Assembly: GCA_016928155.1 (NCBI GenBank)
Contig: JAFGLG010000002.1
Span: 124,001 to 188,000 of the forward strand
DNA: 64,000 bases
Direction: 5' to 3'
Origin: Candidatus Woesearchaeota archaeon
GTDB taxonomy: Archaea; Nanobdellota; Nanobdellia; Woesearchaeales; JAFGLG01
Shown piece after piece: positions 1-64,000 of this stretch. Position numbers and translations under genes: made by a program. Position 1 is the first letter of the stretch; each line of letters begins with the position of its first letter. Under the pieces are notes generated by a model. That model ran no database searches, had not been told where the DNA came from, and saw only the letters and a list, made by a program, of their open reading frames with translations.

Positions 1-1
1 A

Positions 2-184
2 AAGGCCATAATCAAGGTGCACGAGAGCCCGCTTGTCCAGAGCTACAAGAAGATAAAGGAATGCGTCGTGACCGGATCAGTGCTTGCCGGGATGATGGGA
101 TTCTGCTTTGACAAGGATCTTGAATATGAGGAAAAGAACTGCATGTCAAAAGGGGATACGTCCTGCCAGTTCATACTCAAATGA
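2..184 (+). CDS. V4R (4-vinyl reductase-like) domain protein, C-terminal fragment
   Basis: Only the last 60 residues are in the window; the 5' part lies upstream. The fragment has the C-terminal signature of V4R small-molecule-binding domains: a Cys followed by a Gly-rich helix (C21, G25, G30, G33), then E44, C47, GD at 51-52 and C55-Q-F. V4R domains are ligand or metal sensing modules found alone or fused to regulators and in hydrocarbon-binding proteins. The reading frame is open from base 2 and ends at TGA 182-184. What is fused upstream cannot be seen. Confidence 0.75.
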   Translation, partial: KAIIKVHESPLVQSYKKIKECVVTGSVLAGMMGFCFDKDLEYEEKNCMSKGDTSCQFILK

Positions 185-249
185 TAAGGAATTAGGTTTT
201 ATAATGAACTATTAGGTTTGATAAGTGTCTGTTAGTCTTCTGGGGCAAT

Positions 250-345
250 ACTTTATAAATGAAAACAAAGTATTTATAAATGAGTAAATGCTACAATCAC
301 CACTAGATAGTGGTTTTATCTATCTATGATCAGGATGGGATTGGA
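250..345 (+). promoter_or_regulatory. Promoter and 16-bp inverted repeat ahead of the 490-aa gene
   Basis: Two TATA-like stretches (ctttataaat near 250 and tatttataaa near 271) precede a 7-bp inverted repeat ACCACTA-GA-TAGTGGT at 299-314. With initiation about 25 nt after the second TATA box the repeat would lie at or near the transcript 5' end, so it could be an operator or a 5' hairpin. Seen in sequence; function is inferred. Confidence 0.4.
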
Positions 346-1818
346 ATGGAATTTGACATATACAGGATTGAAGAGGGTATGCTGACAGCGCAAAATGCCT
401 GGATAAAAGCCCTCGAGAGAATCAACAGGAAAAGAAGGGATAAGGATGCGATCAGGCCAATCAGCGAATGGCTGTTCAGCCTCGGCCCGGATGCACATTA
501 TGAAAGAGTCAGTGTCCTGGACGAAAGGGGAGCATCAGCAAGGGTCTTCAGATCAAGGCTGGTGAACGGGACAGAATCACTGGAACAGATACAATTTGTC
601 GAGAAACTATATACTTTCAACAAACTCAGGGAAATGGAAAGCCACTGGAAAAAATCCTTTGAGATGATCACCACACTTGATGACACCATCCAGAGCCTTG
701 AAGGAGCGCAAGACCACGACTCAATAATAGAACTTGTCAGGAAAAAATACCAGCGGAGAGAACAGGCCCGCGAGAGGCAGGCGACAGAGAAAGACTTCAA
801 TTTTCTGTGGAACTTATTTGTCCAGCAGCTTGGAGTCTTCCTGGGCACCTCAGTCGACCTCGGACTAAAGGGTATTGCAGTCCCTGCAGAGACATATGCC
901 ATAAATGGAGAAACTCTCTCTGTGTACCAGAACATGTACAGCACGACATTCCAGGACTACATCGGCAGAATGGAGGATGACATGCAAGGCCTGACCCTCA
1001 AGCAATGGCTGAGGATGAAAGAGACAAGACAGACAGGAGACTACCAACTCATGCCGGTAAGAGGGGAACTTGATATGGACCCTTCGAGCGAGAGGGTATA
1101 TGAAATCGCACTGCTGACCCTGGGTGCAGCAGAGCTTGTAGCAGCAAGAGTCAGGGCAGGATGGAAAGACAGGGACTGGAAACTCCTGAACACGGTACTA
1201 ATACCACAGCATACTGGAGACAGATGGGAATACAGGATAGCACTGATAGACCAGGCATCATGGAGCCCTTACGGTGAACTCTACTCAATGCTCACACCAT
1301 CGGAGAAGTGCCTGATATACCCATCCGAGAGCCCGGATGTGGTGGAGATGACGATAAGAGCAGCACCTACAAGAAGAATCCTCGGAGCTGTCGGAACATT
1401 CTGGCATAACTGGGAACTGCCTAGGATCATGACTGAACACCTAAAGGACTGGCAAGAAAAGACAGGATACCACAGATGGACATTCGCGACTGAGCTTGAT
1501 GATCCGCAGATGCTGGCAAGCGAATTCCTCAGTATGCTCGGGCTGTATGAGGACATTTTCCAGCAGAACCCTGTGCTTCAGGCAAAGGAATACTGCACAA
1601 GGAGGGCCCAATTCATCATAGGGGAATATGCACTGGATGTACCTGAACCACTCCAGCCATTAATACCCCTCTTCAGGAAAGCCATCCTTGGCAGGCATGA
1701 CTACACTGCAGAGAAATTCCTTGCAGATATAAAGGACGCCTGCAACAAGATACTGCCAGACGGCATAAATGATGACAACTACTCATTCAGGGACGGAGTG
1801 CTCAGATATAACAAGTGA
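346..1818 (+). CDS. Hypothetical soluble protein, 490 aa
   Basis: I do not recognise the family. ATG 346 is preferred over the in-frame GTG at 310 because the latter lies inside the inverted repeat of the promoter. The protein is mainly charged and helical, has no signal peptide or membrane segment, and contains a basic stretch near residues 130-150 (RRKKYQRREQARERQ). It is bounded by a convergent antiporter gene 22 nt downstream. Long uninterrupted frame and codon usage like its neighbours support a real gene; no function can be assigned. Confidence 0.7.
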   Translation: MEFDIYRIEEGMLTAQNAWIKALERINRKRRDKDAIRPISEWLFSLGPDAHYERVSVLDERGASARVFRSRLVNGTESLEQIQFVEKLYTFNKLREMESHWKKSFEMITTLDDTIQSLEGAQDHDSIIELVRKKYQRREQARERQATEKDFNFLWNLFVQQLGVFLGTSVDLGLKGIAVPAETYAINGETLSVYQNMYSTTFQDYIGRMEDDMQGLTLKQWLRMKETRQTGDYQLMPVRGELDMDPSSERVYEIALLTLGAAELVAARVRAGWKDRDWKLLNTVLIPQHTGDRWEYRIALIDQASWSPYGELYSMLTPSEKCLIYPSESPDVVEMTIRAAPTRRILGAVGTFWHNWELPRIMTEHLKDWQEKTGYHRWTFATELDDPQMLASEFLSMLGLYEDIFQQNPVLQAKEYCTRRAQFIIGEYALDVPEPLQPLIPLFRKAILGRHDYTAEKFLADIKDACNKILPDGINDDNYSFRDGVLRYNK

Positions 1819-1840
1819 TCTTCCCAGATATATCAAATTA

Positions 1841-3133
1841 TCATCTTGCAGATCTCTTCTGACTAACCAAAGTCTTCACAGATTTCACAGGCTTCATAGT
1901 CTTCACAGGCTTTGCCGGCTTCTTGGGCTCAACCTTGAGTATCACCTCAGCAGGATGAGGGGCAGTCCTGATGAAGAACTTGGAGAATCTCGATACAACA
2001 GTCGAGAGAATCACACTGTAGATCATGAAAAAAAGAGTGAGGTCAAGTATCTTAGAGATGCCCATGATATTGAAAGCGGCAAGAGAGAAGATGACAGTCG
2101 CCACTGCAATGCCTTTAGGCATATTAAGAGTCATGAACCAGATCTCCCTCAACTTCAGATCCTTCCTGAAAACCAAAATGACTGTGAAATACCTTATCAT
2201 GATATACAATACAAAGAGTATCAGGCTCTTGACATAGAAGACCCAGTTCAATGGTACCTTCACAACAAGACCGACAAGAACAAAAACCAAAATCTCAAGC
2301 GACATAGTGAATATAGATGAGTATTTCTGGACCTCTGCTTTCTTGAATATGGTGCTTGAACCGAAGAAAAGGCCCAGAGTCGTCACAGCCAAGACCCCGT
2401 TGCCGCCGAGATTCTCAGCAAGGACATAAGAGAGCATTGCAGTCACAAAAAGAGCGAAAGGGCTGAGAACAGGGCTGTAGAACCTGCTCATGATCCTGAA
2501 GACGACAACACCAATCAGGATACCGGCACCGATCCCTGATACAAACTGCTGAAGGAAAGGAGCCAGCTGCATCACAACCTGACTCAGCTCAAGCTTCCCC
2601 GGAGTTGTCATCATCACATCTATGATTATGAAAGGCAGGATCACAGTGAACGGTGTGTTGATGAGGGATTCAAGCTGGAGAATCTTGACAATCCTGTTAT
2701 CCTCACCCTTGAACATGGTTATGATGACGTCTGCAGCAGTGGCGCCCATAATCGCTGAGAAAATCATGCAGACAGCCACAGAACCTATGTTGAAGGTTAT
2801 ATACGTGAAGAAGCTCAAGAAAATGAGATTGAACAGGATGAAAAATATGACCAGCTTTATGACCTTGACAGAAAGGGTGTCGAACTCCTTCCACTTGAAC
2901 TCGCTGGCCCCCTCGAACACTATGAGGACAAGAGCAAGGATACCTATGCTCGAGAGGAAAACAGGCGGGAACTCCACCAGAGGCTTGCCGCCGACATGGA
3001 TATTCCTCAGGATCATCCCAACCAATATGAGGAAAAGCACATTCGTCATGCGGACCTTCTCGCTGAAGATCGTGAAAACAAGACCTATGAGCAGCACAAC
3101 CGCCAACTGGGTAATTATCAGCATCGGGTCCAT
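1841..3133 (-). CDS. Cation:proton antiporter, CPA1/NhaP-like
   Basis: A 430-aa integral membrane protein with about 11-12 hydrophobic segments. It carries the antiporter core pattern: an A-T-A-A-D segment near residue 133 (family: A-T-D-P-V) followed by ESLINTP near 158 (family: ESLxND). This is the Na+(K+)/H+ exchanger fold that uses membrane-embedded acids to swap cations for protons. The last 40 residues form a repetitive K-P-V tail in the cytoplasm (KPVKTMKPVKSVK). It sits 24 nt downstream of the KaiC-like gene on the same strand and is probably the last gene of that operon, suggesting its synthesis is tied to the KaiC-like ATPases. Ion specificity cannot be told. Confidence 0.85.
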   Translation of the reverse strand: MDPMLIITQLAVVLLIGLVFTIFSEKVRMTNVLFLILVGMILRNIHVGGKPLVEFPPVFLSSIGILALVLIVFEGASEFKWKEFDTLSVKVIKLVIFFILFNLIFLSFFTYITFNIGSVAVCMIFSAIMGATAADVIITMFKGEDNRIVKILQLESLINTPFTVILPFIIIDVMMTTPGKLELSQVVMQLAPFLQQFVSGIGAGILIGVVVFRIMSRFYSPVLSPFALFVTAMLSYVLAENLGGNGVLAVTTLGLFFGSSTIFKKAEVQKYSSIFTMSLEILVFVLVGLVVKVPLNWVFYVKSLILFVLYIMIRYFTVILVFRKDLKLREIWFMTLNMPKGIAVATVIFSLAAFNIMGISKILDLTLFFMIYSVILSTVVSRFSKFFIRTAPHPAEVILKVEPKKPAKPVKTMKPVKSVKTLVSQKRSAR

Positions 3134-3157
3134 TCCATATCACATCAGTCAAGCGGA

Positions 3158-3901
3158 TCAGTATTCAAATCCGCTAATATGCATCCCTCTTCTCCCGAAA
3201 TGCATCATCTGCAATCCAGGCTCAATATTGGTTTTCCTCATCTTCCTGACCTGCAAGGTCCGATAGACAGTCTTCCCCATCTCCATCATCTTCAGCTGCA
3301 ATACACTGTCACACGCGAATTCAGAGACACTGTCCCTGGTCAGATACCTGGTCCCGGGCGCAGAATCAGAGATGAACAAGCATGTCGCACCAAGGCCCAT
3401 GATCCTTGAGATCAGGATGTAAATAAACTGCTGCATCTCGAACTCCCCGCCCAGCGAACTCGGCTGAAGCTCATGGATCTCCCACTTTGTCCTTGTCCTC
3501 ACCTTGACAGGAAGCTTGTACATCGATGCATTGATGGCCATGATGGAAAGGGAATCAATGACAATGCGCTTCGCCTTGACCTTCCTGGAAGCGCTCCTGA
3601 TTGCACTGAAGATGTCAAAATTTGACATGTCAACGGGTATCTTCAGAAAATTTATCCTGCTGTTGAACCTGTTGAAATCCATGCCGAACTGCCTCGCCTG
3701 CTGCTTCAGATTGATCGGTTTTTCCTCGATCGTCACATACAGTCCGTTCTCGCCATTCATGGCACCCTGATAAAGGAACTGGAGACCGAAGATGCTCTTG
3801 CCTGTACCAGGACCGCCGCAAACCAGCACTGAGCTCCTGCAGGGTATGCCTCCCTGGATGAGCTTATCAAGACCCAGGATGCCTGACTTAATCCTATTCA
3901 T
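3158..3901 (-). CDS. KaiC-like RecA-family ATPase, copy A
   Basis: Single-domain KaiC-like ATPase of 247 aa. Seen: N-terminal GLDKLIQGG strand, Walker A GGPGTGKS (about 29-36), the paired catalytic glutamates in YVTIEEKP, Walker B RIVIDSLS, and C-terminal EFACD and VRKMRKT motifs typical of KaiC relatives. Archaeal single-domain KaiC proteins act as ATP-driven signalling switches, often with output proteins. It is a close paralogue of the gene at 4622-5365 (same length, same C-terminal FEY ending). Its ATG overlaps the end of the winged-helix gene by 8 nt, so translation is coupled. The partner or output is not known; the antiporter downstream is a candidate. Confidence 0.85.
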   Translation of the reverse strand: MNRIKSGILGLDKLIQGGIPCRSSVLVCGGPGTGKSIFGLQFLYQGAMNGENGLYVTIEEKPINLKQQARQFGMDFNRFNSRINFLKIPVDMSNFDIFSAIRSASRKVKAKRIVIDSLSIMAINASMYKLPVKVRTRTKWEIHELQPSSLGGEFEMQQFIYILISRIMGLGATCLFISDSAPGTRYLTRDSVSEFACDSVLQLKMMEMGKTVYRTLQVRKMRKTNIEPGLQMMHFGRRGMHISGFEY

Positions 3902-4157
3902 GCTCTTCCCTCATCAACTCATGCATCACCCTCAGCTTCTCAATCTGGGTGGGCCATGCGACCAATGCCCTGTCGAGCTTCTTTGTCCTTATCTTGCTCT
4001 GCTTGGCAAGCATGTCAAAATGGTATTTTATCTTCGAGATATTGGATACAGTGGTCTCCAGCCCGAGTGTCCTGCACACACCTGACGGGTGTATCGGCCA
4101 TTCCTTCTGGATTATCTCATATACCTTCTGTGTCAGTCTCTTTGCGTTCAGTTTCAT
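3894..4157 (-). CDS. Small winged-helix protein in the KaiC operon
   Basis: 87 aa starting at ATG 4157, one base after the stop of the flavodoxin-like gene; an upstream in-frame ATG would run into that gene and is rejected. The sequence reads as a winged helix: helices around QKVYEIIQKEWPIHPSGVCRTLG and VSNISKIKYHFDMLAKQSKI, then a basic C-terminal part. Likely a DNA-binding or protein-binding adaptor for the KaiC pair. It overlaps the next KaiC gene by 8 nt. Family membership is inferred from pattern only. Confidence 0.65.
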   Translation of the reverse strand: MKLNAKRLTQKVYEIIQKEWPIHPSGVCRTLGLETTVSNISKIKYHFDMLAKQSKIRTKKLDRALVAWPTQIEKLRVMHELMREEHE

Positions 4158-4158
4158 C

Positions 4159-4602
4159 TCAATACATCCAGATGTATTTGGCGTATGCTTTTGCCTTCTC
4201 AAGCTCGCCTGCATCCAACTTCCCATGATCGTCTTCGAATAGATCAAGGTGCTTGGCCACAACATTCAGCCTTATCATCCTCATGAACTTCTCTATCCTC
4301 TTGCTCGCACTGCCGGCAAGGGTGTGCTTCAGCCTTAGCCCGAAAGCTGCACCAGCCTTGAACTGCACATTCTTCCCACGGATGTAGCTGAGGAATCCCA
4401 TGACCTTGTTCGATGCACCCCAGTTCACTGTATCGCTCCCTATCAGGAAAAGATCTGCTGAGGTTATGTCCCTGTCGCTCACCTTGTCTATGGGCTTCTC
4501 AGATATGCTCATGCTGTTCCCCTTGACAGACCTCAGGGACTGCATCATTGCATCTGCCACTTTCTTCAGGACAATGCCATCATAGACGATGAGTATGTTC
4601 AT
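4159..4602 (-). CDS. Flavodoxin-like protein
   Basis: 147 aa with a flavodoxin-type layout: N-terminal beta strand MNILIVYDG, then KKVADAM, a second strand ADLFLIGSDTVNWGAS (family: ADxIIIGSPTxxGxxS), the central AAFGLRLKHTLAGSA segment and a C-terminal GELEKAKAYAKY helix. Flavodoxin domains bind FMN and move electrons, or act as redox sensors. The phosphate loop after strand 1 is weak (YDGIVLKKVAD lacks the usual T/S-x-T-G-N-T), so FMN binding may be altered. It lies between the two KaiC-like genes, 19 nt from the upstream one and 1 nt from the winged-helix gene. Redox input to the KaiC pair is a reasonable inference. Confidence 0.7.
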   Translation of the reverse strand: MNILIVYDGIVLKKVADAMMQSLRSVKGNSMSISEKPIDKVSDRDITSADLFLIGSDTVNWGASNKVMGFLSYIRGKNVQFKAGAAFGLRLKHTLAGSASKRIEKFMRMIRLNVVAKHLDLFEDDHGKLDAGELEKAKAYAKYIWMY

Positions 4603-4621
4603 TTTCTCCTTCTCATGCCTT

Positions 4622-5365
4622 TCAGTATTCGAATGGCTTTATGACAAGACCATCCTTGGAGAAATCCAGGAGCTGAAGGCCTGGGACGATCTTCGTCTTC
4701 CTCATCTTCTTTATCTCGACTGTCCTGTTCACGGTCTTGCCCATCTCCATCAGCTTGACCTGGATGAGGCCGTCGCAGGCGAACTCAGAGACTGTATCCC
4801 TGGTGAGATAATTCTCTGCCTGCGGAGAATCTGCAATGAAAAGGGTTGTCGCACCCAAGTCACTCATGCGTGCAACAAAGATATAGATGAACTGCTGGGT
4901 CTCCTCGCCCTGATTGAGCGCGCTCGGCTGGATCTCGGTTCTCGCAAACCTGGCCTTGGTCTTGACCTTGATCGGAAGCCTGTACATCGGGCCATTGATG
5001 GCAAGGATAGAAAGAGAATCCAGAACAACCCTCTGCGCCTTGATCCTCTTCGCCTCTTTCTCTATCAATGACATGATATCGACATTCGCCTCATCTATAG
5101 GCACCTTGAGGAATGAGACCCTATTCTTGTATTTGGCAAAATTCCAGCCGAACTGGACAGCCTGCTGCAAGAGATTCTGAGGCTTTTCCTCAATAGAGAC
5201 ATACAAGCCGTTCTCGCCTTTCTGGACACCTTCCCAGAGGAACTGGAGACCGAAGATACTCTTGCCAGTACCCGGACCGCCGCAAAGAACAATAGAACTC
5301 TTCTCAGGGAAACCACCTTGGATAAGCTTGTCAAGACCTTTTATCCCGCTGCTAACTCTTTTCAT
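4622..5365 (-). CDS. KaiC-like RecA-family ATPase, copy B
   Basis: 247 aa, first gene of the operon. Seen: GLDKLIQGG, Walker A GGPGTGKS (29-36), YVSIEEKP with the double Glu, Walker B RVVLDSLS, then LTRDTVSEFACDG and KKMRKTKIVPG. Start ATG follows AAGAGGTGG with 5-nt spacing, a strong SD. A TATA-like gaatataata lies upstream near 5385. Paralogue of the gene at 3158-3901; two equal-length paralogues in one operon could form a hetero-oligomer. No second RecA domain is present, unlike cyanobacterial KaiC. Confidence 0.87.
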   Translation of the reverse strand: MKRVSSGIKGLDKLIQGGFPEKSSIVLCGGPGTGKSIFGLQFLWEGVQKGENGLYVSIEEKPQNLLQQAVQFGWNFAKYKNRVSFLKVPIDEANVDIMSLIEKEAKRIKAQRVVLDSLSILAINGPMYRLPIKVKTKARFARTEIQPSALNQGEETQQFIYIFVARMSDLGATTLFIADSPQAENYLTRDTVSEFACDGLIQVKLMEMGKTVNRTVEIKKMRKTKIVPGLQLLDFSKDGLVIKPFEY

Positions 5366-5503
5366 CTTTCCACCTCTTGGATATTGAATATTATATTCAG
5401 CTAATTCAGCTATTACTTATTAGGCTAGCATAGTCTGATTTAAATAGTTTTTGCAACATACTGCAAATTAGTACTGGAGAATAGAGAAAATTTCAATGAA
5501 ATC

Positions 5504-5581
5504 TCAATCTGAAATATGGATCTAAAACATCAATCCAAAATATCAACCTGGAATATGAATCTGAAACATCAATCTGACTCC
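5504..5581. repeat. Six tandem copies of a 13-bp unit
   Basis: Units of exactly 13 bp beginning TCAATCTGAAATA repeat six times with a few changes each (5504, 5517, 5530, 5543, 5556, 5569). The last unit includes the stop codon of the radical SAM gene, so the array lies in its 3' untranslated region and upstream of the KaiC operon promoter. Confidence 0.85.
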
Positions 5582-7089
5582 AGTTTTGACTTCACATGGC
5601 GAGAAAAAAACTCAAAGTCTGACTTCAACCCCTTCTTTTTTCTCCTAATATCATCCTCAGACATCTCATTGAATCTGGCATGGATCCTAAGCTTCTCCAT
5701 TGAAGCAAAATATATCATCCCGGCAATATCCTTCCTGCTGAAAAAATCAGTCTCAAAACCAATAAGATCAGACCAGTGCCTGCTCTTCCTTATTGCCAGG
5801 GATATCTTCGACAAGGTGCTGAAATTAATCTTCACGCCAAACTTCTCAGGATCCCTGAACAATACAGAACCGGGATCTATCAGCATCAAGTAGCACATCG
5901 TAGCATAGACCGGATTTCCGACAAAATCATCCTTGTACTTCCGGGACATGCTGTACAATCTCGACATCATCCTCAGAGAATCCCTGACACCGCCCAGATC
6001 CTGGAAAGGCAATGGCGACATGAAAAAATATGACTGATGCACCTGATTCCTCGCAAGCAGGTGAAGCTGCTTCTCAATCTGGGCATTGGTATAATTGCGC
6101 CCGAGCCTCATCCTGAGACTCTCATCAGCAGTCTCCGGAGACATGGAGAAGCCCACATCAATCCCGGATCTTTTCCACATGGAGAGGAAGCCGGAATCCA
6201 TGGGGAAGAAAAGCTCTCCCCTCAGCACCACATCAAGCCTCTCATTTTTCAGCTCTGAGAAGAATGAATCCAATGCTTTCCGGGGAAGCAGCCTCAGATC
6301 ACCGTACAAAAAAATGTAGTCCCTGCCGATGCCCTTGAGCGCCCTGAACTGGCTGACAATATCCTTGATATCAGGATGAGAGACTGATCTGCGGCAGAAA
6401 TTCGATGCATAGGAATCCTTTGATCCCCCACAGAATACGCAATCCTGGGTACAGCCCCTTATCATCGGTATGTTCGCCCGCCTAGCAGAAAAATCATCCT
6501 TCTTCTCGACGACAAGATCATATCTTGAATAATTGAAAGCCTGGGACCTTGGGACAGTGATCCCTGCTTTCCCGGATCCTGCTCTGGATCCCATCATGAG
6601 ATTGCCCGGGAAAGCCTTCCTCTCGCCCAAGAGATATCTCACGATGTCAATGATCCTATGATCGCACTCAGCAAGTATTATGCCATCGACAAAACCAAAA
6701 CGAGCCATGATCTCCTGCCTGAAAAATGTCGCAGAGAGGCCGCCCAGCACAACAACCGAATCAGGATATCTCCTCTTAAGATAGGAAGCCAGCTTCAAAG
6801 CAGAATTCGCATGCACGCTCCAGTGCAGTGAGATCGCGAAGATCCTAGACCTGAACCTGGAGAAGAACCTGTCCAAATCAATCTTGATATCCTTATCCTT
6901 GCAGAAAGAAGCAAGGTTGAGGATCCTTGTCTTATACCCAGCCATGTCAACCTGATCTGCAAGATTCAGCAGGCCCACCGGAAAACTCGGGAACTGGTTC
7001 CCGTAGCCAGTCTCAGAATCCAGGAATCCGGAGTATCCTGACCTAGGACTGATCAATGCAGGAGGATGAATAAAGAGGATATCATACAT
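5569..7089 (-). CDS. B12-binding radical SAM protein
   Basis: 506 aa from ATG 7089, which follows AGGGGAAGG; a TTG 24 nt upstream is less likely. Residues 1-150 look like a cobalamin-binding Rossmann domain of the radical SAM methylase type (ILFIHPP at the N terminus, FPVGLLNLAD, VVVLGG). A classic CxxxCxxC iron-sulfur motif is at C213, C217 and C220 (RGCTQDCVFCGG), followed by a TIM-barrel-like part (FLYGDLRLLP, GFSMSPETADESLRMRLGR). Such enzymes use S-adenosylmethionine and a [4Fe-4S] cluster for methylation or rearrangement of varied substrates; the substrate here cannot be told. It is monocistronic as far as can be seen, divergent from the PIN-Rpo7 cluster. Confidence 0.87.
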   Translation of the reverse strand: MYDILFIHPPALISPRSGYSGFLDSETGYGNQFPSFPVGLLNLADQVDMAGYKTRILNLASFCKDKDIKIDLDRFFSRFRSRIFAISLHWSVHANSALKLASYLKRRYPDSVVVLGGLSATFFRQEIMARFGFVDGIILAECDHRIIDIVRYLLGERKAFPGNLMMGSRAGSGKAGITVPRSQAFNYSRYDLVVEKKDDFSARRANIPMIRGCTQDCVFCGGSKDSYASNFCRRSVSHPDIKDIVSQFRALKGIGRDYIFLYGDLRLLPRKALDSFFSELKNERLDVVLRGELFFPMDSGFLSMWKRSGIDVGFSMSPETADESLRMRLGRNYTNAQIEKQLHLLARNQVHQSYFFMSPLPFQDLGGVRDSLRMMSRLYSMSRKYKDDFVGNPVYATMCYLMLIDPGSVLFRDPEKFGVKINFSTLSKISLAIRKSRHWSDLIGFETDFFSRKDIAGMIYFASMEKLRIHARFNEMSEDDIRRKKKGLKSDFEFFSRHVKSKLESD

Positions 7090-7188
7090 CCTTCCCCTTA
7101 TCTGATCATACAATAAAAGAATTTGGGTTACAGGATTTGTATTATGGCATCAATAAATTATATAAAGACAGGTTGCAGGCAATCAGTG

Positions 7189-7572
7189 ATGGAGAAGATA
7201 GTGCTAGACACAAATTTTGTCATGATCCCTGCTGAGTTCGGCATCGATGTTTTCAAAGAGATAAGGAATTGCTTGGATTGCCAATATAAGCTTTTTATTG
7301 TCGATAAAACAATCAAAGAGCTTGAAAAAATTCTGGAAAAGGGAAAAGGGAAAGAAAAAAGCTCTGCAAAGCTCGCTCTGGACCTCATAAAAGCAAAAGC
7401 TTTAAATATAATCCCAATGGAATCACCAGAATATACGGACCGCTTGCTCTTAGACTTGGGGGAAAAGGGATATATAATCGCAACCCAGGACAAAGAACTG
7501 AAAAGAAAACTCAAGGAAAAAGGAGCGAAGGTATTGACATTGAGACAGAAGAGAACAGTAATCTTCGGGTGA
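7189..7572 (+). CDS. PIN-domain protein, archaeal Fcf1/Utp24-like
   Basis: 127 aa. Start ATG 7189 chosen because a TATA box (aaattatataaag, about 7155-7167) lies some 25 nt ahead, giving a leaderless start. PIN residues: D7 in VLDTN, ELEKIL, DRLLLDLGEKGYIIATQDKELK with a late Asp pair. In archaea this family precedes rpo7 and is thought to act in rRNA processing as a nuclease. Here too it lies 4 nt upstream of rpo7, and the whole run PIN-rpo7-spt4-eS24-eS27 is a conserved archaeal ribosome/transcription cluster. Confidence 0.8.
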   Translation: MEKIVLDTNFVMIPAEFGIDVFKEIRNCLDCQYKLFIVDKTIKELEKILEKGKGKEKSSAKLALDLIKAKALNIIPMESPEYTDRLLLDLGEKGYIIATQDKELKRKLKEKGAKVLTLRQKRTVIFG

Positions 7573-7576
7573 AAAA

Positions 7577-8131
7577 ATGTTTTACAAGACAGAACTTCAG
7601 GATCACATAAGGGTGCCGCCGAACCTTTTCGGACTGCCAAAAGAGGAAGCAGTGATAAAGCAGATAAAGGCACAGTATGAAGGATACATATCAAAAGATC
7701 TGGGCATAGTGATTGATGTGTCGAGCGTAAAGGCTATCGGAGAAGGGGTCATCATACCCGGAGACGGCGCAAGCCACTTCGAGACGACATTCGAGCTGCT
7801 CGTGTTCAAGCCAGAGCTCCAGGAGATCATATTCGGAAGAGTGAAGGATATCGCTGACTTCGGCGCATTCATGAACATAGGCCCTATCGACGGCATGATA
7901 CATATCAGCCAGTCGATGGATGACTTCGTGAGCTTCAGCAAGGACAAGACCCTGCTCGGAAGGGATACGAAAAGGAGCCTGAAGGTCAATGACAAATGCA
8001 GGGCAAGGGTCATAGCAGTCAGCTACAAGGACATAACAAACCCAAAATTCGGGCTGACCATGAGACAGCCTTTCCTCGGAAAACTCGAGTGGATGGATGA
8101 GGATACGAACAATCCCAAGAAGAAAAAATAG
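7577..8131 (+). CDS. rpo7: DNA-directed RNA polymerase subunit Rpo7 (RpoE')
   Basis: 184 aa. N-terminal half matches the Rpb7-type tip domain (IRVPPNLFGLP, GYISKDLGIVIDV, GDGASHFETTFELLVF), C-terminal half is an S1 RNA-binding barrel (FGRVKDIADFGAFMNIGPIDGMIHISQ). With Rpo4 it forms the RNA polymerase stalk that contacts nascent RNA and helps promoter opening. Length is normal for archaea. It ends in a lysine-rich tail (NPKKKK). Starts 4 nt after the PIN gene. Confidence 0.95.
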   Translation: MFYKTELQDHIRVPPNLFGLPKEEAVIKQIKAQYEGYISKDLGIVIDVSSVKAIGEGVIIPGDGASHFETTFELLVFKPELQEIIFGRVKDIADFGAFMNIGPIDGMIHISQSMDDFVSFSKDKTLLGRDTKRSLKVNDKCRARVIAVSYKDITNPKFGLTMRQPFLGKLEWMDEDTNNPKKKK

Positions 8132-8138
8132 GTGACTT

Positions 8139-8324
8139 ATGAAAAAGAAGGCATGCAAGAACTGCAAGATCTTTGTCGAAGGCGACGAATGCCCGCTCTG
8201 CAAGGGCTCCAACTTCACCACGACCTGGAAAGGGAGACTCTTCATACTCGATGCGAAGAAATCGCAGATTGCAGAAAAAATCAGCGCGAAAGTCAAAGGC
8301 GAATACGCCATAAAGACAAGGTAG
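8139..8324 (+). CDS. spt4: Transcription elongation factor Spt4 (RpoE'')
   Basis: 61 aa zinc protein with C6/C9 and C18/C21 pairs (KACKNCKIFVEGDECPLCKG) and the Spt4 core W-K-G-R-L-F-I-L-D. Partner of Spt5 in processive elongation. Start ATG lies 7 nt after the rpo7 stop with GGTGA ahead of it (aggtgacttatg). Length is the archaeal norm. Confidence 0.93.
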   Translation: MKKKACKNCKIFVEGDECPLCKGSNFTTTWKGRLFILDAKKSQIAEKISAKVKGEYAIKTR

Positions 8325-8666
8325 ATGAAAATGGATGTAGAGGTACTAAAGGAAAACGAGACACCGTTGCTTTCAAGGAAAAGATACACTCTCAAGATAG
8401 AGAGCACAGGAGCCACACCATCAAGGAAGGAGCTCATCAAGGCAGTGTCTGCAAAGATCAAATCAAACCCAAACCTGACAATAATCAAGCATATTTACCC
8501 GCAGTTCGGAGGGAAATACACTAAGCTCATAGCCCATGTCTACAAGGACATGGATGCGCTTGAGAAGATCGAGCATGAGTACCTGATAAAGAAGCACAAG
8601 GACGAGAAGAAAAAGGATGAGAATCCTGCCCAGGCAGACGCCAAGCCTGCTGAAGCCAAGGAGTGA
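8325..8666 (+). CDS. rps24e: Small ribosomal subunit protein eS24
   Basis: 113 aa; begins immediately after the spt4 stop. Family pattern is clear: N-terminal strand with [32 protein letters not shown], then [19 protein letters not shown]. The C terminus is a low-complexity tail rich in Lys, Asp, Ala and Pro (after about residue 92) that is longer than the globular core needs. A second ATG two codons later is also possible. Confidence 0.93.
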
Positions 8667-8671
8667 TCAAG

Positions 8672-8857
8672 ATGGCAGACAAGAAAGGCAAGAAAGAGAA
8701 GAAGCCATTCAACAGATACAAGATGTACAAGATATCAGGCGACAAGCTCGAGAGGAAGAACAAGACCTGCCCGAAATGCGGCTCAGCAAGCTATCTTGCA
8801 GAGCACAAGAACAGGCTCAGCTGTGGGAAATGCAACTACACTGAGTTCAAGAAGTGA
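8672..8857 (+). CDS. rps27ae: Small ribosomal subunit protein eS27 (S27ae/S31 type)
   Basis: 61 aa with one C4 zinc ribbon (CPKCGS...LSCGKC). Basic N terminus ([17 protein letters not shown]) binds rRNA. ATG 8672 preferred over an in-frame GTG at 8663 because GGAG sits just ahead, inside the end of eS24. The 3' end overlaps the convergent coiled-coil gene by 11 nt. Confidence 0.92.
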
Positions 8858-10589
8858 CCTTTCTGAGAACCTTATATGCAATCTTTTCCTGCCCAAAGGC
8901 TGTCTTGGCAAGCTCCCTGTTGAGTATCTCAAAACTCCCATTAAGCCCATTGTTGTTCTTAAGGAAAGAAATATAACCGCCTGCCCTAGGATTAAGAAGT
9001 ATATCCCCTTCAGCTGTCGAGAGTGAACCATTATACCTACCTTGTGACATCTGTCCGAAATACCTTCCGAAGAAATCATTCAAGGAAGCATCTTGAAGGA
9101 TGCCATTCAGATCGACATCACCATCCAGCATACATAGCTTGAGCCCAAAATGATGAGTCCTCCTGTAGAGTCCTCTGAGTTCTCTCTCAAGCCTGGCAAG
9201 CTTTGAGAAGTCCTTTATCGGGTCGCCAGCCACCTTCCACCTGACCCCAATCATGGTATCATAAACATCGATATCAAAATTAGCGAAAGGCCCGAGGAAA
9301 CCATCCCTGATCTGCCATATCCTGTCATTGATATCCTTCTTGTCCTCAATGCCATGTGTATTGAGCCTGTAAACAAGAACATACTGGCTGCCATAAGGCA
9401 CAGTAGGTATGTTGACAACCACGCGAGGAGCCCCATTCGCAACCTCTGCCAATTCCTTATTCATCTCCTCAGACTCAGCCAGCCTTATCCTGAGCTCGCT
9501 TATCTCACGCTGATACCTATCAGTCGCTTCTTTTATCTTAGGCGCCATGATCCTCTCAGGGACCTCCTCTTTGTGCAATCTCTCGAGCTCCTCTGTAAGC
9601 TTAAGAAGGATTCCATGAGATTCATCCTGCTGTTCGGAAAGATCACGAACCATGGCCTCAAGATCAGAGATCCTGCCCTCCTTAATCTCGAGCGCCTCCA
9701 CAGCATCACCATGCATCTGCATCAGCGCGGCATATTGTTCAGCAACACCAGCCAGTCCATCGAGCCTTTCGCGGGCAGACTCCAGCTCAACCTGGGCAGA
9801 CTCAAGCTGCTTCCTGAGACCTTCATCACCATCGCTTGCTGAGAGAGCCTCACTCAGAGCTCTGCTATATTTAGCTTCCAATTGCGCCTTCTGCTTGGCC
9901 AAAGACTTCTTATGGGAATCCATCACCCGCGTGTACGCATCAATGTCTGCTTTGCGACATTCCTTGAGATGATTGACAGCGCCTTCAAGGACTTCCACTC
10001 TCTCCCTGCTTGCAAGATATAGGCTGACTGACATGTCCAGCAGCATATGGAAAGGTAGATAAGCTATCCCTGTGTCATTGTCTATATGGGCTTCCTGGAA
10101 AAATGAGAAAGGCACATGAGAGGAATCCTGCACAATCAGCTGCTTCTGATAGTCAAGATATGGAACCACTATATTGGAATAAAGACCAAACCTCTCTTCC
10201 ATCTTCTGGAAATCAGGCAAGGTGCGACCAGATCCATGCTCTTTCACTGTGGCAAACCTGCAGACAGGGACATATCCAACAATGCTTGACAAATCAGGCC
10301 TGGCATCTGAAGCAGAAACAGATGCATCCTGCGCAGAAGACTTCTTCCCAGACAGCTCTTCGACACCGATCCCACGTCTCAGAAATATCTGGGTCATACT
10401 CTCCCCATCATGCCCTTTGACAGATTCCTGGACAGAGCCATCAGGGAGAATCATGTAATTCATTGTCTGGGTATCAATCCTGGATGGGTTCAACCTATCA
10501 TCTATAGAAGAGACACTAAGATGCGATGTCTCAAAAACCGGGATATCTTCCGGCTCAGCATTCTTTGGTTTTTTCTTTTTGGGATCCAT
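8847..10589 (-). CDS. Large coiled-coil protein of unknown function
   Basis: 580 aa from ATG 10589; a TATA box (ctataaat, 10609-10616 read on the minus strand) lies about 25 nt ahead, so translation is probably leaderless. N terminus is basic (KKKKPKN); residues about 190-390 are strongly helical and acidic/basic, a long coiled coil ([29 protein letters not shown]). The last 180 residues look globular ([42 protein letters not shown]). No signal peptide or membrane helix. I do not recognise the family; an architectural or scaffold role is possible. Confidence 0.75.
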
Positions 10590-10691
10590 TTTAAGCATGC
10601 ATCAATGCATTTATAGCAGGTCTGCGCATATAGTACATTGGCTCATTATTTAAATCTTTCGTTAAGTTTGTCACTCCAAAGTAAGTAAAAA

Positions 10692-10714
10692 TGTTGTTAC
10701 ACCCCGTAACAACA
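10692..10714. promoter_or_regulatory. Perfect 9-bp inverted repeat between divergent genes
   Basis: TGTTGTTAC, spacer ACCCC, GTAACAACA. It lies between the divergent coiled-coil and PUA genes, about 85 nt ahead of the PUA start. It is followed by no T-run in either direction that would mark a terminator, so an operator or an RNA hairpin is more likely. Confidence 0.5.
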
Positions 10715-10798
10715 GAATACTATAAAATTTCTATATTGTAAATAATATAAAAGCAGATTTGCCCAATATTTAAAAAGGATGATACATGAAACAGGTCC

Positions 10799-11269
10799 AT
10801 GCAAAAAGCAAGAATACTGAACACAAGAGAGACCAAACAGATAATGAAAAAAATCGAAGAGCAGTGGGGTTTCAGAGGAGACCTGAGATATACATTCATA
10901 CAGAATGAGAGGGACAAGATATTTGTCATAACCAACGACCTCAAACTGCTTGAAAAACCGGAAGACCTGAGGATAGATTCACTAGGACTCTATTTCGGAG
11001 AATTCAAGAACAACGAGCTCAGGCTGTCAATAGAAGGGAGCCAGATGATCGGACCAGGAGCCACCCATGATGTGATCGATCTCACGCGCGCCCAGATGAT
11101 ACAATGGTTCAAGGGGGATGACATCGAGATGGATATCGGAGGAGAACCGAGATATGTCATCATGAGGCATGAGAAAGACTTCCTAGGCACAGGAAGATAC
11201 AAAGAAGGCAAGATACTGAACTTCGTGCCGAAGGCAAGAAGGCTTGACTACAAATATGCGGAAGATTAG
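10799..11269 (+). CDS. PUA-domain RNA-binding protein (Nip7/NOL1 C-terminal type)
   Basis: 156 aa. N-terminal half is a small alpha/beta domain; C-terminal half fits a PUA domain (NNELRLSIEGSQMIGP, GEPRYVIMRHEKDFLGTGRYKEGKILNFVPKARRL). Proteins of this type bind RNA and act in rRNA or tRNA maturation in archaea. TATA-like atatttaaa at 10766-10774 lies about 28 nt before ATG, so the start is probably leaderless. The 3' end overlaps the convergent MCTS1-like gene by 4 nt. Confidence 0.72.
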   Translation: MQKARILNTRETKQIMKKIEEQWGFRGDLRYTFIQNERDKIFVITNDLKLLEKPEDLRIDSLGLYFGEFKNNELRLSIEGSQMIGPGATHDVIDLTRAQMIQWFKGDDIEMDIGGEPRYVIMRHEKDFLGTGRYKEGKILNFVPKARRLDYKYAED

Positions 11270-11709
11270 GAATTCCAGATCCTGTCGCCGACATAATGGA
11301 TGTTCCTGATGACCTTCCCCTTATCGATCCGCTTCATCTCTCCGGAAGAATACTTCGCCTGGCCGACCGCAAGCGGCTTGCCGTGCTTCTCATCAACAAC
11401 CAATACCAAAGCGCCATCATGGAAATCATCAAAAGATACGATGCCTGGACGCATGATGTCAGCGCCGGAAGCGACAAATTTCACAGCACCCATGTCGACG
11501 ACAACCCGGGACATCCGGATGCCCCTGCTGATTATGGCCTTCAGGGTAGGCAGGATGATATCCCCTGACACAAGACAGACAGGCGCACCATCAAGCAGGA
11601 TAAAATCATCAACCTGCTCAACCTTATCCTTCTTAGAAAATGAAAGGCCAAAAGGAGACAGCCTCTGACCCAGCTCTCTCTTCTCGGAATTGCTGAAAAC
11701 CTTCCTCAT
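11266..11709 (-). CDS. PUA-domain protein, MCTS1/Tma20-like
   Basis: 147 aa with an N-terminal domain (FSNSEKRELGQRL) and a PUA domain (RVVVDMGAVKFVASGADIMRPGI, HGKPLAVGQAKYSSGEM). The G-A-D-I-M-R-P-G-I segment is diagnostic of the archaeal MCT-1/Tma20-like group, linked in eukaryotes to translation re-initiation and ribosome recycling. Its ATG overlaps the stop of the upstream 72-aa gene by 4 nt (ATGA), so the two are translationally coupled. Confidence 0.8.
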   Translation of the reverse strand: MRKVFSNSEKRELGQRLSPFGLSFSKKDKVEQVDDFILLDGAPVCLVSGDIILPTLKAIISRGIRMSRVVVDMGAVKFVASGADIMRPGIVSFDDFHDGALVLVVDEKHGKPLAVGQAKYSSGEMKRIDKGKVIRNIHYVGDRIWNS

Positions 11710-11924
11710 TTAAGGGAGTCCTCTAAAGGCTTCTTCTTCTCCTGCTGCATCCTCTGAGCCTCCTTCTCCAGATCAACACCAAGATTCTTGAGCTCCTTGA
11801 TGTGCATCTGCATGAGCTGCTCAACAATGCCGACAATCTTCAGAAGCTCCTCGCGCTCCTTCGCCAGAGTGCTCAGAGAGCCCTTATGAAACCCAATCTG
11901 CTCATCTTTTGAAATATCAGCCAT
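11706..11924 (-). CDS. Small helical protein, unknown
   Basis: 72 aa, almost entirely predicted helix (EREELLKIVGIVEQLMQMHIKELKNLG, then EKEAQRMQQEKKKP). ATG is preceded by AAGGTG with 5-nt spacing, and its stop overlaps the MCTS1-like start (ATGA). Not recognised; may form a small coiled coil and act with the PUA protein. Confidence 0.7.
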   Translation of the reverse strand: MADISKDEQIGFHKGSLSTLAKEREELLKIVGIVEQLMQMHIKELKNLGVDLEKEAQRMQQEKKKPLEDSLK

Positions 11925-11961
11925 ATTATCACCTTCTCCTTGGATTCATCCAGGGTTTATA

Positions 11962-14514
11962 TTATTTCTCCTTCCTCATAAGCTCTTCAAGACGCTTGTG
12001 GATATTCATTATCGATTCCTGGGCAACACTCCTGTATGAATAGATATAATTGCCCAGCATGCCCACAATGACAACCAATGCTACTGTAGCCATCAGGACC
12101 TGATTCTTTGTCTTGTGGTCAATGCCACTGAACCATTCCTTTATCTCTGCACGGCCCTGCTCTGAGAAAAGCATCCCGAGATTCGGGAACTTCCTTGCAG
12201 TCGGCCTAGGAGCCTCCTGCTCAGGAACAGGTTCAGGCTGCTTCACAGGAGGAGGAGCACCTGTATCAACACGCTTGGCAGGAGCGGATTCCTTTATGAT
12301 AGATTTATCAGCATCTTCTGTATCATCTTCTTCATAACTTTTTGGACAGTCCTCAGGACAGGTAGTTGAATCCTCATTACTATCACATGTCCCATCACCG
12401 CAAGTCCCTATCCCTGGTTCGTAATCGCCACCGCCACCGCTACTGCAATCTGCAGGACATGAGCTTGAAGTCTCTCCTGAACCACAATAATTGTTTCCGC
12501 ATACCTCAGTGAAACTCCTTGTCTCACTATTCCCTGAATGACCACCCTGCGCAATGCACCTTATGTCCCAGTAACGGTCTACTATTGTCGGGGTATAAGT
12601 TATGAGTGTCGTGACATCCTCCTGTGTTGAGACATTTGTGGCCTTCTTGACGCCATTGACATACAAGCTGCAATTTGTCTCATCCAGCCTATCAGAAATG
12701 CTGAAGACAAATTTATTAGTCGTGGTATTCCAGAGCACATCATCATCGGGCCAATCCAGGTACACACAGAATCTGTCTCCCAGCAGGCTATATGAATTAT
12801 TCACCCCTCCCTCAGATATGTACTTCGTATTATGGCAGATCAGATTGTCGCTGACAGTCGTGTTATAAGAATCACGCGTCAAGATCGCAGTTGATGAATT
12901 CTGGATCGTATTTGATGTTATGGATGCGAATGTCGAGTTCTGCAGATAGACACCCTGATTCACATCAATTATATTCTCAGAAATCTCCAGATGATCAGTC
13001 CTATTAAGGAAAAAACCAAATGTATAATTATGCAGTGCACAGTCATGCAAGGATATATTCGTCAGATTGATAATATGGAATGCAGAGCCTGAACCGTCAC
13101 CTGTCAAGGATGCGCCATTGCATTCCACGGTGATTCCTGACAAGGTGATGTTGAATATCCCGTCAAGATTCTTGTCAACCAGACTATAAGACCCAAGACA
13201 GAGAGTGATGCTCCTGTTGACAAGCAGATCATCATATGGCGAGAGGGTGTCAGAATCATAAGGGGCACAGTCTGTCGGATCAGGGTCGCCGTCACTGTCT
13301 GAATCAAGGGCGGTCAAGGAGATATCCAATGAGTAATCTGAAATGTTAAATCCGGCAGAATTCATGGCATAACCACCTGCAGTTGTATTCATGGTATATA
13401 AACCCACATACAACGCGTCAGATACATTCACAAAAAATCCGGTCAAGAAAGGCACATCCACATACCCATTTGAATCTGATATCTTGGAAAATGCCACTCT
13501 TCCCAATCCATCCCATGCAACCACATTTGCATCCCCGACAGGCAATCCTTCTGTGTCATTCACATGAATATCAACATATTCTTTTACATGCACCTCATAA
13601 TCCCCCTGTTCTATATCAATTTTGGAATTATTCACTGATGTGTTCACCAATGAAAGCACATGGGTTCTTGCGAACGAATTCGGATTTGTGATATAGACAT
13701 CCTTAGTGGCACCACTGAATGAACTATCAAATGCAGATATATTGCCGAATTGCCCTATACCATTCAGGCCATACCTACTTCCTGCAGCCTGAATATTATG
13801 CATCTGCATTGAATTGAACCTACTGATCGGATTTGATGATGCACTAATGGCTATATTGATCCCGTCTCCGACATTCGCTATCGCCACAGAATTCTTAAAT
13901 ACAACATCACTTATCACATATCCGAATTGGATTGCTGCATAAGCAACATGAATCCCACTATATATGGAGGTAAGGTTGTCACCATAAAAGTTATTAGTGC
14001 CAATAATAATGGGATAATTATTGCCAGAGGAATTCACAAAGACATTTGACATGTTCAGGCTGTTGTTTAGGTCAGTACCCAAAAACTCCATTGTGCTGTC
14101 TGTCCTTATGCCAGAAACAAAGAAATCAATAGGCTTATACACATAAATGCTTTTGCTGTAATTGTATATATCACAATCAAGTATTGTCACATTATCTGAA
14201 CCAGATTCTGAATAGATCGCATATCCTGACATATTGCCCCGAATCAGAGAACCATTGCAGTCGAGCACTATGTCGCTTGCATTGATTATCATAACACCAT
14301 TGTTGCCGGTGTCATTCACCTGATAGACAAGGCCGCAGAGGACTGTGTCATCGTTTATGTAGGTGTCATCATCGGTAATATTAATGCATGCCAAGGCAGA
14401 GGTCGAGAATACAAGAGTGAATACCATTGCAGCAATCAACAGTGCAAATCTTGACATGCTTCTCATCTTCTTCAACCTCTTTTTCGAATAATCCTGCATC
14501 ATCATCTTCTCCAT
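11962..14514 (-). CDS. Membrane-anchored beta-helix surface protein, 850 aa
   Basis: N-terminal signal/anchor (SMSRFALLIAAMVFTLVFST, about 20-40), then parallel beta-helix (PbH1/NosD-like) repeats rich in N, D, S, I and T over most of the length, then two Cys modules of the form CGxxxCxxxExxxxCPxDC near residues 665-720, a Pro-rich linker, a transmembrane helix (VLMATVALVVIVGMLGNYIY) and a short basic tail. The layout is an extracellular fibre-like domain on a membrane anchor, likely an adhesin or cell-surface layer component. Its start overlaps the end of the 1666-aa gene by 13 nt (several in-frame ATGs, 14514 to 14499, are possible). Confidence 0.8.
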   Translation of the reverse strand: MEKMMMQDYSKKRLKKMRSMSRFALLIAAMVFTLVFSTSALACINITDDDTYINDDTVLCGLVYQVNDTGNNGVMIINASDIVLDCNGSLIRGNMSGYAIYSESGSDNVTILDCDIYNYSKSIYVYKPIDFFVSGIRTDSTMEFLGTDLNNSLNMSNVFVNSSGNNYPIIIGTNNFYGDNLTSIYSGIHVAYAAIQFGYVISDVVFKNSVAIANVGDGINIAISASSNPISRFNSMQMHNIQAAGSRYGLNGIGQFGNISAFDSSFSGATKDVYITNPNSFARTHVLSLVNTSVNNSKIDIEQGDYEVHVKEYVDIHVNDTEGLPVGDANVVAWDGLGRVAFSKISDSNGYVDVPFLTGFFVNVSDALYVGLYTMNTTAGGYAMNSAGFNISDYSLDISLTALDSDSDGDPDPTDCAPYDSDTLSPYDDLLVNRSITLCLGSYSLVDKNLDGIFNITLSGITVECNGASLTGDGSGSAFHIINLTNISLHDCALHNYTFGFFLNRTDHLEISENIIDVNQGVYLQNSTFASITSNTIQNSSTAILTRDSYNTTVSDNLICHNTKYISEGGVNNSYSLLGDRFCVYLDWPDDDVLWNTTTNKFVFSISDRLDETNCSLYVNGVKKATNVSTQEDVTTLITYTPTIVDRYWDIRCIAQGGHSGNSETRSFTEVCGNNYCGSGETSSSCPADCSSGGGGDYEPGIGTCGDGTCDSNEDSTTCPEDCPKSYEEDDTEDADKSIIKESAPAKRVDTGAPPPVKQPEPVPEQEAPRPTARKFPNLGMLFSEQGRAEIKEWFSGIDHKTKNQVLMATVALVVIVGMLGNYIYSYRSVAQESIMNIHKRLEELMRKEK

Positions 14515-17500
14515 CTTGTGCTCCAGGAGATCTTACCATCAGGCCCTATCTTCATGAAGTACTTTATCCTCTTCATCTCCTTCTTCAGCTCAAACGGAAT
14601 CTCCTTCTTGGTATAGACCCTCGGCCTGAAATGCTTACTTGCAGCAACAAGAAGGTCAGATGTCTCCCTGCTTATGCTGTGCTTCTTCGACAGCTCATGG
14701 GATATCCTGCTCTGCTCAGGCGTGAGCTTATCAACTCCCAAATTCTTTATGCCTTTATGAGGACGCACAACACGGACTTTAGGCACCCAAGCAAGCTTCT
14801 TGAGCTTCAGCAGAGCATCAAATGAGGCCACATCCATGAATGCCTTAGGCGCCATGACACCAGGGGACAGGATGAACAGCAGAATCGCTATCGTGAGAAG
14901 CACTGTGCCCATGAACCTGTTAGGGAGAGGAGTAGGCTCTTCTATCACAAAGCCCCTGTCAGCCTCATGCCCTCCATCTTTGGTCTCTGGCTCCTCGCGG
15001 ATCCCTGAATCAAAGAAACCGCCCTGCTTATGCTCTGGCTCATGACCAGGGCAATAACCGCAATCCTGAGGACAGGACTCACATGTCTCTCCGTCATTGC
15101 ATATCTCATCAGGGCATTCAGGGAAATAAGTCAGATGCACGCCGCCACCGCCCTGGCAAACACCGCAGTCCTGAGGACAGTTCGAACATGTCTCAGAGCC
15201 GAAACATATCCCGTTCCCGCAGTGCTGGACAGGCCTGGGGCCAAGATCATTGACTGTGCCTGTGACATCAGCACCATTTGTGAAATTATAAGGATAATCC
15301 AGACCGGAATCACCATAGCCATCTGAATCTGAATCAGAAATATCCAGCGGAGCCGCAAGGATGTCGCTCCAATAGTTGCCTCTCGGCGTCCCTGTCGAAT
15401 TATCATAGAACAGATTAGAGCTGTTGTCTGCAGAGGCCTGCAGGGTGTTTCCCTGGAAAGTGTTTGCGTGAATAATATTATCTACTGACAATGATGTTAT
15501 GTTAATGCCCACAAGGTTCTCAATCATCAGATTGCCCCTGATGATGTTGAGATCAGAATCCTCAAGCAGGATGCCCTCTGCGTCATTATACCTCACAGTG
15601 TTGTTGGTGACATTATTAGAATCAGCGCTGTCAAGATGGATGCCCGGTCCTACGCTGTATTCCACAATATTATCGCTGATATCATTGCCTGAAGAAGCCA
15701 CATAGATGCCTGAATCAGCCCCCTGGCTCAGGATGACACTGTTGCCTGTCACAGCATTCCCGCTAGAATAGAGCACAATGCCATCATTAGAGCAATTCAT
15801 GAAAGTGTTATCCTCGATCACTGCGCCGTCCATATACACAATGACTCCATCACCGGCATTCTCAATGTAATTGCCCTGAAGCACAAAATCAGAGGTGTAC
15901 ACCTCAAGGTTGGCCATCAAAGAGCCGCCAAAATCATAGCCGCCGTCGATAAGTCTGGAATTCTTTATCAATAAGCTCGAGCCATCATCTGCGGTTATCA
16001 CAAAGCCAGTCTTATGATACCCTCCGGGAGTGCCCGGATTCCAATTGCATCCACTGACAGACAGGCAATTCAGCTCGTTCCTAAGCTCATTACATGATAA
16101 TGGCCGACATGGAACTTGCCCGATGGGACAGAACCCACTTGTCTGGACACATCCCAGAGGACATGACCTGGCACAACCTGGACATAATGCTGTACTTAAA
16201 CCGCTGCAAAAACCATCTGTCCCCGGGACATAGACTGTAGGATTCAGAGTTGTGATTATGGATGCATCATCCTCTGTGAGCGGATCATTGTCTGCATCAT
16301 CAAGAATCAAAGTGCCTCCGCTCTGGACAGTCACACCGAATTCTCCTGGATAAGAGCTGTCGATATAAATCGTGGTGTTGCTCAGATTGAGCGTCCCGCC
16401 GGATTGTATCACAATATCATAATCCGCAGTACATATCCCATGACTGATGCTGCAGACACCATCGATAATTCCCGAGTTGTTGTAAAGGCAGAAACAATTA
16501 TCTGTGATGACAAGATCTATGACAGTGCCCTCAGAGATGGTCATGACAGAGTCAATACCGACGAGGCTGACATTCGGCTGGAAACCCGCCTTTGACGCGA
16601 CTATCCTGTGGGGATTCATATCAGAGAAAGAACCGTCATTCTCCACCATGTATTCATAAGACATGAATTCAGATGTGATCCCTGCAATTGAGGTCAGACC
16701 TGAATATTTCTGAACAACAGATGAATCAGGCTCATATACCTCGACTGAAGCGTCTACGATGTAATTGCTAGACTGATCCATGACACGCACCTGCGAGGTC
16801 CACTCCTGGAGCTGCTGGCCAATGATGTTCGAGCCTGAACAGAAATCATTTGAGGCATTCATATCGGACCATGCAGTGACCGGCTCTGCGTCCAATGAAT
16901 GGACGGCATATTCCTGATTATGGCAGATAGTGTTGTCCAGCACCACAATATTCGGAGCCAGCAGATAATCATGATTGAATATTCCGCTGCCTCCATTGGA
17001 ATTGAGGGTGCTGTTGGTCAGATTTGCCAATGAACCAAGTGAGAAAACACCATGACCTGTGCTGTGAGAGACGGAATTCATGACAAAAGAGGCGCTGGAA
17101 TTCTCCAGATAAACACCGTCCAATCCGCTCCTGTTGATATCATTATCAGTCAGGTTCGAATATGAATCCACGAGAACAACACCATAAAACAAATTACCCA
17201 GGATCATGTTGCCTGTAAGATTGAAATCCGAATCCAACAGATATACACCATACCGCACATTTCCGGAGATGTTATTTCCTATCAGATAATGGCCTGATCC
17301 CACTGCATACACGCCATCGGCACCATTAACAGTGATATTATTATCTTCCAGACTCGAAGAAGAGCCTGTCAGCCTGACACCGCTGACATCATTAGAATAG
17401 ATGAGATTACCTGAAAGATTGCACCTGGAATCAGCAGAATCCACACCATCCCCTGTGTTGTCAATGATATGATTGCCTATTAAAGAGGCATTTGATACTG

Positions 17501-19502
17501 AAAGCGACACACCATCTCCAGCATTCCAAATAATATGATTATCAGTGAGGTTGAAATATGAATCAAGAAGACTTACCCCAGCCCCATCGTTATGAGAGAT
17601 GGTATTCCCTGAAAGATTGCACCTTGATCCGGCCGAATTAATCCCAATCGCGCCATTAGAAGAGACATTATTATCCTTGAACACCAATCCAGAGACTTCA
17701 ATATAGATGCCATGGATACCACCGCCGATTATTGAATTGCCATCAAACACAGCACCCTCTGTCGAGGACACAAACAAGGAATAACTCACCCCGCCCACCA
17801 GAGTATTATTCCTGAAGATGCTGTCATCACCGGAATACACCCTCATGTTCATCTGGTTATCGCTGAAACTGTTATGGGCAAACAAATCCCCGAGAGTACT
17901 GTTCACATCCATCCCAGACAATGAGCTTCCTTTCAGCGTGTTGCCCAGGAACGATGAATTGCTGTGCATGAGATTGTTATCCATTAAGATGCCTATGGAA
18001 TTATTTTCAGCTGTGTTATCCGATACTGTCAGATTCCAGACATCCCTGAAAGAAAAGCCTGAATAATCATTCTCATATGCAGAATTCCCTGAGATGAGGC
18101 TGTCATTGCATCCGGAAAGAAAGAACCCATCTGCTGTATGATCATAAAATGAATTGCCTGATATCTCCATATCCACCAAGCCAGATCCGTACAAGCCTCC
18201 CCTATTATTCGAGAATATCTCGTTATCGATGATACTCCCGGACGAATCAAACACCTTCAGACCATAAAATTCATCATCCCATAACCGGTTATTAATCACT
18301 GAAATGTTATCTGAAATGTTTATATAAACGCCGCTTGAACCCAAAGATAGATGACCATCTTCTGAATTGCTGTATATATCATTGGATGAAATGACTGAAT
18401 CATCAAAATTAATAAAATGCATCCCAAAAAAGCGGTTATCCCACACATCATTATCATGGATATAGGTCTGCGAGGAACCAGTCCCACGTATCCCATATTG
18501 TGAGTTACTAAAAATATTGTTTCGGGTTATATTTGTGTTATCGGCATAATCAAGGTTAATCCCATTATTGCAGTCTGAAATATTATTCTCAATTAAGGCA
18601 TTATGGTGAATAGTATTAGTTATTCTGATCCCAGAATTAACACCATATATTGTGTTTGATCTTATTGTCACATTGTTTGAATTTATCCCAAATTGCATAC
18701 CCTCTCCTGTCCCATTATGGATCCTGTTCCCGGAAACAAGGCTATCTGTCACATTAGATACAAAGATACCAAAACCGACAAAACTTGATATGTTATTATC
18801 AATTAAATTCAGATCAGGGCAGTTGTGTATCTGCACTCCCCCCCCAGACAGATTATATAACCTGTTGCCTTCTATTATTGGATTATCCGAATCATGTAGG
18901 ATAAAAGCATAAACGACATCGAATATCTCATTCCTCTTAAGCACAACAGAATCAACATACCTGGCATATAATCCATGGTAAGGCGCTTGTGTCTGATTAC
19001 CCATCCTGCTCAAAAAGGAATCCTCCATCCTGAGATTACCATACCACACCTGCATATAAGCAGAGTAATCCTGATCATATGTCGATATGAAAGAACCATC
19101 CAGTATTGTCAGATTGCCACCATTGGAATACATACCATATTCACAGTCAAATGAGTTGTTGAAAAGTATGGTCGTGTTTGACATCCCCAGTATGCTGCTG
19201 GATACTCTGAGATCACCATTCAGGATTATCCCTGTATCCTCACAAAAGGTGTCAGAATTGACAATCCAGTCTCCGGAAGCAGGTGGCTCGATGCCTGTGC
19301 AGTCACCTGCATCATACAATACAGTGAAACCACTGCCTGATGCAGAAGAGCCTGTCATGATGGACCTGCCTGTATGGAGGTTTGCAGGCCTCTCCACGAC
19401 AATGGTCTGATCGGCTGCATTGCGGTCTGAATCGAACATGAAAGGTGCGCTGAATGCAAGAACTGCAAGGACAACCAGGAGAATCATGCTTAAAGTCCTC
19501 AT
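14502..19502 (-). CDS. Giant membrane-anchored beta-helix surface protein, 1666 aa
   Basis: ATG 19502 chosen: it overlaps the stop of the RHH gene as ATGA; a TTG at 19511 is unlikely. N-terminal signal (SMILLVVLAVLAFSAPFMF). About 30 or more parallel beta-helix turns of the form N-x-I-x-x-N-x-x-G-I follow in two blocks, separated by a beta-rich segment near 850-1000 and a Cys-rich insert near 1080-1130. Before the membrane are two CxNGxCxxxExCxxCPxDC modules; then a transmembrane helix (VLLTIAILLFILSPGVM) and a 110-residue basic cytoplasmic tail. Such proteins resemble archaeal adhesins and polysaccharide-binding NosD-type repeats. Same layout as the 850-aa neighbour, which follows in the operon. 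Confidence 0.85.
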   Translation of the reverse strand: MRTLSMILLVVLAVLAFSAPFMFDSDRNAADQTIVVERPANLHTGRSIMTGSSASGSGFTVLYDAGDCTGIEPPASGDWIVNSDTFCEDTGIILNGDLRVSSSILGMSNTTILFNNSFDCEYGMYSNGGNLTILDGSFISTYDQDYSAYMQVWYGNLRMEDSFLSRMGNQTQAPYHGLYARYVDSVVLKRNEIFDVVYAFILHDSDNPIIEGNRLYNLSGGGVQIHNCPDLNLIDNNISSFVGFGIFVSNVTDSLVSGNRIHNGTGEGMQFGINSNNVTIRSNTIYGVNSGIRITNTIHHNALIENNISDCNNGINLDYADNTNITRNNIFSNSQYGIRGTGSSQTYIHDNDVWDNRFFGMHFINFDDSVISSNDIYSNSEDGHLSLGSSGVYINISDNISVINNRLWDDEFYGLKVFDSSGSIIDNEIFSNNRGGLYGSGLVDMEISGNSFYDHTADGFFLSGCNDSLISGNSAYENDYSGFSFRDVWNLTVSDNTAENNSIGILMDNNLMHSNSSFLGNTLKGSSLSGMDVNSTLGDLFAHNSFSDNQMNMRVYSGDDSIFRNNTLVGGVSYSLFVSSTEGAVFDGNSIIGGGIHGIYIEVSGLVFKDNNVSSNGAIGINSAGSRCNLSGNTISHNDGAGVSLLDSYFNLTDNHIIWNAGDGVSLSVSNASLIGNHIIDNTGDGVDSADSRCNLSGNLIYSNDVSGVRLTGSSSSLEDNNITVNGADGVYAVGSGHYLIGNNISGNVRYGVYLLDSDFNLTGNMILGNLFYGVVLVDSYSNLTDNDINRSGLDGVYLENSSASFVMNSVSHSTGHGVFSLGSLANLTNSTLNSNGGSGIFNHDYLLAPNIVVLDNTICHNQEYAVHSLDAEPVTAWSDMNASNDFCSGSNIIGQQLQEWTSQVRVMDQSSNYIVDASVEVYEPDSSVVQKYSGLTSIAGITSEFMSYEYMVENDGSFSDMNPHRIVASKAGFQPNVSLVGIDSVMTISEGTVIDLVITDNCFCLYNNSGIIDGVCSISHGICTADYDIVIQSGGTLNLSNTTIYIDSSYPGEFGVTVQSGGTLILDDADNDPLTEDDASIITTLNPTVYVPGTDGFCSGLSTALCPGCARSCPLGCVQTSGFCPIGQVPCRPLSCNELRNELNCLSVSGCNWNPGTPGGYHKTGFVITADDGSSLLIKNSRLIDGGYDFGGSLMANLEVYTSDFVLQGNYIENAGDGVIVYMDGAVIEDNTFMNCSNDGIVLYSSGNAVTGNSVILSQGADSGIYVASSGNDISDNIVEYSVGPGIHLDSADSNNVTNNTVRYNDAEGILLEDSDLNIIRGNLMIENLVGINITSLSVDNIIHANTFQGNTLQASADNSSNLFYDNSTGTPRGNYWSDILAAPLDISDSDSDGYGDSGLDYPYNFTNGADVTGTVNDLGPRPVQHCGNGICFGSETCSNCPQDCGVCQGGGGVHLTYFPECPDEICNDGETCESCPQDCGYCPGHEPEHKQGGFFDSGIREEPETKDGGHEADRGFVIEEPTPLPNRFMGTVLLTIAILLFILSPGVMAPKAFMDVASFDALLKLKKLAWVPKVRVVRPHKGIKNLGVDKLTPEQSRISHELSKKHSISRETSDLLVAASKHFRPRVYTKKEIPFELKKEMKRIKYFMKIGPDGKISWSTRWRR

Positions 19503-19648
19503 TTTATCCAACCTCTGCCCTCATCTTTCTTCTGCTTGATGAGGAACTCAAATCCATGGGAGCGGTTCGCGAATATCTTCTCAGAGATCCTCTTGTCCAG
19601 CCACTCGAGAAGCTCCCTGTCAATCGACACTGTTATGCGTTCTTTCAT
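19499..19648 (-). CDS. Ribbon-helix-helix (RHH) DNA-binding protein, 49 aa
   Basis: A short frame reading MKERITVSIDRELLEWLDKR at its start, then a second helix and a basic tail ending GRGWIK. This is the RHH pattern: beta strand RITVSID with alternating residues for the DNA major groove, helix 1 ELLEWLDKRI, turn and helix 2 SHGFEFLIKQK. RHH proteins work as dimers that repress nearby promoters. The stop TGA overlaps the start ATG of the giant surface gene (ATGA), so regulator and surface proteins are translated together. Palindromes in the upstream region are candidate operators. Confidence 0.82.
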   Translation of the reverse strand: MKERITVSIDRELLEWLDKRISEKIFANRSHGFEFLIKQKKDEGRGWIK

Positions 19649-19654
19649 TTTTTA

Positions 19655-19800
19655 GACCAGTATAGGCTAGTGCATACTAATACTTAATTATGTAGTTTTT
19701 GTATTAAGTAATATTTAAATGTATCTATTTGTATAATTATGTACTAATTAGTAATAGATAATAAGAATAATACATATTAGTACATACTTAAATATCATTA
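19655..19800 (-). promoter_or_regulatory. AT-rich promoter with TACTAAT palindromes ahead of the RHH-surface operon
   Basis: About 145 bp of very AT-rich DNA holding a perfect 12-bp palindrome TACTAATTAGTA at 19742-19753, and related TACTAATAC at 19675 and TATTAGTACATAC near 19775. Repeated half-sites of this type suit a dimeric RHH repressor acting on its own promoter. TATA-like runs occur throughout, so the exact start is not clear. Confidence 0.5.
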
Positions 19801-19891
19801 TCTATCTTTTTAGAAGGAAACAGGAAAACAGGGGCATATAGAGAAAGAAGGGGAAGAGAAAATAGGAGGAATAAATGAAAAAACCGCAGAA

Positions 19892-20257
19892 TCAGCCAAA
19901 AACCGATTTAGCCCTCCTAAGAAGGTCTTCAGGATCAAACGGCTTTGTTATGTAATCAGCGCTGCCGCCCAAAGAGAGGGCCTTCATCTTGTCAGACCAT
20001 TCTCCCTTTGCTGTAAGGAATATTATCGGGATGCTTTTCATGGCCTCATCGCGCTTCATGACCCGCATTGTATCATAACCATCCATCTGAGGCATCATCA
20101 CATCAAGGAGGACAAGACTGGGCTTATGCTTCCTTATCACATCAAGCGCCTCCTCCCCTGAAAGGGCGCCATGAACCTCAAAGTCATCCTGCAGCGTCAT
20201 CTTCACCAGATTCAGGATATGCTGCTCATCATCCACAACCACAATCTTTCTCTTCAT
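19892..20257 (-). CDS. Stand-alone response-regulator receiver (CheY-like)
   Basis: 121 aa. ATG 20257 follows AGGAGGTG with 5-nt spacing, better than the upstream ATGs at 20290 and 20287. Receiver residues: acidic pair VDDE near the N terminus, phospho-acceptor Asp in LVLLDVMMPQMDG, Thr/Ser in IIFLTAKG and the Lys in ITKPFDP. No output domain, so it acts by protein contact. It is the last gene of a five-gene two-component cluster, 53 nt after the histidine kinase gene. Confidence 0.9.
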   Translation of the reverse strand: MKRKIVVVDDEQHILNLVKMTLQDDFEVHGALSGEEALDVIRKHKPSLVLLDVMMPQMDGYDTMRVMKRDEAMKSIPIIFLTAKGEWSDKMKALSLGGSADYITKPFDPEDLLRRAKSVFG

Positions 20258-20310
20258 AACAACACCTCCTACTTCTTGATCATCCATCATTCACTCAAAT
20301 CAAAAAAACA

Positions 20311-22608
20311 TCATATCTCCGGCGGGCAGAAGACATGCCAGCCCATGCTATCATTCCCCTTAACAAAAGGGCAGTCATCATGGCTGCAGTCGATATGCTC
20401 CCAGCAAATCTTCTCCTCAGGCATCTTATCAGTCTTCCTCAGAGGCAGGGCAAAGCTTATCATGGTGCCGACACCGACCTTGGACTTGACTGCAATGAAG
20501 CCATTATGCAATCCGACAAGCTCCTTGAATATCGCAAGACCCAGGCCTGTGCCTCCCTGAGACCTGGTGAGCTTCGAGTCGACCTGATAGAACCTCTGGA
20601 ACAGCTTGGGTATCTCAGAGCCCTCGATGCCAATGCCTGTATCTGACACGCTTGTGACCAGAAACTTAGAGGTCGGCTTCACTGATATCTTGACAGTGCC
20701 TCCTTCATCAGTGAATTTGATTGCATTTGAAACCAGATTCGTGAGCATCTGGTCTGCCTTGTGCTTGTCTGCATAAACCTTCGGAAGAGCAGGCGGCAAA
20801 TCCTTCTTTATCACAATATTCTTCTTCAGGGCCTGATGGATCATCCTGTTGTTCACAGAATGGATCACCTTGGCCATGTCTATCTTCTCCCTGTTGAGAG
20901 ACATCTTCCCTGACTCGAGCTTCGAGAGGTCGAGTATGTCATTTATGAGAGCGGCGAGCTTGTCAGACTCTGTGTTGATGATCGAGAGGCATTTCCTCTG
21001 CACAGCATTGTTCTTTATCCTGCCCTGGAGCATGAGCGATGCATAACCCTTTATGCTGGTCAGGGGCGTCTTGAGCTCATGGGAGACAATGCTCACAAAA
21101 TCAGACTTCAGCCTGTCAAGCTCCATGAGCTTCTTGTTCTTCTCCTCAAGCTCCTTTGTCTTGGCCTCGAGCTCCTTTGTCGCCTGGAAAATCTCCTCCT
21201 GAAGCGTCTTGTTGAAATTATCGACCTTATGGTAAAGACGGGCGTTCTCTATGGACATAGCGACACTGTTTCCGAGCACCTGCAGCTCAGAAAGCTTGCC
21301 CTCAAACTCATTCAGCCTGTCGCTCTCGACATTCAGTACACCTATAAGCTTGTTATGGACAAAAAGGGGAACAGCAGCCTCTGACTTCGTATCAGGAGAA
21401 GCACGGATATATCTCTTGTCCTTATCCACATCATTGATCACCAGCGGAAGGCCCTTCTTGGCGACCCAGCCTGTGATGCCCTCACCTATCCTGAGCCTTA
21501 TCCTGCTCATGACAGATGTATCATAACCGTCTGATGCGACAGTCATCAGATAACTCCCTTTCCTGAGCAGGATGGCAGTCCTCCTGCCGCCCAGAAGCCT
21601 CAGGGCCCTGTCAAGGATTATATTGAGCACCTTGTCAAGACGCAATGTGGAGCTCATAGCATGACTGATCTCCAGCAGGCTCTTGAGCCGCTCGGTGTCC
21701 CTCTTGACAGTCGAATAGAGCTTCGCATTCTCTATGGCAACTGCAGCCTGGCTGGCCAGGATAGTCAGCAGAGATTTCTCGTCATCATTGAACCTCCTAC
21801 TGCGCTTCGTGTAGATGTTCAGGGCGCCGAGGGGAGCTGTCTTGGAGACAAGAGGGACAGAAAGGAAAGATGTCAGGCCTGCCTTCTTCGCAATAGCCCT
21901 GTGCTGGAACCTGTTATCATTCTGCACATCAGGGGATTCCTGTATCCCCCTTGTCATTATCGCCTTACCTGTAAGGCTTCCCTGCAACAGGACCGGATCC
22001 TTCTGGATATACTCCTCTCCAAGATTATAGACTGACTCGACCTTCAGATTCTTCTGGGACTCATCCAGGAGGAGTATAGAACAGACATCCACCCTGAAAA
22101 GCTTGACAATCTTTATTATTATCAGGTTCAGGACCTTCTCAATATCAAGAGTGGCAGCGAGGGTGGATGACACATCCTGGACAGCAGATATCCTCCTCAA
22201 CTTCCTCTCATTCTCCCAGAGAAGATTCTTCTCCTCAGTCACATTGTTCCATTCAATCAGCACACCCTGATAGGCCCTGCTGACAAAAATAGGATTGAAA
22301 CAGCACTTGAAGAAAAAATCCCTGCCACCCGCAGACAGGGTCAGCTGGGTGGTGAGCGTTTTCCTCTTCTTCGAGAATTCCCTGAACGACTTCATGAAAT
22401 TCTCATCATCTATGCTGATCCCCGGATTCCCGATGAAATCAGAACCGAGCACATCCTTCCTCGACAGCTTCAGAATCCTGAGCGCAGAGCTGTTGATGTT
22501 AGAGACCCTGTCCCTGCTGTCCAATATTATGACAGGATGGCTCATATTCCTGATCAGGATATCGTCAGGGATGTTCATCATGCCACCCTTCCTTGATCTG
22601 GCCGCCAT
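20311..22608 (-). CDS. Hybrid-input sensor histidine kinase: PAS-GAF-GAF-HisKA-HATPase
   Basis: 765 aa, soluble. Domains: PAS (about 12-135), GAF (about 145-295, SSTLAATLDIEKVLNLII), second GAF (about 305-460, SSTLRLDKVLNIILDRAL), coiled coil, HisKA with H box IVSHELKTPLTSI, then N box LTNLVSNAIKF, G1 VSDTGIGI and G2 GGTGLGLAI. The last 35 residues carry a small Cys module (CWEHIDC, CPF, FCPPE) like zinc-binding two-CW tails of signalling proteins. ATG lies one base after the stop of the upstream regulator gene. It likely senses a soluble ligand and phosphorylates the neighbouring receivers. Confidence 0.92.
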   Translation of the reverse strand: MAARSRKGGMMNIPDDILIRNMSHPVIILDSRDRVSNINSSALRILKLSRKDVLGSDFIGNPGISIDDENFMKSFREFSKKRKTLTTQLTLSAGGRDFFFKCCFNPIFVSRAYQGVLIEWNNVTEEKNLLWENERKLRRISAVQDVSSTLAATLDIEKVLNLIIIKIVKLFRVDVCSILLLDESQKNLKVESVYNLGEEYIQKDPVLLQGSLTGKAIMTRGIQESPDVQNDNRFQHRAIAKKAGLTSFLSVPLVSKTAPLGALNIYTKRSRRFNDDEKSLLTILASQAAVAIENAKLYSTVKRDTERLKSLLEISHAMSSTLRLDKVLNIILDRALRLLGGRRTAILLRKGSYLMTVASDGYDTSVMSRIRLRIGEGITGWVAKKGLPLVINDVDKDKRYIRASPDTKSEAAVPLFVHNKLIGVLNVESDRLNEFEGKLSELQVLGNSVAMSIENARLYHKVDNFNKTLQEEIFQATKELEAKTKELEEKNKKLMELDRLKSDFVSIVSHELKTPLTSIKGYASLMLQGRIKNNAVQRKCLSIINTESDKLAALINDILDLSKLESGKMSLNREKIDMAKVIHSVNNRMIHQALKKNIVIKKDLPPALPKVYADKHKADQMLTNLVSNAIKFTDEGGTVKISVKPTSKFLVTSVSDTGIGIEGSEIPKLFQRFYQVDSKLTRSQGGTGLGLAIFKELVGLHNGFIAVKSKVGVGTMISFALPLRKTDKMPEEKICWEHIDCSHDDCPFVKGNDSMGWHVFCPPEI

Positions 22609-22609
22609 C

Positions 22610-23596
22610 TTATCCCATCGCCTCGATCGCCTTCATTATCCCTGAGCCGCTGAACTTCTTCATACCGAGGGCAATCCTATCCCTCACTGCAGAGACATCC
22701 TGGCCATTGTACACGAAAGGAATGAAGCTCTCGAAATCCTCCATGATGCCCTCCACAAACCGCTCTTCCCTACCTGTCAGGACACAGAACCTATTCCTGC
22801 CCATGGCTCCTGCGAAAGCTATGCTGCCCTTGTGGCCGTCAGTCCTGTGCGTGAAGAGATTAGAGACAAGCCTCTGCACCTCATTCGACCTCTTGTAGCC
22901 GAAGCTCTCCTGGAACTTGCCGATATTATTGAGAGTGAACACATAAAGCCTGGCATCCTCCAGCGGCACCCTGCCCAATAAGGAGATGAGCTCCTTCCTG
23001 GGATCGACACCTATGGACCTCCCAAGATCCGAAGAATCGAACACAGACCTCACCATGGCCCTCAGCTCTCCAGGATCAAAAGGCTTGACAATATAATCCT
23101 CAGCACCGACATCAATGCCGTCCATCTTCTCCGCAAGCTTCCCTTTGGCTGACAGGAACAGGACAGGGATGTGGGCAGTCGCCTTGTTAGACTTGATCTT
23201 ACGGCAGACCTCATATCCGTCTATGCCAGGCATCATGATATCAAGGATGACAAGATCCGGAGACCCGAGATAGACCTTCTCCATGGCATCAAGCCCTGAG
23301 AAGGCTTCCAGGACATCATGATCATCGCCGATCGTGAGCTTCACCAGGTCCACAATATGGGGTTCATCATCAACAACAAGCACCTTCTTCCTGCCGCCTG
23401 ACCTTAGCTTCCATATCTTAGCCTGCGCAACAACAGAAAAATCTATCTTGCCCTCTGACCTCAGCACCTGGAGATATTTGGAGACAGTCAGCCTGTTGTG
23501 GCCGATGCCCTTCGACAGCTCAAGGCTGGAAGCGCCCGGATTCTCATTCAGGTACCTCAAAACCTTCCCCTTTATGCCTTCATCCAAATTTATCAC
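22610..23596 (-). CDS. wHTH-receiver-degenerate GGDEF protein
   Basis: 328 aa. Residues 1-65 form a winged helix (LELSKGIGHNRLTVSKYLQVLRS); 70-190 a receiver (VVDDEPHIVDL, LVILDIMMPGIDG, LFLSAKG, VKPFDP); 195-328 resembles a GGDEF domain in layout (LYVFTLNNIGKFQESFGY) but the signature GGDEF is replaced by AMGRNRF, so diguanylate cyclase activity is not expected. The order DNA-binding then receiver is opposite to common bacterial regulators. The start overlaps the end of the upstream receiver gene by 4 nt. Confidence 0.85.
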   Translation of the reverse strand: MINLDEGIKGKVLRYLNENPGASSLELSKGIGHNRLTVSKYLQVLRSEGKIDFSVVAQAKIWKLRSGGRKKVLVVDDEPHIVDLVKLTIGDDHDVLEAFSGLDAMEKVYLGSPDLVILDIMMPGIDGYEVCRKIKSNKATAHIPVLFLSAKGKLAEKMDGIDVGAEDYIVKPFDPGELRAMVRSVFDSSDLGRSIGVDPRKELISLLGRVPLEDARLYVFTLNNIGKFQESFGYKRSNEVQRLVSNLFTHRTDGHKGSIAFAGAMGRNRFCVLTGREERFVEGIMEDFESFIPFVYNGQDVSAVRDRIALGMKKFSGSGIMKAIEAMG

Positions 23597-23976
23597 CTTT
23601 TGACATCCAATCTCCCTGCAAAAAATGAATCCACCTTATTCCTGAGAAGCTCAGGCTCAAACGGCTTGGGGACATAATCAATCACTCCAAGCCTTCTCGC
23701 CCTGTCGACGTCATCCTTGGAATGCTTTGCACTCAGGATGATGACAGGCATATCCTTTGTCCTGAGGCTGGACCTCAGCTTCTCGAGAAACGCGAACCCG
23801 TCGATCTTCGGCATCATCAGATCAAGTATCACCAGGTCAATATCATCTGACATCCTCTCTATGGCTTCCATGCCGTCCTTTGCAGTGACAAGATCATACG
23901 ACTCCTTCAGCACCATCTCCAGCAGAAAATTTATCGCGAACTCGTCATCCACGACCAATATCTTCTTCCTTAGCAA
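23593..23976 (-). CDS. Response-regulator receiver protein
   Basis: 127 aa single receiver: VVDDEFAINFLLEMVL, phospho-Asp in LVILDLMMPKIDG, IILSAKH and YVPKPFEPE. No output domain. The ATG is 11 nt downstream of the preceding receiver gene's stop and its end overlaps the wHTH-receiver gene by 4 nt, so it is co-translated. Confidence 0.9.
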   Translation of the reverse strand: MLRKKILVVDDEFAINFLLEMVLKESYDLVTAKDGMEAIERMSDDIDLVILDLMMPKIDGFAFLEKLRSSLRTKDMPVIILSAKHSKDDVDRARRLGVIDYVPKPFEPELLRNKVDSFFAGRLDVKR

Positions 23977-23987
23977 GCTGGTTTACC

Positions 23988-24497
23988 TCAGATCAGATTC
24001 TGCTGGATCTTCTCGATAAGCTCGGAAGGCTCGAAAGGCTTTGTCACATAATCTATAGCGCCTGAATCGATGCCCTCGAACTTGTCTACAAGCTGGTCCT
24101 TCGCAGACAGCATGATTATAGGTATGTTCCGTGTCGCCGGGATGTCCTTCAGCCTCCTGGTGACCTCGAAGCCGTCAAGGCCGGGCATCATGATGTCCAT
24201 GGTTATCAGGTCCGGCTGCTCTCTGATTGCCATCTCTACAGCCTCCTCGCCGGTATAAGCGCCGAGGATCGTGTACTGATCGCTCAGGCTCATCTTTATG
24301 AGATCAACTATGTGCGGCTCATCATCCACGACCAATATCTTCTGCTTGTGCGATCCCACCCTGATGTTCTCCTTCTGCCTGTCAAAAATCTCACTGATGC
24401 TCTCGGGCTCATACATCATCGCCGACAGCTCATTGAGTGTCCTGCTCCTCATCTTCTTCCTGTAGAGCTTCTTTGCCTCATTAACCGAAATCTTCAT
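23988..24497 (-). CDS. Response-regulator receiver with N-terminal extension
   Basis: 169 aa from ATG 24497, which follows GGTGGTGGAG; an upstream ATG at 24527 lies in the operator-like palindrome and is rejected. The first 50 residues are charged and helical (KISVNEAKKLYRKKMRSRTL) with no recognised fold; residues 55-169 are a receiver (VVDDEPHIVDLIKM, LITMDIMMPGLDG, IIMLSAKD, VTKPFEP). First gene of the two-component operon. The N-terminal part may be the link to a target protein. Confidence 0.88.
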   Translation of the reverse strand: MKISVNEAKKLYRKKMRSRTLNELSAMMYEPESISEIFDRQKENIRVGSHKQKILVVDDEPHIVDLIKMSLSDQYTILGAYTGEEAVEMAIREQPDLITMDIMMPGLDGFEVTRRLKDIPATRNIPIIMLSAKDQLVDKFEGIDSGAIDYVTKPFEPSELIEKIQQNLI

Positions 24498-24516
24498 CTC
24501 CACCACCCCTTTCAGC

Positions 24517-24553
24517 ATACTGATCATTTCAGTATACAGTTATGATAATCATA
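24517..24553 (-). promoter_or_regulatory. Two palindromes at the two-component operon promoter
   Basis: ATACTGA-TCATT-TCAGTAT at 24517-24535 and TATGAT-A-ATCATA at 24541-24553. On the minus strand a TATA-like TTTTTAAGTT lies at about 24566-24575, placing initiation close to these palindromes, a good position for operators. Confidence 0.45.
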
Positions 24554-24818
24554 ATTGTATATGAACTTAAAAAGGCTTTGGCAAATTTTTTGTATATGAA
24601 AAAAAATAAAACTTTTTCCACTCTGAAGTTAACACATTATTAAGTGTATAAACAAACTAGATATGAAGCATATAAACAGACTATGAAACATAAACAAACA
24701 AAACAAACCTTGTGCATATAACCAAACTTAGATATGCCACAAACAAAGAGAAGAACAGAGGGCGAAACAGCCTGATAATTGATAACACTTATAACTTATG
24801 ACATCCCCGGGTGATGCA
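24554..24818. other. AT-rich intergenic region between divergent genes
   Basis: No gene seen on either strand. It holds the promoters of the two-component operon (minus) and the MscS-like gene (plus), and loose repeats of ATAAACARACTA with ATATGA between 24640 and 24720. No hairpin with T-run. Confidence 0.5.
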
Positions 24819-25391
24819 ATGGGGGTCTTTGAAACACTTGAGAATGCACTGAATGGTTCAGTGGAATTCATAAGGGAACATTTCGGAAACCATCTCATAG
24901 CCATACTCATACTGTTCATCGGCTTATTCATAGGAAGATTCTTCGAGAGGCTCATACACAAGAGCCTTTCAGAGATAGAGCTCAACAAGATAATCAGGAA
25001 AATCATAATAACAGAATCAGATTTCGAGAACCTGATAGCAAAATCCGTGAGCTACCTGATATACCTTGTCAGCGTGATCCTGTTCCTCGTCAAGATAGGG
25101 GTTGTGAAGACACTGTTTTGGATAATCGTGGTGATAGCAGCCCTGCTCGCCATATCATCCCTGCTGTTCGGGGTAAGAGACATGATCCCGAATCTCTGGG
25201 CAGGATTCTTCATCGGCAGAGGAAAGAGGCACAAGACAGGAGACAGGATAAGCATAGGCGATGTCGAAGGCACCATAAAAAAATTCTCGATAACAGACGT
25301 CGTCGTGGAGACCTATGATGGAAACCTCATGCACTTCGCAAACTCCAAGATAGGCAAGGAATTCAAGATAAAGAAGCTAAAGAAGAGTTAG
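24819..25391 (+). CDS. Small mechanosensitive ion channel, MscS-like
   Basis: 190 aa. ATG 24819 follows GGTGATGCA, giving a usual SD spacing; an upstream ATG at 24798 is possible. Three hydrophobic segments (LIAILILFIGLFIGRFF, SYLIYLVSVILFLVKIG, FWIIVVIAALLAISSLLFG) and then the MscS beta domain (HKTGDRISIGDVEGTIKKFSI, MHFANSKIG). Much shorter than E. coli MscS because the C-terminal cage domain is missing. Releases osmolytes or ions on membrane tension. Overlaps the convergent gene's end by 15 nt. Confidence 0.82.
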   Translation: MGVFETLENALNGSVEFIREHFGNHLIAILILFIGLFIGRFFERLIHKSLSEIELNKIIRKIIITESDFENLIAKSVSYLIYLVSVILFLVKIGVVKTLFWIIVVIAALLAISSLLFGVRDMIPNLWAGFFIGRGKRHKTGDRISIGDVEGTIKKFSITDVVVETYDGNLMHFANSKIGKEFKIKKLKKS

Positions 25392-25721
25392 GCTTGCGAC
25401 CGGCGTATATGTGACTGTACCAGGCTTCCTGTAGGCGAGCCTATAACCTGACATACCATCACCAGTGACTGAAAGCGCATCCACACCTGCCAATTTGGCC
25501 ATGGCCAGAGCAACAATCCCATGGAAAGGATCCCCCTTACTCGGGGAGAAACCGAGGGCCTGCTCAAGATGGGAAATATTATCATATTCCCCTGAAAGAG
25601 GCTTCAACTTTGGGTCAGCCGGCAAAAAATACAGGGGCCGATTAGCCGGAATCCCAGCCTCATTCCTTATCCTCAATATACCACCCCAATGCAAGAATTC
25701 AATAATCCAATCCGGATTCAA
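25377..25721 (-). CDS. Hypothetical protein, 114 aa
   Basis: Not recognised. The frame could begin at ATG 25763 inside the upstream UPF0147 gene, but TTG 25721 overlaps that gene's stop as TTGA, the same coupling seen at the vapBC pair in this window, so I prefer it. Contains a globular-looking part (FSPSKGDPFHGIVALAMAKLAG, then VTGDGMSGYRLAYRK). Convergent overlap of 15 nt with the MscS-like gene. Codon usage is less like the neighbours; it may be real or a fortuitous frame. Confidence 0.45.
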   Translation of the reverse strand: MNPDWIIEFLHWGGILRIRNEAGIPANRPLYFLPADPKLKPLSGEYDNISHLEQALGFSPSKGDPFHGIVALAMAKLAGVDALSVTGDGMSGYRLAYRKPGTVTYTPVASLTLL

Positions 25722-25972
25722 TTCCCGTTGCCGAGCATCTCGAGCATAGAAACAAGATTCCATATCTGGGTCCGGGTATAAGACTGGAGGTTAGTGTCGT
25801 CAGCGACCTCCTCGATCTCTGTCAGGGCCTTGTTTATCCTTATCGAGAGCTCAAGATCCTCCTTCAGTATATCTATGATGGTCTCAAGCTTTGATTTGAC
25901 GTTCTTAGGGACAGTATTATCCTCAAGAAGCTCGTGAATGACCTCGACAATGCCGCTTATCTCCTCTTCCAT
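25718..25972 (-). CDS. UPF0147 family protein
   Basis: 84 aa. Shows the UPF0147 pattern: ELLEDNTVPKNVKSKLETII, a middle helix, then EVADDTNLQSYTRTQIWNLV. All-helical archaeal protein of unknown role. ATG 25972 sits 5 nt after the prefoldin stop. It belongs to the eL43-rpo12-pcc1-prefoldin cluster, the order seen in many archaea. Confidence 0.85.
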   Translation of the reverse strand: MEEEISGIVEVIHELLEDNTVPKNVKSKLETIIDILKEDLELSIRINKALTEIEEVADDTNLQSYTRTQIWNLVSMLEMLGNGN

Positions 25973-25977
25973 ATTAA

Positions 25978-26310
25978 TCACTTCTTCTCCTTCCTGATGG
26001 TCTCCATCACTTCAGTCTGGACAGACTTAGCCTTGTCTTTCAGAGAATTCTCCTGCTTCTCGATGTTCTTGATCCTCAGATTCAAAATATCCTGCTTCGA
26101 CCCAAGCTCCTCCTTAAGGGGCTTCTTGTCAGCAGCAACCATGATGTTGCCCACGATCCTGTATGCCTTATCGGTCCTGTCAAGCTCGCTCAGCGCTGAC
26201 TCGACCTCCATGAGCTGGGCCTGAAAACCCTGCTTCTGAGAAAGGAGCTGATGCATGCTCTGCTCGATCATGGTCAGCTGGTTTATCTTCTGTTCTGTCT
26301 CCTTGTCCAT
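25978..26310 (-). CDS. pfdB: Prefoldin beta subunit
   Basis: 110 aa, two coiled-coil helices joined by a beta-hairpin region (ELDRTDKAYRIVGNIMVAAD). Prefoldin is a jellyfish-like hexamer that passes unfolded proteins to the thermosome. ATG lies inside the end of pcc1 (28-nt overlap). Location directly after the KEOPS subunit gene is the archaeal norm. Confidence 0.9.
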   Translation of the reverse strand: MDKETEQKINQLTMIEQSMHQLLSQKQGFQAQLMEVESALSELDRTDKAYRIVGNIMVAADKKPLKEELGSKQDILNLRIKNIEKQENSLKDKAKSVQTEVMETIRKEKK

Positions 26311-26528
26311 GTCAAAGCACCCATCTTCTCATAAACTATGATATATTTGCAAATCGTGTTGAGCGTAATCCTGAGGGCAGTCGCATCCTCGGCGGTTATC
26401 CTGAACTTCAGGAGGCTTCCCTTCATCTCCACCCTGACAGATGACCTGTCCTTGTCCCTCAGCTCCTTCTCCAAAACCTTCCAAAGCCCGTCTACTTCCC
26501 CACGCACCTCAATCTGGGCAGAGTACAT
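26283..26528 (-). CDS. pcc1: KEOPS complex subunit Pcc1
   Basis: 81 aa with the Pcc1 layout: N-terminal strand SAQIEVRGEV, RVEMKGSLLKFRITAEDATALRITLNTICKYI. Pcc1 dimerises and helps the Kae1-Bud32 complex make N6-threonylcarbamoyladenosine (t6A) in tRNAs. ATG follows rpo12 by 10 nt; the last 28 nt overlap prefoldin beta. Confidence 0.88.
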   Translation of the reverse strand: MYSAQIEVRGEVDGLWKVLEKELRDKDRSSVRVEMKGSLLKFRITAEDATALRITLNTICKYIIVYEKMGALTWTRRQNRR

Positions 26529-26538
26529 CTTATCTTGC

Positions 26539-26676
26539 TTACCTTGCCTTGACCTTCGTGAGCGAAGTGCGAGGCTTGAACAGGATCTTGCTTCCGCAAT
26601 AAGGGCATCTCACCTTCTTCCTCAGAAGCTCAGTCGAGATCTCCTTGTGGCACTGGAAGCATTTGTAGAGAACCAT
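26539..26676 (-). CDS. rpo12: DNA-directed RNA polymerase subunit Rpo12 (RpoP)
   Basis: 45 aa zinc ribbon: YKCFQCHKEI and VRCPYCGSKILFKPR. ATG 26676 starts one base after the eL43 stop; upstream ATGs lie in the eL43 gene and are rejected. Length is normal for archaeal Rpo12. Confidence 0.92.
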   Translation of the reverse strand: MVLYKCFQCHKEISTELLRKKVRCPYCGSKILFKPRTSLTKVKAR

Positions 26677-26677
26677 T

Positions 26678-26932
26678 TTATTCTTCAATCTCCTCCAAAG
26701 ATCTGAGAGCCGGAACCTTTGTGACAAAATAAGCCTTGCTCGTGAACTTAGAGAGGCACTTGGAGCAGAAGAATATGCCTGCCGCCTCCCTCTTCACCTT
26801 CAGAGAATTGCAGTAAGGGCATTTCTGCCTGGCCTTCTGAACCTTCTCAACATCAGCCACCTTGGCCCTGATCTTCCTTCCATACCTCGGACCAAATCTC
26901 CTAACTGACCCGAAACCTTTCTTTGAAGCCAT
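26678..26932 (-). CDS. rpl37ae: Large ribosomal subunit protein eL43 (L37ae)
   Basis: 84 aa with C4 zinc ribbon (CPYCNS, FFCSKCLSKF) and the basic RFGPRYGRKIRAKV start. First gene of the eL43-rpo12-pcc1-prefoldin-UPF0147 operon. Confidence 0.94.
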   Translation of the reverse strand: MASKKGFGSVRRFGPRYGRKIRAKVADVEKVQKARQKCPYCNSLKVKREAAGIFFCSKCLSKFTSKAYFVTKVPALRSLEEIEE

Positions 26933-27073
26933 CTCGATTCTCCCTCAGTCCACAGCATGCATATATAACAATGAATTATTATGGACCTTGGAAAAAAGGC
27001 ACCCCTTTATAAATATTATGAAATAATGAATCATTTTTAAATACATCTAAAACGCGTCCAAAAGGCTCCAGAC

Positions 27074-28186
27074 CTAGAAATTCGCCTCATATCTCAGGAT
27101 TGCGGCAATCTTGCCAAGATCCCTGAGCTGAACACCCTCCCTTGTGTCAGTGCTGATGATCTTCACCTCAGAAGAGAACTTCCCGGCAATCTGAGAGAGC
27201 TCCTCGATCATCCCCTCCTCCAGTTCCTCAGACAAAAGCAATGTAGCCACAGCACCTGCCTCAAGCATCCTCTTGGTCTCATCATACCCATAAGCCACAG
27301 ACTTCTGGGATGTGGCAAGAAGCTCAAGGAACTTCGTGACTATCTGCTTCTCCTCTGCGACCTCCTCCTTGGCAAGCACATCCTGGCACTTGTCAAGCAG
27401 CTCCTGCAGGCCGAACTCTTCGGTATAAGAAAGATCCTTTATCGCGAGGATCTTCTTCTTGAGATCATTCGTTATGAAATCACCGTCGACAAACTCATAC
27501 TTAGTCGGACCGGGGCCGCCGATCAGGATCCCTTTTATCTCAGTCAGCTTCGGAAGGAACTGGTCCTTCATGTAATCGCCGACCCTCCTGTAGAAATCCC
27601 TTGCAGAGAGCTCCCTGTTGGCTGCAAACCTCGCAGCAGACTGCCCGCCCGCCCTGAATTTCCCAGGAACCTCAGAATGAGTCTTCACCAGGGGGATTAT
27701 CGCCTTGCCTTTCAACAATGCTACAATGCCGTCACGCCTGTCCATCACAACCATGCCATAGATCTCTTTCTCCTCAACCATCTCCCTGAGCGGATCAAGA
27801 ACAAATTCCTTGTCACAGCGATAGACCCTGATGTTGAGCGGAACCGGAGGCTCAATGGACCAGACCTGCACATTAGGCTGGCCTTCTTTCTCAGAAATAT
27901 TGCCTGCAAATGCTGCAAGGCCATGCTCCGGAGTCTGCTTGAAAAGCTTGAGATGCTGGATCATCCTCTCAAGAGCGCTGATGACATTCTTCCTTGTGCC
28001 GGCAGATTTGATATTTGTGGCAGTACCCTGCTCCTGGAAGACATGATTTATGATCTTATTGAGATCATAGCCGGCAGGAATATAGACTGTGACAAGCTCA
28101 GTATGCCTGCCCCTATAACGTTCTATCTCCTTAATGAGTTTCTTCAGCCTGAAGCGCTGTTCAGGGGTTATCTTTAATTCTGCCAT
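27074..28186 (-). CDS. prf1: Peptide chain release factor aRF1
   Basis: 370 aa. Diagnostic motifs: TNIKS and YRCDKEF for stop codon reading in domain 1, and GGQ (RAGGQSAARF) in domain 2 for peptide release. It recognises all three stop codons and, with aIF2-type or ABCE1 partners, ends translation. ATG 28186 is used; a TATA-like tatatataaatttt runs about 25 nt ahead, so leaderless. Length is a little short of the usual 400 or so residues, normal for DPANN. Confidence 0.95.
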   Translation of the reverse strand: MAELKITPEQRFRLKKLIKEIERYRGRHTELVTVYIPAGYDLNKIINHVFQEQGTATNIKSAGTRKNVISALERMIQHLKLFKQTPEHGLAAFAGNISEKEGQPNVQVWSIEPPVPLNIRVYRCDKEFVLDPLREMVEEKEIYGMVVMDRRDGIVALLKGKAIIPLVKTHSEVPGKFRAGGQSAARFAANRELSARDFYRRVGDYMKDQFLPKLTEIKGILIGGPGPTKYEFVDGDFITNDLKKKILAIKDLSYTEEFGLQELLDKCQDVLAKEEVAEEKQIVTKFLELLATSQKSVAYGYDETKRMLEAGAVATLLLSEELEEGMIEELSQIAGKFSSEVKIISTDTREGVQLRDLGKIAAILRYEANF

Positions 28187-28228
28187 ACCATAAACCAAAA
28201 ACCAGCCATATATAAATTTTAGTGTGTT

Positions 28229-28651
28229 TTATAAAGTCTTGATAAGTCTGTCTAACCGCTTATTGAACTCTCTGGCCACATCCAGAATATGCTGAGCAAT
28301 CTCTTCAGAATAAATATAATGATAATCAGCACCTTCCCTGCTGTCAACAGCCGCGTTGAAATCATTTACGAAACGGGATTCAAGCTTCCCTTTTTTATTC
28401 AAATCTTCCAGAACAACTCCGATTGCGAAATGCCTTCTTTCCTTATACCCTAACCTGAAAAGCAGAGCCCTGCCAGAATGAAACATCGAGTAATAACTCT
28501 GGATGATGCTCCACTTGAAATCGAGTTCAGTGAATGCCTTGCCTGCTTTCTTCATGTCATAACCTGCTTCAACCAATTCTTTCTTTATCAGATTTGGATC
28601 TATACCTATCCTGACTAAGAATCCTTGCTCCAGACACTCTTTGATGTTCAT
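28229..28651 (-). CDS. HEPN-domain protein (likely toxin partner)
   Basis: 140 aa, all-helical HEPN fold: FKWSIIQSYYSMFHSGRALLF and a late Rx5H motif (REGADYH), the residues of HEPN RNases. HEPN/MNT pairs are toxin-antitoxin modules in which the MNT partner AMPylates and silences the HEPN RNase. Its ATG overlaps the end of the MNT gene by 4 nt. Confidence 0.82.
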   Translation of the reverse strand: MNIKECLEQGFLVRIGIDPNLIKKELVEAGYDMKKAGKAFTELDFKWSIIQSYYSMFHSGRALLFRLGYKERRHFAIGVVLEDLNKKGKLESRFVNDFNAAVDSREGADYHYIYSEEIAQHILDVAREFNKRLDRLIKTL

Positions 28652-29187
28652 TGCAGCAAAATCTTGTCCTTTTCCACTCTCTCATAAAACGCAGGATCTT
28701 TCCTTGCGACAAAGGACCAATCCAATGACGTGAAAACAGAAATATTAATCTTTCTCCTGATTTTTGATGAAATTTTCGAGAAATCTGAAATAATTCCTTC
28801 TTTTCGCTTATTGCCGATGATCAAAATGTCAATATCACTATCCTCTGTGTCTTCTCCTCTTGCGCAGCTTCCATACAGATAAGCGGTTATTTCATGTTTT
28901 CTGCTAATGATTCTTATTTTTTCAAGGAGAAGGAGGTTATGCAGGATCTTCAGCTGCTTCACAATAATATTCTCTCTGTTAAGCCAATGAAGATTAGTGA
29001 CTCCTATCTTTTTTATTCTTATCATGTCTTTTCTTATCAACAACCCAAGCCATTTGATCATAGTAGCTTTTGAAATCTTTATCTTTACCCTCAATTCTTT
29101 CTGAGAATATTGGGCTGTGGGATTCTCAAGCAAGAAAACAAGTATTCTCATTGCATTCTTTTCACCTAATATCTCAGCCATGCCCAT
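28648..29187 (-). CDS. Minimal nucleotidyltransferase (MNT) with N-terminal winged helix
   Basis: 179 aa. Residues 1-75 look like a wHTH (YSQKELRVKIKISKATMIKWLGLLIRK); the rest is a nucleotidyltransferase with LYGSCARGEDTEDSDIDILI, the GSxxRG...DxD catalytic pattern. Likely antitoxin that AMPylates the HEPN protein encoded 4 nt overlapping downstream. The fused wHTH could let it repress its own promoter. TATA-like aataattata about 25 nt ahead of ATG 29187 suggests a leaderless start. Confidence 0.83.
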   Translation of the reverse strand: MGMAEILGEKNAMRILVFLLENPTAQYSQKELRVKIKISKATMIKWLGLLIRKDMIRIKKIGVTNLHWLNRENIIVKQLKILHNLLLLEKIRIISRKHEITAYLYGSCARGEDTEDSDIDILIIGNKRKEGIISDFSKISSKIRRKINISVFTSLDWSFVARKDPAFYERVEKDKILLQ

Positions 29188-29337
29188 AATTTGATATAGG
29201 AATAGGTATAATTATTTAAACCTTTTGGTTCAATTTGATGAACCTATGTTGCAAGGGATGTGAAGTTTGCAAACAGTATTAAGAGCATTAAAGAAGAAGA
29301 GAAAAAAAGGAAAATAATTATTTCTTACGCTACAAGC

Positions 29338-29748
29338 CTAGAGTGGATTATAATACGCCATACAAGTATCATAGGAACCACCCATATACCAACAGTATAC
29401 ATATTTCTTGTAGCAATCCCAAAATCCAGTGCAACTATGTCCTCGATAAAGAGGAGCAGAACATCCATAACATTGATTATAACATGCATCATAGTATTCT
29501 GGACTGTATTCACCATCACAAGTTTCAACACAGTCTGAACAAGCCATCCCAGATGCTACAACCTTAGGTATATAATTAACTTGCCCTAATACATCTCCAC
29601 CTAGATCATCAGTGACTGGAGCCTGAATATAGCTGACTGTCGGGGTTGCTGCTGGCCCTTTACCTGTAATCAGCACAACCAATGCAACAATTGCAACTAT
29701 TGCAACAATCGCAAGATATGCAAAACTGCCTTTTGATTCAACTTCCAT
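29338..29748 (-). CDS. Cys-rich secreted or membrane-anchored protein
   Basis: 136 aa. One N-terminal hydrophobic helix (LAIVAIVAIVALVVLITG, about 11-30) and a C-terminal half with about ten Cys (SDCVETCDGEY, CYNQCYGC, CTGFWDCYK, YCWYMGG) probably making disulfides outside the cell. Not recognised. ATG follows AAGAGGTGAAAAG. The promoter carries TTAGTATAC just after the TATA box, a motif also near the pilin and RHH-surface promoters. Confidence 0.72.
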   Translation of the reverse strand: MEVESKGSFAYLAIVAIVAIVALVVLITGKGPAATPTVSYIQAPVTDDLGGDVLGQVNYIPKVVASGMACSDCVETCDGEYSPEYYDACYNQCYGCSAPLYRGHSCTGFWDCYKKYVYCWYMGGSYDTCMAYYNPL

Positions 29749-29784
29749 CTTTTCACCTCTTTTGGTAATCTGAATAGATTATTC

Positions 29785-29812
29785 TACCCTAAATGTATAC
29801 TAATATATAAAG
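29785..29812 (-). promoter_or_regulatory. Promoter of the Cys-rich protein gene with TTAGTATAC motif
   Basis: On the minus strand CTTTATATATTAGTATACA: a TATA box directly followed by the TTAGTATAC sequence. The same 9 bp appears at the pilin promoter (56622-56630). Confidence 0.45.
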
Positions 29813-29875
29813 ATGATTGTTGCTACATAGGAAAATAAACATTTATTAATCAGCTTTCCAGCAAATCATCAAGAG

Positions 29876-30414
29876 GTGACCATCATAAACAAAATATTCA
29901 TTCTGCTTTGCCTTACAATCCTGATAGCGGGCTGCGGAAAGCAGACACCGCCAACAGAGCAGAAAGAGACAACAGAGGACATAACACCACCCAGCCAGCC
30001 AAGCATATCCAGCGATCTGCTTGACATCGCTGATTTCGAAGCAGCAGGATTCGACATGACAGGCCTGGATAAAGGCAGGGGCGCAGCAGGCAGCACAGTA
30101 TTCAGGACAACAGGAGATTATCCCTTAATAAGGCACTCTGTATTTTATTTCAAATCTCCGGGATTGCCTTCAAGAACACAAAAGACAAATCCGTGGATAA
30201 ATGCACTGTACCAGGGCTTGTCGAAGACGGACAATATAAAGTTGTGAGAGAATTCAGCGATGGATCATATGTGTTCTCATGCAAGGTCCCAGCCAACACA
30301 CTGACATTGTGCGTTGCAAAGGGAGAGCATGCATTCCAGGTCACATTCCCGAAGGATGATGCAAACCTGCCGAAAGCAGAGAAACTTGCAGGCATCATCG
30401 CAGGCAAGATCTGA
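29876..30414 (+). pseudogene. Lipoprotein gene broken by a frameshift
   Basis: First frame (to about 30155) gives a lipoprotein signal with lipobox LIAGCGK and a helical region with GFDMTGLDKGRG. Beyond that, the frame runs into unrelated residues and stops at 30247, while another frame continues the same kind of protein (GIAFKNTKDKSVDKCTVPG ... GEHAFQVTFPKDDANLPKAEKL) to stop 30414. A single indel near 30150-30165 explains both. The start is notable: GTG 29876 lies inside the SD AAGAGGTGA, while ATA 29885 gives the typical lipoprotein start M-N-K-I-F-I-L-L. Real frameshift or a sequencing error; function unknown. Confidence 0.65.
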
Positions 30415-30507
30415 ATGTGCAGTGACCAGAAGGCTGAGAATTCAATCATGCAAAATTCTGAACCTCTATAGACAACAATCTGTGCTTTCTCATAGGTTGA
30501 ACTTCCT

Positions 30508-30565
30508 ATCTGATTATCAGATTCCTATCATCGATAGCTTTAAATATGTGTATACATGATGTATA
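30508..30565 (+). promoter_or_regulatory. VapBC promoter and operator palindromes
   Basis: ATCTGAT-T-ATCAGAT palindrome at 30508-30522, a TATA box (tttaaata, about 30540) and a second palindrome TATACAT-G-ATGTATA at 30551-30565 lying between the TATA box and ATG 30570. This is where an AbrB-type antitoxin would bind to autorepress. Confidence 0.6.
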
Positions 30566-30569
30566 TACT

Positions 30570-30770
30570 ATGGAAGTCAAGGCACAGATCAAGGAATGGG
30601 GAAACAGCTATGGCATCAGGATATCAAAAAGCGATGTCAGGAAATTAGGCATTGTGAAAGGAGAGACTGTCCACCTAAAGATAAGCAAAAATGAATATGA
30701 TATCGACCAGTTTATCGGCATATGCAGAGGAGCAAAACCATTCATAAGGGAAAAAGAGGACAGATATTGA
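30570..30770 (+). CDS. vapB: AbrB-type antitoxin VapB
   Basis: 66 aa with the SpoVT/AbrB swapped-hairpin pattern KEWGNSYGIRISKSDVRKLGIVKGE. Binds DNA and blocks the VapC toxin with its C-terminal tail. ATG 30570 fits a leaderless start after the TATA box; an upstream GTG-like frame start at 30546 is rejected because it lies within the operator. The stop overlaps the VapC start (TTGA). Confidence 0.87.
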   Translation: MEVKAQIKEWGNSYGIRISKSDVRKLGIVKGETVHLKISKNEYDIDQFIGICRGAKPFIREKEDRY

Positions 30771-31150
30771 AATATGTCATTGATTCTTCAGCGTGGATCG
30801 AATTGTTTCTGGGGAGTGCTGAAGGCAAGAAAGCTGCAAAAGTAATCAAGAACCCAAAAAATGTCATAATAACAAGCGATGTAACATTTGGTGAAATATA
30901 CAGCTGGGCTATGAAGAATGGTTTTGATGCTGGCAAATTAATGGGATGCATAAGACAAAATTCTGAAGTGTTTGAAACATATGTCAACATCTGGATCGAA
31001 GCAGCTGATCTGCGCGACAGGAGGAGAGAGAAAGCGAAGAAGTTCTCATTGATCGATGCCATCATCTACAGGATCTCGCAGATGACCAAGGCAAGGCTGG
31101 TTACAAAGGACAAGGATTTCAAGGGACTGAAGAATGTGATCCTGTTGTAA
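30767..31150 (+). CDS. vapC: PIN-domain ribonuclease toxin VapC
   Basis: 127 aa from TTG 30767, overlapping the vapB stop. PIN acids: D6 in YVIDSSAW, a Glu in TFGEIYSW, Asp in FSLIDAIIYR and TKDKDF. VapC toxins cut tRNA or rRNA with Mg2+. The TTG start gives the canonical N terminus M-K-Y-V-I-D-S-S; earlier starts would extend it into the vapB region. Confidence 0.87.
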   Translation: MKYVIDSSAWIELFLGSAEGKKAAKVIKNPKNVIITSDVTFGEIYSWAMKNGFDAGKLMGCIRQNSEVFETYVNIWIEAADLRDRRREKAKKFSLIDAIIYRISQMTKARLVTKDKDFKGLKNVILL

Positions 31151-31162
31151 TATTTCTAAACC

Positions 31163-31284
31163 TTTATAAATAACGAGTTTTGCTTATCTGATACTCCTTG
31201 GGGCTGTGGGGCAACTGTTTCGTCAGTTGAGTGCGTTAGCGACTCCTAGTCGCTTCGCGTCCGGAGTCCCTAGAAAACCTTATT
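31163..31284 (+). other. tRNA-Pro promoter and structured leader with duplicated tRNA 5' end
   Basis: TATA box tttataaa at 31163-31170. About 30 nt later GGGGCTGTGGGG (31200-31211) is an exact copy of the first 12 nt of the tRNA gene (31285-31296). Between them lie two strong hairpins: CAACTG-tttcgt-CAGTTG and GCGACT-cct-AGTCGC. The region is probably transcribed as the tRNA leader. Origin by partial duplication of the tRNA 5' end is likely. Confidence 0.6.
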
Positions 31285-31406
31285 GGGGCTGTGGGGTAGC
31301 TTGGATGGCAGGGCTCTTGCTTTGCCAGAGCAACTATCCTCTCTGGTTTGGGGCCAGATGACCCCGGTTCGAAACCGCTTATGCGGCGAATGTCCGGGCA
31401 GCCCCA
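31285..31406 (+). tRNA. trnP-UGG: tRNA-Pro(UGG) with insertions in D-loop and T-loop
   Basis: Acceptor GGGGCTG (31285-31291) pairs with CAGCCCC (31399-31405), discriminator A 31406. Anticodon stem TCTGG/CCAGA surrounds TTTGGGG; anticodon TGG at 31349-31351. T-stem CCCGG/CCGGG. The T-loop is split by 19 nt (31374-31392): bulge A-A^A, 4-bp helix TTCG/CGAA, bulge TG^T and inner stem CCGC/GCGG with a TTAT tetraloop, a perfect bulge-helix-bulge; removal gives the canonical TTCGAAT. The D-loop has a further insertion of about 30 nt (31305/31306 to 31335/31336) with hairpin GCTCT/AGAGC; its exact ends are uncertain. Removing both gives 73 nt, a normal tRNA. Confidence 0.85.
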
Positions 31407-31435
31407 GTTTTTAATTCTGGGTTGCGTATAATATC

Positions 31436-31478
31436 TTACGGGCACATCTTAACGAAATATTTATATATTGATGTGCCC
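31436..31478 (+). promoter_or_regulatory. Fic gene promoter inside an 8-bp inverted repeat
   Basis: GGGCACAT (31440-31447) and ATGTGCCC (31471-31478) flank a TATA box (tatttatatatt). TTACGGGCACA at 31436 recurs near the 3' end of the gene (32407). Candidate operator, or edges of an inserted segment. Confidence 0.5.
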
Positions 31479-31489
31479 ATACATATCAT

Positions 31490-32434
31490 ATGACATACAT
31501 TGAGACTATCAGAAGAGGGAATAAAAAATATTATTATATCACAAAGAACATTAGAGCAGATATTAACAGATGGAAGAAAATCAGAATTTATGTCGGAGAT
31601 AAGAAGCCAACTAAAGCAGAAATCAAGAAGCACGCAGAAGAGATTGAGAAAAGAGCAGAAAAAGAAGGCCTGACCAAATCAGAATATGTCTATTTGTCAA
31701 TTAGAGATGCTGAAACACTGCAGGATTTAAAAGAAAGCTATAAAGAGTGGGTGAAGAAAACACCTGAAAGCATCAGGAAAAAGTTTTATGATGATTTTGT
31801 TATCAGATTTACTTACAACACCAATGCCATAGAAGGAAATAGGCTTACTTTGCGACAAACTGCACTTATTCTCAAAGATAGAGTGCTTCCCTCTGGTGTG
31901 CGAGCATCTGATTACCATGAAGCTGTCAACGGGAAGGAGTGTCTAGAATACTTGAAATCATACAAAGGAGGATTAAACAACAAGCTTCTAGAGAAAGTGA
32001 ATGGTATTCTGACAAAAAATACTGATGTTAGTTATAGCGGGAGAATACGATTTTTTGATGTTAAGATTGAGGGTTCTAAACACACCCCACTTTCAAACGA
32101 GAAAGTGAAAAAACACTTATTGAATATGTATAAATGGTATAGTGCCAATAAGAATAAACTCCACCCATTTGAGCTGGCAACCCTGATTCATGCCAAAATC
32201 GCCTGGATCCATCCGTTTGAGGATGGCAACGGAAGAACTGCTCGTGCGATCATGAATTGGCTTTTAATCAAAAATGGCTATCCAATGTTCTTTATTCCAT
32301 TTTGGAGAAGAGAAGAATATTACATGACCCTGGAGGAAGCTGATAAAGAGAATTTTAAAGATTATGTAGCCAGAATGTTACGGTTGATTATTGACCAAGT
32401 AAGATATTACGGGCACAAAAGGGAGAAAAAATAA
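31490..32434 (+). CDS. Fic/DOC family AMP-transferase
   Basis: 314 aa. Catalytic Fic motif HPFEDGNGRTAR with H241; an upstream TNAIEGN (E115) matches the inhibitory helix motif (S/T)xxxE(G/N), making it a class II Fic protein that is autoinhibited. Residues 1-95 are a charged N-terminal domain. Fic enzymes add AMP or other groups to protein hydroxyls and often act as toxins or regulators. Promoter and gene are bracketed by short repeats next to the tRNA-Pro gene, and base composition is AT-rich, suggesting acquisition. Confidence 0.9.
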   Translation: MTYIETIRRGNKKYYYITKNIRADINRWKKIRIYVGDKKPTKAEIKKHAEEIEKRAEKEGLTKSEYVYLSIRDAETLQDLKESYKEWVKKTPESIRKKFYDDFVIRFTYNTNAIEGNRLTLRQTALILKDRVLPSGVRASDYHEAVNGKECLEYLKSYKGGLNNKLLEKVNGILTKNTDVSYSGRIRFFDVKIEGSKHTPLSNEKVKKHLLNMYKWYSANKNKLHPFELATLIHAKIAWIHPFEDGNGRTARAIMNWLLIKNGYPMFFIPFWRREEYYMTLEEADKENFKDYVARMLRLIIDQVRYYGHKREKK

Positions 32435-32570
32435 GGTGTATGGGCACAGGGTGGATTGCGCATAATTGCTGTTATGTGTTTTTTCTGCAAGAAAAAATCG
32501 CGAAGTGAAACGTGGCGATAGTATGATGCAGAGAAACCCGTTCATCGAGTGCGAAGCACAATCCTAATAT

Positions 32571-32828
32571 ATAATTAAACCAAGACTTGATAAGGAACCA
32601 ATAAAATTATCAAAAAAAGACAAAATCACATTCGAGAAAGTGATGAAGAAAATTGAAGAGATCCTCTCCTGTGATATTGACCATTATAAAAATCTGAGAT
32701 ATGATATGAAAGAATCCAAAAGAGTCCATATCAATCATTTTGTCTTGATCTTTAGTTATAATAAAGAGAAAGATCTTGTATCATTTGAAGATTTTGACCA
32801 TCATGACAAAATCTACAAGAACAAATAG
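32571..32828 (+). pseudogene. RelE/ParE-type toxin lacking a usual start
   Basis: The frame gives a recognisable RelE-like toxin (LDKEPIKLSKKDKITFEKV, KKIEEIL, HYKNLRYD, KRVHINHFVLIFSY, FEDFDHHDKIY) but no ATG/GTG/TTG precedes the LDK segment; the first usable start (GTG 32640) would remove about 20 conserved residues. Upstream stop is at 32565. No antitoxin gene is visible next to it. Either a decayed toxin or one starting at ATA/ATT near 32571. Confidence 0.6.
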
Positions 32829-32962
32829 ATCATGATAATCGCTCCATGAGCTGAAGGATCCTGAGAATCAAGAGAAAATGACAATGAAGAATCGTCTTGA
32901 TTAATTTTCATATACGATTTCTGGGATCAATCAAAAGGTTTTAATAATCCCTTTTCTGGCAT

Positions 32963-33700
32963 ATGTTCAATCGGGGTGCTAAACTAGTGTCGATATGGAA
33001 GATGGTGGAGGAGATCAAGGGATTCAAGGTGGCAGATCCCTCGATGGTGAAAGAATCATATGAACTGCTGTTCGAGAAGCAGCTGCCCTACAAGGCAGTC
33101 CTGCGATACATCAACAATTTCTCGCCCTACGGCGGAAACATCAGGATGAACTTCAGCACAATTGAAGTCAGGCTCAGCAAGAGATGGAAGAATGTCAGCA
33201 GGGAGATACAGATGGGCATCATACAGGAGCTCATGACAAAGCTCTTCAAGAAGCCGCGAAGGACAATGCACATCGACCTCTACAACAACTTCGTCAAGAA
33301 CCTCCACATCGCGATACCCAAGACAAAGATCGATCCGCTCCTGAAGGAATCATTCGACAGGGTCAATGACAAGCACTTCAGCGGCATGATAGAGATGCCC
33401 AACCTTGTCTTCGGGAGATTCTCGACCCACAAGATGGGAAGCTATGACTACAAGAAAGACACGATATCGATCTCGCGCATCCTAATAGAGGACCCTGAAC
33501 TGCTTGACTATGTGATGTATCATGAGATACTGCACAAGAAGCACAAGTTCCACAGATGGAACGGCAAGAATGTATACCATAATTCCACATTCAGGAGAGA
33601 TGAGAGAGCGTATCCTGGCCATGAAGAGATGGAAAGCAGACTGAACAGACACATCAGGAAGAACATGTGGAAAAGGGCATTTTTCGGCAACAGGGGATAA
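32963..33700 (+). CDS. SprT/YgjP-like zinc metalloprotease
   Basis: 245 aa with zinc site HEILHKKH and a later YHNSTFRRDERAYPGHEEME segment that may give the third ligand. Resembles the SprT/YgjP (WLM-type) proteases. Start ATG 32963 fits a TATA-like ttttaataatc about 25 nt upstream, so leaderless. Standalone gene between the RelE remnant and aIF5A. Substrate unknown. Confidence 0.8.
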   Translation: MFNRGAKLVSIWKMVEEIKGFKVADPSMVKESYELLFEKQLPYKAVLRYINNFSPYGGNIRMNFSTIEVRLSKRWKNVSREIQMGIIQELMTKLFKKPRRTMHIDLYNNFVKNLHIAIPKTKIDPLLKESFDRVNDKHFSGMIEMPNLVFGRFSTHKMGSYDYKKDTISISRILIEDPELLDYVMYHEILHKKHKFHRWNGKNVYHNSTFRRDERAYPGHEEMESRLNRHIRKNMWKRAFFGNRG

Positions 33701-33801
33701 AAAGTCCCAAAAAGGCAGAATTCAGGCACTACAAAGGCTGGGAAGCGTCATCCATCTTTCAAAATCTATATATATTACCTGTTTTCTTCTAGCGATATCA
33801 T

Positions 33802-33952
33802 ATCAAAAACCACCAGTCAATTGATGGGTGAAATCTTATAACTTCAAAACACAAATTGAAGTGGTTTTTGATGCTCAAAATACCATGACTGATGGTTTTT
33901 GGAACAACAAAACACCATACTGATTTAAAACCAAATAGTGGTATTTTGTTGT
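33802..33952. repeat. Two adjacent long inverted repeats upstream of aIF5A
   Basis: First: ATCAAAAACCAC (33802-33813) with GTGGTTTTTGAT (33861-33872), 12 bp perfect. Second: ACAACAAAACACCA (33904-33917) with TGGTATTTTGTTGT (33939-33952), 13 of 14 paired, surrounding a TATA-like tttaaaac. Several ACCA...TGGT half-sites recur between them. Could be an operator array or relic of a small mobile element. Confidence 0.6.
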
Positions 33953-33968
33953 ATAAAAAGGTGGAATC

Positions 33969-34367
33969 ATGGAAAAGAAGGTCTCACATGTCGGTGCGTT
34001 GCAGAAAGGAAGCCTGGTAATAATAGACGGCGAAGCATGCAAAGTCATGAGCACACAGGTATCAAGGCCCGGAAAGCACGGCCATGCAAAAGTCAGATTC
34101 GATGCAGTAGGGATAATAGACGGCAAGAAAAGGAACATCGTGCTGCCGGCACACGACAACATCGAAGTGCCGCTGATAGACAAGAGGAATGCCCAAGTCC
34201 TCTCGATTGCAGGCAACAAGGCCAATGTGATGGACAATGAGACATTCGAGACATTCGACATGGAGATACCTGAAGAAGTCAAGGATGTCACAGAAGGATG
34301 CAATATCCTCTACTGGGTCATACTCGGAACAAAGATCATGAAACAGGTAGTCAAAGGAGATGAATGA
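33969..34367 (+). CDS. eif5a: Translation initiation factor aIF5A
   Basis: 132 aa. Hypusine loop SRPGKHGHAK with K36 as the modified lysine, then SH3 and OB parts (VRFDAVGIIDGKKRNIVLPAHD, EVPLIDKRNAQVLS). Helps the ribosome with slow peptide bonds. ATG follows AAGGTGGAATC. The stop overlaps the eL40 ATG by one base. Confidence 0.94.
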   Translation: MEKKVSHVGALQKGSLVIIDGEACKVMSTQVSRPGKHGHAKVRFDAVGIIDGKKRNIVLPAHDNIEVPLIDKRNAQVLSIAGNKANVMDNETFETFDMEIPEEVKDVTEGCNILYWVILGTKIMKQVVKGDE

Positions 34368-34528
34368 TGACAAAATTCCCAGAAGTAATCAAAAGGAGAT
34401 ATACAAATGTGTTTGTCTGCAGGAGATGCAAATCCAAGATAAGGGCGCCGAGCATGAAGGTGGCAAGAGGAGAGGTCAGCTGCAGGAAATGCAACAGCAA
34501 ACAGCTAAGAGCCATAAAGAAGAAATAA
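34367..34528 (+). CDS. rpl40e: Large ribosomal subunit protein eL40
   Basis: 53 aa with a C4 zinc site VFVCRRCKSKIRAPS and VSCRKCNSKQLRAIKKK. ATG overlaps the aIF5A stop by one base; the next gene follows after one nt. Short and basic, as in other archaea. Confidence 0.92.
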   Translation: MTKFPEVIKRRYTNVFVCRRCKSKIRAPSMKVARGEVSCRKCNSKQLRAIKKK

Positions 34529-34529
34529 A

Positions 34530-35717
34530 ATGGATTTTAACATAATACTGGCGATCGCTTTCATCCTTTTTCTTATCATCTTCACAATCATCAAGAGGAA
34601 GAGCGTAGTCCTCCAGAAAGTCCTCTGGCCTGTTGTCTATGTGATCATGTGGAAGACAGGATTCGGGCTCAAGCTGATGGACAGATGGGGCAAGAAATAC
34701 AAGGGCCTGATACAGCTCCTCGGGCAGGCCAGCATCGGACTGGCTTTCCTGGGCATGGCCTACATCTCAATCTCAATATTGATAGTCATCTTCAAGATGA
34801 TAACAGCACCTGAAAGCATCCAAGGAGGATTTGCCCTTGTGCTTCCATTCACCAACATACCAGGAGTCGGATATCTGCCGTTCACATACTGGATCATAGC
34901 AATATTCGTCCTCGCTGTCGTGCATGAGTTCAGCCACGGAGTGATGGCAAGGGCATATGATGTGCCTGTGCAGAGCTCAGGATTCGCAATATTCTCAATA
35001 ATAGCGCCGATCATACCTGCTGCATTCGTGGAGCCGGACGAGAAAGTGCTGCAGAAGAGGGATGAGGTGACGCAGAACTCAGTATTCGCAGCAGGACCGA
35101 TATCAAATGTCGCGCTCGGATTCGTGTTCCTCCTAATAATGATGTTCGTGTTCGCGCCGATAGAGGCCAGGATAACAGAACCCACAGGGTTCATAATGAC
35201 ACCGAATGATCCAGAGATGCCGGCAGCTAAAGCAGGCATGCCAGACAAGTTCCTTGTGACAAACTTCAACGGCGAAGAGACAGCCGACGCGAACAAGTTC
35301 ATGGAACAGATGTATTACTGCACAGCTCCCGGCGATGAGATAACAGTCGGCAACAAAAACCAATCCTTCACATTCACCGCAGTGCCAAGGCCAGAGGACC
35401 CGAACAAAGGGATAATAGGCGTGAGCACCTTCGAGAACCAGAGAGATGTAAAACCCCAATATGCCATGTGGAAAGCGCCATTCTACTGGTTCAAGGGACT
35501 GTTCAAATGGCTGTTCCTGCTCAACCTCTTCATAGGGCTGGCAAACCTATTGCCTCTCGGAATCGTGGATGGGGGAAGGATGCTCCAGATAGCACTGAAG
35601 AAGATAATGAAGAATGAGAAGCACGCAAACAAGATTTGGGGGATGATAAGCTTCCTCTTCATAGGGCTGATTGTATTGGGGCTGGTCCTGCAGTATGTAG
35701 GGAATCCATTCGGCTGA
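34530..35717 (+). CDS. Site-2 protease family membrane metalloprotease (M50)
   Basis: 395 aa. HEFSHG zinc motif in a membrane helix, FAAGPISN, a PDZ-like middle part, and the second-metal-binding NLLPLGIVDGGR. Several transmembrane helices (SILIVIFKM, IAIFVLAVV, FLFIGLIVLG). Cleaves transmembrane substrates, often in stress signalling. Starts one base after eL40. Confidence 0.9.
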   Translation: MDFNIILAIAFILFLIIFTIIKRKSVVLQKVLWPVVYVIMWKTGFGLKLMDRWGKKYKGLIQLLGQASIGLAFLGMAYISISILIVIFKMITAPESIQGGFALVLPFTNIPGVGYLPFTYWIIAIFVLAVVHEFSHGVMARAYDVPVQSSGFAIFSIIAPIIPAAFVEPDEKVLQKRDEVTQNSVFAAGPISNVALGFVFLLIMMFVFAPIEARITEPTGFIMTPNDPEMPAAKAGMPDKFLVTNFNGEETADANKFMEQMYYCTAPGDEITVGNKNQSFTFTAVPRPEDPNKGIIGVSTFENQRDVKPQYAMWKAPFYWFKGLFKWLFLLNLFIGLANLLPLGIVDGGRMLQIALKKIMKNEKHANKIWGMISFLFIGLIVLGLVLQYVGNPFG

Positions 35718-35759
35718 TTTCTGACAAAATTTAAATAGGATGCTTGGATACAGGCATAT

Positions 35760-36440
35760 ATGAAAAAAGAGGCACAGGAGATTCTCAGAGAGCTGAAGAA
35801 GCACGGCTCAAAGCGCAATATAGATGGGATGGCGAGGTTCGGCATAGATTCAAGCTCTGCATATGGAGTGAGCATGCCGATCATAAGAAGCATTGCGAAG
35901 AAGCTCGGCAAGAACCATGAACTCGGGCTTGAGCTCTGGAAACATGATGTGCATGAAGCAAAGATCATGAGCTGCCTTGTCCTTGAGCCTGAAAAGCTGA
36001 CTGACAAGGAGACTGAGAGATTTGTCAAAGGATTCTACTCATGGGACCTAGTGGACCAATTCTGCCTGAACCTGCTTGACAAGTTGCCTGATGCCCGCAA
36101 GAAAGCGATAGAATGGAGCAAACGCGAGAGAGAGTTCGAAAAAAGGACAGGATATGCCCTAATGGCAGTGCTTGCAGTGCATGACAAGAAGACAGGAGAC
36201 AAGGGATTCATCAAATTCCTGCCGCACATTGCCAGAGGAGCGACTGATGAGAGGAATTTCGTCAAGAAAGCAGTCAACTGGGCGCTCAGACAGATAGGCA
36301 AGAGGAGCAGGATGCTCAACAAGGAAGCAATCCAATGCGCATCAAGAATCCAGAAGATCAACAATAGAGCAGCTAAATGGATAGCAAATGATGCACTGCG
36401 AGAACTGAAGAGCGATGCTGTCAAGAAGAGGCTGAAATGA
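35760..36440 (+). CDS. DNA alkylation repair protein (AlkD-like)
   Basis: 226 aa HEAT-like repeat protein with the AlkD pattern GMARFGIDSSSAYGVSMPIIR, ELWKHDVHEAKIMSC, GFYSWDLVDQFC, EWSKREREFEKRTGYALMA, and GATDERNFVKKAVNWALRQIG. AlkD relatives remove alkylated bases. Leaderless or short leader; it overlaps the lipase gene by 4 nt (ATGA), so the pair is co-translated. Confidence 0.85.
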   Translation: MKKEAQEILRELKKHGSKRNIDGMARFGIDSSSAYGVSMPIIRSIAKKLGKNHELGLELWKHDVHEAKIMSCLVLEPEKLTDKETERFVKGFYSWDLVDQFCLNLLDKLPDARKKAIEWSKREREFEKRTGYALMAVLAVHDKKTGDKGFIKFLPHIARGATDERNFVKKAVNWALRQIGKRSRMLNKEAIQCASRIQKINNRAAKWIANDALRELKSDAVKKRLK

Positions 36441-38950
36441 AAAAGCCGGCAAAAAGAAAGAAAGCGAGGAGAGCCCAAAAAAGGGAGAAGACACTGGCAG
36501 ATGAAGTCGCAGACGAGGTCAAGAAAGCGCCGAAGCACAGGAAGATAATATGGGCAGCGGCAATACTGATCCTTCTATTGACACTATTCTCAGTCGCCAA
36601 ATACAAGACATCGTACATAATCGGAGAGGATCTTGTCCTTGTCCTGAAACCAGAGACAATAAACCTTGAACTTTTCAACTCGCAGCAATACAATATCCGA
36701 TTTGAAGTCAGCACAAACAACAAGATAAGCTGCAGAGCAAGCTGTGAAGCAGCACTCGATGACCTGAGCACAGGAAAAAAAGAGCTTGCAGATGCAAGAA
36801 CCCTCGAGCCAAGAGAACCATTTGTCCTGAATTGGAGCTCAAAAGCGCCAAAATACGGAAAAGGGCAGACATTATACCAATTCACAGTAAAATGCCACAA
36901 CATAAAGCAATTCGGATGCCCGACAGGAGAGGAAGAAGTCCAGAGGACTGCACTTGCATCAATCAACTACGGGCCGAGCGAGGAGCTGCAGGGCATGATA
37001 ACAAGACTGGGAGAAAGGCTTACAGCGAAGATAAAAGAATCCAACAAAGCAATGCTATACTTCTCAAGCCTGGAAAATGCAAACAGACAAGAAAAACTCC
37101 TCCAGAGAAACATTAGCGCCCACCAAGAGATGCTTGAGAAGCTCGGATCTGACTCCATAGAGATGATAAGACTGTGGGATCTCCTACTTTTTGACGAACT
37201 CAATGAGGAGATAGGCCAATATGAGCTGGACATCCTCGGATTCAGCCATGCACTGGATGAACTCAATAAGACACTCCAATCTGAAGCCAGAGCACACAAT
37301 GAAATCGTCCAGAGGATATCGGGATTCGACCTCACAGACCTTGCAGACTATTACAGGATAGGGAAATATGAGAATGAACAGGAGATCATCGAAGATGCGA
37401 ACCAGACAGCAGCCAACCTCAGGGAGGTCATCAGGAGAATAAGAGAAAAGACATACAACACAAGCAAAACAAAAGATGAAGTGCTCATGATCGAAAGCGA
37501 CCTGAAAGAGATACATGATGATATGGGCAGATACCATGAAGAGATCGACAAAGAACTGAAAGCGATCGATCTTGAGAACCATATGCTCTGCAAGCTGAGA
37601 GAATCATGCACAGCAAGCATTGTCAGGCAGGCAAACACCAGCATGACAGAGAAATGCAAAGATGCATTCCAACTGTCAGAAGAAAGGGATGACAGGGAAA
37701 AAATATTCTTCCTTCAATTCTCCAATGAAAGCAACAAGAGCCTAACTGAACTGCAGCAGAAGGCGATATATTCAGCCGGGATACAGGACATGACCAATAT
37801 GACAGACTTCCTGAAGAGAGCAGACTATCTTGTGAACAGGACATATGCAGAATTCCATGGGCAGACAGCAAACCAGCCGATAATACTTAACCAGACAATA
37901 GCAAACCTCAGCGAAAGGATGATAAAAATCGGGCTCAAGCTTGATGAGACAATGAATTTCACATACCTGCACAATAAATGCGCCATATCCAACAATACAG
38001 AGGACATCACAGAAGGGATAAACCTGATGCTGCCACTGGCAGAGCTGAACATGACACCCGTCAACATAACCCTGACAGACCCGACACTCAAGGAGCATAA
38101 GGCAGTGTGCTGCGTGTTCGGAGAATGCAAGGAATGCTGCCAATATCCGGACTGCGAAGATGATGAAGCCTCATTCCCACTGATAATACTGCATGGGCAT
38201 GCATTCAACATGAAGACAAGCCCGGACTATTCCCTCAACAGCTTTGTCAAGATAGAGAACAAGCTTCAGGGAGACGGCTACATAAATGCAGGCTTCATAA
38301 GCCCGAAAGTTGTGTTCGACGAGGAATCAAAAGGAAGGCTCGGTCTTACAGGCAATCCGGTGTTCCTGACAACCACATATTATTATGACGTATACAACGA
38401 AGAAGGGGAATATCTCCTGGCGCCGCAGAAGAGCGAGAACATCGACACCTATGCACTGAGGCTGAAAGATATCGTCGACAATGTCATCTACAAGACAGGA
38501 AGGGCAGAAGTCAACATACTAGCGCACTCCATGGGCGGGCTTGTTACACGAAGGTACATGCAGATATTCGGAGACGACAAGGTCAACAAGCTCATCATGC
38601 TCGGCACACCAAACAAGGGAATAACAGGATCGACGCAGACAGCATGCGGGCTTTTCGGCGGGAACAAAGAATGCGGGGACATGACAGCAGGATCCATATT
38701 CATAAAGAAAGTCAATGACGAGAACCTGCAGCCAGATGATGCTGAGCTCTATACAGTGACAGGATGGGGGTGCGACATGGATGGCAGGAACGGGGACGGG
38801 GTCGTGCTTGCAGAGAATGTCATGATATATCATGCCCGAAATTTCAACATGACAGGCAACTGCTCATTCTTCACAACACTGCACACAGAAATGCTTGACA
38901 TAGACAAGTACCCCCAGGTGTATGAGGACATAAGGGAAGCGCTTGATTAA
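36437..38950 (+). CDS. Membrane-anchored alpha/beta hydrolase (lipase-like), 837 aa
   Basis: Basic N terminus, one membrane helix (about 35-55, IIWAAAILILLLTLFSVAKY), long helical coiled-coil region (about 170-500), Cys-rich stretch (CCVFGECKECCQYPDC) and then a hydrolase domain near 595-837 with ILHGH, nucleophile motif AHSMGG and late Asp/His (GDGVVLAENV, LHTEM). Resembles PGAP1/lipase-like domains. Probably outside the membrane. An unusual fusion of a coiled coil to a lipase; substrate not known. Convergent with the metalloprotease (4-nt overlap). Confidence 0.75.
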   Translation: MKKPAKRKKARRAQKREKTLADEVADEVKKAPKHRKIIWAAAILILLLTLFSVAKYKTSYIIGEDLVLVLKPETINLELFNSQQYNIRFEVSTNNKISCRASCEAALDDLSTGKKELADARTLEPREPFVLNWSSKAPKYGKGQTLYQFTVKCHNIKQFGCPTGEEEVQRTALASINYGPSEELQGMITRLGERLTAKIKESNKAMLYFSSLENANRQEKLLQRNISAHQEMLEKLGSDSIEMIRLWDLLLFDELNEEIGQYELDILGFSHALDELNKTLQSEARAHNEIVQRISGFDLTDLADYYRIGKYENEQEIIEDANQTAANLREVIRRIREKTYNTSKTKDEVLMIESDLKEIHDDMGRYHEEIDKELKAIDLENHMLCKLRESCTASIVRQANTSMTEKCKDAFQLSEERDDREKIFFLQFSNESNKSLTELQQKAIYSAGIQDMTNMTDFLKRADYLVNRTYAEFHGQTANQPIILNQTIANLSERMIKIGLKLDETMNFTYLHNKCAISNNTEDITEGINLMLPLAELNMTPVNITLTDPTLKEHKAVCCVFGECKECCQYPDCEDDEASFPLIILHGHAFNMKTSPDYSLNSFVKIENKLQGDGYINAGFISPKVVFDEESKGRLGLTGNPVFLTTTYYYDVYNEEGEYLLAPQKSENIDTYALRLKDIVDNVIYKTGRAEVNILAHSMGGLVTRRYMQIFGDDKVNKLIMLGTPNKGITGSTQTACGLFGGNKECGDMTAGSIFIKKVNDENLQPDDAELYTVTGWGCDMDGRNGDGVVLAENVMIYHARNFNMTGNCSFFTTLHTEMLDIDKYPQVYEDIREALD

Positions 38951-40413
38951 TCATCCACCGGGCCGAAGAAAAGGCCATAGATGAAATCCACAATCGCGAC
39001 CTTTATCTTATTCTTGAAAGTTGCACCCTCATAAGAGATCAATCCCTGCTCCAGGGCCTCTTCAATGCCCATCTCCTTGGAAAGCAATGAGTTGACAGTG
39101 TTAGCATCAGTGAAGATGAGCATTGTGGGATCAGGAGAAGGTTCAGGGATGATGTCGATGATAAGCCCATCTTGTGTGAGGATGAAGAAGCTGCCATCAT
39201 CCATTATTTGGAGATTGATACGCTCATCAGCAAAGAGCTTAGCGAATCCAGGGATCTGGCCGAGATTGTTGTTGTAGAGCTGCTTGATCTCTTCCAAATC
39301 AATGCCGGGAAGCGGATCAGGAAAATATCCGCAGTCATCAACATGATCCCGGCATCCATGAACAACAGGAATATCAGACATCTTCACACATTGCCACTCA
39401 AGAACCTCATAGTTGAACAAGCATGCCTCGTCAGCAGCACAGTCCTTATCGCATTGAGCCGGGATCTGCTTATCACTATCTCCTGCCTGTACTGTCGGAA
39501 GATTGGCGCAGCCCACAGGTGGTGCAGGAGACGAGCACACAGCCGGGTGAGGGATGACTATCAGCTTCACGCAGTTCCAGCACTTTGTCTGATAATTATA
39601 ATAACATCTTGAACCCTCTTCACATCTCTTATTGCAGTCCTCCATAGAAAAATATTCTCCTGTGCTCGGATTGCAGGAGCCATGGCACTGACAGCATACT
39701 TCACAACAGTACATATTGTCAGCGCAGACAAGATCAGATTTCGGGTCACAGCCCTCTCCCGGATCAAGCTGGCCGTTGCCGCAGCAGCATCTATCCGGAC
39801 ACGCATCATCACCGCAGATGTTCTCGACAACAGAATCAATGTGATCCTGATTCACAGTCGCATTAGGCCCGAAAGTATGGGTCATCAAGCCCCCATGCTG
39901 AGTATCATTCAGGCCCATCATGTGGCCTGCCTCATGGGCTGCATCAAGATAAGTATTGCCTGTACCATCACCGATAGGCCTTGACATCAGATTGGACCAC
40001 CAGCCCTGAGTATCCCCACCAGTCCTCGAGACATTGTACATGTAACCCATGTAGAACTCGGCACCGGTCCAGTTGGTCTGGTTCCTCGGTGGGTTATTAT
40101 TATAATCAGTGACCATAATGCAATGCCAGCCCTGAGGCGGAGAGTTCTTGCAGTCAGCAGAGGTGTTAGTGATGACCTCAAAACGCACAGGGCATCTGCA
40201 GTCACCGTATGCAGGGCTGCCTTTGTTCCATACATCCTCTATCTCCTTCTCCATCCGGTTCATGTAATCCTGGGTAGCACCCTGGAATGCTATTTTTATC
40301 GTTATGACAAGTGTGCAATCATCCAATTCGCAAGTGGTCCCTGCAGATGACAAAATGGGGAAAATGAGAAGCAATAAGATGGATATGAATACGAGCCTTT
40401 TCGTGACAATCAC
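38947..40413 (-). CDS. Secreted metzincin-like zinc metalloprotease
   Basis: Signal peptide (RLVFISILLLLIFPILSSAG), zinc motif HEAGHMMGLND and downstream Met-turn GLMTHTF, typical of metzincins. C-terminal half has many Cys in CxNGxLDPGExC-type modules (CCCGNGQLDPGEGCDP). About 485 aa. Start: GTG 40413 sits inside the SD AAGAGGTGA; ACG 40404 gives the classic signal start K-R-L-V-F. The frame could extend to 40488 but TATA-like ctttataaac at 40441-40450 is about 30 nt ahead of the SD, so that is unlikely. Confidence 0.8.
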   Translation of the reverse strand: MIVTKRLVFISILLLLIFPILSSAGTTCELDDCTLVITIKIAFQGATQDYMNRMEKEIEDVWNKGSPAYGDCRCPVRFEVITNTSADCKNSPPQGWHCIMVTDYNNNPPRNQTNWTGAEFYMGYMYNVSRTGGDTQGWWSNLMSRPIGDGTGNTYLDAAHEAGHMMGLNDTQHGGLMTHTFGPNATVNQDHIDSVVENICGDDACPDRCCCGNGQLDPGEGCDPKSDLVCADNMYCCEVCCQCHGSCNPSTGEYFSMEDCNKRCEEGSRCYYNYQTKCWNCVKLIVIPHPAVCSSPAPPVGCANLPTVQAGDSDKQIPAQCDKDCAADEACLFNYEVLEWQCVKMSDIPVVHGCRDHVDDCGYFPDPLPGIDLEEIKQLYNNNLGQIPGFAKLFADERINLQIMDDGSFFILTQDGLIIDIIPEPSPDPTMLIFTDANTVNSLLSKEMGIEEALEQGLISYEGATFKNKIKVAIVDFIYGLFFGPVDD

Positions 40414-40563
40414 CTCTTGGAGATGCTTAATAGGAATGTTGTTTATAAAGGTTATGTGATAACATAAGGTATGGCGGATAACTGACAACTAACAATAATC
40501 CGGACAATGCATTCCAAAAGATTAATAAATTTTGAGCGAAAAAAAGGATTACGAGGTGGGAAC

Positions 40564-41139
40564 ATGACCAATCTAAAAGGAAGCAAAACAGAGAAGAATC
40601 TCCTGAAAGCATTTGCCGGCGAAAGCCAGGCGAGGAACAGGTACACTTATTTCGCATCAGCTGCAAAGAAAGAAGGGTTTGAGCAGATAAGCGCGATCTT
40701 CCTTGAGACTGCAGAGAATGAGAAAGAGCATGCAAAGATATTCTTCAAGTATCTCCAAGGTGGCATGACAGAGATAACAGCGACATATCCTGCAGGGAAG
40801 ATAGGAACAACAGCAGAGAACCTGCTCTCTGCAGCAGAAGGAGAGAAAGAGGAGTGGGGCATATTGTATCCGGAATCCGAGAAGACAGCAAGAGAAGAAG
40901 GATTCGATGAGATCGCAGACTCATTCAAGGAGATAGCAGAAGTGGAAGAAGAGCATGAGAAGAGATACAGGAAGCTGCTTGAGAATGTGAAGAACGGGAC
41001 TGTGTTCAAGAAAGACAGGATAGTCAGGTGGAAATGCAGGAACTGCGGATATGTCCATGAAGGCAAGGAAGCGCCGGACAAATGCCCTGCATGCAGGCAC
41101 CCCCAGGCATACTACGAGATAAAGGAAGAGAATTACTGA
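40564..41139 (+). CDS. rbr: Rubrerythrin
   Basis: 191 aa. Two ExxH ferritin-like diiron motifs (ETAENEKEHAK, EVEEEHEKRY) and C-terminal rubredoxin centre CRNCGY/CPACRH. Reduces H2O2 in anaerobes. ATG 40564 follows GAGGTGG with 5-nt spacing; an upstream ATG at 40507 is rejected. Supports an anaerobic lifestyle. Confidence 0.94.
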   Translation: MTNLKGSKTEKNLLKAFAGESQARNRYTYFASAAKKEGFEQISAIFLETAENEKEHAKIFFKYLQGGMTEITATYPAGKIGTTAENLLSAAEGEKEEWGILYPESEKTAREEGFDEIADSFKEIAEVEEEHEKRYRKLLENVKNGTVFKKDRIVRWKCRNCGYVHEGKEAPDKCPACRHPQAYYEIKEENY

Positions 41140-41316
41140 TTTATTTTTGTTTTGTTATTGATAATGGACTTCAGCTGAGTAATATTGAAGCAGAGTCAGG
41201 TTCCATCCTTTTCCCATAAGAAATTTGGGAAATCTAAGTCCACAGAGTTGATTTTGAGTCCGTCCAATAAATTGAACGAATAGCGACTATTGAGAAAAAG
41301 ATTTAAGAGACAACCC

Positions 41317-41958
41317 CTATTGAAATCTCAGAAAATTTATCGACTTATTCAGGTCTTTTGGGTCTATAATAAAAATTGTGTCTGTCCAGCAGGATAGAAA
41401 TTCATAAATATTAACTCCGTTCTCAGCAAACAAGGATGTAAGATAGGATACCACTCCAGGAATTGTCTCAATATTTTTTGGTGATTTTATATTGATAAGC
41501 ACCATGCCCTTATTGGACTTTATGATTGCTGTCTTAACATTTTTTTCAATCAAATGAATGTATTTCTCTTGGGTGATCACAGTATAATTATCAGAACCTT
41601 CAAGGATATAAGAAAAACCCGACTCATTCTTTATTTTCAGCTGTATTTTTTCAAGTAGGTCAAAGTCAATCTTTTTTTCCAGAATAAATACAACCACCTT
41701 GTTCTTTATCTCAATCTCTGAATCAAAAAGAAGCTTTGAAATCTCTCTTTCCTGGCTGAATTCTTTCTTTAGGCTTTCTTGTTTTCTTCTGGCGGCGATC
41801 AATATGGCCTCTTTAGAGCTTTTTTTCTCAATGCTCAATTCTTTAGCTATGTGCCTTGCCAATGCCGAATAGTTGATTAGCCCTTTTTTTAGGCAGTTCT
41901 TAATGTAGGGGTGATTATCGATGTATTCGTTTGTTATATCAGTTGTATTTTTCTTCAT
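41317..41958 (-). CDS. ACT-domain regulator with N-terminal helical domain
   Basis: 213 aa. N-terminal half is helical and HTH-like (NHPYIKNCLKKGLINYSALARHIAKEL, SSKEAILIAARRK); C-terminal half looks like an ACT domain (KTAIIKSNKGMVLINIKSPKNIETIPGVVSYLTSLFAENGVNIYEFLSCWTDTIFII), which binds amino acids. Divergent from argGH across a 22-bp palindrome, so an arginine- or amino acid-responsive regulator of argGH is likely. AT-rich, like argGH. Confidence 0.72.
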   Translation of the reverse strand: MKKNTTDITNEYIDNHPYIKNCLKKGLINYSALARHIAKELSIEKKSSKEAILIAARRKQESLKKEFSQEREISKLLFDSEIEIKNKVVVFILEKKIDFDLLEKIQLKIKNESGFSYILEGSDNYTVITQEKYIHLIEKNVKTAIIKSNKGMVLINIKSPKNIETIPGVVSYLTSLFAENGVNIYEFLSCWTDTIFIIDPKDLNKSINFLRFQ

Positions 41959-41966
41959 AATTAAGC

Positions 41967-41988
41967 TTATATAGTCCGGACTATATAA
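41967..41988. promoter_or_regulatory. 22-bp perfect palindrome between regulator and argG
   Basis: TTATATAGTCCGGACTATAT with further AA completes a perfect palindrome centred on CCGG at 41977/41978. It overlaps the TATA region of the ACT regulator (TATATAG) and lies about 100 nt ahead of argG. Very likely operator. Confidence 0.75.
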
Positions 41989-42088
41989 AATTTACTAATT
42001 TGTTCCATTTAAAACATAGTTGTTTATTTCTGTCCAATTTAGGTCACTAAACATAAAAGATCCTTACACACACATATCTTTGATTAAA

Positions 42089-43312
42089 ATGAAGAATAAA
42101 GTGATACTAGCGTATTCAGGAGGGCTTGATACATCAGTAATCCTCAAATGGCTAATAGACAAAGGATATGAAGTTATTTGCTATATCGCAGATGTAGGAC
42201 AGCATGAAGATTTTGATAAAGCCAAATCCAAAGCCTTTTCCATTGGAGCAAGCAAGGTATATGTTGAGGATTTAAAAGAAGAATTTGTCCAGAAATATAT
42301 TTTCCAGGCACTGAAAGCAAATGCAGTATATGAAGGTAAGTATCTTCTCGGGACTTCTTTAGCGAGGCCATTAATAGCAAAAAAACAGATAGAAATAGCC
42401 AAAAAGGAAGGGACAAACATAGTTGCGCATGGAGCTACGGGCAAGGGAAATGATCAAGTGAGGTTTGAACTGGCTTTTATGAAACTCATGCCTAATGCAA
42501 AAATAATCAGTCCCTGGAAAGACAAAGAGTTTTTATCACAATTTGAGGGAAGGACTGCCCTGATTAATTATGCAAAAGAGAAGCGGATCCCAATAGATTC
42601 AACTCTACAGAAGCCCTATAGTATGGATGATAATCTTATGCACATAAGTTATGAGGCTGGATTGCTTGAAGATCCTAAGTATGAAGCAACAGAAGATATG
42701 TATAAGAAGACAGTTTCACCAAAAAATGCACCTGATGAAGAAACCAGGATCATTATAGAATTCAAAAAAGGCGTTCCGATTAAAGTCACTAATCTCACTG
42801 AAAACAAGACGGCTGATGGAGCATTGCAATTATTCCAATATCTTAATGAATTGGCCTCTAAGAATGGCATTGGAAGGATAGATCTTGTAGAAAATCGTTT
42901 TGTAGGCATAAAATCGCGCGGGGTATACGAAACTCCGGCAGGCACTATTTTAATAAAAGCGCATCTTGATATAGAAGGCATTACATTAGACAAAGAAGTA
43001 TGCCATATAAAAGATATGCTTATGCCAAAGATAGCGGAATTAATATATAACGGATTTTGGTTCAGTCCGGAATTTGAGTTTCTGATGGCTGCAATCGATA
43101 AAAGCCAAGAAAATATAGATGGCAAAGTATATCTCACTCTCTACAAAGGAAATGCATTAGTTACAGGACGTGAATCAGCAAAATCATTATACGATCAAAA
43201 CATCGCAAGCATGGATAAATCAGGAGGGTATAACCAAACTGATGCAATAGGCTTCATAAAACTTAATGCATTAAGGCTTAAATTAGGTGCTCACAATGAA
43301 AATATGGGATAA
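42089..43312 (+). CDS. argG: Argininosuccinate synthase
   Basis: 407 aa. ATP pyrophosphatase P-loop SGGLDTS at 10-16 plus family segments ([45 protein letters not shown]). Joins citrulline and aspartate with ATP to argininosuccinate. ATG 42089 chosen; the longer frame from 42020 is rejected. AT-rich with A-ending codons, unlike flanking genes, so probably acquired. Confidence 0.93.
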
Positions 43313-44480
43313 GGGCATTAATCTGAAAAAAGAAATCGAGAAGTTCACTGTTGGAAATGATCATGAGCTGGATAAAAAACTGGTGAAATTTGATTGTTTA
43401 GCATCAATAGCCCATGCAAAAATGCTGAAAAGCATAAATCTGCTTTCGGATGAAGAACTTGAAAAATTAGTCAATGGCTTAAATGAGATTATTGAGCTTG
43501 ATTCAAAAAACCAGTTTCTGATTAAACAAGATGATGAAGATTGCCATACAGCAATAGAAAATTACCTAGTAAAAAAATGCGGCGGGGCGGGGGGAAAAAT
43601 CCAGACTGCAAGATCCAGAAACGACCAGGTCATAACGGCTTTGCGTTTATATGAGAAAGATAAACTGGGTAAAATAAAAAACCTGATTCAAAATTTTTCA
43701 GATTCAATAGAATTTATCATAAAAAATAATGGCTCAGTAAAAATTCCTGGTTATACCCACATGCAAAAAGCGATGCCAACAGATATAAAAACATGGCTTG
43801 GAGGCTTCAATGCATCAATGCAGGACAATCTGCATATAGTTGATGCGGTCATTCAATTAATTGATCAAAATCCTTTAGGAAGCGCTGCTGGATTTGGTGT
43901 TCCTGAATTTGAAATCAATAAAGAGATGACAGCAAAAGAATTGAATTTTTCAGAAGTAATGAAAAATCCCTTATATTGTCAATTAAGCAGAGGGAAATTT
44001 GAAGCCCAAATCTTGAATGCAGTGTCAGCAGTTATGTTTGATCTGAATAAATTAGCGACCGATCTGATACTATTTAATATGAAGGAATTCGGGTATGTTG
44101 AATTACCCGCAGAATTTTGTACCGGAAGCTCTATCATGCCCCAGAAGAAGAACCCGGATGTTCTTGAGTTGATTAGGGCCAAATATCATGTTGTTCTAGG
44201 TGACGAATTCAAGGTCAAAAGCATTATTGGAAATCTTATATCTGGGTATAACAGAGATATGCAACTCACAAAAGGGCCACTAATAGATTCCTTAGAAATA
44301 TTGATCGACAGCTTGACAATAATCTCATTAGTGATTGTTAACATGAAAATAAACAAGGAAAAATGCGAAAAAGCAATAACCAAAGAGATGTATGCAACTC
44401 AAGAAGCCTATAAGTTAGTAAAACAAGGCATACCATTTAGGGAAGCGTATAAAGAGATTGGAAAGAAGTATCAAGAATAG
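43296..44480 (+). CDS. argH: Argininosuccinate lyase
   Basis: 394 aa. Fumarase/aspartase-superfamily signature [12 protein letters not shown], plus [19 protein letters not shown] and [12 protein letters not shown]. Splits argininosuccinate to arginine and fumarate. ATG 43296 overlaps the end of argG by 17 nt. Lacks nothing obvious; length is a little short of bacterial ArgH (about 460), with the C terminus trimmed. Same AT-rich composition as argG. Confidence 0.93.
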
Positions 44481-44502
44481 AAATTGCGCCTATCAAAATA
44501 AA

Positions 44503-44519
44503 TCTCTTTTCCAAAGAGA
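44503..44519 (+). terminator. Hairpin after argH
   Basis: TCTCTTT-TCC-AAAGAGA, 7-bp perfect stem 20 nt beyond the argH stop. No long T-run follows on the plus strand, so it may be a hairpin that stabilises the mRNA end rather than a terminator. Confidence 0.4.
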
Positions 44520-44718
44520 AAGGCAAAATGCCCGAAGGACAAGGAATCAACATTCTCTAAAAAGGAACTCAAATCTCATTGATTTTAAAGATGAATCCTG
44601 AGACCCATAATCAAAAAATCTGTATTTGGAGAAAATATTATTGGAGATGTTCATGCTATTCTTAGTGAGTACATATCTTATTGAGTACCTATTATGATTT
44701 AATATTGGATCCAGCTTG

Positions 44719-44768
44719 GATATCATGAGCGCAATCTTTATATATTACATATGTATTACAAATGTATC
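44719..44768 (+). promoter_or_regulatory. Promoter of the RHH gene with repeated half-sites
   Basis: GATATCATGA at 44719-44728, a TATA box ctttatatatt near 44736, and a direct repeat ACATATGTATT-ACAAATGTAT up to the ATG. Antitoxins of this class bind such repeats. GATATCATGA recurs at the promoter of the convergent PIN gene. Confidence 0.5.
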
Positions 44769-45053
44769 ATGAGCATGAGTGTTGTTCCGATAAGGCTGCC
44801 AGAAGGTCTGGTGAAGGATATTGACATGCTTGTTAAGAAAGGAGACTATGCAAGCAGGTCTGATGTAGTGAGATATGCTGTGCGGAAGCTTGTGAAGAAA
44901 GTAGAACTCAAGGACCTGATCGGGATCATACCAAACACAGGGGATTCTGTCAAGGAAGTCAGGGAGATAAGGAAGAGACTGTCAAGGGAAATAAAGAGCT
45001 GGGAAGATGTCGAGAGGATCAATAAGGAGTTTGAGCATCTATCAGACAAGTAA
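44769..45053 (+). CDS. RHH (CopG-type) antitoxin
   Basis: 94 aa. RHH pattern: strand VVPIRLPEG, helix LVKDIDMLVKKGD, then SRSDVVRYAVRKLVKK, and a C-terminal tail that would bind a toxin. Leaderless start at ATG 44769, following a TATA box; a second ATG at 44775 is possible. Faces a PIN gene head to head, overlapping it by 12 nt at the 3' ends. Confidence 0.8.
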   Translation: MSMSVVPIRLPEGLVKDIDMLVKKGDYASRSDVVRYAVRKLVKKVELKDLIGIIPNTGDSVKEVREIRKRLSREIKSWEDVERINKEFEHLSDK

Positions 45054-45470
45054 CTCTTCAGGTCTGTGAGCTGAGATAAATCTTCTGGAGAAAATAAGCA
45101 ATTTTCTGTCTCTTGTTATCAGAAGAAGTTCATATCTTTTAGATATGGCCATGTGCATGCAGTCTCCAAAACTGAGCCTGTAATCTGATAATCTTTCATA
45201 GAACCTGGCAAGAGAATAATCATGCTGATCCGGCTCAATGAGCTTCAATTTCATGTGATTCAGTCTCTTTGTCAAAACGACAAAATCTTCCTTAAGCACA
45301 TATTTTAGTTCTTTCAGAACAAATGTTGAGATGACAACTTCATCCTTCCTGGTTTCAGCCAAGTTCAAGAATTCCTCAGCAAGCTCATGATAAGGTTTTC
45401 CCCTGGTTTCATCGCCTTCTTTCTTGAAAAGATTCAGCCAGATGCAGGAATCAATGTAGTATCTACTCAT
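45042..45470 (-). CDS. PIN-domain protein, VapC-like
   Basis: 142 aa. PIN residues: D7 in YYIDSCIW, a Glu in LKELKYVL, Asp in FGDCMHMAIS and in ITRDRKL. Probable RNase toxin. Convergent with the RHH gene and overlapping it by 12 nt, an unusual arrangement for a toxin-antitoxin pair. A 14-bp palindrome lies 30 nt ahead of its ATG. Confidence 0.8.
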   Translation of the reverse strand: MSRYYIDSCIWLNLFKKEGDETRGKPYHELAEEFLNLAETRKDEVVISTFVLKELKYVLKEDFVVLTKRLNHMKLKLIEPDQHDYSLARFYERLSDYRLSFGDCMHMAISKRYELLLITRDRKLLIFSRRFISAHRPEELLV

Positions 45471-45499
45471 GGAATTTCATTGGTTACGGCATTCAAATT

Positions 45500-45513
45500 G
45501 ATATCATGATATC
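45500..45513. promoter_or_regulatory. 14-bp palindrome GATATCATGATATC upstream of the PIN gene
   Basis: Perfect palindrome. Its first ten bases GATATCATGA also occur at 44719 before the RHH gene, and GATATCATAA at 45633. A shared operator for the two convergent genes is possible. Confidence 0.5.
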
Positions 45514-45698
45514 TTTCGGAAGAAAACAGAATGAATCCGAAGGAATCCTGCATTCTACGAAAATCGATGCCCTATCCAAGAGTTAAGCAAAAAATCTCCG
45601 AGTCCTCCGGATTCCGGATATGTCAAACATATGGATATCATAACGATCCTGAATAATGGAAATCTACAAGTATACCCTGCACTGCATCAATTGACAGA

Positions 45699-45917
45699 TC
45701 AATAAATACGGAGATAATACTGGAAAGAACTCTCTTCATCCTCCACTTCCATATGCTCTATATCCCTCAGATGATAGTACCCATGTTTTATTTCCTGCAC
45801 TATCTCATTCAGCATATAAGAAGAAACAAACAATGCAGCAAATGATCTGCATTTCAATCCCTCAGACAGGAGTCTTGCACGATTCTCCAAAGAAGCCCTA
45901 TCCGGCACTTTATCCAT
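45699..45917 (-). CDS. Small hypothetical protein, 72 aa
   Basis: Not recognised. Mostly helical and acidic (DIEHMEVEDEESSF), no signal or membrane helix. TATA-like tattatataatc ends about 25 nt ahead of ATG, supporting a leaderless gene. The gap 45514-45698 holds no other gene that I can see. Confidence 0.55.
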   Translation of the reverse strand: MDKVPDRASLENRARLLSEGLKCRSFAALFVSSYMLNEIVQEIKHGYYHLRDIEHMEVEDEESSFQYYLRIY

Positions 45918-46022
45918 AAGGCAGGATATGCTTATTGATTATATAATACTTATCCATGGCATTAATATCACTGCCAGATTTTTTAGAAATAATTAATAAA
46001 TAACCCCCAGTATATTGCAGAC

Positions 46023-46739
46023 ATGATATCAGTCATACTCATTGAACCAGAGAATCCTGGCAACATAGGAGCGATTGCGCGCATCATGAAGAATTTCGAT
46101 TCCTCTCATCTTGTGCTGATCGACCCAAAGGCTGATCCGAATTCAGATGAAGCAAGGGCCCGTGCCATGCATGGGAGGGATGTGCTTGCAAGCGCTGAAA
46201 TCTGCGGCGTCGAGAAGCTGGATGAGTTCGATCTTCTGGTTGCGACGACTGCACAATTGGGGACTGATTACAATCTGCCGAGATGCGTGCTGAATCCATC
46301 TGAACTGGCTGAGAAATTGGCTTCTGTTGATGCGAAATCGAAGATCGGGATCGTGTTCGGCAGGGAGAGCAACGGACTTACCAATAATGAGATATCACGA
46401 TGTGATTTCTCGGTGAGCATACAAAGCTCAAAGAAATATCCTGTGCTGAATCTCTCAGTCTCTGCGGCGATCGTGCTCTATGAGATATTCCTGAAGACCG
46501 GCGAGGACAAATCTGAAGGCAGGATAAGGCTCATGGATGCAGATGAGAAGAAAGCGCTGCAGAAGACGCTGAATGAAGCCCTTGACGAGATGATCTTCAG
46601 CACAGAAGAGAAAAGAGAGACACAGGAGATACTGTGGAAGAGGCTTTTCGGCAAGGCGATGATAACAAGAAGGGAATACAATGCGCTCATGGGATTCCTC
46701 AAGAAGATAACACAGAGAAGACTGAAAGAGAAAAAATGA
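46023..46739 (+). CDS. tRNA 2'-O-methyltransferase, TrmJ-like (SPOUT)
   Basis: 238 aa. SPOUT motifs: N-terminal EPENPGNIGAIARIMKNF, IGIVFGRESNGLTNNEI (motif 2) and YPVLNLSVSAAIVLYEI (motif 3, trefoil knot). Uses SAM to methylate ribose at position 32 of tRNAs in this family. Helical C-terminal extension. AUG 46023 is the first start; TATA-like aataaataa about 25 nt upstream. Confidence 0.88.
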   Translation: MISVILIEPENPGNIGAIARIMKNFDSSHLVLIDPKADPNSDEARARAMHGRDVLASAEICGVEKLDEFDLLVATTAQLGTDYNLPRCVLNPSELAEKLASVDAKSKIGIVFGRESNGLTNNEISRCDFSVSIQSSKKYPVLNLSVSAAIVLYEIFLKTGEDKSEGRIRLMDADEKKALQKTLNEALDEMIFSTEEKRETQEILWKRLFGKAMITRREYNALMGFLKKITQRRLKEKK

Positions 46740-46821
46740 CAGTTCTTGGCATAAAAATCACTTGCTCATCAATAAAATAGTACTTCTTCTGCTGATCCTG
46801 TGCCAGGCTGTTCATCCTGAT

Positions 46822-46896
46822 GAAAAATTCAGGAGGCCCTGCCCAGATTTGCAGAGCAAATCTGGATAAGACAAGATTTTATCTTCTGAATTTTTC
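46822..46896. ncRNA. Nested hairpin element between convergent genes
   Basis: Outer arms GAAAAATTCAG (46822-46832) and CTGAATTTTTC (46886-46896), 11 bp perfect. Inside: CCAGATTTGC-aga-GCAAATCTGG (46843-46865), 10 bp perfect, followed by a shorter GATAA/TTATC stem. The whole makes a possible three-way junction. It lies between trmJ and the DUF3096-like gene; a structured RNA, mobile remnant or two-way terminator. Confidence 0.5.
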
Positions 46897-46983
46897 CAGT
46901 GCCTGAAAGAAGCAAGGCAGAGGAACAAAGAAAAAAAGAACAAATTATTTCATGAATGCAAAACATACTGCTGTCAACTTTCT

Positions 46984-47130
46984 CTAAAGCACCCAGCCGA
47001 CCAAACCCAAGATGCCGATGATTATGAAATATAGACCGAGCAGCAGCCTGAGCATCTTAGGGAATGCAAGAATGAGCACTCCGAGCAGCAATGCAAGCAA
47101 TGATCCGATAAAACCAACACCTAATGCCAT
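46984..47130 (-). CDS. DUF3096-like small membrane protein
   Basis: 48 aa with two hydrophobic helices (GVGFIGSLLALLLGVLILAF, LRLLLGLYFIIIGILGLVGW) joined by PKM, the short hairpin of DUF3096 proteins common in archaea and bacteria. ATG follows GGGGGGTTTTC. Function unknown; may stabilise a membrane complex. Confidence 0.78.
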   Translation of the reverse strand: MALGVGFIGSLLALLLGVLILAFPKMLRLLLGLYFIIIGILGLVGWVL

Positions 47131-47296
47131 TGAAAACCCCCCATGACTATTTTTGAGATAGGAAGAAGGGGTTGTTTATATTATTTATTTATTTTCAATA
47201 TAGCCAATAAGCTTAATAAAGGTTGTTACTTTATAGTAGTCAAAAATCGAAAGATTTAAATATGCGCCTGATAGCCCCATGCATGAGGTCATTGAT

Positions 47297-48316
47297 ATGA
47301 AATCAAAAAACACACTTGCCCTATTGTTCGGATTAGAAATAGTACTCGTGATACTGACATACGCTTTCAGCCTCTTCTCAGAGAGCATAAGCGCATTCAG
47401 CTATGTCTCAAAGCTAATCTTCGTCCTGCTGCTGATATTGGCAAACTTCGGGGTCTTCATGGCACTGATCGGACAGAAGAGATGGAACCACATATCATGG
47501 TTCATGTATTTCGGATTCGTTATCATAAACATCTATGCAATCCTGATAAACAACTATGGGATAAGCGCACTGACATCTGTCGCTGCGCTAGGCTCAGCGC
47601 TCATGCTTGTGCTCGAGATGATAATGGTGCTCTCATACCAGGCACCGAGATCAATGAAATACAAGACAGGGCACGACATCAAGCAGGACATGACCATCAA
47701 GTATCTCCAGAAAGAGAACGAAGCACTGAAGCAGATGGAAGAGCAGACAAACAAGAAACTGAGCTACACAGCAGGAGCCCTCAAGGCACAGAACAGGAAG
47801 CTCGGAGAGGACATGGAGAAGATGAAGAAGAGCGTCAGCAGGAAGGCAGGCGCAAAGACAAAGAAGCTGGAGGAAGAGCTCGACAAGATGAAGAAAGCCA
47901 GCAAGGCATCAACAGAAAAGCTCAAGAAAGAGCTTGCGAGCGTCAAGAAAAGAGCGAAGAGAGCGCCTGCAATGAAAGCAGACTCGCACTTTGTCGCATC
48001 AAAGACAGGCAACACATTCCACAGGCCGCACTGCGTAGCTGTCAACAAGATAGCGAAGGAACAAGTTGTCTGGTATGACACAGCAAAGAAGGCACAGAAA
48101 GCTAAATACAAGGCATGCAAGGTGTGCAATCCCCTCTCCTCGAACGGAAAGAAGAGATACTTTGTCGCCAACAAGGACGGCAACAAGGTGCACAGGGCAA
48201 GCTGCGTCGTCGCAGACAAGATACCGAAGAAGAAGCGGATAGTCTTCAGGCAGGAGAATGCAGCCCTCAAGAAGGGATACAAGCCGTGCAAGCTATGCTT
48301 CCCATTATCCAAATAA
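47297..48316 (+). CDS. Membrane protein with coiled coil and two Ada-like metal-binding repeats
   Basis: 339 aa. ATG 47297 follows GAGGTCATTGAT; ATG 47279 is possible. Four N-terminal hydrophobic segments (about 10-120), a charged coiled coil, then two copies of an Ada-type metal-binding module: FHRPHCVAVNKI...YKACKVCNP and VHRASCVVADKI...YKPCKLCFP, each with H-x3-C and C-x2-C. These fold like the N-terminal zinc site of Ada. A membrane-bound metal or redox sensor is a reasonable guess. Confidence 0.75.
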   Translation: MKSKNTLALLFGLEIVLVILTYAFSLFSESISAFSYVSKLIFVLLLILANFGVFMALIGQKRWNHISWFMYFGFVIINIYAILINNYGISALTSVAALGSALMLVLEMIMVLSYQAPRSMKYKTGHDIKQDMTIKYLQKENEALKQMEEQTNKKLSYTAGALKAQNRKLGEDMEKMKKSVSRKAGAKTKKLEEELDKMKKASKASTEKLKKELASVKKRAKRAPAMKADSHFVASKTGNTFHRPHCVAVNKIAKEQVVWYDTAKKAQKAKYKACKVCNPLSSNGKKRYFVANKDGNKVHRASCVVADKIPKKKRIVFRQENAALKKGYKPCKLCFPLSK

Positions 48317-48373
48317 TTTTATACCTTTTCTTTTCCCACTTTTATCTCCTACCTATGACAACCTGTGAAAACC

Positions 48374-49291
48374 ATGTCTGAGATATATGTCCCGCCGATG
48401 CAGATACCGCTCTTCCCTGAAGACAGAATCCTCATCTCGAAGCATGACATCCTGAAAGCAGTGTCTGCAGACATCAGAGACCTATGGAAAGAGCAAAGCG
48501 GAATCGAGCAGGATGTCTATCTCATCATAGAGCCAAGAACAGAGAACGGGCTGTGGGAAAGGAAAGGGGTGTATGCGGAGACAAGAGCGCCGACAAAACT
48601 CAGGAACCGCTGGACAGTCGTCTCGTCAGCAAAATCAGCGATGCAGCTGAGCGATGAAGCATTCTACGGCCTCAATGCAAGAGGCCTCGCAGGGATAATA
48701 TACTCGGAGATCGAGAGGGAGAACACAAGAGACCTCGCGATATTCTACATGCCGGTCATCAAGGCATACATGCAGCTCTCGCTCAGAGAGGAAGGCGAAA
48801 GATATTTCACAAACCTATATGAACGGGCCGTCGGGAAAGGGCATATGAAAGCAGCAGAACATATACTCAGAAAGAAAGGGAACTGGCTGCCAGACGAAGT
48901 ATGGGAGACAGGATTCACAGACTTCCCGGCGCTGTTCTGCTATGTGTTCGGAGTGAAGGAGACAAGAAAGCTGGCGCACTATGAAAGCAGGAACCACAGG
49001 GCAGACGATGCAGCGAGCCTGAGACAGTTCCTCAGATCAGACAAAAATGACAGCAGAAGAGAGGCAGAGATCGAGAACACGATAGACGCGATCGCAAGAG
49101 AATGCGGAGCAGACCCCACACCATATCATGCAGAAAGGATATTCCACGACACAAGATGCTGGACGCAGATAGGATGGGAACATGTCCAATACCTCAACCA
49201 TCTCAGGAACAGATCAATGATCGAACAGGAGAGACTGCTAAGGCTATTGAGAGAAATGGGCACTAACTCCTCTTCTCAAGAAAAAGCTTGA
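48374..49291 (+). CDS. Hypothetical protein, 305 aa
   Basis: Not recognised. Soluble, charged, predominantly helical (YERAVGKGHMKAAEHILRKKG, DAIARECGADPTPYHAERIFHD). No membrane helix or catalytic motif that I can name. Convergent overlap of 29 nt with the wHTH gene. ATG 48374 chosen; ATG 48365 nine nt earlier also works. Confidence 0.62.
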   Translation: MSEIYVPPMQIPLFPEDRILISKHDILKAVSADIRDLWKEQSGIEQDVYLIIEPRTENGLWERKGVYAETRAPTKLRNRWTVVSSAKSAMQLSDEAFYGLNARGLAGIIYSEIERENTRDLAIFYMPVIKAYMQLSLREEGERYFTNLYERAVGKGHMKAAEHILRKKGNWLPDEVWETGFTDFPALFCYVFGVKETRKLAHYESRNHRADDAASLRQFLRSDKNDSRREAEIENTIDAIARECGADPTPYHAERIFHDTRCWTQIGWEHVQYLNHLRNRSMIEQERLLRLLREMGTNSSSQEKA

Positions 49292-49577
49292 CCTTCTCAT
49301 CGATCCTCGGCTTAGCGCCAGGACCGAGAGCATAATAAGTCTTCTCAGCCTCATTGCCCCAAGAGTAATCCCCTTTCTCCTTCTCAACCTTGGAGACCTT
49401 GAACTCGCCCAGGGAAACACCCTTCTTGAGATGATAATATATCGACCTCATGGTGACCTTAGGGAAGATCGCCTTGTAGACCTTGTAAATCTCGTAGGCA
49501 TAACCCTCTTTCAGGAAGTAAAGAATCTCGACAATGTTCTGTCTTATCTCAGATCTTATGGGTCTTCCTCTTGGCAT
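49263..49577 (-). CDS. Winged-helix DNA-binding regulator (PadR-like)
   Basis: 104 aa: basic N terminus PRGRPIRSEIRQNI, then helices VEILYFLKEGYAYEIYKVYKAIF, recognition helix TMRSIYYHLKKGVSLGEF and a wing. Looks like an archaeal wHTH group often near translation genes. The 3' end overlaps the 305-aa gene by 29 nt. Target unknown. Confidence 0.78.
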   Translation of the reverse strand: MPRGRPIRSEIRQNIVEILYFLKEGYAYEIYKVYKAIFPKVTMRSIYYHLKKGVSLGEFKVSKVEKEKGDYSWGNEAEKTYYALGPGAKPRIDEKVKLFLEKRS

Positions 49578-49675
49578 AGTATGAAATAAAATATTCTTGC
49601 TTTATAAAGGTTTCCATATTGCAAATAAGTTATGGGTTGAACCAATATGACAGAAATTGAAACAATATAACAGGA

Positions 49676-50557
49676 TCAGACCCTGCCCTGCTTCTCAGCA
49701 AGGGCTAATGCGCCATATATGCCAGAAGAATCCCCAAGCTTAGACTTAAGGACCTTCACTTTCTGGCCCTGGATATTCTTGGACATGACCTTCCTGATCC
49801 TCGGATAAAGCATAGTCAGATTGGACATGCCGCCACCCAAGGCAATCACCTCAGGGTCATAGAACTGCACAACATTGGCCAAGCCCAAGCCCATATGATA
49901 AGCGACCTGATCCAATGCTTTCCTTGAAGCAGAATCATTCTTCTTCACAATCTCAACAGGAGGGATAGCCTTTGATGATCCCTTGAACCTCTGATATGCA
50001 CCAACAAGAGCCCGTGCTGCAACATACTGCTCAAAATGGCCTCTCTTCCCACAGGTGCACATCTCTCCATCAGCAACAAGGACATGATGGCCGATCTCTC
50101 CAGCAAGATTTGAGCCTCCATGCACAAGCCTGCCATCAATGATGATGCCAGAACCGACACCAGTACCCCAGATCAGGCCCACAAAATTCCCGGCCCCTTT
50201 CCCCACACCATAATGATATTCAGAAAGCGCAAAACACTTCGAGTCATTAAGGACAAAGACAGGGAGATCCAGCTTCCTGCTGAGGACCTTGCCCAGATCC
50301 ACGCCTTCAATGCCCTTGATGTTGGGAGAATGAGACATGACACCATTCCTATCAAGAAAACCTGCAATGCCGATTCCGACAGCGCTGACTTTTCTCCCTG
50401 AACTGACATCTTCGACAGCATGCAGGATATTCGATATCACATCTTTCCTGCCAGAACCTGTAGTGAACCTCTTCCTCAATACCTGACTGCGGCTGCCGGC
50501 GAGCATGGCCTCAATCTTTGTACCGCCTATATCAAGGGCAACAAACCTATCCATCAT
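49676..50557 (-). CDS. ROK family sugar kinase
   Basis: 293 aa. N-terminal ATP-binding VALDIGGTKIEAML, ROK motif EIGHHVLV and the zinc-type CTCGKRGHFEQY. Probably a glucokinase or N-acetylhexosamine kinase. ATG 50557 lies inside the end of the 65-aa zinc gene (11-nt overlap), with AGAGGATC ahead. It forms an operon with the phosphohexose isomerase, a sugar-phosphate module. Confidence 0.87.
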   Translation of the reverse strand: MMDRFVALDIGGTKIEAMLAGSRSQVLRKRFTTGSGRKDVISNILHAVEDVSSGRKVSAVGIGIAGFLDRNGVMSHSPNIKGIEGVDLGKVLSRKLDLPVFVLNDSKCFALSEYHYGVGKGAGNFVGLIWGTGVGSGIIIDGRLVHGGSNLAGEIGHHVLVADGEMCTCGKRGHFEQYVAARALVGAYQRFKGSSKAIPPVEIVKKNDSASRKALDQVAYHMGLGLANVVQFYDPEVIALGGGMSNLTMLYPRIRKVMSKNIQGQKVKVLKSKLGDSSGIYGALALAEKQGRV

Positions 50558-50744
50558 GATCCTCTTCCTCTTCAGGCAAGGGCACCTCATCAACAGTCTT
50601 GGATGCGGTCTTGTAGTCGAGCTTCTCCAGAATGCCAAGGTCAGAGAACTGCTCTTTTGCGCATTCCTCACAGTAGCACTGGTTCGGCATGCCCTTTATG
50701 CAGTAGACCGCCTCCTCCTCCTCACAGATGATGCATTTCTTCAT
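50547..50744 (-). CDS. Small zinc-finger protein, 65 aa
   Basis: CxxC pairs at C4/C7 (CIICEEEE), C14 and CYCEEC, then an acidic tail (EVPLPEEEEDHDG). Between the isomerase (4-nt overlap upstream) and the ROK kinase (overlaps downstream). Not recognised, but its conserved position inside a coupled operon suggests a link with sugar metabolism. Confidence 0.7.
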   Translation of the reverse strand: MKKCIICEEEEAVYCIKGMPNQCYCEECAKEQFSDLGILEKLDYKTASKTVDEVPLPEEEEDHDG

Positions 50745-51703
50745 AATGAGAGATAACCTGACCCGAGCTGCTTCTTGAAATCCTCAACAAGGCTGATGTC
50801 TGTAGGATCAACACCCATGGATTCAGCTAGATAGAAGCTTATGAGATCACCGAGAAAAATCGATGAAACTATCTTTGCAAGACGGCCCTTGCCTGAAAGC
50901 CTTATCTCAGTCACATGGGCTGTCCTTGAAATGAGCTTCTTGGTGAGCTTCATCCTGTCCTTTATCCGCCTGTAATCATCCTCGTCATGCAGTATCATCA
51001 CATGAAAAGGCAGGCGGGGATTCGCATATGCGAGAAGCTCATTATGGTCAATCTCTGGGAACACTCCCACAGCAGCAAAGATCTTGCAGTTCTCAAGAAA
51101 AGCTATCCTCCATCTGTTCGCCACGCCGAACATGCGCTCAGAAGAATAGATGATGGGCAATTTGCCGACGAGAAGAGCAGCAAGCTGTCTTGCATGGCCG
51201 GTGAAATCAGCGTTCTTCACAAGATCAACAGCCTCATCAATATCAGGGGCTGATGACACAAGACCGAGATTCTCAAGGACATTCAGGATTGGAAAGAGCT
51301 GAAGGGGATAAGCAATCCTCGGCTGATAACCCTTCGGGACATCGACATGCGGGACACGATACTGCCTGCACAGCTCCTGGAGCTTCCCGCCAGAAGAGAT
51401 GCCGACCATCTGGCAGCCAACCCTGAGACCCTGCCTAAAGCAGCTGAGAGTCTCCTCAGTATTGCCAGAATAGGACACCAAGAACATCAAGGTCCTCTTA
51501 TCAACAGATCTTGGGATGAAATAATTCTTGACAACATCAACATCCATATCAGAGGCATAGGCCTTGAGAAGATCGCCCGGAACACCGCTCCCACCCATGC
51601 CGCACACAACAACCCTATTGAAATGGCCAGCCAGATGAATATCCCTACCAAGCTTCTTAGCTTCCATCAGCTGGATAGCAAAACCATCCAGCGCCTCCTT
51701 CAT
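50741..51703 (-). CDS. Bifunctional phosphoglucose/phosphomannose isomerase
   Basis: 320 aa SIS-type enzyme: VVCGMGGSGVPGDLL, SYSGNTEETLSCF, EIDHNELLAY, and late loop SMGVDPTDISLVEDFKKQLG. ATG 51703 follows GGTGGGGATATC. Interconverts glucose-6-P, fructose-6-P and mannose-6-P. First gene of the sugar operon. This class is the archaeal phosphoglucose/phosphomannose isomerase. Confidence 0.9.
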   Translation of the reverse strand: MKEALDGFAIQLMEAKKLGRDIHLAGHFNRVVVCGMGGSGVPGDLLKAYASDMDVDVVKNYFIPRSVDKRTLMFLVSYSGNTEETLSCFRQGLRVGCQMVGISSGGKLQELCRQYRVPHVDVPKGYQPRIAYPLQLFPILNVLENLGLVSSAPDIDEAVDLVKNADFTGHARQLAALLVGKLPIIYSSERMFGVANRWRIAFLENCKIFAAVGVFPEIDHNELLAYANPRLPFHVMILHDEDDYRRIKDRMKLTKKLISRTAHVTEIRLSGKGRLAKIVSSIFLGDLISFYLAESMGVDPTDISLVEDFKKQLGSGYLSL

Positions 51704-51887
51704 CGATATCCCCACCAGACCACCTGACAGGAAATTGGCCAGGTGGCTTATATAAATCTTTCCCAAATATTCCGGGAGAAAGGTTGGAAAGCTGTTTTAA
51801 TGCACTCTGGGAAGGAATCAATCAATTGGGGGGTCACAGCCCTGCAGAAAGTCTGACATCTGACATCGGCAACTTCAAAATGCGAGA
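51704..51887. other. Intergenic stretch without gene
   Basis: Holds the isomerase promoter (TATA-like tatataaatcttt near 51747, read on minus) and no other gene that I can see. Confidence 0.4.
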
Positions 51888-52006
51888 TACCAACAAAACT
51901 CAAAGTATCAACAATACTTAAAGTATAAAAAACTCAAAGAATAAACAAAACTCAAAATACCAACAAAACTCAAATATCAACAAAAATCAAATATCAACAA
52001 AAAACG
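51888..52006. repeat. Seven degenerate tandem copies of a 16-18-bp unit
   Basis: Units such as TATCAACAAAACTCAAA repeat head to tail (starts about 51888, 51906, 51924, 51942, 51958, 51975, 51992). AT-rich; no coding frame. Upstream of a hairpin element and eL15. Confidence 0.8.
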
Positions 52007-52075
52007 CGTCGCATCCGCTCAGCCTACCAGTCAACCGGCATGTCTTAAGCCTTTGATCTTCAGAGATCCAAAAAC

Positions 52076-52217
52076 AGAATTTCAACACACCTTGCTCAAG
52101 TGGGACATGAATTCCTGCAAACTGCCCATAATCGACAAGATATCCTCTGGGAGCAACCCCCTGAAATGCATTTAAAGCACGCTAGCAGGCGTTTTGACCT
52201 AAAGGTGCAAATATTCT
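52076..52217. ncRNA. Possible structured element, distant copy of the 56.7-kb element
   Basis: Outer arms AGAAT...ATTCT and CACCTT (52088-52093) with AAGGTG (52202-52207), inner CCTGC (52114-52118) with GCAGG (52185-52189). Central GGGAGCAACCCC (52149-52160) and TTTTGACCT (52192-52200) also occur, 33 rather than 31 nt apart, in the 56.7-kb element. The stems differ while the loops match. Confidence 0.35.
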
Positions 52218-52273
52218 ACAGAGCTAAAAATATCCAAAACCTTTTTAAATGGGGCTCAAATCCAAACACTAAA

Positions 52274-52846
52274 ATGGGATTACATGCAAGATTAAGGAAA
52301 CTCTGGAAGCATCCCAAGAAGATAGAAGGCTACCAGGCAAAACTGATCCAATACAGGAGAGAGCCTGCCACAGTAAGGCTAGAGAAGCCCACAAGACTTG
52401 ACAGGGCAAGATCACTCGGCTACAAAGCAAAGCAAGGCTACATAGTGGCCAGGCAGAGAGTGATGAGAGGAGGCAGGAAGAGGGAGCATTTTGCAGGAGG
52501 AAGAAGACCCAAGACATACAGATTCGCCCAGGTCGTATCGCAGAACTACAGGTGGGTGGCTGAGATAAGGGCACAGAAGAAATTCCCTAACTGCGAAGTC
52601 CTCAACTCATATGAGGTCGGCAGGGACGGCATCTACTTCTGGTACGAAGTCATACTTCTCGACAGATCACACCCATCAATCAAGAGCAGCAAAGAGACAG
52701 CATGGGTATCAGAAAGGACAAATAAAGGAAGAGTATACAGGGGACTCACAGGAGCAGGCAAGAAATCAAGAGGCCTGTACAGAAAAGGGAGGGGCGCTGA
52801 GAAGATAAGGCCCAGCCTGAGAGCCAACAAGAGAAGAAGCAAGTAA
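52274..52846 (+). CDS. rpl15e: Large ribosomal subunit protein eL15
   Basis: 190 aa highly basic protein: RLRKLWKHPKKIEGYQAKL, RARSLGYKAKQGYIVARQRV, GGRKREHFAGGRRPKTYRF. Start ATG 52274 lies about 28 nt after a TATA-like tttttaaat, so leaderless; the longer frame from 52100 is rejected because it runs through the hairpin element. Confidence 0.93.
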   Translation: MGLHARLRKLWKHPKKIEGYQAKLIQYRREPATVRLEKPTRLDRARSLGYKAKQGYIVARQRVMRGGRKREHFAGGRRPKTYRFAQVVSQNYRWVAEIRAQKKFPNCEVLNSYEVGRDGIYFWYEVILLDRSHPSIKSSKETAWVSERTNKGRVYRGLTGAGKKSRGLYRKGRGAEKIRPSLRANKRRSK

Positions 52847-52857
52847 GCCCTGGTTTT

Positions 52858-53034
52858 CTAACCCAATATGCCGCTGATCATGAAAAGAGTCAGCGCCAGC
52901 AAGACGAGACCGAACACTATCAAGCCGAACATGAGCCTGTAACTCTTCTTCACAATGCCCATATAGAAGCCTGAGAGTATAAGCAGGCAGATCACTCCAA
53001 TCGTAATGTTGAAAAAAAGGTCAATAATGTCCAT
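52858..53034 (-). CDS. Small two-helix membrane protein, 58 aa
   Basis: Two hydrophobic helices (ITIGVICLLILSGFYMGIV and LMFGLIVFGLVLLALTLFMI) around a short KKSYR loop. Not recognised. ATG near CAATGTCCATG on the opposite strand, no clear SD; overlaps nothing. Convergent with eL15 (12-nt gap). Confidence 0.6.
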   Translation of the reverse strand: MDIIDLFFNITIGVICLLILSGFYMGIVKKSYRLMFGLIVFGLVLLALTLFMISGILG

Positions 53035-53080
53035 GAAAAGGACATTCCATGAGAGGATTTAAATAATTTACTACCCACAA

Positions 53081-53116
53081 TATTTAAATAATATAGGCAA
53101 CTTCAGCAAAGCATAC
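53081..53116 (+). promoter_or_regulatory. Promoter of tRNA-Val
   Basis: TATA-like tatttaaataat at 53081-53092, about 25 nt before the tRNA 5' end. Confidence 0.5.
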
Positions 53117-53219
53117 GGGTCCATGGTCTAGTTGGTTATGACGTCGCCTCGACATACACAGCAACAGGTTGCTGGATTCGGTACGGCGGAGATCCCCGGT
53201 TCGAATCCGGGTGGACCCA
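53117..53219 (+). tRNA. trnV-GAC: tRNA-Val(GAC) with a 29-nt anticodon-loop intron
   Basis: Acceptor GGGTCCA/TGGACCC, D-arm, T-arm CCCGG-TTCGAAT-CCGGG, discriminator A. Anticodon stem TCGCC (53144-53148) with GGCGG (53185-53189). Loop T32 C33 G34 A35 C36 A37, then intron 53155-53183, then C38. The central BHB helix is TCGA (32-35) with TCGG (53178-53181); bulges CA^T and TA^C place the cuts at 37/38. Inner stem CAGCA/TGCTG. Position 33 is C where nearly all tRNAs have U; it pairs in the precursor. Confidence 0.88.
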
Positions 53220-53228
53220 TCCAAAGAG

Positions 53229-54302
53229 GTGAGAGGAATCACAAAAAAGGATCAGGACACATACACAAAGTATCTCCTGATTGCAGTATTCCTCATTATC
53301 GCATTCCTCTCATTCCTCATAATCAAGCCATTCCTCGTGACCCTCATCACAGGATGCCTGATAGCATACATATTCTTCCCTTTCTACAGATGGACAAACA
53401 ACAGGATAAAGAGACCTGCAGTCTCATCACTGATAGTCTCGATCCTGCTGATACTCATTATCGCGGTGCCTGCGCTGTTCATAGCAAACAGCCTGAGCAG
53501 AGAGGCATATGTATCATACACAGTGCTCAAGCAGAAGTTCGTAGGGAGCTCTGCAGTGCAGTACAGCTGCGAATCAGACAACTATCTCTGCCAGAAGACA
53601 AACATGCTGAAAAAGTTCATGTCAGAGCCGAAAGTCAAGTTCTATATCGAGGACTGGCTGACAAAACTCACAAACTGGTTCGTAGACAACATAACAAACT
53701 TCATAGTATCCCTGCCACAGAAGATACTTAACCTGTTCATAATGTTCTTCGTAATCTACTACATGTTCATAGACGGGGAGATATTCGTCAGTAAGATGAG
53801 AGACATGCTCCCGTTCGCAAAGGGAGATAAGAGGATCATATTCAAACAGTTCTCAGAGATAACATCAGCAGTGATATACGGATCCATCGTGACTGCAATC
53901 GCGCAGGGCATAATCGGAGGCATAGGGCTGTGGATATTCAGGGTGGAATCCCCAATAATGTGGGGGTCCATAATGATAATAGCTGCACTTCTGCCATATG
54001 TTGGATCCGCAGTGATCTGGGCACCGATCGGGATATACAGGGCAGTTATGGGCTACCTCAACAATGACACCACACTAATGTGGCTTGGCATAGGGCTGCT
54101 CATCTACGGCCTGTTAATAATCAGCACAATCGACAACATAATCAGGCCGAAGCTCATCGGAAACAAGGCAAGGCTCCACCCTGTGATCGTGCTGCTCGGA
54201 GTCATCGGCGGGATATCCATATTCGGCATGGCAGGGCTGGTCATAGGGCCGGTAGTACTCTCGCTCTCAATAACAGTGCTGAAGATCTACACAAGCAGGT
54301 GA
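53229..54302 (+). CDS. AI-2E family transporter
   Basis: About 355 aa with eight or so hydrophobic segments (YLLIAVFLIIAFLSFLII, LILIIAVPALFIA, FVIYYMFIDGE, ITAIAQGIIGGIGLWIF, LLGVIGGISIFGMAGLVIGP), the PerM/TqsA family pattern with central periplasmic-like domain. Possible export of signals or ions. Start: GTG 53229 is inside the SD AAAGAGGTGA; ATC 53238 is the better-spaced candidate. It begins 9 nt after tRNA-Val, so its mRNA 5' end may be made by tRNA 3' processing. Confidence 0.85.
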   Translation: MRGITKKDQDTYTKYLLIAVFLIIAFLSFLIIKPFLVTLITGCLIAYIFFPFYRWTNNRIKRPAVSSLIVSILLILIIAVPALFIANSLSREAYVSYTVLKQKFVGSSAVQYSCESDNYLCQKTNMLKKFMSEPKVKFYIEDWLTKLTNWFVDNITNFIVSLPQKILNLFIMFFVIYYMFIDGEIFVSKMRDMLPFAKGDKRIIFKQFSEITSAVIYGSIVTAIAQGIIGGIGLWIFRVESPIMWGSIMIIAALLPYVGSAVIWAPIGIYRAVMGYLNNDTTLMWLGIGLLIYGLLIISTIDNIIRPKLIGNKARLHPVIVLLGVIGGISIFGMAGLVIGPVVLSLSITVLKIYTSR

Positions 54303-55801
54303 TCCAAATAAAACTGCGAATAAAAGACATGGACATATCCACAGGCGGGGTTCAGGTGGTCATACTAAACCAGGAAGATGCAAGGATGTATGACCTGAAG
54401 GTGGAAGACAGGGTTAAGATAAGGAACAACGGAAGGACGACAATTGCAGTCGTCGACATTGCAGAGTCTGACAAAATAGTGAAGCCCGGACACATCGGAA
54501 TGTTCGAAGAGAGCCTCAGGGCAATAAAGGCGAGGAATGGGAACATCATCGATGTCCAGCTCGATGACAAACCACTCTCTGTCAGGCTGATAAGGAAGAA
54601 GCTGGACAAGAAAGAGCTGAGCTACGATGAGATGGACCAGATAGTCAAGGACATCATCAACAACGAGCTCGACGAGATAGAGCTCACATACTTCATCGCG
54701 GCATGCTACAACAACGGCATGTCATACCAGGAGATACTCGCGCTCACAAAATCAATGGTCAAGAACTCAGACACGCTCACTTTCGACAGGAAACCTGTGA
54801 TGGACCTGCACTGCATAGGCGGCGTGCCGGGGAACAGGACAACGATGATAGTGATACCGATCATCGCAGCAGCAGGACTGCTCATACCGAAGACAAGCTC
54901 AAGAGCGATAACAAGCCCTGCAGGGACAGCAGACACCATGGAAGTGCTCTGCAATGTGAGCTTCAACACAAGGAAACTCATGAGCATAATAAAGAAAACA
55001 AACGGGTGCATAGTCTGGGGAGGAGCACTGAACCTTGCGAGCGCAGACGACAAGCTCATAAAACTCCGTTATCCTCTGAGCCTTGATCCCATGGGCATGC
55101 TCATAGCGAGCATAGTGGCTAAGAAGCATTCAGTCGGCTCTACACACATCCTCCTAGAGATACCCATCGGGCACCAGACAAAGCTCGCCACAAAGGAAGA
55201 GGCACTGCATCTCGAGAGGGAATTCATAAACGTTGGAAAAAGGCTCGGGATGAGATTCAAGATACTGATCACAGACGGAAGCCAGCCAGTAGGCAACGGC
55301 ATAGGATGCGCACTTGAAGCAAAAGATGTGCTCTACTGCCTGATGAACCATGAGAATGCGCCCAAGGACCTTCTCCAGAAAAGCATAACAATAGCAGGGA
55401 TGATGCTAGAGATGGCAGGAAAAGCGAAGAAGGGGCGCGGACACCTGATGGCACAAGAGCTCGTAGAGAGCGGGATAGCATTCCAGAAGATGCAGGAGAT
55501 AATCAAGCTCCAGGGCGGCAAAGGAAAACTGGACCCTGACAGGATAAAGGTCGGAAAGTATGAGCATGATGTCGTTGCTGAAAACAGCGGCATAATAAAA
55601 GGCATAAACAACAAGGACATAAACAAGATATCAAGGATAGCAGGCTCGCCGAAAGACCTCGGCGCAGGGATCTACCTGCACCATCATGTCGGAGACATGG
55701 TAAAGAAAGGAGAAGCGCTATTCACGATACATTCAGACTCGAAGAAAAGGATGGATTATGCAAAGAACTTCCTTGAATTCGCAGAGCCATTCTTCATATG
55801 A
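54299..55801 (+). CDS. deoA: AMP phosphorylase (archaeal thymidine phosphorylase family)
   Basis: 500 aa from GTG 54299, overlapping the transporter stop. Family N terminus K-L-R-I-K-D-M-D-I-S-T-G-G, substrate-binding MDLHCIGGVPGNRTTMIVIP, KTSSRAITSPAGTADTMEVL and the C-terminal pyrimidine phosphorylase domain. Releases adenine and ribose-1,5-bisphosphate from AMP, first step of the AMP-RuBP pathway; Rubisco and RPI are not in the window. ATA 54308 would give M-K-L-R-I, the family's usual start. Confidence 0.9.
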   Translation: MIQIKLRIKDMDISTGGVQVVILNQEDARMYDLKVEDRVKIRNNGRTTIAVVDIAESDKIVKPGHIGMFEESLRAIKARNGNIIDVQLDDKPLSVRLIRKKLDKKELSYDEMDQIVKDIINNELDEIELTYFIAACYNNGMSYQEILALTKSMVKNSDTLTFDRKPVMDLHCIGGVPGNRTTMIVIPIIAAAGLLIPKTSSRAITSPAGTADTMEVLCNVSFNTRKLMSIIKKTNGCIVWGGALNLASADDKLIKLRYPLSLDPMGMLIASIVAKKHSVGSTHILLEIPIGHQTKLATKEEALHLEREFINVGKRLGMRFKILITDGSQPVGNGIGCALEAKDVLYCLMNHENAPKDLLQKSITIAGMMLEMAGKAKKGRGHLMAQELVESGIAFQKMQEIIKLQGGKGKLDPDRIKVGKYEHDVVAENSGIIKGINNKDINKISRIAGSPKDLGAGIYLHHHVGDMVKKGEALFTIHSDSKKRMDYAKNFLEFAEPFFI

Positions 55802-55964
55802 AGAAATCCTTCTTGTGGTTCCTGATAAAATTCTCAGCCTCAAGGTCAGAATTGAACTCCTTGATGACCTTCATGAAGAGAGAACTGCACTGATGGCAGA
55901 CATCCGGCATGGACTGCACATTATCACACTTCAGACACAGATACACCTTTGCGATCCTACACAC
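55794..55964 (-). CDS. Small zinc-finger protein, 56 aa
   Basis: CxxC pairs (YLCLKCDN, VCHQCSSLF) followed by a helical tail (KEFNSDLEAENFIRNHKK). Starts at GTG 55964. Convergent 8-nt overlap with AMP phosphorylase. Zinc-ribbon adaptor of unknown role. Confidence 0.55.
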   Translation of the reverse strand: MCRIAKVYLCLKCDNVQSMPDVCHQCSSLFMKVIKEFNSDLEAENFIRNHKKDFFI

Positions 55965-55966
55965 CC

Positions 55967-56098
55967 TTATCTTGGAAGACCTATCCTATAACCGCACTTA
56001 CTGCAGAGAAGAGCGCCAGTGAATGCATCAAAATGCAAACTCAGGGAATTGCACCTGGGACATCTCTTCACGAACTTGAGCAGTATATCTGGGTGCAT
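55967..56098 (-). CDS. Small zinc-ribbon protein, 43-53 aa
   Basis: Zinc ribbon C-x2-C (RCPRCNS) and C-x2-C (LLCSKCGYR) on a basic N terminus. ATG 56098 or, in the same frame, ATG 56128 (53 aa). Its stop lies 2 nt ahead of the 56-aa zinc gene's start, so the two form an operon. Confidence 0.58.
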   Translation of the reverse strand: MHPDILLKFVKRCPRCNSLSLHFDAFTGALLCSKCGYRIGLPR

Positions 56099-56158
56099 AT
56101 TTTCCTGCTTATTAATCTTTGGGTGCATCTTGATATTAAAAAAAAGAAAAAGAAGGCC

Positions 56159-56587
56159 TTATTCGACCTGAGCCACTAACTTACCGGTCTTGCTGTGATC
56201 AAAGCCGCCGACTTCTGAATAGCTGTATGTCAGATCTGCCTTGACCTTTGAACCTACTGTCCATGCATTACCATCGCAGTCTGTCAATGTTATGTCTATT
56301 GTAGCACCATCAGACATCGCCTGGCCTGCCGGACTTGTACAGCCGCTGATTGCAACTGTAAAATTTGTCAGATCCTTGCCAAGACCATTGGTGACCCTCA
56401 ACTGAACATCGGTTGGTGTGACCTTGTGGACGCACGAGAAGCCTGGACCGAACTGGCATGCTTCAGGCAAGAAATTGCTCTGATTAAAGACGCCAAAATA
56501 AGCCAAGGCTGCGATTGCTGCAAGAACAACCAAGATCGCCCAACCATAAGTCATCAGGAACTCCATTGCTGCCTGACCTTTCTTCAT
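56159..56587 (-). CDS. Type IV pilin-like protein with class III signal
   Basis: 142 aa. Class III prepilin signal: K-K-G then Q-A-A-M-E-F-L-M-T-Y-G-W hydrophobic helix, cut by a prepilin peptidase before Q. The C-terminal part is beta-rich with several Cys. Probably the main pilin for the assembly genes downstream. ATG follows GAGGTGGTATA. Confidence 0.87.
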   Translation of the reverse strand: MKKGQAAMEFLMTYGWAILVVLAAIAALAYFGVFNQSNFLPEACQFGPGFSCVHKVTPTDVQLRVTNGLGKDLTNFTVAISGCTSPAGQAMSDGATIDITLTDCDGNAWTVGSKVKADLTYSYSEVGGFDHSKTGKLVAQVE

Positions 56588-56619
56588 TATACCACCTCAA
56601 AGTTTTTTTAGGTTAAGTG

Positions 56620-56646
56620 TGTTAGTATACAAAATAATATACTAAT
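56620..56646 (-). promoter_or_regulatory. Inverted repeat TTAGTAT...ATACTAA at the pilin promoter
   Basis: TTAGTAT (56622-56628) and ATACTAA (56639-56645) with 10-nt spacing, about 35-60 nt ahead of the pilin ATG. The same TTAGTATR motif appears at the Cys-rich protein and the RHH-surface promoters. Confidence 0.45.
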
Positions 56647-56682
56647 GTATGGATTAAATCATCTTTCATATATAAAGGTTGC

Positions 56683-56864
56683 GGTTTTTGCGGCTCTGTC
56701 CGGAATCTCGCTAACGCTCGATACCATTGCCTTCAAAATGCTCAATTGATAATAGGAAAGTGCTATGTTCCCACAGGGAGCAACCCCTCATAACGCACTT
56801 TCTTTTACATAATGAGAGCATTTTGACCTTACGCCAATGACTTTCCGGACAGAGCCGGTTTTTG
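56683..56864. mobile_element. MITE-like element with terminal inverted repeats and direct repeats
   Basis: Terminal arms CGGCTCTGTCCGGAA (56691-56705) and TTCCGGACAGAGCCG (56843-56857), 15 bp perfect. GGTTTTTG flanks both sides (56683-56690 and 56857-56864), like an 8-bp target duplication. Inside are nested stems: TCAAAATGCTC/GAGCATTTTGA (11 bp) and GAAAGTGC/GCACTTTC (8 bp) with TATG/CATA. No gene within 166 bp. Either a miniature transposable element or a long structured RNA. Confidence 0.6.
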
Positions 56865-56964
56865 TCAGATAAAACCAGATAAAGACTCCAAAATATCTTC
56901 TGATCATGAACAGCAAATTTTCTCAAAAGGAGCATAAGCCAGCAAATCCTCCAATCAAAAAATT

Positions 56965-58212
56965 CTAGACAAAAATCCCGCTCAGGAAAAGCTTGAGCAA
57001 TGACATGGCCACGAAGTAGATCACAAGAGCGACCAGGATGTACACCGGAAGGAAGTTGATGCCTTCCTTCACAGTGCCCTTCCTGATGGTTGAGATTATC
57101 ATAGCAGAGAAAAGGCTTGTGATCGCCAGATACACCGCTGAAAAAACCCTGAAATCTGAAAGATCTATTGTCTTGTAAAAGACCATGGGAGCATTAGGTA
57201 TGAAAGTGAAGTCGCCAGAACTTATTATGCTCTGCACAATAGAGATGAGCTGATAAGAAAGAGCGAACATGACAGGGGCTATCATGATCGAAGCAAAGGT
57301 TATGAATATGACATAAGTCGCAACGCTCGCTGCCATCTCCTTCTTCAGAAGACGCATCTTATTGATGCCGTCAGCGATCCTGAGCAGGAGCTCTGAGACA
57401 TTGCCGCCGGACTCAATGCCCTCGATGATCAGATCAATGGACCTCTGCAAGATGTTGGAATCATATTTCAATGCAAAATCATGCAAGGCATCAGTCAGGT
57501 CCTCGCCGGTCAAGGTCTGCTTGGCGACAAGCTCAATCTCCTTTGCAAGGACACCGAACTGGGGGCGCACAGCAAACCAGAGAGCCTTGTCGATAGGCAT
57601 GCCGGCCTTCATGTTGGATGAAGCGAGCTGGAGGAAATCAGGCAGGACATTCTCGACCTCAAGCTTCCTCCTGAAAGCCCTGATATCTAGATAGAGCAGA
57701 TAGATGATCCAGACCAGCATCAAAGCCAAAGGGAGCATCAATACCATGAAAAAGAACAGTATGAAAAGGACATAACCCAGATTGACTGCAATGCCCTGAT
57801 AGAGGCCGGAGTAAGTGATGAAGATGATGAATGAAGCGATGTCGAGGAAAAAAGCCATATTGAAGAGCACTGCCCTTATCCTCTTGGGCTCCTTGTCGAT
57901 GCCGGCCTTGAGCATGTAGTTCTTGAGCCTGAGATGACGCTCCTGCCTCTTCCTTGCCCTGACAGCTTTCCTGTCAACCTTGGGGCTGGGCTTCTCTGGC
58001 GACTGGGCCTTATGCCCTCCTTTAGCACCATGTCCTTCTTTAGCATTTTGCCCTTCTTTGGCATCATGCCCTGGAACCTTTGCACTCTCAAGAAGCTTCT
58101 TATCCACCTTGGGCTTGTGCAGCCTGCCTATCCTATGATGCCTCCTCTCGGTGCGTGACTTGAGCCTATCAAGCCTTGATTCAATATTCCCGTGGATCTT
58201 TGTCTTCTTCAT
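56965..58212 (-). CDS. Type IV pilus/T2SS assembly membrane protein (GspF/TadC-like)
   Basis: 415 aa. Basic N-terminal extension, then several membrane helices and the GspF-type pattern KAGMPIDKALWF ... LTGEDLTDALHDFALKYDSNILQRSIDLIIEGIESGGNVSELL. Platform protein for pilus assembly. Start overlaps the upstream GspF-like gene by 4 nt. Confidence 0.85.
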   Translation of the reverse strand: MKKTKIHGNIESRLDRLKSRTERRHHRIGRLHKPKVDKKLLESAKVPGHDAKEGQNAKEGHGAKGGHKAQSPEKPSPKVDRKAVRARKRQERHLRLKNYMLKAGIDKEPKRIRAVLFNMAFFLDIASFIIFITYSGLYQGIAVNLGYVLFILFFFMVLMLPLALMLVWIIYLLYLDIRAFRRKLEVENVLPDFLQLASSNMKAGMPIDKALWFAVRPQFGVLAKEIELVAKQTLTGEDLTDALHDFALKYDSNILQRSIDLIIEGIESGGNVSELLLRIADGINKMRLLKKEMAASVATYVIFITFASIMIAPVMFALSYQLISIVQSIISSGDFTFIPNAPMVFYKTIDLSDFRVFSAVYLAITSLFSAMIISTIRKGTVKEGINFLPVYILVALVIYFVAMSLLKLFLSGIFV

Positions 58213-59036
58213 AGTTCAACAGCAGGCCTCTGAGACCTTATCATGGAAAGGAACATGAACTGGAGGAAAGCCATCACAGCAGTCAGGATCATCAAGATCG
58301 GGAGAGAGATGCGAAAACCGATGAACAAGGACATGACAACAATCATGGTCATGCCCAAAGATGGGAATATTATGGCGACAAGCATGTAGAACATGGCGAT
58401 GGGATTGAGCTTGCGCCCATATTCCTTGACCTCGATATACTGCTCCTGGACAATCTGCTCAAGAGTGGTGTTGAGAGCCTTGGAGATGTCAGAACCTGTC
58501 TCAGTCGCATTAAGGATCTGGAAGAATATCTTCTGGAGCGACTCAGAAGGAATCGTATCGATAGTCTCCTTCAAGGCAAGCTCAAGAGAAGTCCCCAGGT
58601 TTATCTTGTCCAATATCTCCTTAGTGTAAAATCCTATTGCCCTGTAATTCTTGGTGATGTTCAGGAAAGCAGTGTAGATAGGGATGCCTGACTGCAGCTC
58701 AATTATCAGGAAACGCATAGCAAAAACAATCTCACGATCGATCTCCTTCCTCTTACGTATTATCTTTATGTCAGGAAGGCGGATGAAATAAGAATATGAG
58801 AGGAACAGGAATACAGGGAAGAGAACAAAAAGCCAGTAAGGAGAAAACTTATTATGCAAAAGGAAGAACAGATAAACAGACATCAGGACAGAGAAAACCA
58901 GGGTGTTCATGATGACCTTCAACATGAATCTCTCCTTCTCAGAAGAGATATTCGCCTGCCTGAGCTTATAATCCAGATTCGGAATCTTATCTGCCAGATA
59001 CTTCAAAAATGTGCTCTTGATTTTCCCCACCCTCAT
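58209..59036 (-). CDS. Type IV pilus/T2SS assembly membrane protein (GspF/TadB-like)
   Basis: 275 aa. Two TM regions near 45-95, then the GspF core (IELQSGIPIYTAFLNI, ALKETIDTIPSESLQKIFFQILNATETGSDISKALNTTLEQI) and C-terminal helices. Two GspF-like proteins in one operon are usual for archaeal Tad-type pili. Sits between the ATPase gene (88-nt gap with 11-bp repeats) and the second platform gene. Confidence 0.85.
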   Translation of the reverse strand: MRVGKIKSTFLKYLADKIPNLDYKLRQANISSEKERFMLKVIMNTLVFSVLMSVYLFFLLHNKFSPYWLFVLFPVFLFLSYSYFIRLPDIKIIRKRKEIDREIVFAMRFLIIELQSGIPIYTAFLNITKNYRAIGFYTKEILDKINLGTSLELALKETIDTIPSESLQKIFFQILNATETGSDISKALNTTLEQIVQEQYIEVKEYGRKLNPIAMFYMLVAIIFPSLGMTMIVVMSLFIGFRISLPILMILTAVMAFLQFMFLSMIRSQRPAVEL

Positions 59037-59073
59037 GAATCATTTATGAATCATTTATGAATTATTTATGGAT
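59035..59073. repeat. Short tandem repeat of an 11-bp unit
   Basis: CATTTATGAAT repeats about three times (59041, 59052, 59063) after the ATG end of the TadB-like gene. It lies in the spacer between two pilus genes. Confidence 0.7.
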
Positions 59074-59124
59074 TATTCCAACTTATCTGTGACTTTGGCT
59101 TCTTCAAACTTCCTTATGATCACT

Positions 59125-60966
59125 TCATAACTTCCTGTTCTGCGAGACAAGCTTCAAAAGCTTATCCTTCCCAGAGTAATACTCGGCTATGACCCTGCCG
59201 ACATCATCAACATTATGTATGTTGTGCTTCACAAGATAAGACAAGACCTTCTCCTTCTCAGCAAGATCCTTCCTGATCCTTGCATCTGAAAGACCAGAGA
59301 AGAGCCTGATCTGCTGCATCAGATGAAGAGGCTTGGCAACCTCAATCAGCCTATCCTTACGGGCATCATACTTCATGATTACCTTATGCGTCGAGTCAGG
59401 CAACACCTCTGCGATCTCCAAAGTCCTCCTGATGCCGGTCCTCCTGTTACGGAACTGGGTTATGATCAATGATAATGATGGAAGCATGGTCTTAGGGACC
59501 TCGATAGGAGGATTAGTCAGCCTGACAATCACCTCATTCGCATTATTTGCATGGAAAGTGGCATACACGCTATGGCCGGTATGGATGGCTTCGAAAAGCG
59601 TCTCAGCCTCGAATTTTCTCCTGACTTCACCCACAATGACCCGATCAGGCCTCATCCTCAGAGAATTCGTGAGGAGATCCTCCATTGAAATTAGCCCGCG
59701 ACCCTCTGCATTAGGCTGCCTTGTCGAAAGAGGGACCCAGTGCAGGAACTTCGGAAGGGCGATCTCCCTCGTGTCCTCGATAGAGATGATCCTCTGGTTC
59801 GGAGGGAAAAAAGATGCAAGGACATTAAGAGCAGAGGTCTTGCCAGAAGCAGTGCCTCCAGTCACTATTGCAGACATCTCATACTGCATAGCAAGCCAGA
59901 TCATCGCTGCGGCCCTGATGGAAAGAGTCTTTGCCTGAAGGAACTTGGTTATTGTCCAGGGATCCCTGGAGAACTTCCTGATTGTGAGAGTGTTGCCTTT
60001 GGTCGAGATGGGAGCAAGAGTCGCATTCACCCTGTCACCAGTCGACAGATGGGCATCCAGAAGAGGGGCGAGAGCAGATATGTTCCTGCCGACCTTCCTG
60101 CCGATCATCGTGGCATAATGCTTGATGATGCCCTCATTGCCGACAGTGATGTTAGTCTTGAGCCAGGTGAACTCCTTGTGATAGACCCAGACAGGATCAT
60201 TCATGCCATTGATGGCGATCTCCTCAAGAGCATCATCATTCATGAGGACCTCAATGTTACCCATCCCAAGGCTCTTCTGGACAAGATAAGAGATAAGGAA
60301 CTTCCGGATGTCCTCAGTGACATCAGGGAAATACTTGGAGATGAGAAGCGTAATTGTCTCTTTGAACTTGTCCTCCACAACGGACTCTTTCTTGATATCG
60401 GTTATGTCAACGATACCAAGCGTGACCTCATTGATAAGCTCTTTCCTGATGCGCTCGAGCATGGCCATGGTGGTGTCTGAGATCCTGGAGATATTCACCT
60501 CATACAATGGAGTGGATTTGCCGTACTCCTTCCAAATCCTGACAGTCACAGGTATGTTGCTCGAGACAAAATGATACTGCTTGAGAAGCTTCTTCTGATG
60601 GGACTGATCCTTGTTTGCAGACCTCTTTGCAGCCTTCCTGGCCCGCCTTGCGGACTTTGCCTTCTTTCCCTTCATACCAGTAATCTTCCTGGATGATTTC
60701 TTGACTTTCAATGATTTAACATTATTATTTGATTTCATGTTATGTGATTTAACCTTTTTATGTGATTTAACCTTTTTATGTGATTTCACCCTATCATGTG
60801 ATACTGATCCCTTATGAGATCCTGACATCTTATGAAATCCTTCTTTCTTTTGTAATCCTAGCATCCTGTGAGATCCTGAATTCTTATGAGACCCAGCCTT
60901 TGACTTCTTATGCCCTGCCTTCTTCGCCGTACTCTTCACTTTCCTTTTGATCTTGACCTTCCTCAT
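59125..60966 (-). CDS. Pilus assembly ATPase (TadA/GspE/ArlI family)
   Basis: 613 aa. The first 120 residues are very basic and repetitive (KKVKSHNMKSNNNVKSLK), then the secretion ATPase: Walker A GGTASGKTS, Asp box, Walker B RPDRVIVGEVR and His box FHANNANE. Powers pilin assembly. The repetitive N-terminal part is unusual and may bind nucleic acid, peptidoglycan-free wall or membrane lipids. Its ATG overlaps the upstream coiled-coil gene by 4 nt (ATGA). Tandem 18-bp DNA repeats encode the KSH units near 60740-60790. Confidence 0.88.
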   Translation of the reverse strand: MRKVKIKRKVKSTAKKAGHKKSKAGSHKNSGSHRMLGLQKKEGFHKMSGSHKGSVSHDRVKSHKKVKSHKKVKSHNMKSNNNVKSLKVKKSSRKITGMKGKKAKSARRARKAAKRSANKDQSHQKKLLKQYHFVSSNIPVTVRIWKEYGKSTPLYEVNISRISDTTMAMLERIRKELINEVTLGIVDITDIKKESVVEDKFKETITLLISKYFPDVTEDIRKFLISYLVQKSLGMGNIEVLMNDDALEEIAINGMNDPVWVYHKEFTWLKTNITVGNEGIIKHYATMIGRKVGRNISALAPLLDAHLSTGDRVNATLAPISTKGNTLTIRKFSRDPWTITKFLQAKTLSIRAAAMIWLAMQYEMSAIVTGGTASGKTSALNVLASFFPPNQRIISIEDTREIALPKFLHWVPLSTRQPNAEGRGLISMEDLLTNSLRMRPDRVIVGEVRRKFEAETLFEAIHTGHSVYATFHANNANEVIVRLTNPPIEVPKTMLPSLSLIITQFRNRRTGIRRTLEIAEVLPDSTHKVIMKYDARKDRLIEVAKPLHLMQQIRLFSGLSDARIRKDLAEKEKVLSYLVKHNIHNVDDVGRVIAEYYSGKDKLLKLVSQNRKL

Positions 60967-61928
60967 AACATCTTATCCAGCTTCAGCATATCATTCTTCA
61001 TCACTTTCCTCTTCTGCTCAAGCCTCTCAAACCTCTCATTGAACTCTTTCAAGTCATTCTCATAGGTCTCCTTCATCTCGATCGACCTGGACTGCTCAAG
61101 CAGCTTCCTCATCTCAGCCTTCAGCTCATCCTTCTCAAAAGTGATCTCCTGCAAAAGGGTGTTGACCTTGTTCTTCTTGTCAAAGAAAGACTGGAACTTC
61201 TGGATTATCTCCTGCTTGGCCTTCGATGTCGTGGCTGAGTGCTTCCTGGTCTCAAGCGCAGCAAGGATCAGCTTCTCCTTGTCCTTGATGGCCCTCTCCT
61301 TCTTCATTGTGCTGTCGACAAGCTCAGCAATCTTCAGCTTCTCATGCTCGGCAAGATGCTGGACCTTCTTCTTGTCCTTCACATGGGATGAACCAAGGAT
61401 CTTCAGGAGCTTGCTGTAATCCCTCAGCTCCTTCCTCAGCTCGTCATCAATATCATGGCTGTGCTTCTCAAAATCAGACTTGACCTGAAGCAGCTTGTCA
61501 TCAAGATCACGCTTCATGGCTTCATACTTCTCGAGCTCTGCCAGATGCCCCTTAATCTCCTCTATCTCGCCAGAGACCTGCTTCTTCAGATTATAGAAAG
61601 AATTCCTGAATTTCTGGATCGTGACATCATCACGGTCAAGGTTCTTGAGAGTAGACTCGACCTTCCTCAGGAAAGCCTCTTTCTTTATGGTGAACTCCCT
61701 CGTACGCCTCCTGACCTCAGACCTGCTCATCTTCTGCTCAACCAGGAAAGGCTTGAGCAACAGATATTCAACAGACAGGATCTTCTCATCCTCCAAGAAA
61801 TCAGCCCAGTCCTCAATCACTTTCCTAGAAACACCAAGCTCCTGAGCAGCCTCAGAGAAGCCTATCTTCTTCTTGAACTTCACAAGATCAACTAGTTTAT
61901 CAACTCCTGTACGTATCTCCTCAACCAT
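60963..61928 (-). CDS. wHTH/coiled-coil protein in the pilus operon
   Basis: 321 aa from ATG 61928 (after AAGGGGTACCTG). First 60 residues resemble a winged helix (GFSEAAQELGVSRKVIEDWADFLE), the rest is a long coiled coil. First gene of the pilus operon, overlapping the ATPase by 4 nt. May regulate pilus genes or act as a cytoplasmic scaffold. Confidence 0.72.
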   Translation of the reverse strand: MVEEIRTGVDKLVDLVKFKKKIGFSEAAQELGVSRKVIEDWADFLEDEKILSVEYLLLKPFLVEQKMSRSEVRRRTREFTIKKEAFLRKVESTLKNLDRDDVTIQKFRNSFYNLKKQVSGEIEEIKGHLAELEKYEAMKRDLDDKLLQVKSDFEKHSHDIDDELRKELRDYSKLLKILGSSHVKDKKKVQHLAEHEKLKIAELVDSTMKKERAIKDKEKLILAALETRKHSATTSKAKQEIIQKFQSFFDKKNKVNTLLQEITFEKDELKAEMRKLLEQSRSIEMKETYENDLKEFNERFERLEQKRKVMKNDMLKLDKML

Positions 61929-61953
61929 CAGGTACCCCTTTTTTCCATACAAC

Positions 61954-62035
61954 GAAAAAGACAACTATAGTGAAAAATGTCTTTTTCTAGGATGACAAAT
62001 AACTAATCAGTCCCCAAATCTTGATTATTTGTCAT
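61954..62035. promoter_or_regulatory. Two perfect hairpins upstream of the pilus operon
   Basis: GAAAAAGACA (61954-61963) with TGTCTTTTTC (61978-61987), 10 bp; ATGACAAATAA (61992-62002) with TTATTTGTCAT (62025-62035), 11 bp. Located 30-110 nt ahead of the operon start (minus strand). Operators or leader structures. Confidence 0.6.
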
Positions 62036-62400
62036 ATATCCTAACTAATGCGTGTCAATGAAGCCCTATTTATAAATGTTTTCAATGGTCAAAAATTGGC
62101 AAGAGGAGCTGAGAGTGACGAAAAAGTGATTTTAAAGGCTTCTGGCAACACTGTTAAAGTTTTTAGCAAAACGCGATGACTGAAAAAATGGAACAGTGGT
62201 TCTGGCTGTAAAGCATATGAACATCTGAAATGATTCGAAAGAAACAAAAATTTTCCAGATATTACGGGTGCAATCATAAGAATTTCTGATCATTAGTGAA
62301 ATGTATCGGATCCCATGAAAGATCTTTGATGGAAAAGACAAAAATCCCATTAAGACTGGAGAACAGAAAGACCACATGCAACAGAAACGCTTAAATATTG
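62036..62400. other. Intergenic region without a clear gene
   Basis: About 365 nt without a gene that I can support. A TATA-like tatttataaatg near 62068 precedes a 14-codon frame (MVKNWQEELRVTKK) and a further short frame in another phase; these might be a decayed small gene. Ends in the mazEF promoter (cttaaatattg, 62390-62400). Confidence 0.35.
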
Positions 62401-62419
62401 GGTATACTTTTAGTATACC
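62401..62419 (+). promoter_or_regulatory. mazEF operator
   Basis: GGTATACT-TTT-AGTATACC, 8-bp perfect arms, directly between the TATA box (62390-62398) and ATG 62421. Typical position for autorepression. Confidence 0.65.
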
Positions 62420-62420
62420 A

Positions 62421-62627
62421 ATGGTCACGACAATAAAGATACATGAGGATACGAAGGCAAGTCTGGACCGGCTGAGAAGAGAAAGAGAGAGCTATGATGA
62501 CCTTATCAAGAGAGTGATCAGTATGATGCGAAGAGAGAACCTCGAGAAAGAGCTGAAAGAGGCATACCTGCGGATGGGAAAAAAGGAACTGGAGATGCTT
62601 GAAGAATGGGAAAACGCATCGCTGTAA
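62421..62627 (+). CDS. Antitoxin of a MazF-type pair
   Basis: 68 aa. N-terminal TTIKIHEDTKASLDRLRRERE (short antitoxin DNA-binding segment), charged helical C terminus. ATG 62421 is leaderless after the operator; the longer frame from 62376 crosses the promoter. Overlaps the toxin start by 22 nt. Confidence 0.75.
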   Translation: MVTTIKIHEDTKASLDRLRRERESYDDLIKRVISMMRRENLEKELKEAYLRMGKKELEMLEEWENASL

Positions 62628-62959
62628 AAAGAGGAGAGATCTGGCTGGTGAACCTGGATCCGACAATCGGCCATGAGATCCGAAAATCAAGACCTGGTAT
62701 CATAATACAGAATGACATCGGCAACAAATATAGCCCAATCACAATAATTGCTCCGGTGACATCAAGCATAGAGAAAATATATCCTATAGAGGTGCTTCTG
62801 ACCAAGAAAAATTCAGGACTTAAAAAAGAATCAAAAGCAGTCCTTAACCAGATAAGAGCAATTGATAAGAAAAGACTGATCAGGAAGATAGGAAGACTGA
62901 AGAACAGCGCCATTGGAGAAGTGAATGAAGCAATAAAGATAAGCCTTGGACTCTATTGA
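62606..62959 (+). CDS. mazF: MazF/PemK-type endoribonuclease toxin
   Basis: 117 aa. MazF hallmarks: RGEIWLVNLDPTIGHEIRKSRPGIII and PITIIAPVTSS with the Arg and Thr residues of the active site, then KNSGLKKESKAVLNQIRAIDKKRL. Cleaves mRNA at specific sequences. Overlaps the antitoxin gene and, at its 3' end, the convergent exported protein gene by 7 nt. Confidence 0.88.
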   Translation: MGKRIAVKRGEIWLVNLDPTIGHEIRKSRPGIIIQNDIGNKYSPITIIAPVTSSIEKIYPIEVLLTKKNSGLKKESKAVLNQIRAIDKKRLIRKIGRLKNSAIGEVNEAIKISLGLY

Positions 62960-63927
62960 ACCAATTCGTCCACCTCATAATAATCAAGCCTGGTTGTCTG
63001 GAAAATCGAGCCATCATCCAGCCTGAACCAATCAGGCATCCCGGTGATAGCATAGAAGGCAGGGTTCTGATCGCTGAAATAGATGTAATCAATCACTGAT
63101 TTCTCCTGCGTTGCGATACCCTGATCAGAGAGCTTCTGGAGATCCACCATAGATTCAATGCCGAACATGGAAGCAGAGAAGTCACCCTCAAGCCTCTGCA
63201 GATAAGAAGGGGCATGATCAGATTCTGTGTACCATGAATTCAAAAGATGGGATCTCAGGTTAGAGACATCAGTGCCCTGCACAAAATCAGTAACATTGGA
63301 CTCGTGGATTATATTTGACACCTTACCGGATGTCTCAATCAGATACAGGGGGTCTTCAAAGCCAGCAATAGGCAATTCTGCAGAAAAATTCCTGGAAAGA
63401 TTCCAGGAAGCAGTATCCGCAGAGTCAGTCAAGACATAATCCAATACAATAGAAGCCCTCACGTGCCAAGGATCTGAATGAGAGATGACCACATCACTCA
63501 CTGTCCACAATATCCGGATACCGTTGACAGAAGCCTGCTGATTGAAGCCAGCAAACCAATCATTTATTGTAGAACCCTGCATGGAACTGACAGGTTCGGC
63601 CCCAAGAGTCCCATTCAGGAAAAGGCCTGCAAAAGCTGAATCAATATCCGGGATATAATGACCTGATTTCACAATCCTCTCCTGCATCGCAAGAAAAGAA
63701 TGGAATGATGAGATATAGATTGCACGTCCAATATCATGATCAAGATTCCTCAGCAGATTATCCATCTGAAGAACCCTAGTGGAATGAAGCTGGCTCTTCT
63801 CCTGATAACGGAAAGCACCCTGATAATAGAATACAGAAAGGATTATGATGCCAAGAAAAAGCAATGAAAGGAGCGTGTAGAAGAAGCCTTTCCTGCTCTG
63901 CCTGAAGCATGATCCTCTCACTGCCAA
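62953..63927 (-). CDS. Exported or membrane-anchored pilus-associated protein
   Basis: 324 aa. N-terminal hydrophobic helix (FFYTLLSLLFLGIIILSVFYY), then a soluble outside part (LRNLDHDIGRAIYISSFHSFLAMQERI, and later beta-rich). Resembles minor pilin or pilus accessory proteins but lacks a clear class III signal. Starts at TTG 63927 after GAGGTGAGATC (5-nt spacing). Overlaps the next gene's stop by 10 nt. Confidence 0.65.
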   Translation of the reverse strand: MAVRGSCFRQSRKGFFYTLLSLLFLGIIILSVFYYQGAFRYQEKSQLHSTRVLQMDNLLRNLDHDIGRAIYISSFHSFLAMQERIVKSGHYIPDIDSAFAGLFLNGTLGAEPVSSMQGSTINDWFAGFNQQASVNGIRILWTVSDVVISHSDPWHVRASIVLDYVLTDSADTASWNLSRNFSAELPIAGFEDPLYLIETSGKVSNIIHESNVTDFVQGTDVSNLRSHLLNSWYTESDHAPSYLQRLEGDFSASMFGIESMVDLQKLSDQGIATQEKSVIDYIYFSDQNPAFYAITGMPDWFRLDDGSIFQTTRLDYYEVDELVQ

Positions 63928-64000
63928 GATCTCACCTCAATCACAGCAGGACCCCAAAGAGAGGGTATCTCAGAGATGGTCAAAGTCGTCATGCCGAGAT
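63918..64000 (-). CDS. C-terminal end of a pilin-like or exported protein (partial)
   Basis: Only the last 26 residues lie in the window, ending PSLWGPAVIEVRSWQ before TGA at 63918-63920. Beta-rich ending. The rest lies beyond base 64000. Overlaps the start of the 324-aa gene, so they are in one operon. Confidence 0.5.
   Translation of the reverse strand, partial: LGMTTLTISEIPSLWGPAVIEVRSWQ

Follow-up and report, generated by a model that had tools for sequence, protein, structure and literature searches.

In Pyrobaculum islandicum, a member of the Thermoproteales, the tRNA-Pro(UGG) gene has introns at positions 25/26 and 56/57 in addition to the canonical one (PMC4090602). Most reports of noncanonical introns at positions 20/21 and 59/60 concern Crenarchaeota and Nanoarchaeota (N. 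equitans) (PMC4090602), and tRNAs with multiple introns are also known from N. equitans, ARMAN and a few Euryarchaeota (PMC4033280). Reviews link noncanonical introns to splicing endonucleases of the (alpha-beta)2 and epsilon2 types (PMC4033280, PMC6379350, PMC12397907), and endonucleases that occur with such introns often have a special loop (PMC12397907, PMC4033280). The mark of broad specificity is a CSL or ASL loop of 11-18 residues with a conserved Lys near the active site (PMC12397907). The tRNA-Pro(UGG) gene described here is similar to that of P. islandicum, as the same tRNA species has several bulge-helix-bulge (BHB) introns beyond the anticodon loop that are predicted to be cut by the archaeal endonuclease. 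In contrast with the P. islandicum gene, its introns are located in the D-loop (~19/20) and the T-loop (59/60) and the 37/38 intron is absent, whereas its host differs from the Thermoproteales in belonging to Woesearchaeales rather than Crenarchaeota and in having an apparently alpha-only endonuclease instead of an (alpha-beta)2 enzyme with CSL. Compared with the archaeal introns at 20/21 and 59/60, the sites are essentially the same and follow the same BHB logic, and the T-loop site is very common in this order. As such, the kind of gene is already known, and what is unusual, judging from sequence, is the pervasive presence of D- and T-loop introns beside an enzyme that is predicted to be alpha-only and loop-less. 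In the literature searched, which did not extend to most subscription papers or GtRNAdb, we found no account that treats tRNA introns and endonuclease type jointly for Woesearchaeota.

The gene occupies positions 31285-31406 on the forward strand of the window, which is the whole 64,000-nucleotide stretch of DNA analyzed. Exon 1 (31285..31304, GGGGCTGTGGGGTAGCTTGG) contains the acceptor 5' strand, the D-stem 5' strand and the D-loop up to G18 G19, and is followed by the 29-nt D-loop intron (intron 1, 31305..31333, ATGGCAGGGCTCTTGCTTTGCCAGAGCAA), inserted after G19 at about position 19/20. Exon 2 (31334..31373, CTATCCTCTCTGGTTTGGGGCCAGATGACCCCGGTTCGAA) contains the remaining D-arm, the anticodon arm with the anticodon TGG (31349-31351), the variable loop, the T-stem 5' strand and the T-loop up to A59. 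At position 59/60, the 19-nt T-loop intron (intron 2, 31374..31392, ACCGCTTATGCGGCGAATG) precedes exon 3 (31393..31406, TCCGGGCAGCCCCA), which consists of T60, the T-stem 3' strand, the acceptor 3' strand and A73. In its unspliced form, 31285-31406 was not recognized as a tRNA by ARAGORN and was missed by the Rfam tRNA model, whose sole match in the window was another tRNA at 53117-53219, and at a loose threshold Rfam gave only a chance match in 31100-31490. When both introns were cut out, ARAGORN returned a standard 74-nt tRNA-Pro(TGG) with all arms, in which every stem and conserved position is intact. The initial annotation, which had described a tRNA-Pro(UGG) gene interrupted in both loops, was thus correct in its coordinates, identity and both insertions; it had also rightly expected a tRNA after splicing, although the product is 74 nt long and not 73 nt.

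Both introns can be folded into a strict hBHBh' motif, with a 4-bp central helix (H), 3-nt bulges on opposite strands, and outer (h) and inner (h') helices. In the T-loop motif, h is the 5-bp T-stem (31363-31367/31394-31398), H is formed by TTCG (31368-31371) and CGAA (31387-31390), and h' has 4 bp (31375-31378/31383-31386). The bulges lie at 31372-31374 and 31391-31393, with predicted cuts AA^A and TG^T, and this BHB, which had been drawn in exactly the same way in the initial annotation, is also the minimum-energy fold of the T-arm. In the D-loop motif, h is the 5-bp D-stem GGGTA/TATCC (31294-31298/31335-31339), H is GCTT/GAGC (31299-31302/31328-31331) with one G-U pair, and h' is a 9-bp helix of TGGCAGGGC and GCTTTGCCA (31306-31314/31319-31327). 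Its bulges lie at 31303-31305 and 31332-31334, with predicted cuts GG^A and AA^C. When the borders of intron 1 were moved by one nucleotide (TGGC...AGCA), the motif was weaker and the D-loop longer, and this placement was rejected. For the D-arm folded in isolation with nearest-neighbour energies, an alternative TTG/CAA pairing is 3.1 kcal/mol more stable than the strict BHB. This TTG/CAA helix was the only structure that had been drawn for the D-loop before, but the D-loop is not limited to a relaxed motif, since the strict GCTT/GAGC BHB exists.

In a blind BHB scan of a 182-nt region, which used no knowledge of tRNA, the two introns ranked joint first of 132 candidates. When BHBs were sought in other segments of the window, two were removed and the remainder was submitted to ARAGORN, none of the 247 segments gave a tRNA. 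With the exons fixed and the introns shuffled at the dinucleotide level, equally good helices arose in 30 of 20000 shuffles for the D-loop intron, where an inner helix of 5 bp rather than the full 9 was required, and in 20 of 20000 for the T-loop intron.

To compare the gene with its orthologues, we screened 352 genomes of the order using a pattern that detects tRNA-Pro genes only if their D-arm is GTGGGGTAGCYTGG; orthologue tallies are therefore not frequencies. A D-loop intron was present at the identical site in three other genomes, G246 (33 nt), G349 (28 nt) and G616 (18 nt), and all three interrupted genes splice in silico to a good tRNA-Pro(UGG). The inner helices of the D-loop introns vary in sequence yet still pair, with TGGCA/TGCCA in the present gene, CAG-GCAA/TTGCCTG in G246, TCAG-GCA/TGCCTGA in G349 and CAGC/GCTG in G616. 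In the central helix of the relatives, GCTT faces AAGC in G246 and G616, and TAGC, with one mismatch, in G349. The mature D-arm predicted for the present gene, TAGCTTGGCTATCC, is identical to that of an uninterrupted orthologue (L198), and the mature D-arm of G349 and G616, TAGCTTGGTTATCC, is identical to that of the uninterrupted L139. The gene of G246 has the same combination of D-loop and T-loop introns as the present one. Among other orthologues, several have the T-loop intron alone and several have T-loop and 37/38 introns, and tRNA-Pro(UGG) genes are intact in sister lineages of the class. In one further orthologue (L195, G281:C2:27000-27600), 37/38 and T-loop introns were observed along with a short D-loop insertion, so this gene may carry three introns.

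We found one endonuclease gene in the genome, encoding a 174-aa alpha-type protein with both the N- and C-terminal Pfam domains (PF02778 and PF01974), and the catalytic residues Y110, H120 and K151 are invariant in 80 relatives. Among the subunit types considered in the initial annotation (alpha, alpha-beta and epsilon), the alpha type is the one found, and this protein is the only endonuclease match in the genome. A gene for a beta subunit was not found, with a single PF01974 match (E up to 1) and a single match to the alpha protein (E up to 10), although a very divergent beta subunit could escape these searches. Likewise, the ORF of 174 aa is not a three-unit fusion of the epsilon2 type (~395 aa). 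The CSL/ASL insertion is absent, and the corresponding loop has 9 residues, as in 75 of the 80 relatives, compared with 8 in M. jannaschii. Lys at position 32 aligns close to ARMAN Lys161 and might have stood in for the ASL, but this idea was dropped because nearly all relatives have Leu, Val, Ile or Met at that site. The closest endonuclease relatives are from Woesearchaeota, in agreement with the DPANN-like host proposed earlier, and based on the titles of these records we place the window in Woesearchaeales.

The enzyme is similar to the alpha4 endonuclease of M. jannaschii (1a79) in its length, domain order and Tyr/His/Lys triad, and also in its fold. An AlphaFold2 model of a relative (L033, mean pLDDT 85.9) has 1a79 as its best fold match, with a TM score of 0.89 and 39% identity over the fold alignment, the alpha4 state of the woesearchaeal enzyme being a prediction. 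An acidic loop precedes the last strand in both enzymes, with the sequence DDEGD in the 174-aa protein and DADGD in M. jannaschii. The closest solved sequence for the catalytic subunit is that of the N. equitans (alpha-beta)2 enzyme (3iey, E 8e-38). However, the N. equitans enzyme includes a structural subunit besides the catalytic one and carries an insertion ahead of the catalytic His, whereas no second subunit gene was found here. Although the N. equitans endonuclease is listed as a broad-specificity enzyme (PMC6379350), no long loop is seen for its alpha subunit in our alignment, so the absence of the loop alone may not predict specificity. A single gene for RtcB ligase is present in the genome. 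By their predicted motifs, the two introns in tRNA-Pro(UGG) fit the usual archaeal tRNA-splicing system, and the endonuclease is probably a homotetramer of a single alpha subunit.

Based on these results, we consider it very probable that this sole tRNA-Pro(UGG) gene found is functional, and that its two BHB introns are cut by the alpha endonuclease and its exons joined by RtcB to yield a normal tRNA. We infer transcription, cleavage at the predicted sites and ligation. In the precursor, the T-stem would serve as the outer helix of the T-arm motif while T54-G57 pairs with the intron, and the D-stem would serve as the outer helix of the D-arm motif while G15-T17a (GCTT) pairs with the intron. 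The endonuclease, probably as a homotetramer of the 174-aa subunit, would then cut both bulges of each motif, and RtcB would ligate the exons to the normal 74-nt tRNA-Pro(UGG).

It is conceivable, though rather unlikely, that a strict BHB is used for the T-loop intron only, and that removal of the D-loop intron proceeds via the relaxed TTG/CAA structure, with an endonuclease less specific than its sequence suggests. In all four genomes, the D-arm folded at minimum energy takes the TTG/CAA structure, which is favoured in the three relatives (G246, G349 and G616) by 2.7-7.2 kcal/mol (the figure for G246 omits some loop pairs), and CAA/TTG is conserved in all four. The AA of the D-loop 3' bulge is also kept in all four genomes, and TTG/CAA pairing would explain this AA too. 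The conserved GC of RGCAA, however, is fully explained by the strict motif only. Moreover, the TTG/CAA structure lacks a pair of opposing 3-nt bulges that would define the cuts, whereas the strict motif has them and yields the D-arm of the uninterrupted orthologues. The absence of the CSL/ASL loop likewise argues against a broader enzyme. The strict motif is predicted to be the form that the D-arm takes when bound to the enzyme, in place of the more stable alternative. The suggestion that the gene implies an endonuclease of broad specificity was not supported, as a strict BHB can be drawn for either intron and the sole endonuclease found is of the alpha type, without CSL/ASL and with a fold that most resembles the narrow-specificity alpha4 enzyme.

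That the gene is a decaying pseudogene, or was disrupted by recent insertions while CCA is decoded by another tRNA, is very improbable. Such a state would account for a gene that is missed by standard programs and for a 19-nt partial repeat of its 5' end 85 nt upstream, but all stems and conserved positions are intact once the introns are removed, and relatives with otherwise perfect genes are interrupted at the same D-loop site. The genome (1.48 Mb, 17 contigs) is 99.7% complete, and no other tRNA-Pro(UGG) was found in it, the initial annotation having made its reading depend on the lack of a second copy. With respect to the other proline tRNAs, tRNA-Pro(CGG) is intact (L006) and tRNA-Pro(GGG) has a 37/38 intron (L019). 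An assembly error or chance resemblance is scarcely credible, for although the assembly is a 17-contig draft and the comparison set includes no relative of the same family, the D-loop intron site is common to four separately assembled genomes and the T-loop site to many, and the chance controls were empty or nearly so (0 of 247; 30 and 20 of 20000).

By in-silico splicing, T-loop introns at 59/60 were identified in ~13 tRNA genes of this genome. This count is a minimum, since genes with interruptions are missed by the initial search. These are Pro(UGG), Lys(UUU), His(GUG), Ala(UGC), Arg(UCU), Arg(GCG), Asp(GUC), Glu(UUC) and Gly(UCC), and four more with a long variable arm whose identity was misnamed by ARAGORN; five of the ~13 also have a 37/38 intron. 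In Arg(UCG), the D-loop is interrupted by an intron whose motif is weaker. We searched the order using the T-loop BHB pattern GGTTCRAAN{4,34}YGAANNNCC, with the reversed pattern as a control. The pattern matched 162 of 193 genomes, but part of this is background, as the control also matched many, if less often. In the present genome, there were eight matches against two for the reversed pattern; two of the eight gave no tRNA (L116 and L118), and two repeat loci already in hand (L117 repeats L030, and L120 repeats L026). Of the T-loop loci sampled, 17 of 23 gave a tRNA by ARAGORN after splicing. T-loop introns therefore appear to be widespread in Woesearchaeales on the basis of these matches, and the view that such a gene is unusual in a DPANN-like genome did not hold.

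Whether D- and T-loop introns spread in Woesearchaeales despite a narrow alpha4-type enzyme without CSL/ASL, because strict BHB motifs were kept, is in our judgment evenly balanced. If so, the spread of intron positions would need no broad-specificity enzyme, contrary to the usual view of co-evolution. In several T-loop introns of this genome, the inner helix is less clean than in Pro, with 0-2 contiguous inner pairs, and some of them may be nearer to the relaxed type; this makes the case for a narrow enzyme being sufficient weaker without overturning it. With the woesearchaeal pairing, the link between intron and endonuclease could be examined directly using a single protein and two short RNAs. 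Furthermore, many interrupted tRNA genes escape standard searches, so that both the number of tRNAs and the completeness of such genomes can be underestimated.

Further features were observed in other tRNA genes of this genome. Two different tRNAs with long variable arms (L027, G000:C7:104302-104362, and L029, G000:C5:166300-166386) have nearly identical 26-nt T-loop introns (TACTCTTGACCCCTTGAGTTTGGAAG/A), and the T-loop introns of L024 and L114 are similar to these. The near-identity in L027 and L029 hints at gene duplication or at intron copying between tRNA genes, as in Thermoproteales. A probable tRNA-Trp (L017, G000:C6:18045-18178) has a long intron with the C/D-box-like motifs GATGATG and CTGA, and C/D-box motifs in tRNA-Trp introns are known from other archaea. 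A tRNA with the anticodon UAU (Ile) has a 37/38 intron and a D-loop insertion (L016, G000:C7:188271-188399), and the tRNA at 53117-53219 of the window is tRNA-Val(GAC) with a 29-nt canonical 37/38 intron with a BHB.

Upstream of the tRNA-Pro(UGG) gene, the stretch 31198-31275 starts with the partial copy of the tRNA 5' end (TTGGGGCTGTGGGG..., 89% identity over 19 nt). This stretch folds well (-36.4 kcal/mol, z -3.5) and has no Rfam match; it may be what is left of a tRNA, or else a small structured RNA. The gene lies between a PIN-domain ORF (30722-31150) and a Fic-domain ORF (31490-32434), both of which are possibly toxin-like. In several relatives, by eye, the start of ribosomal protein L37Ae apparently lies downstream of tRNA-Pro instead.
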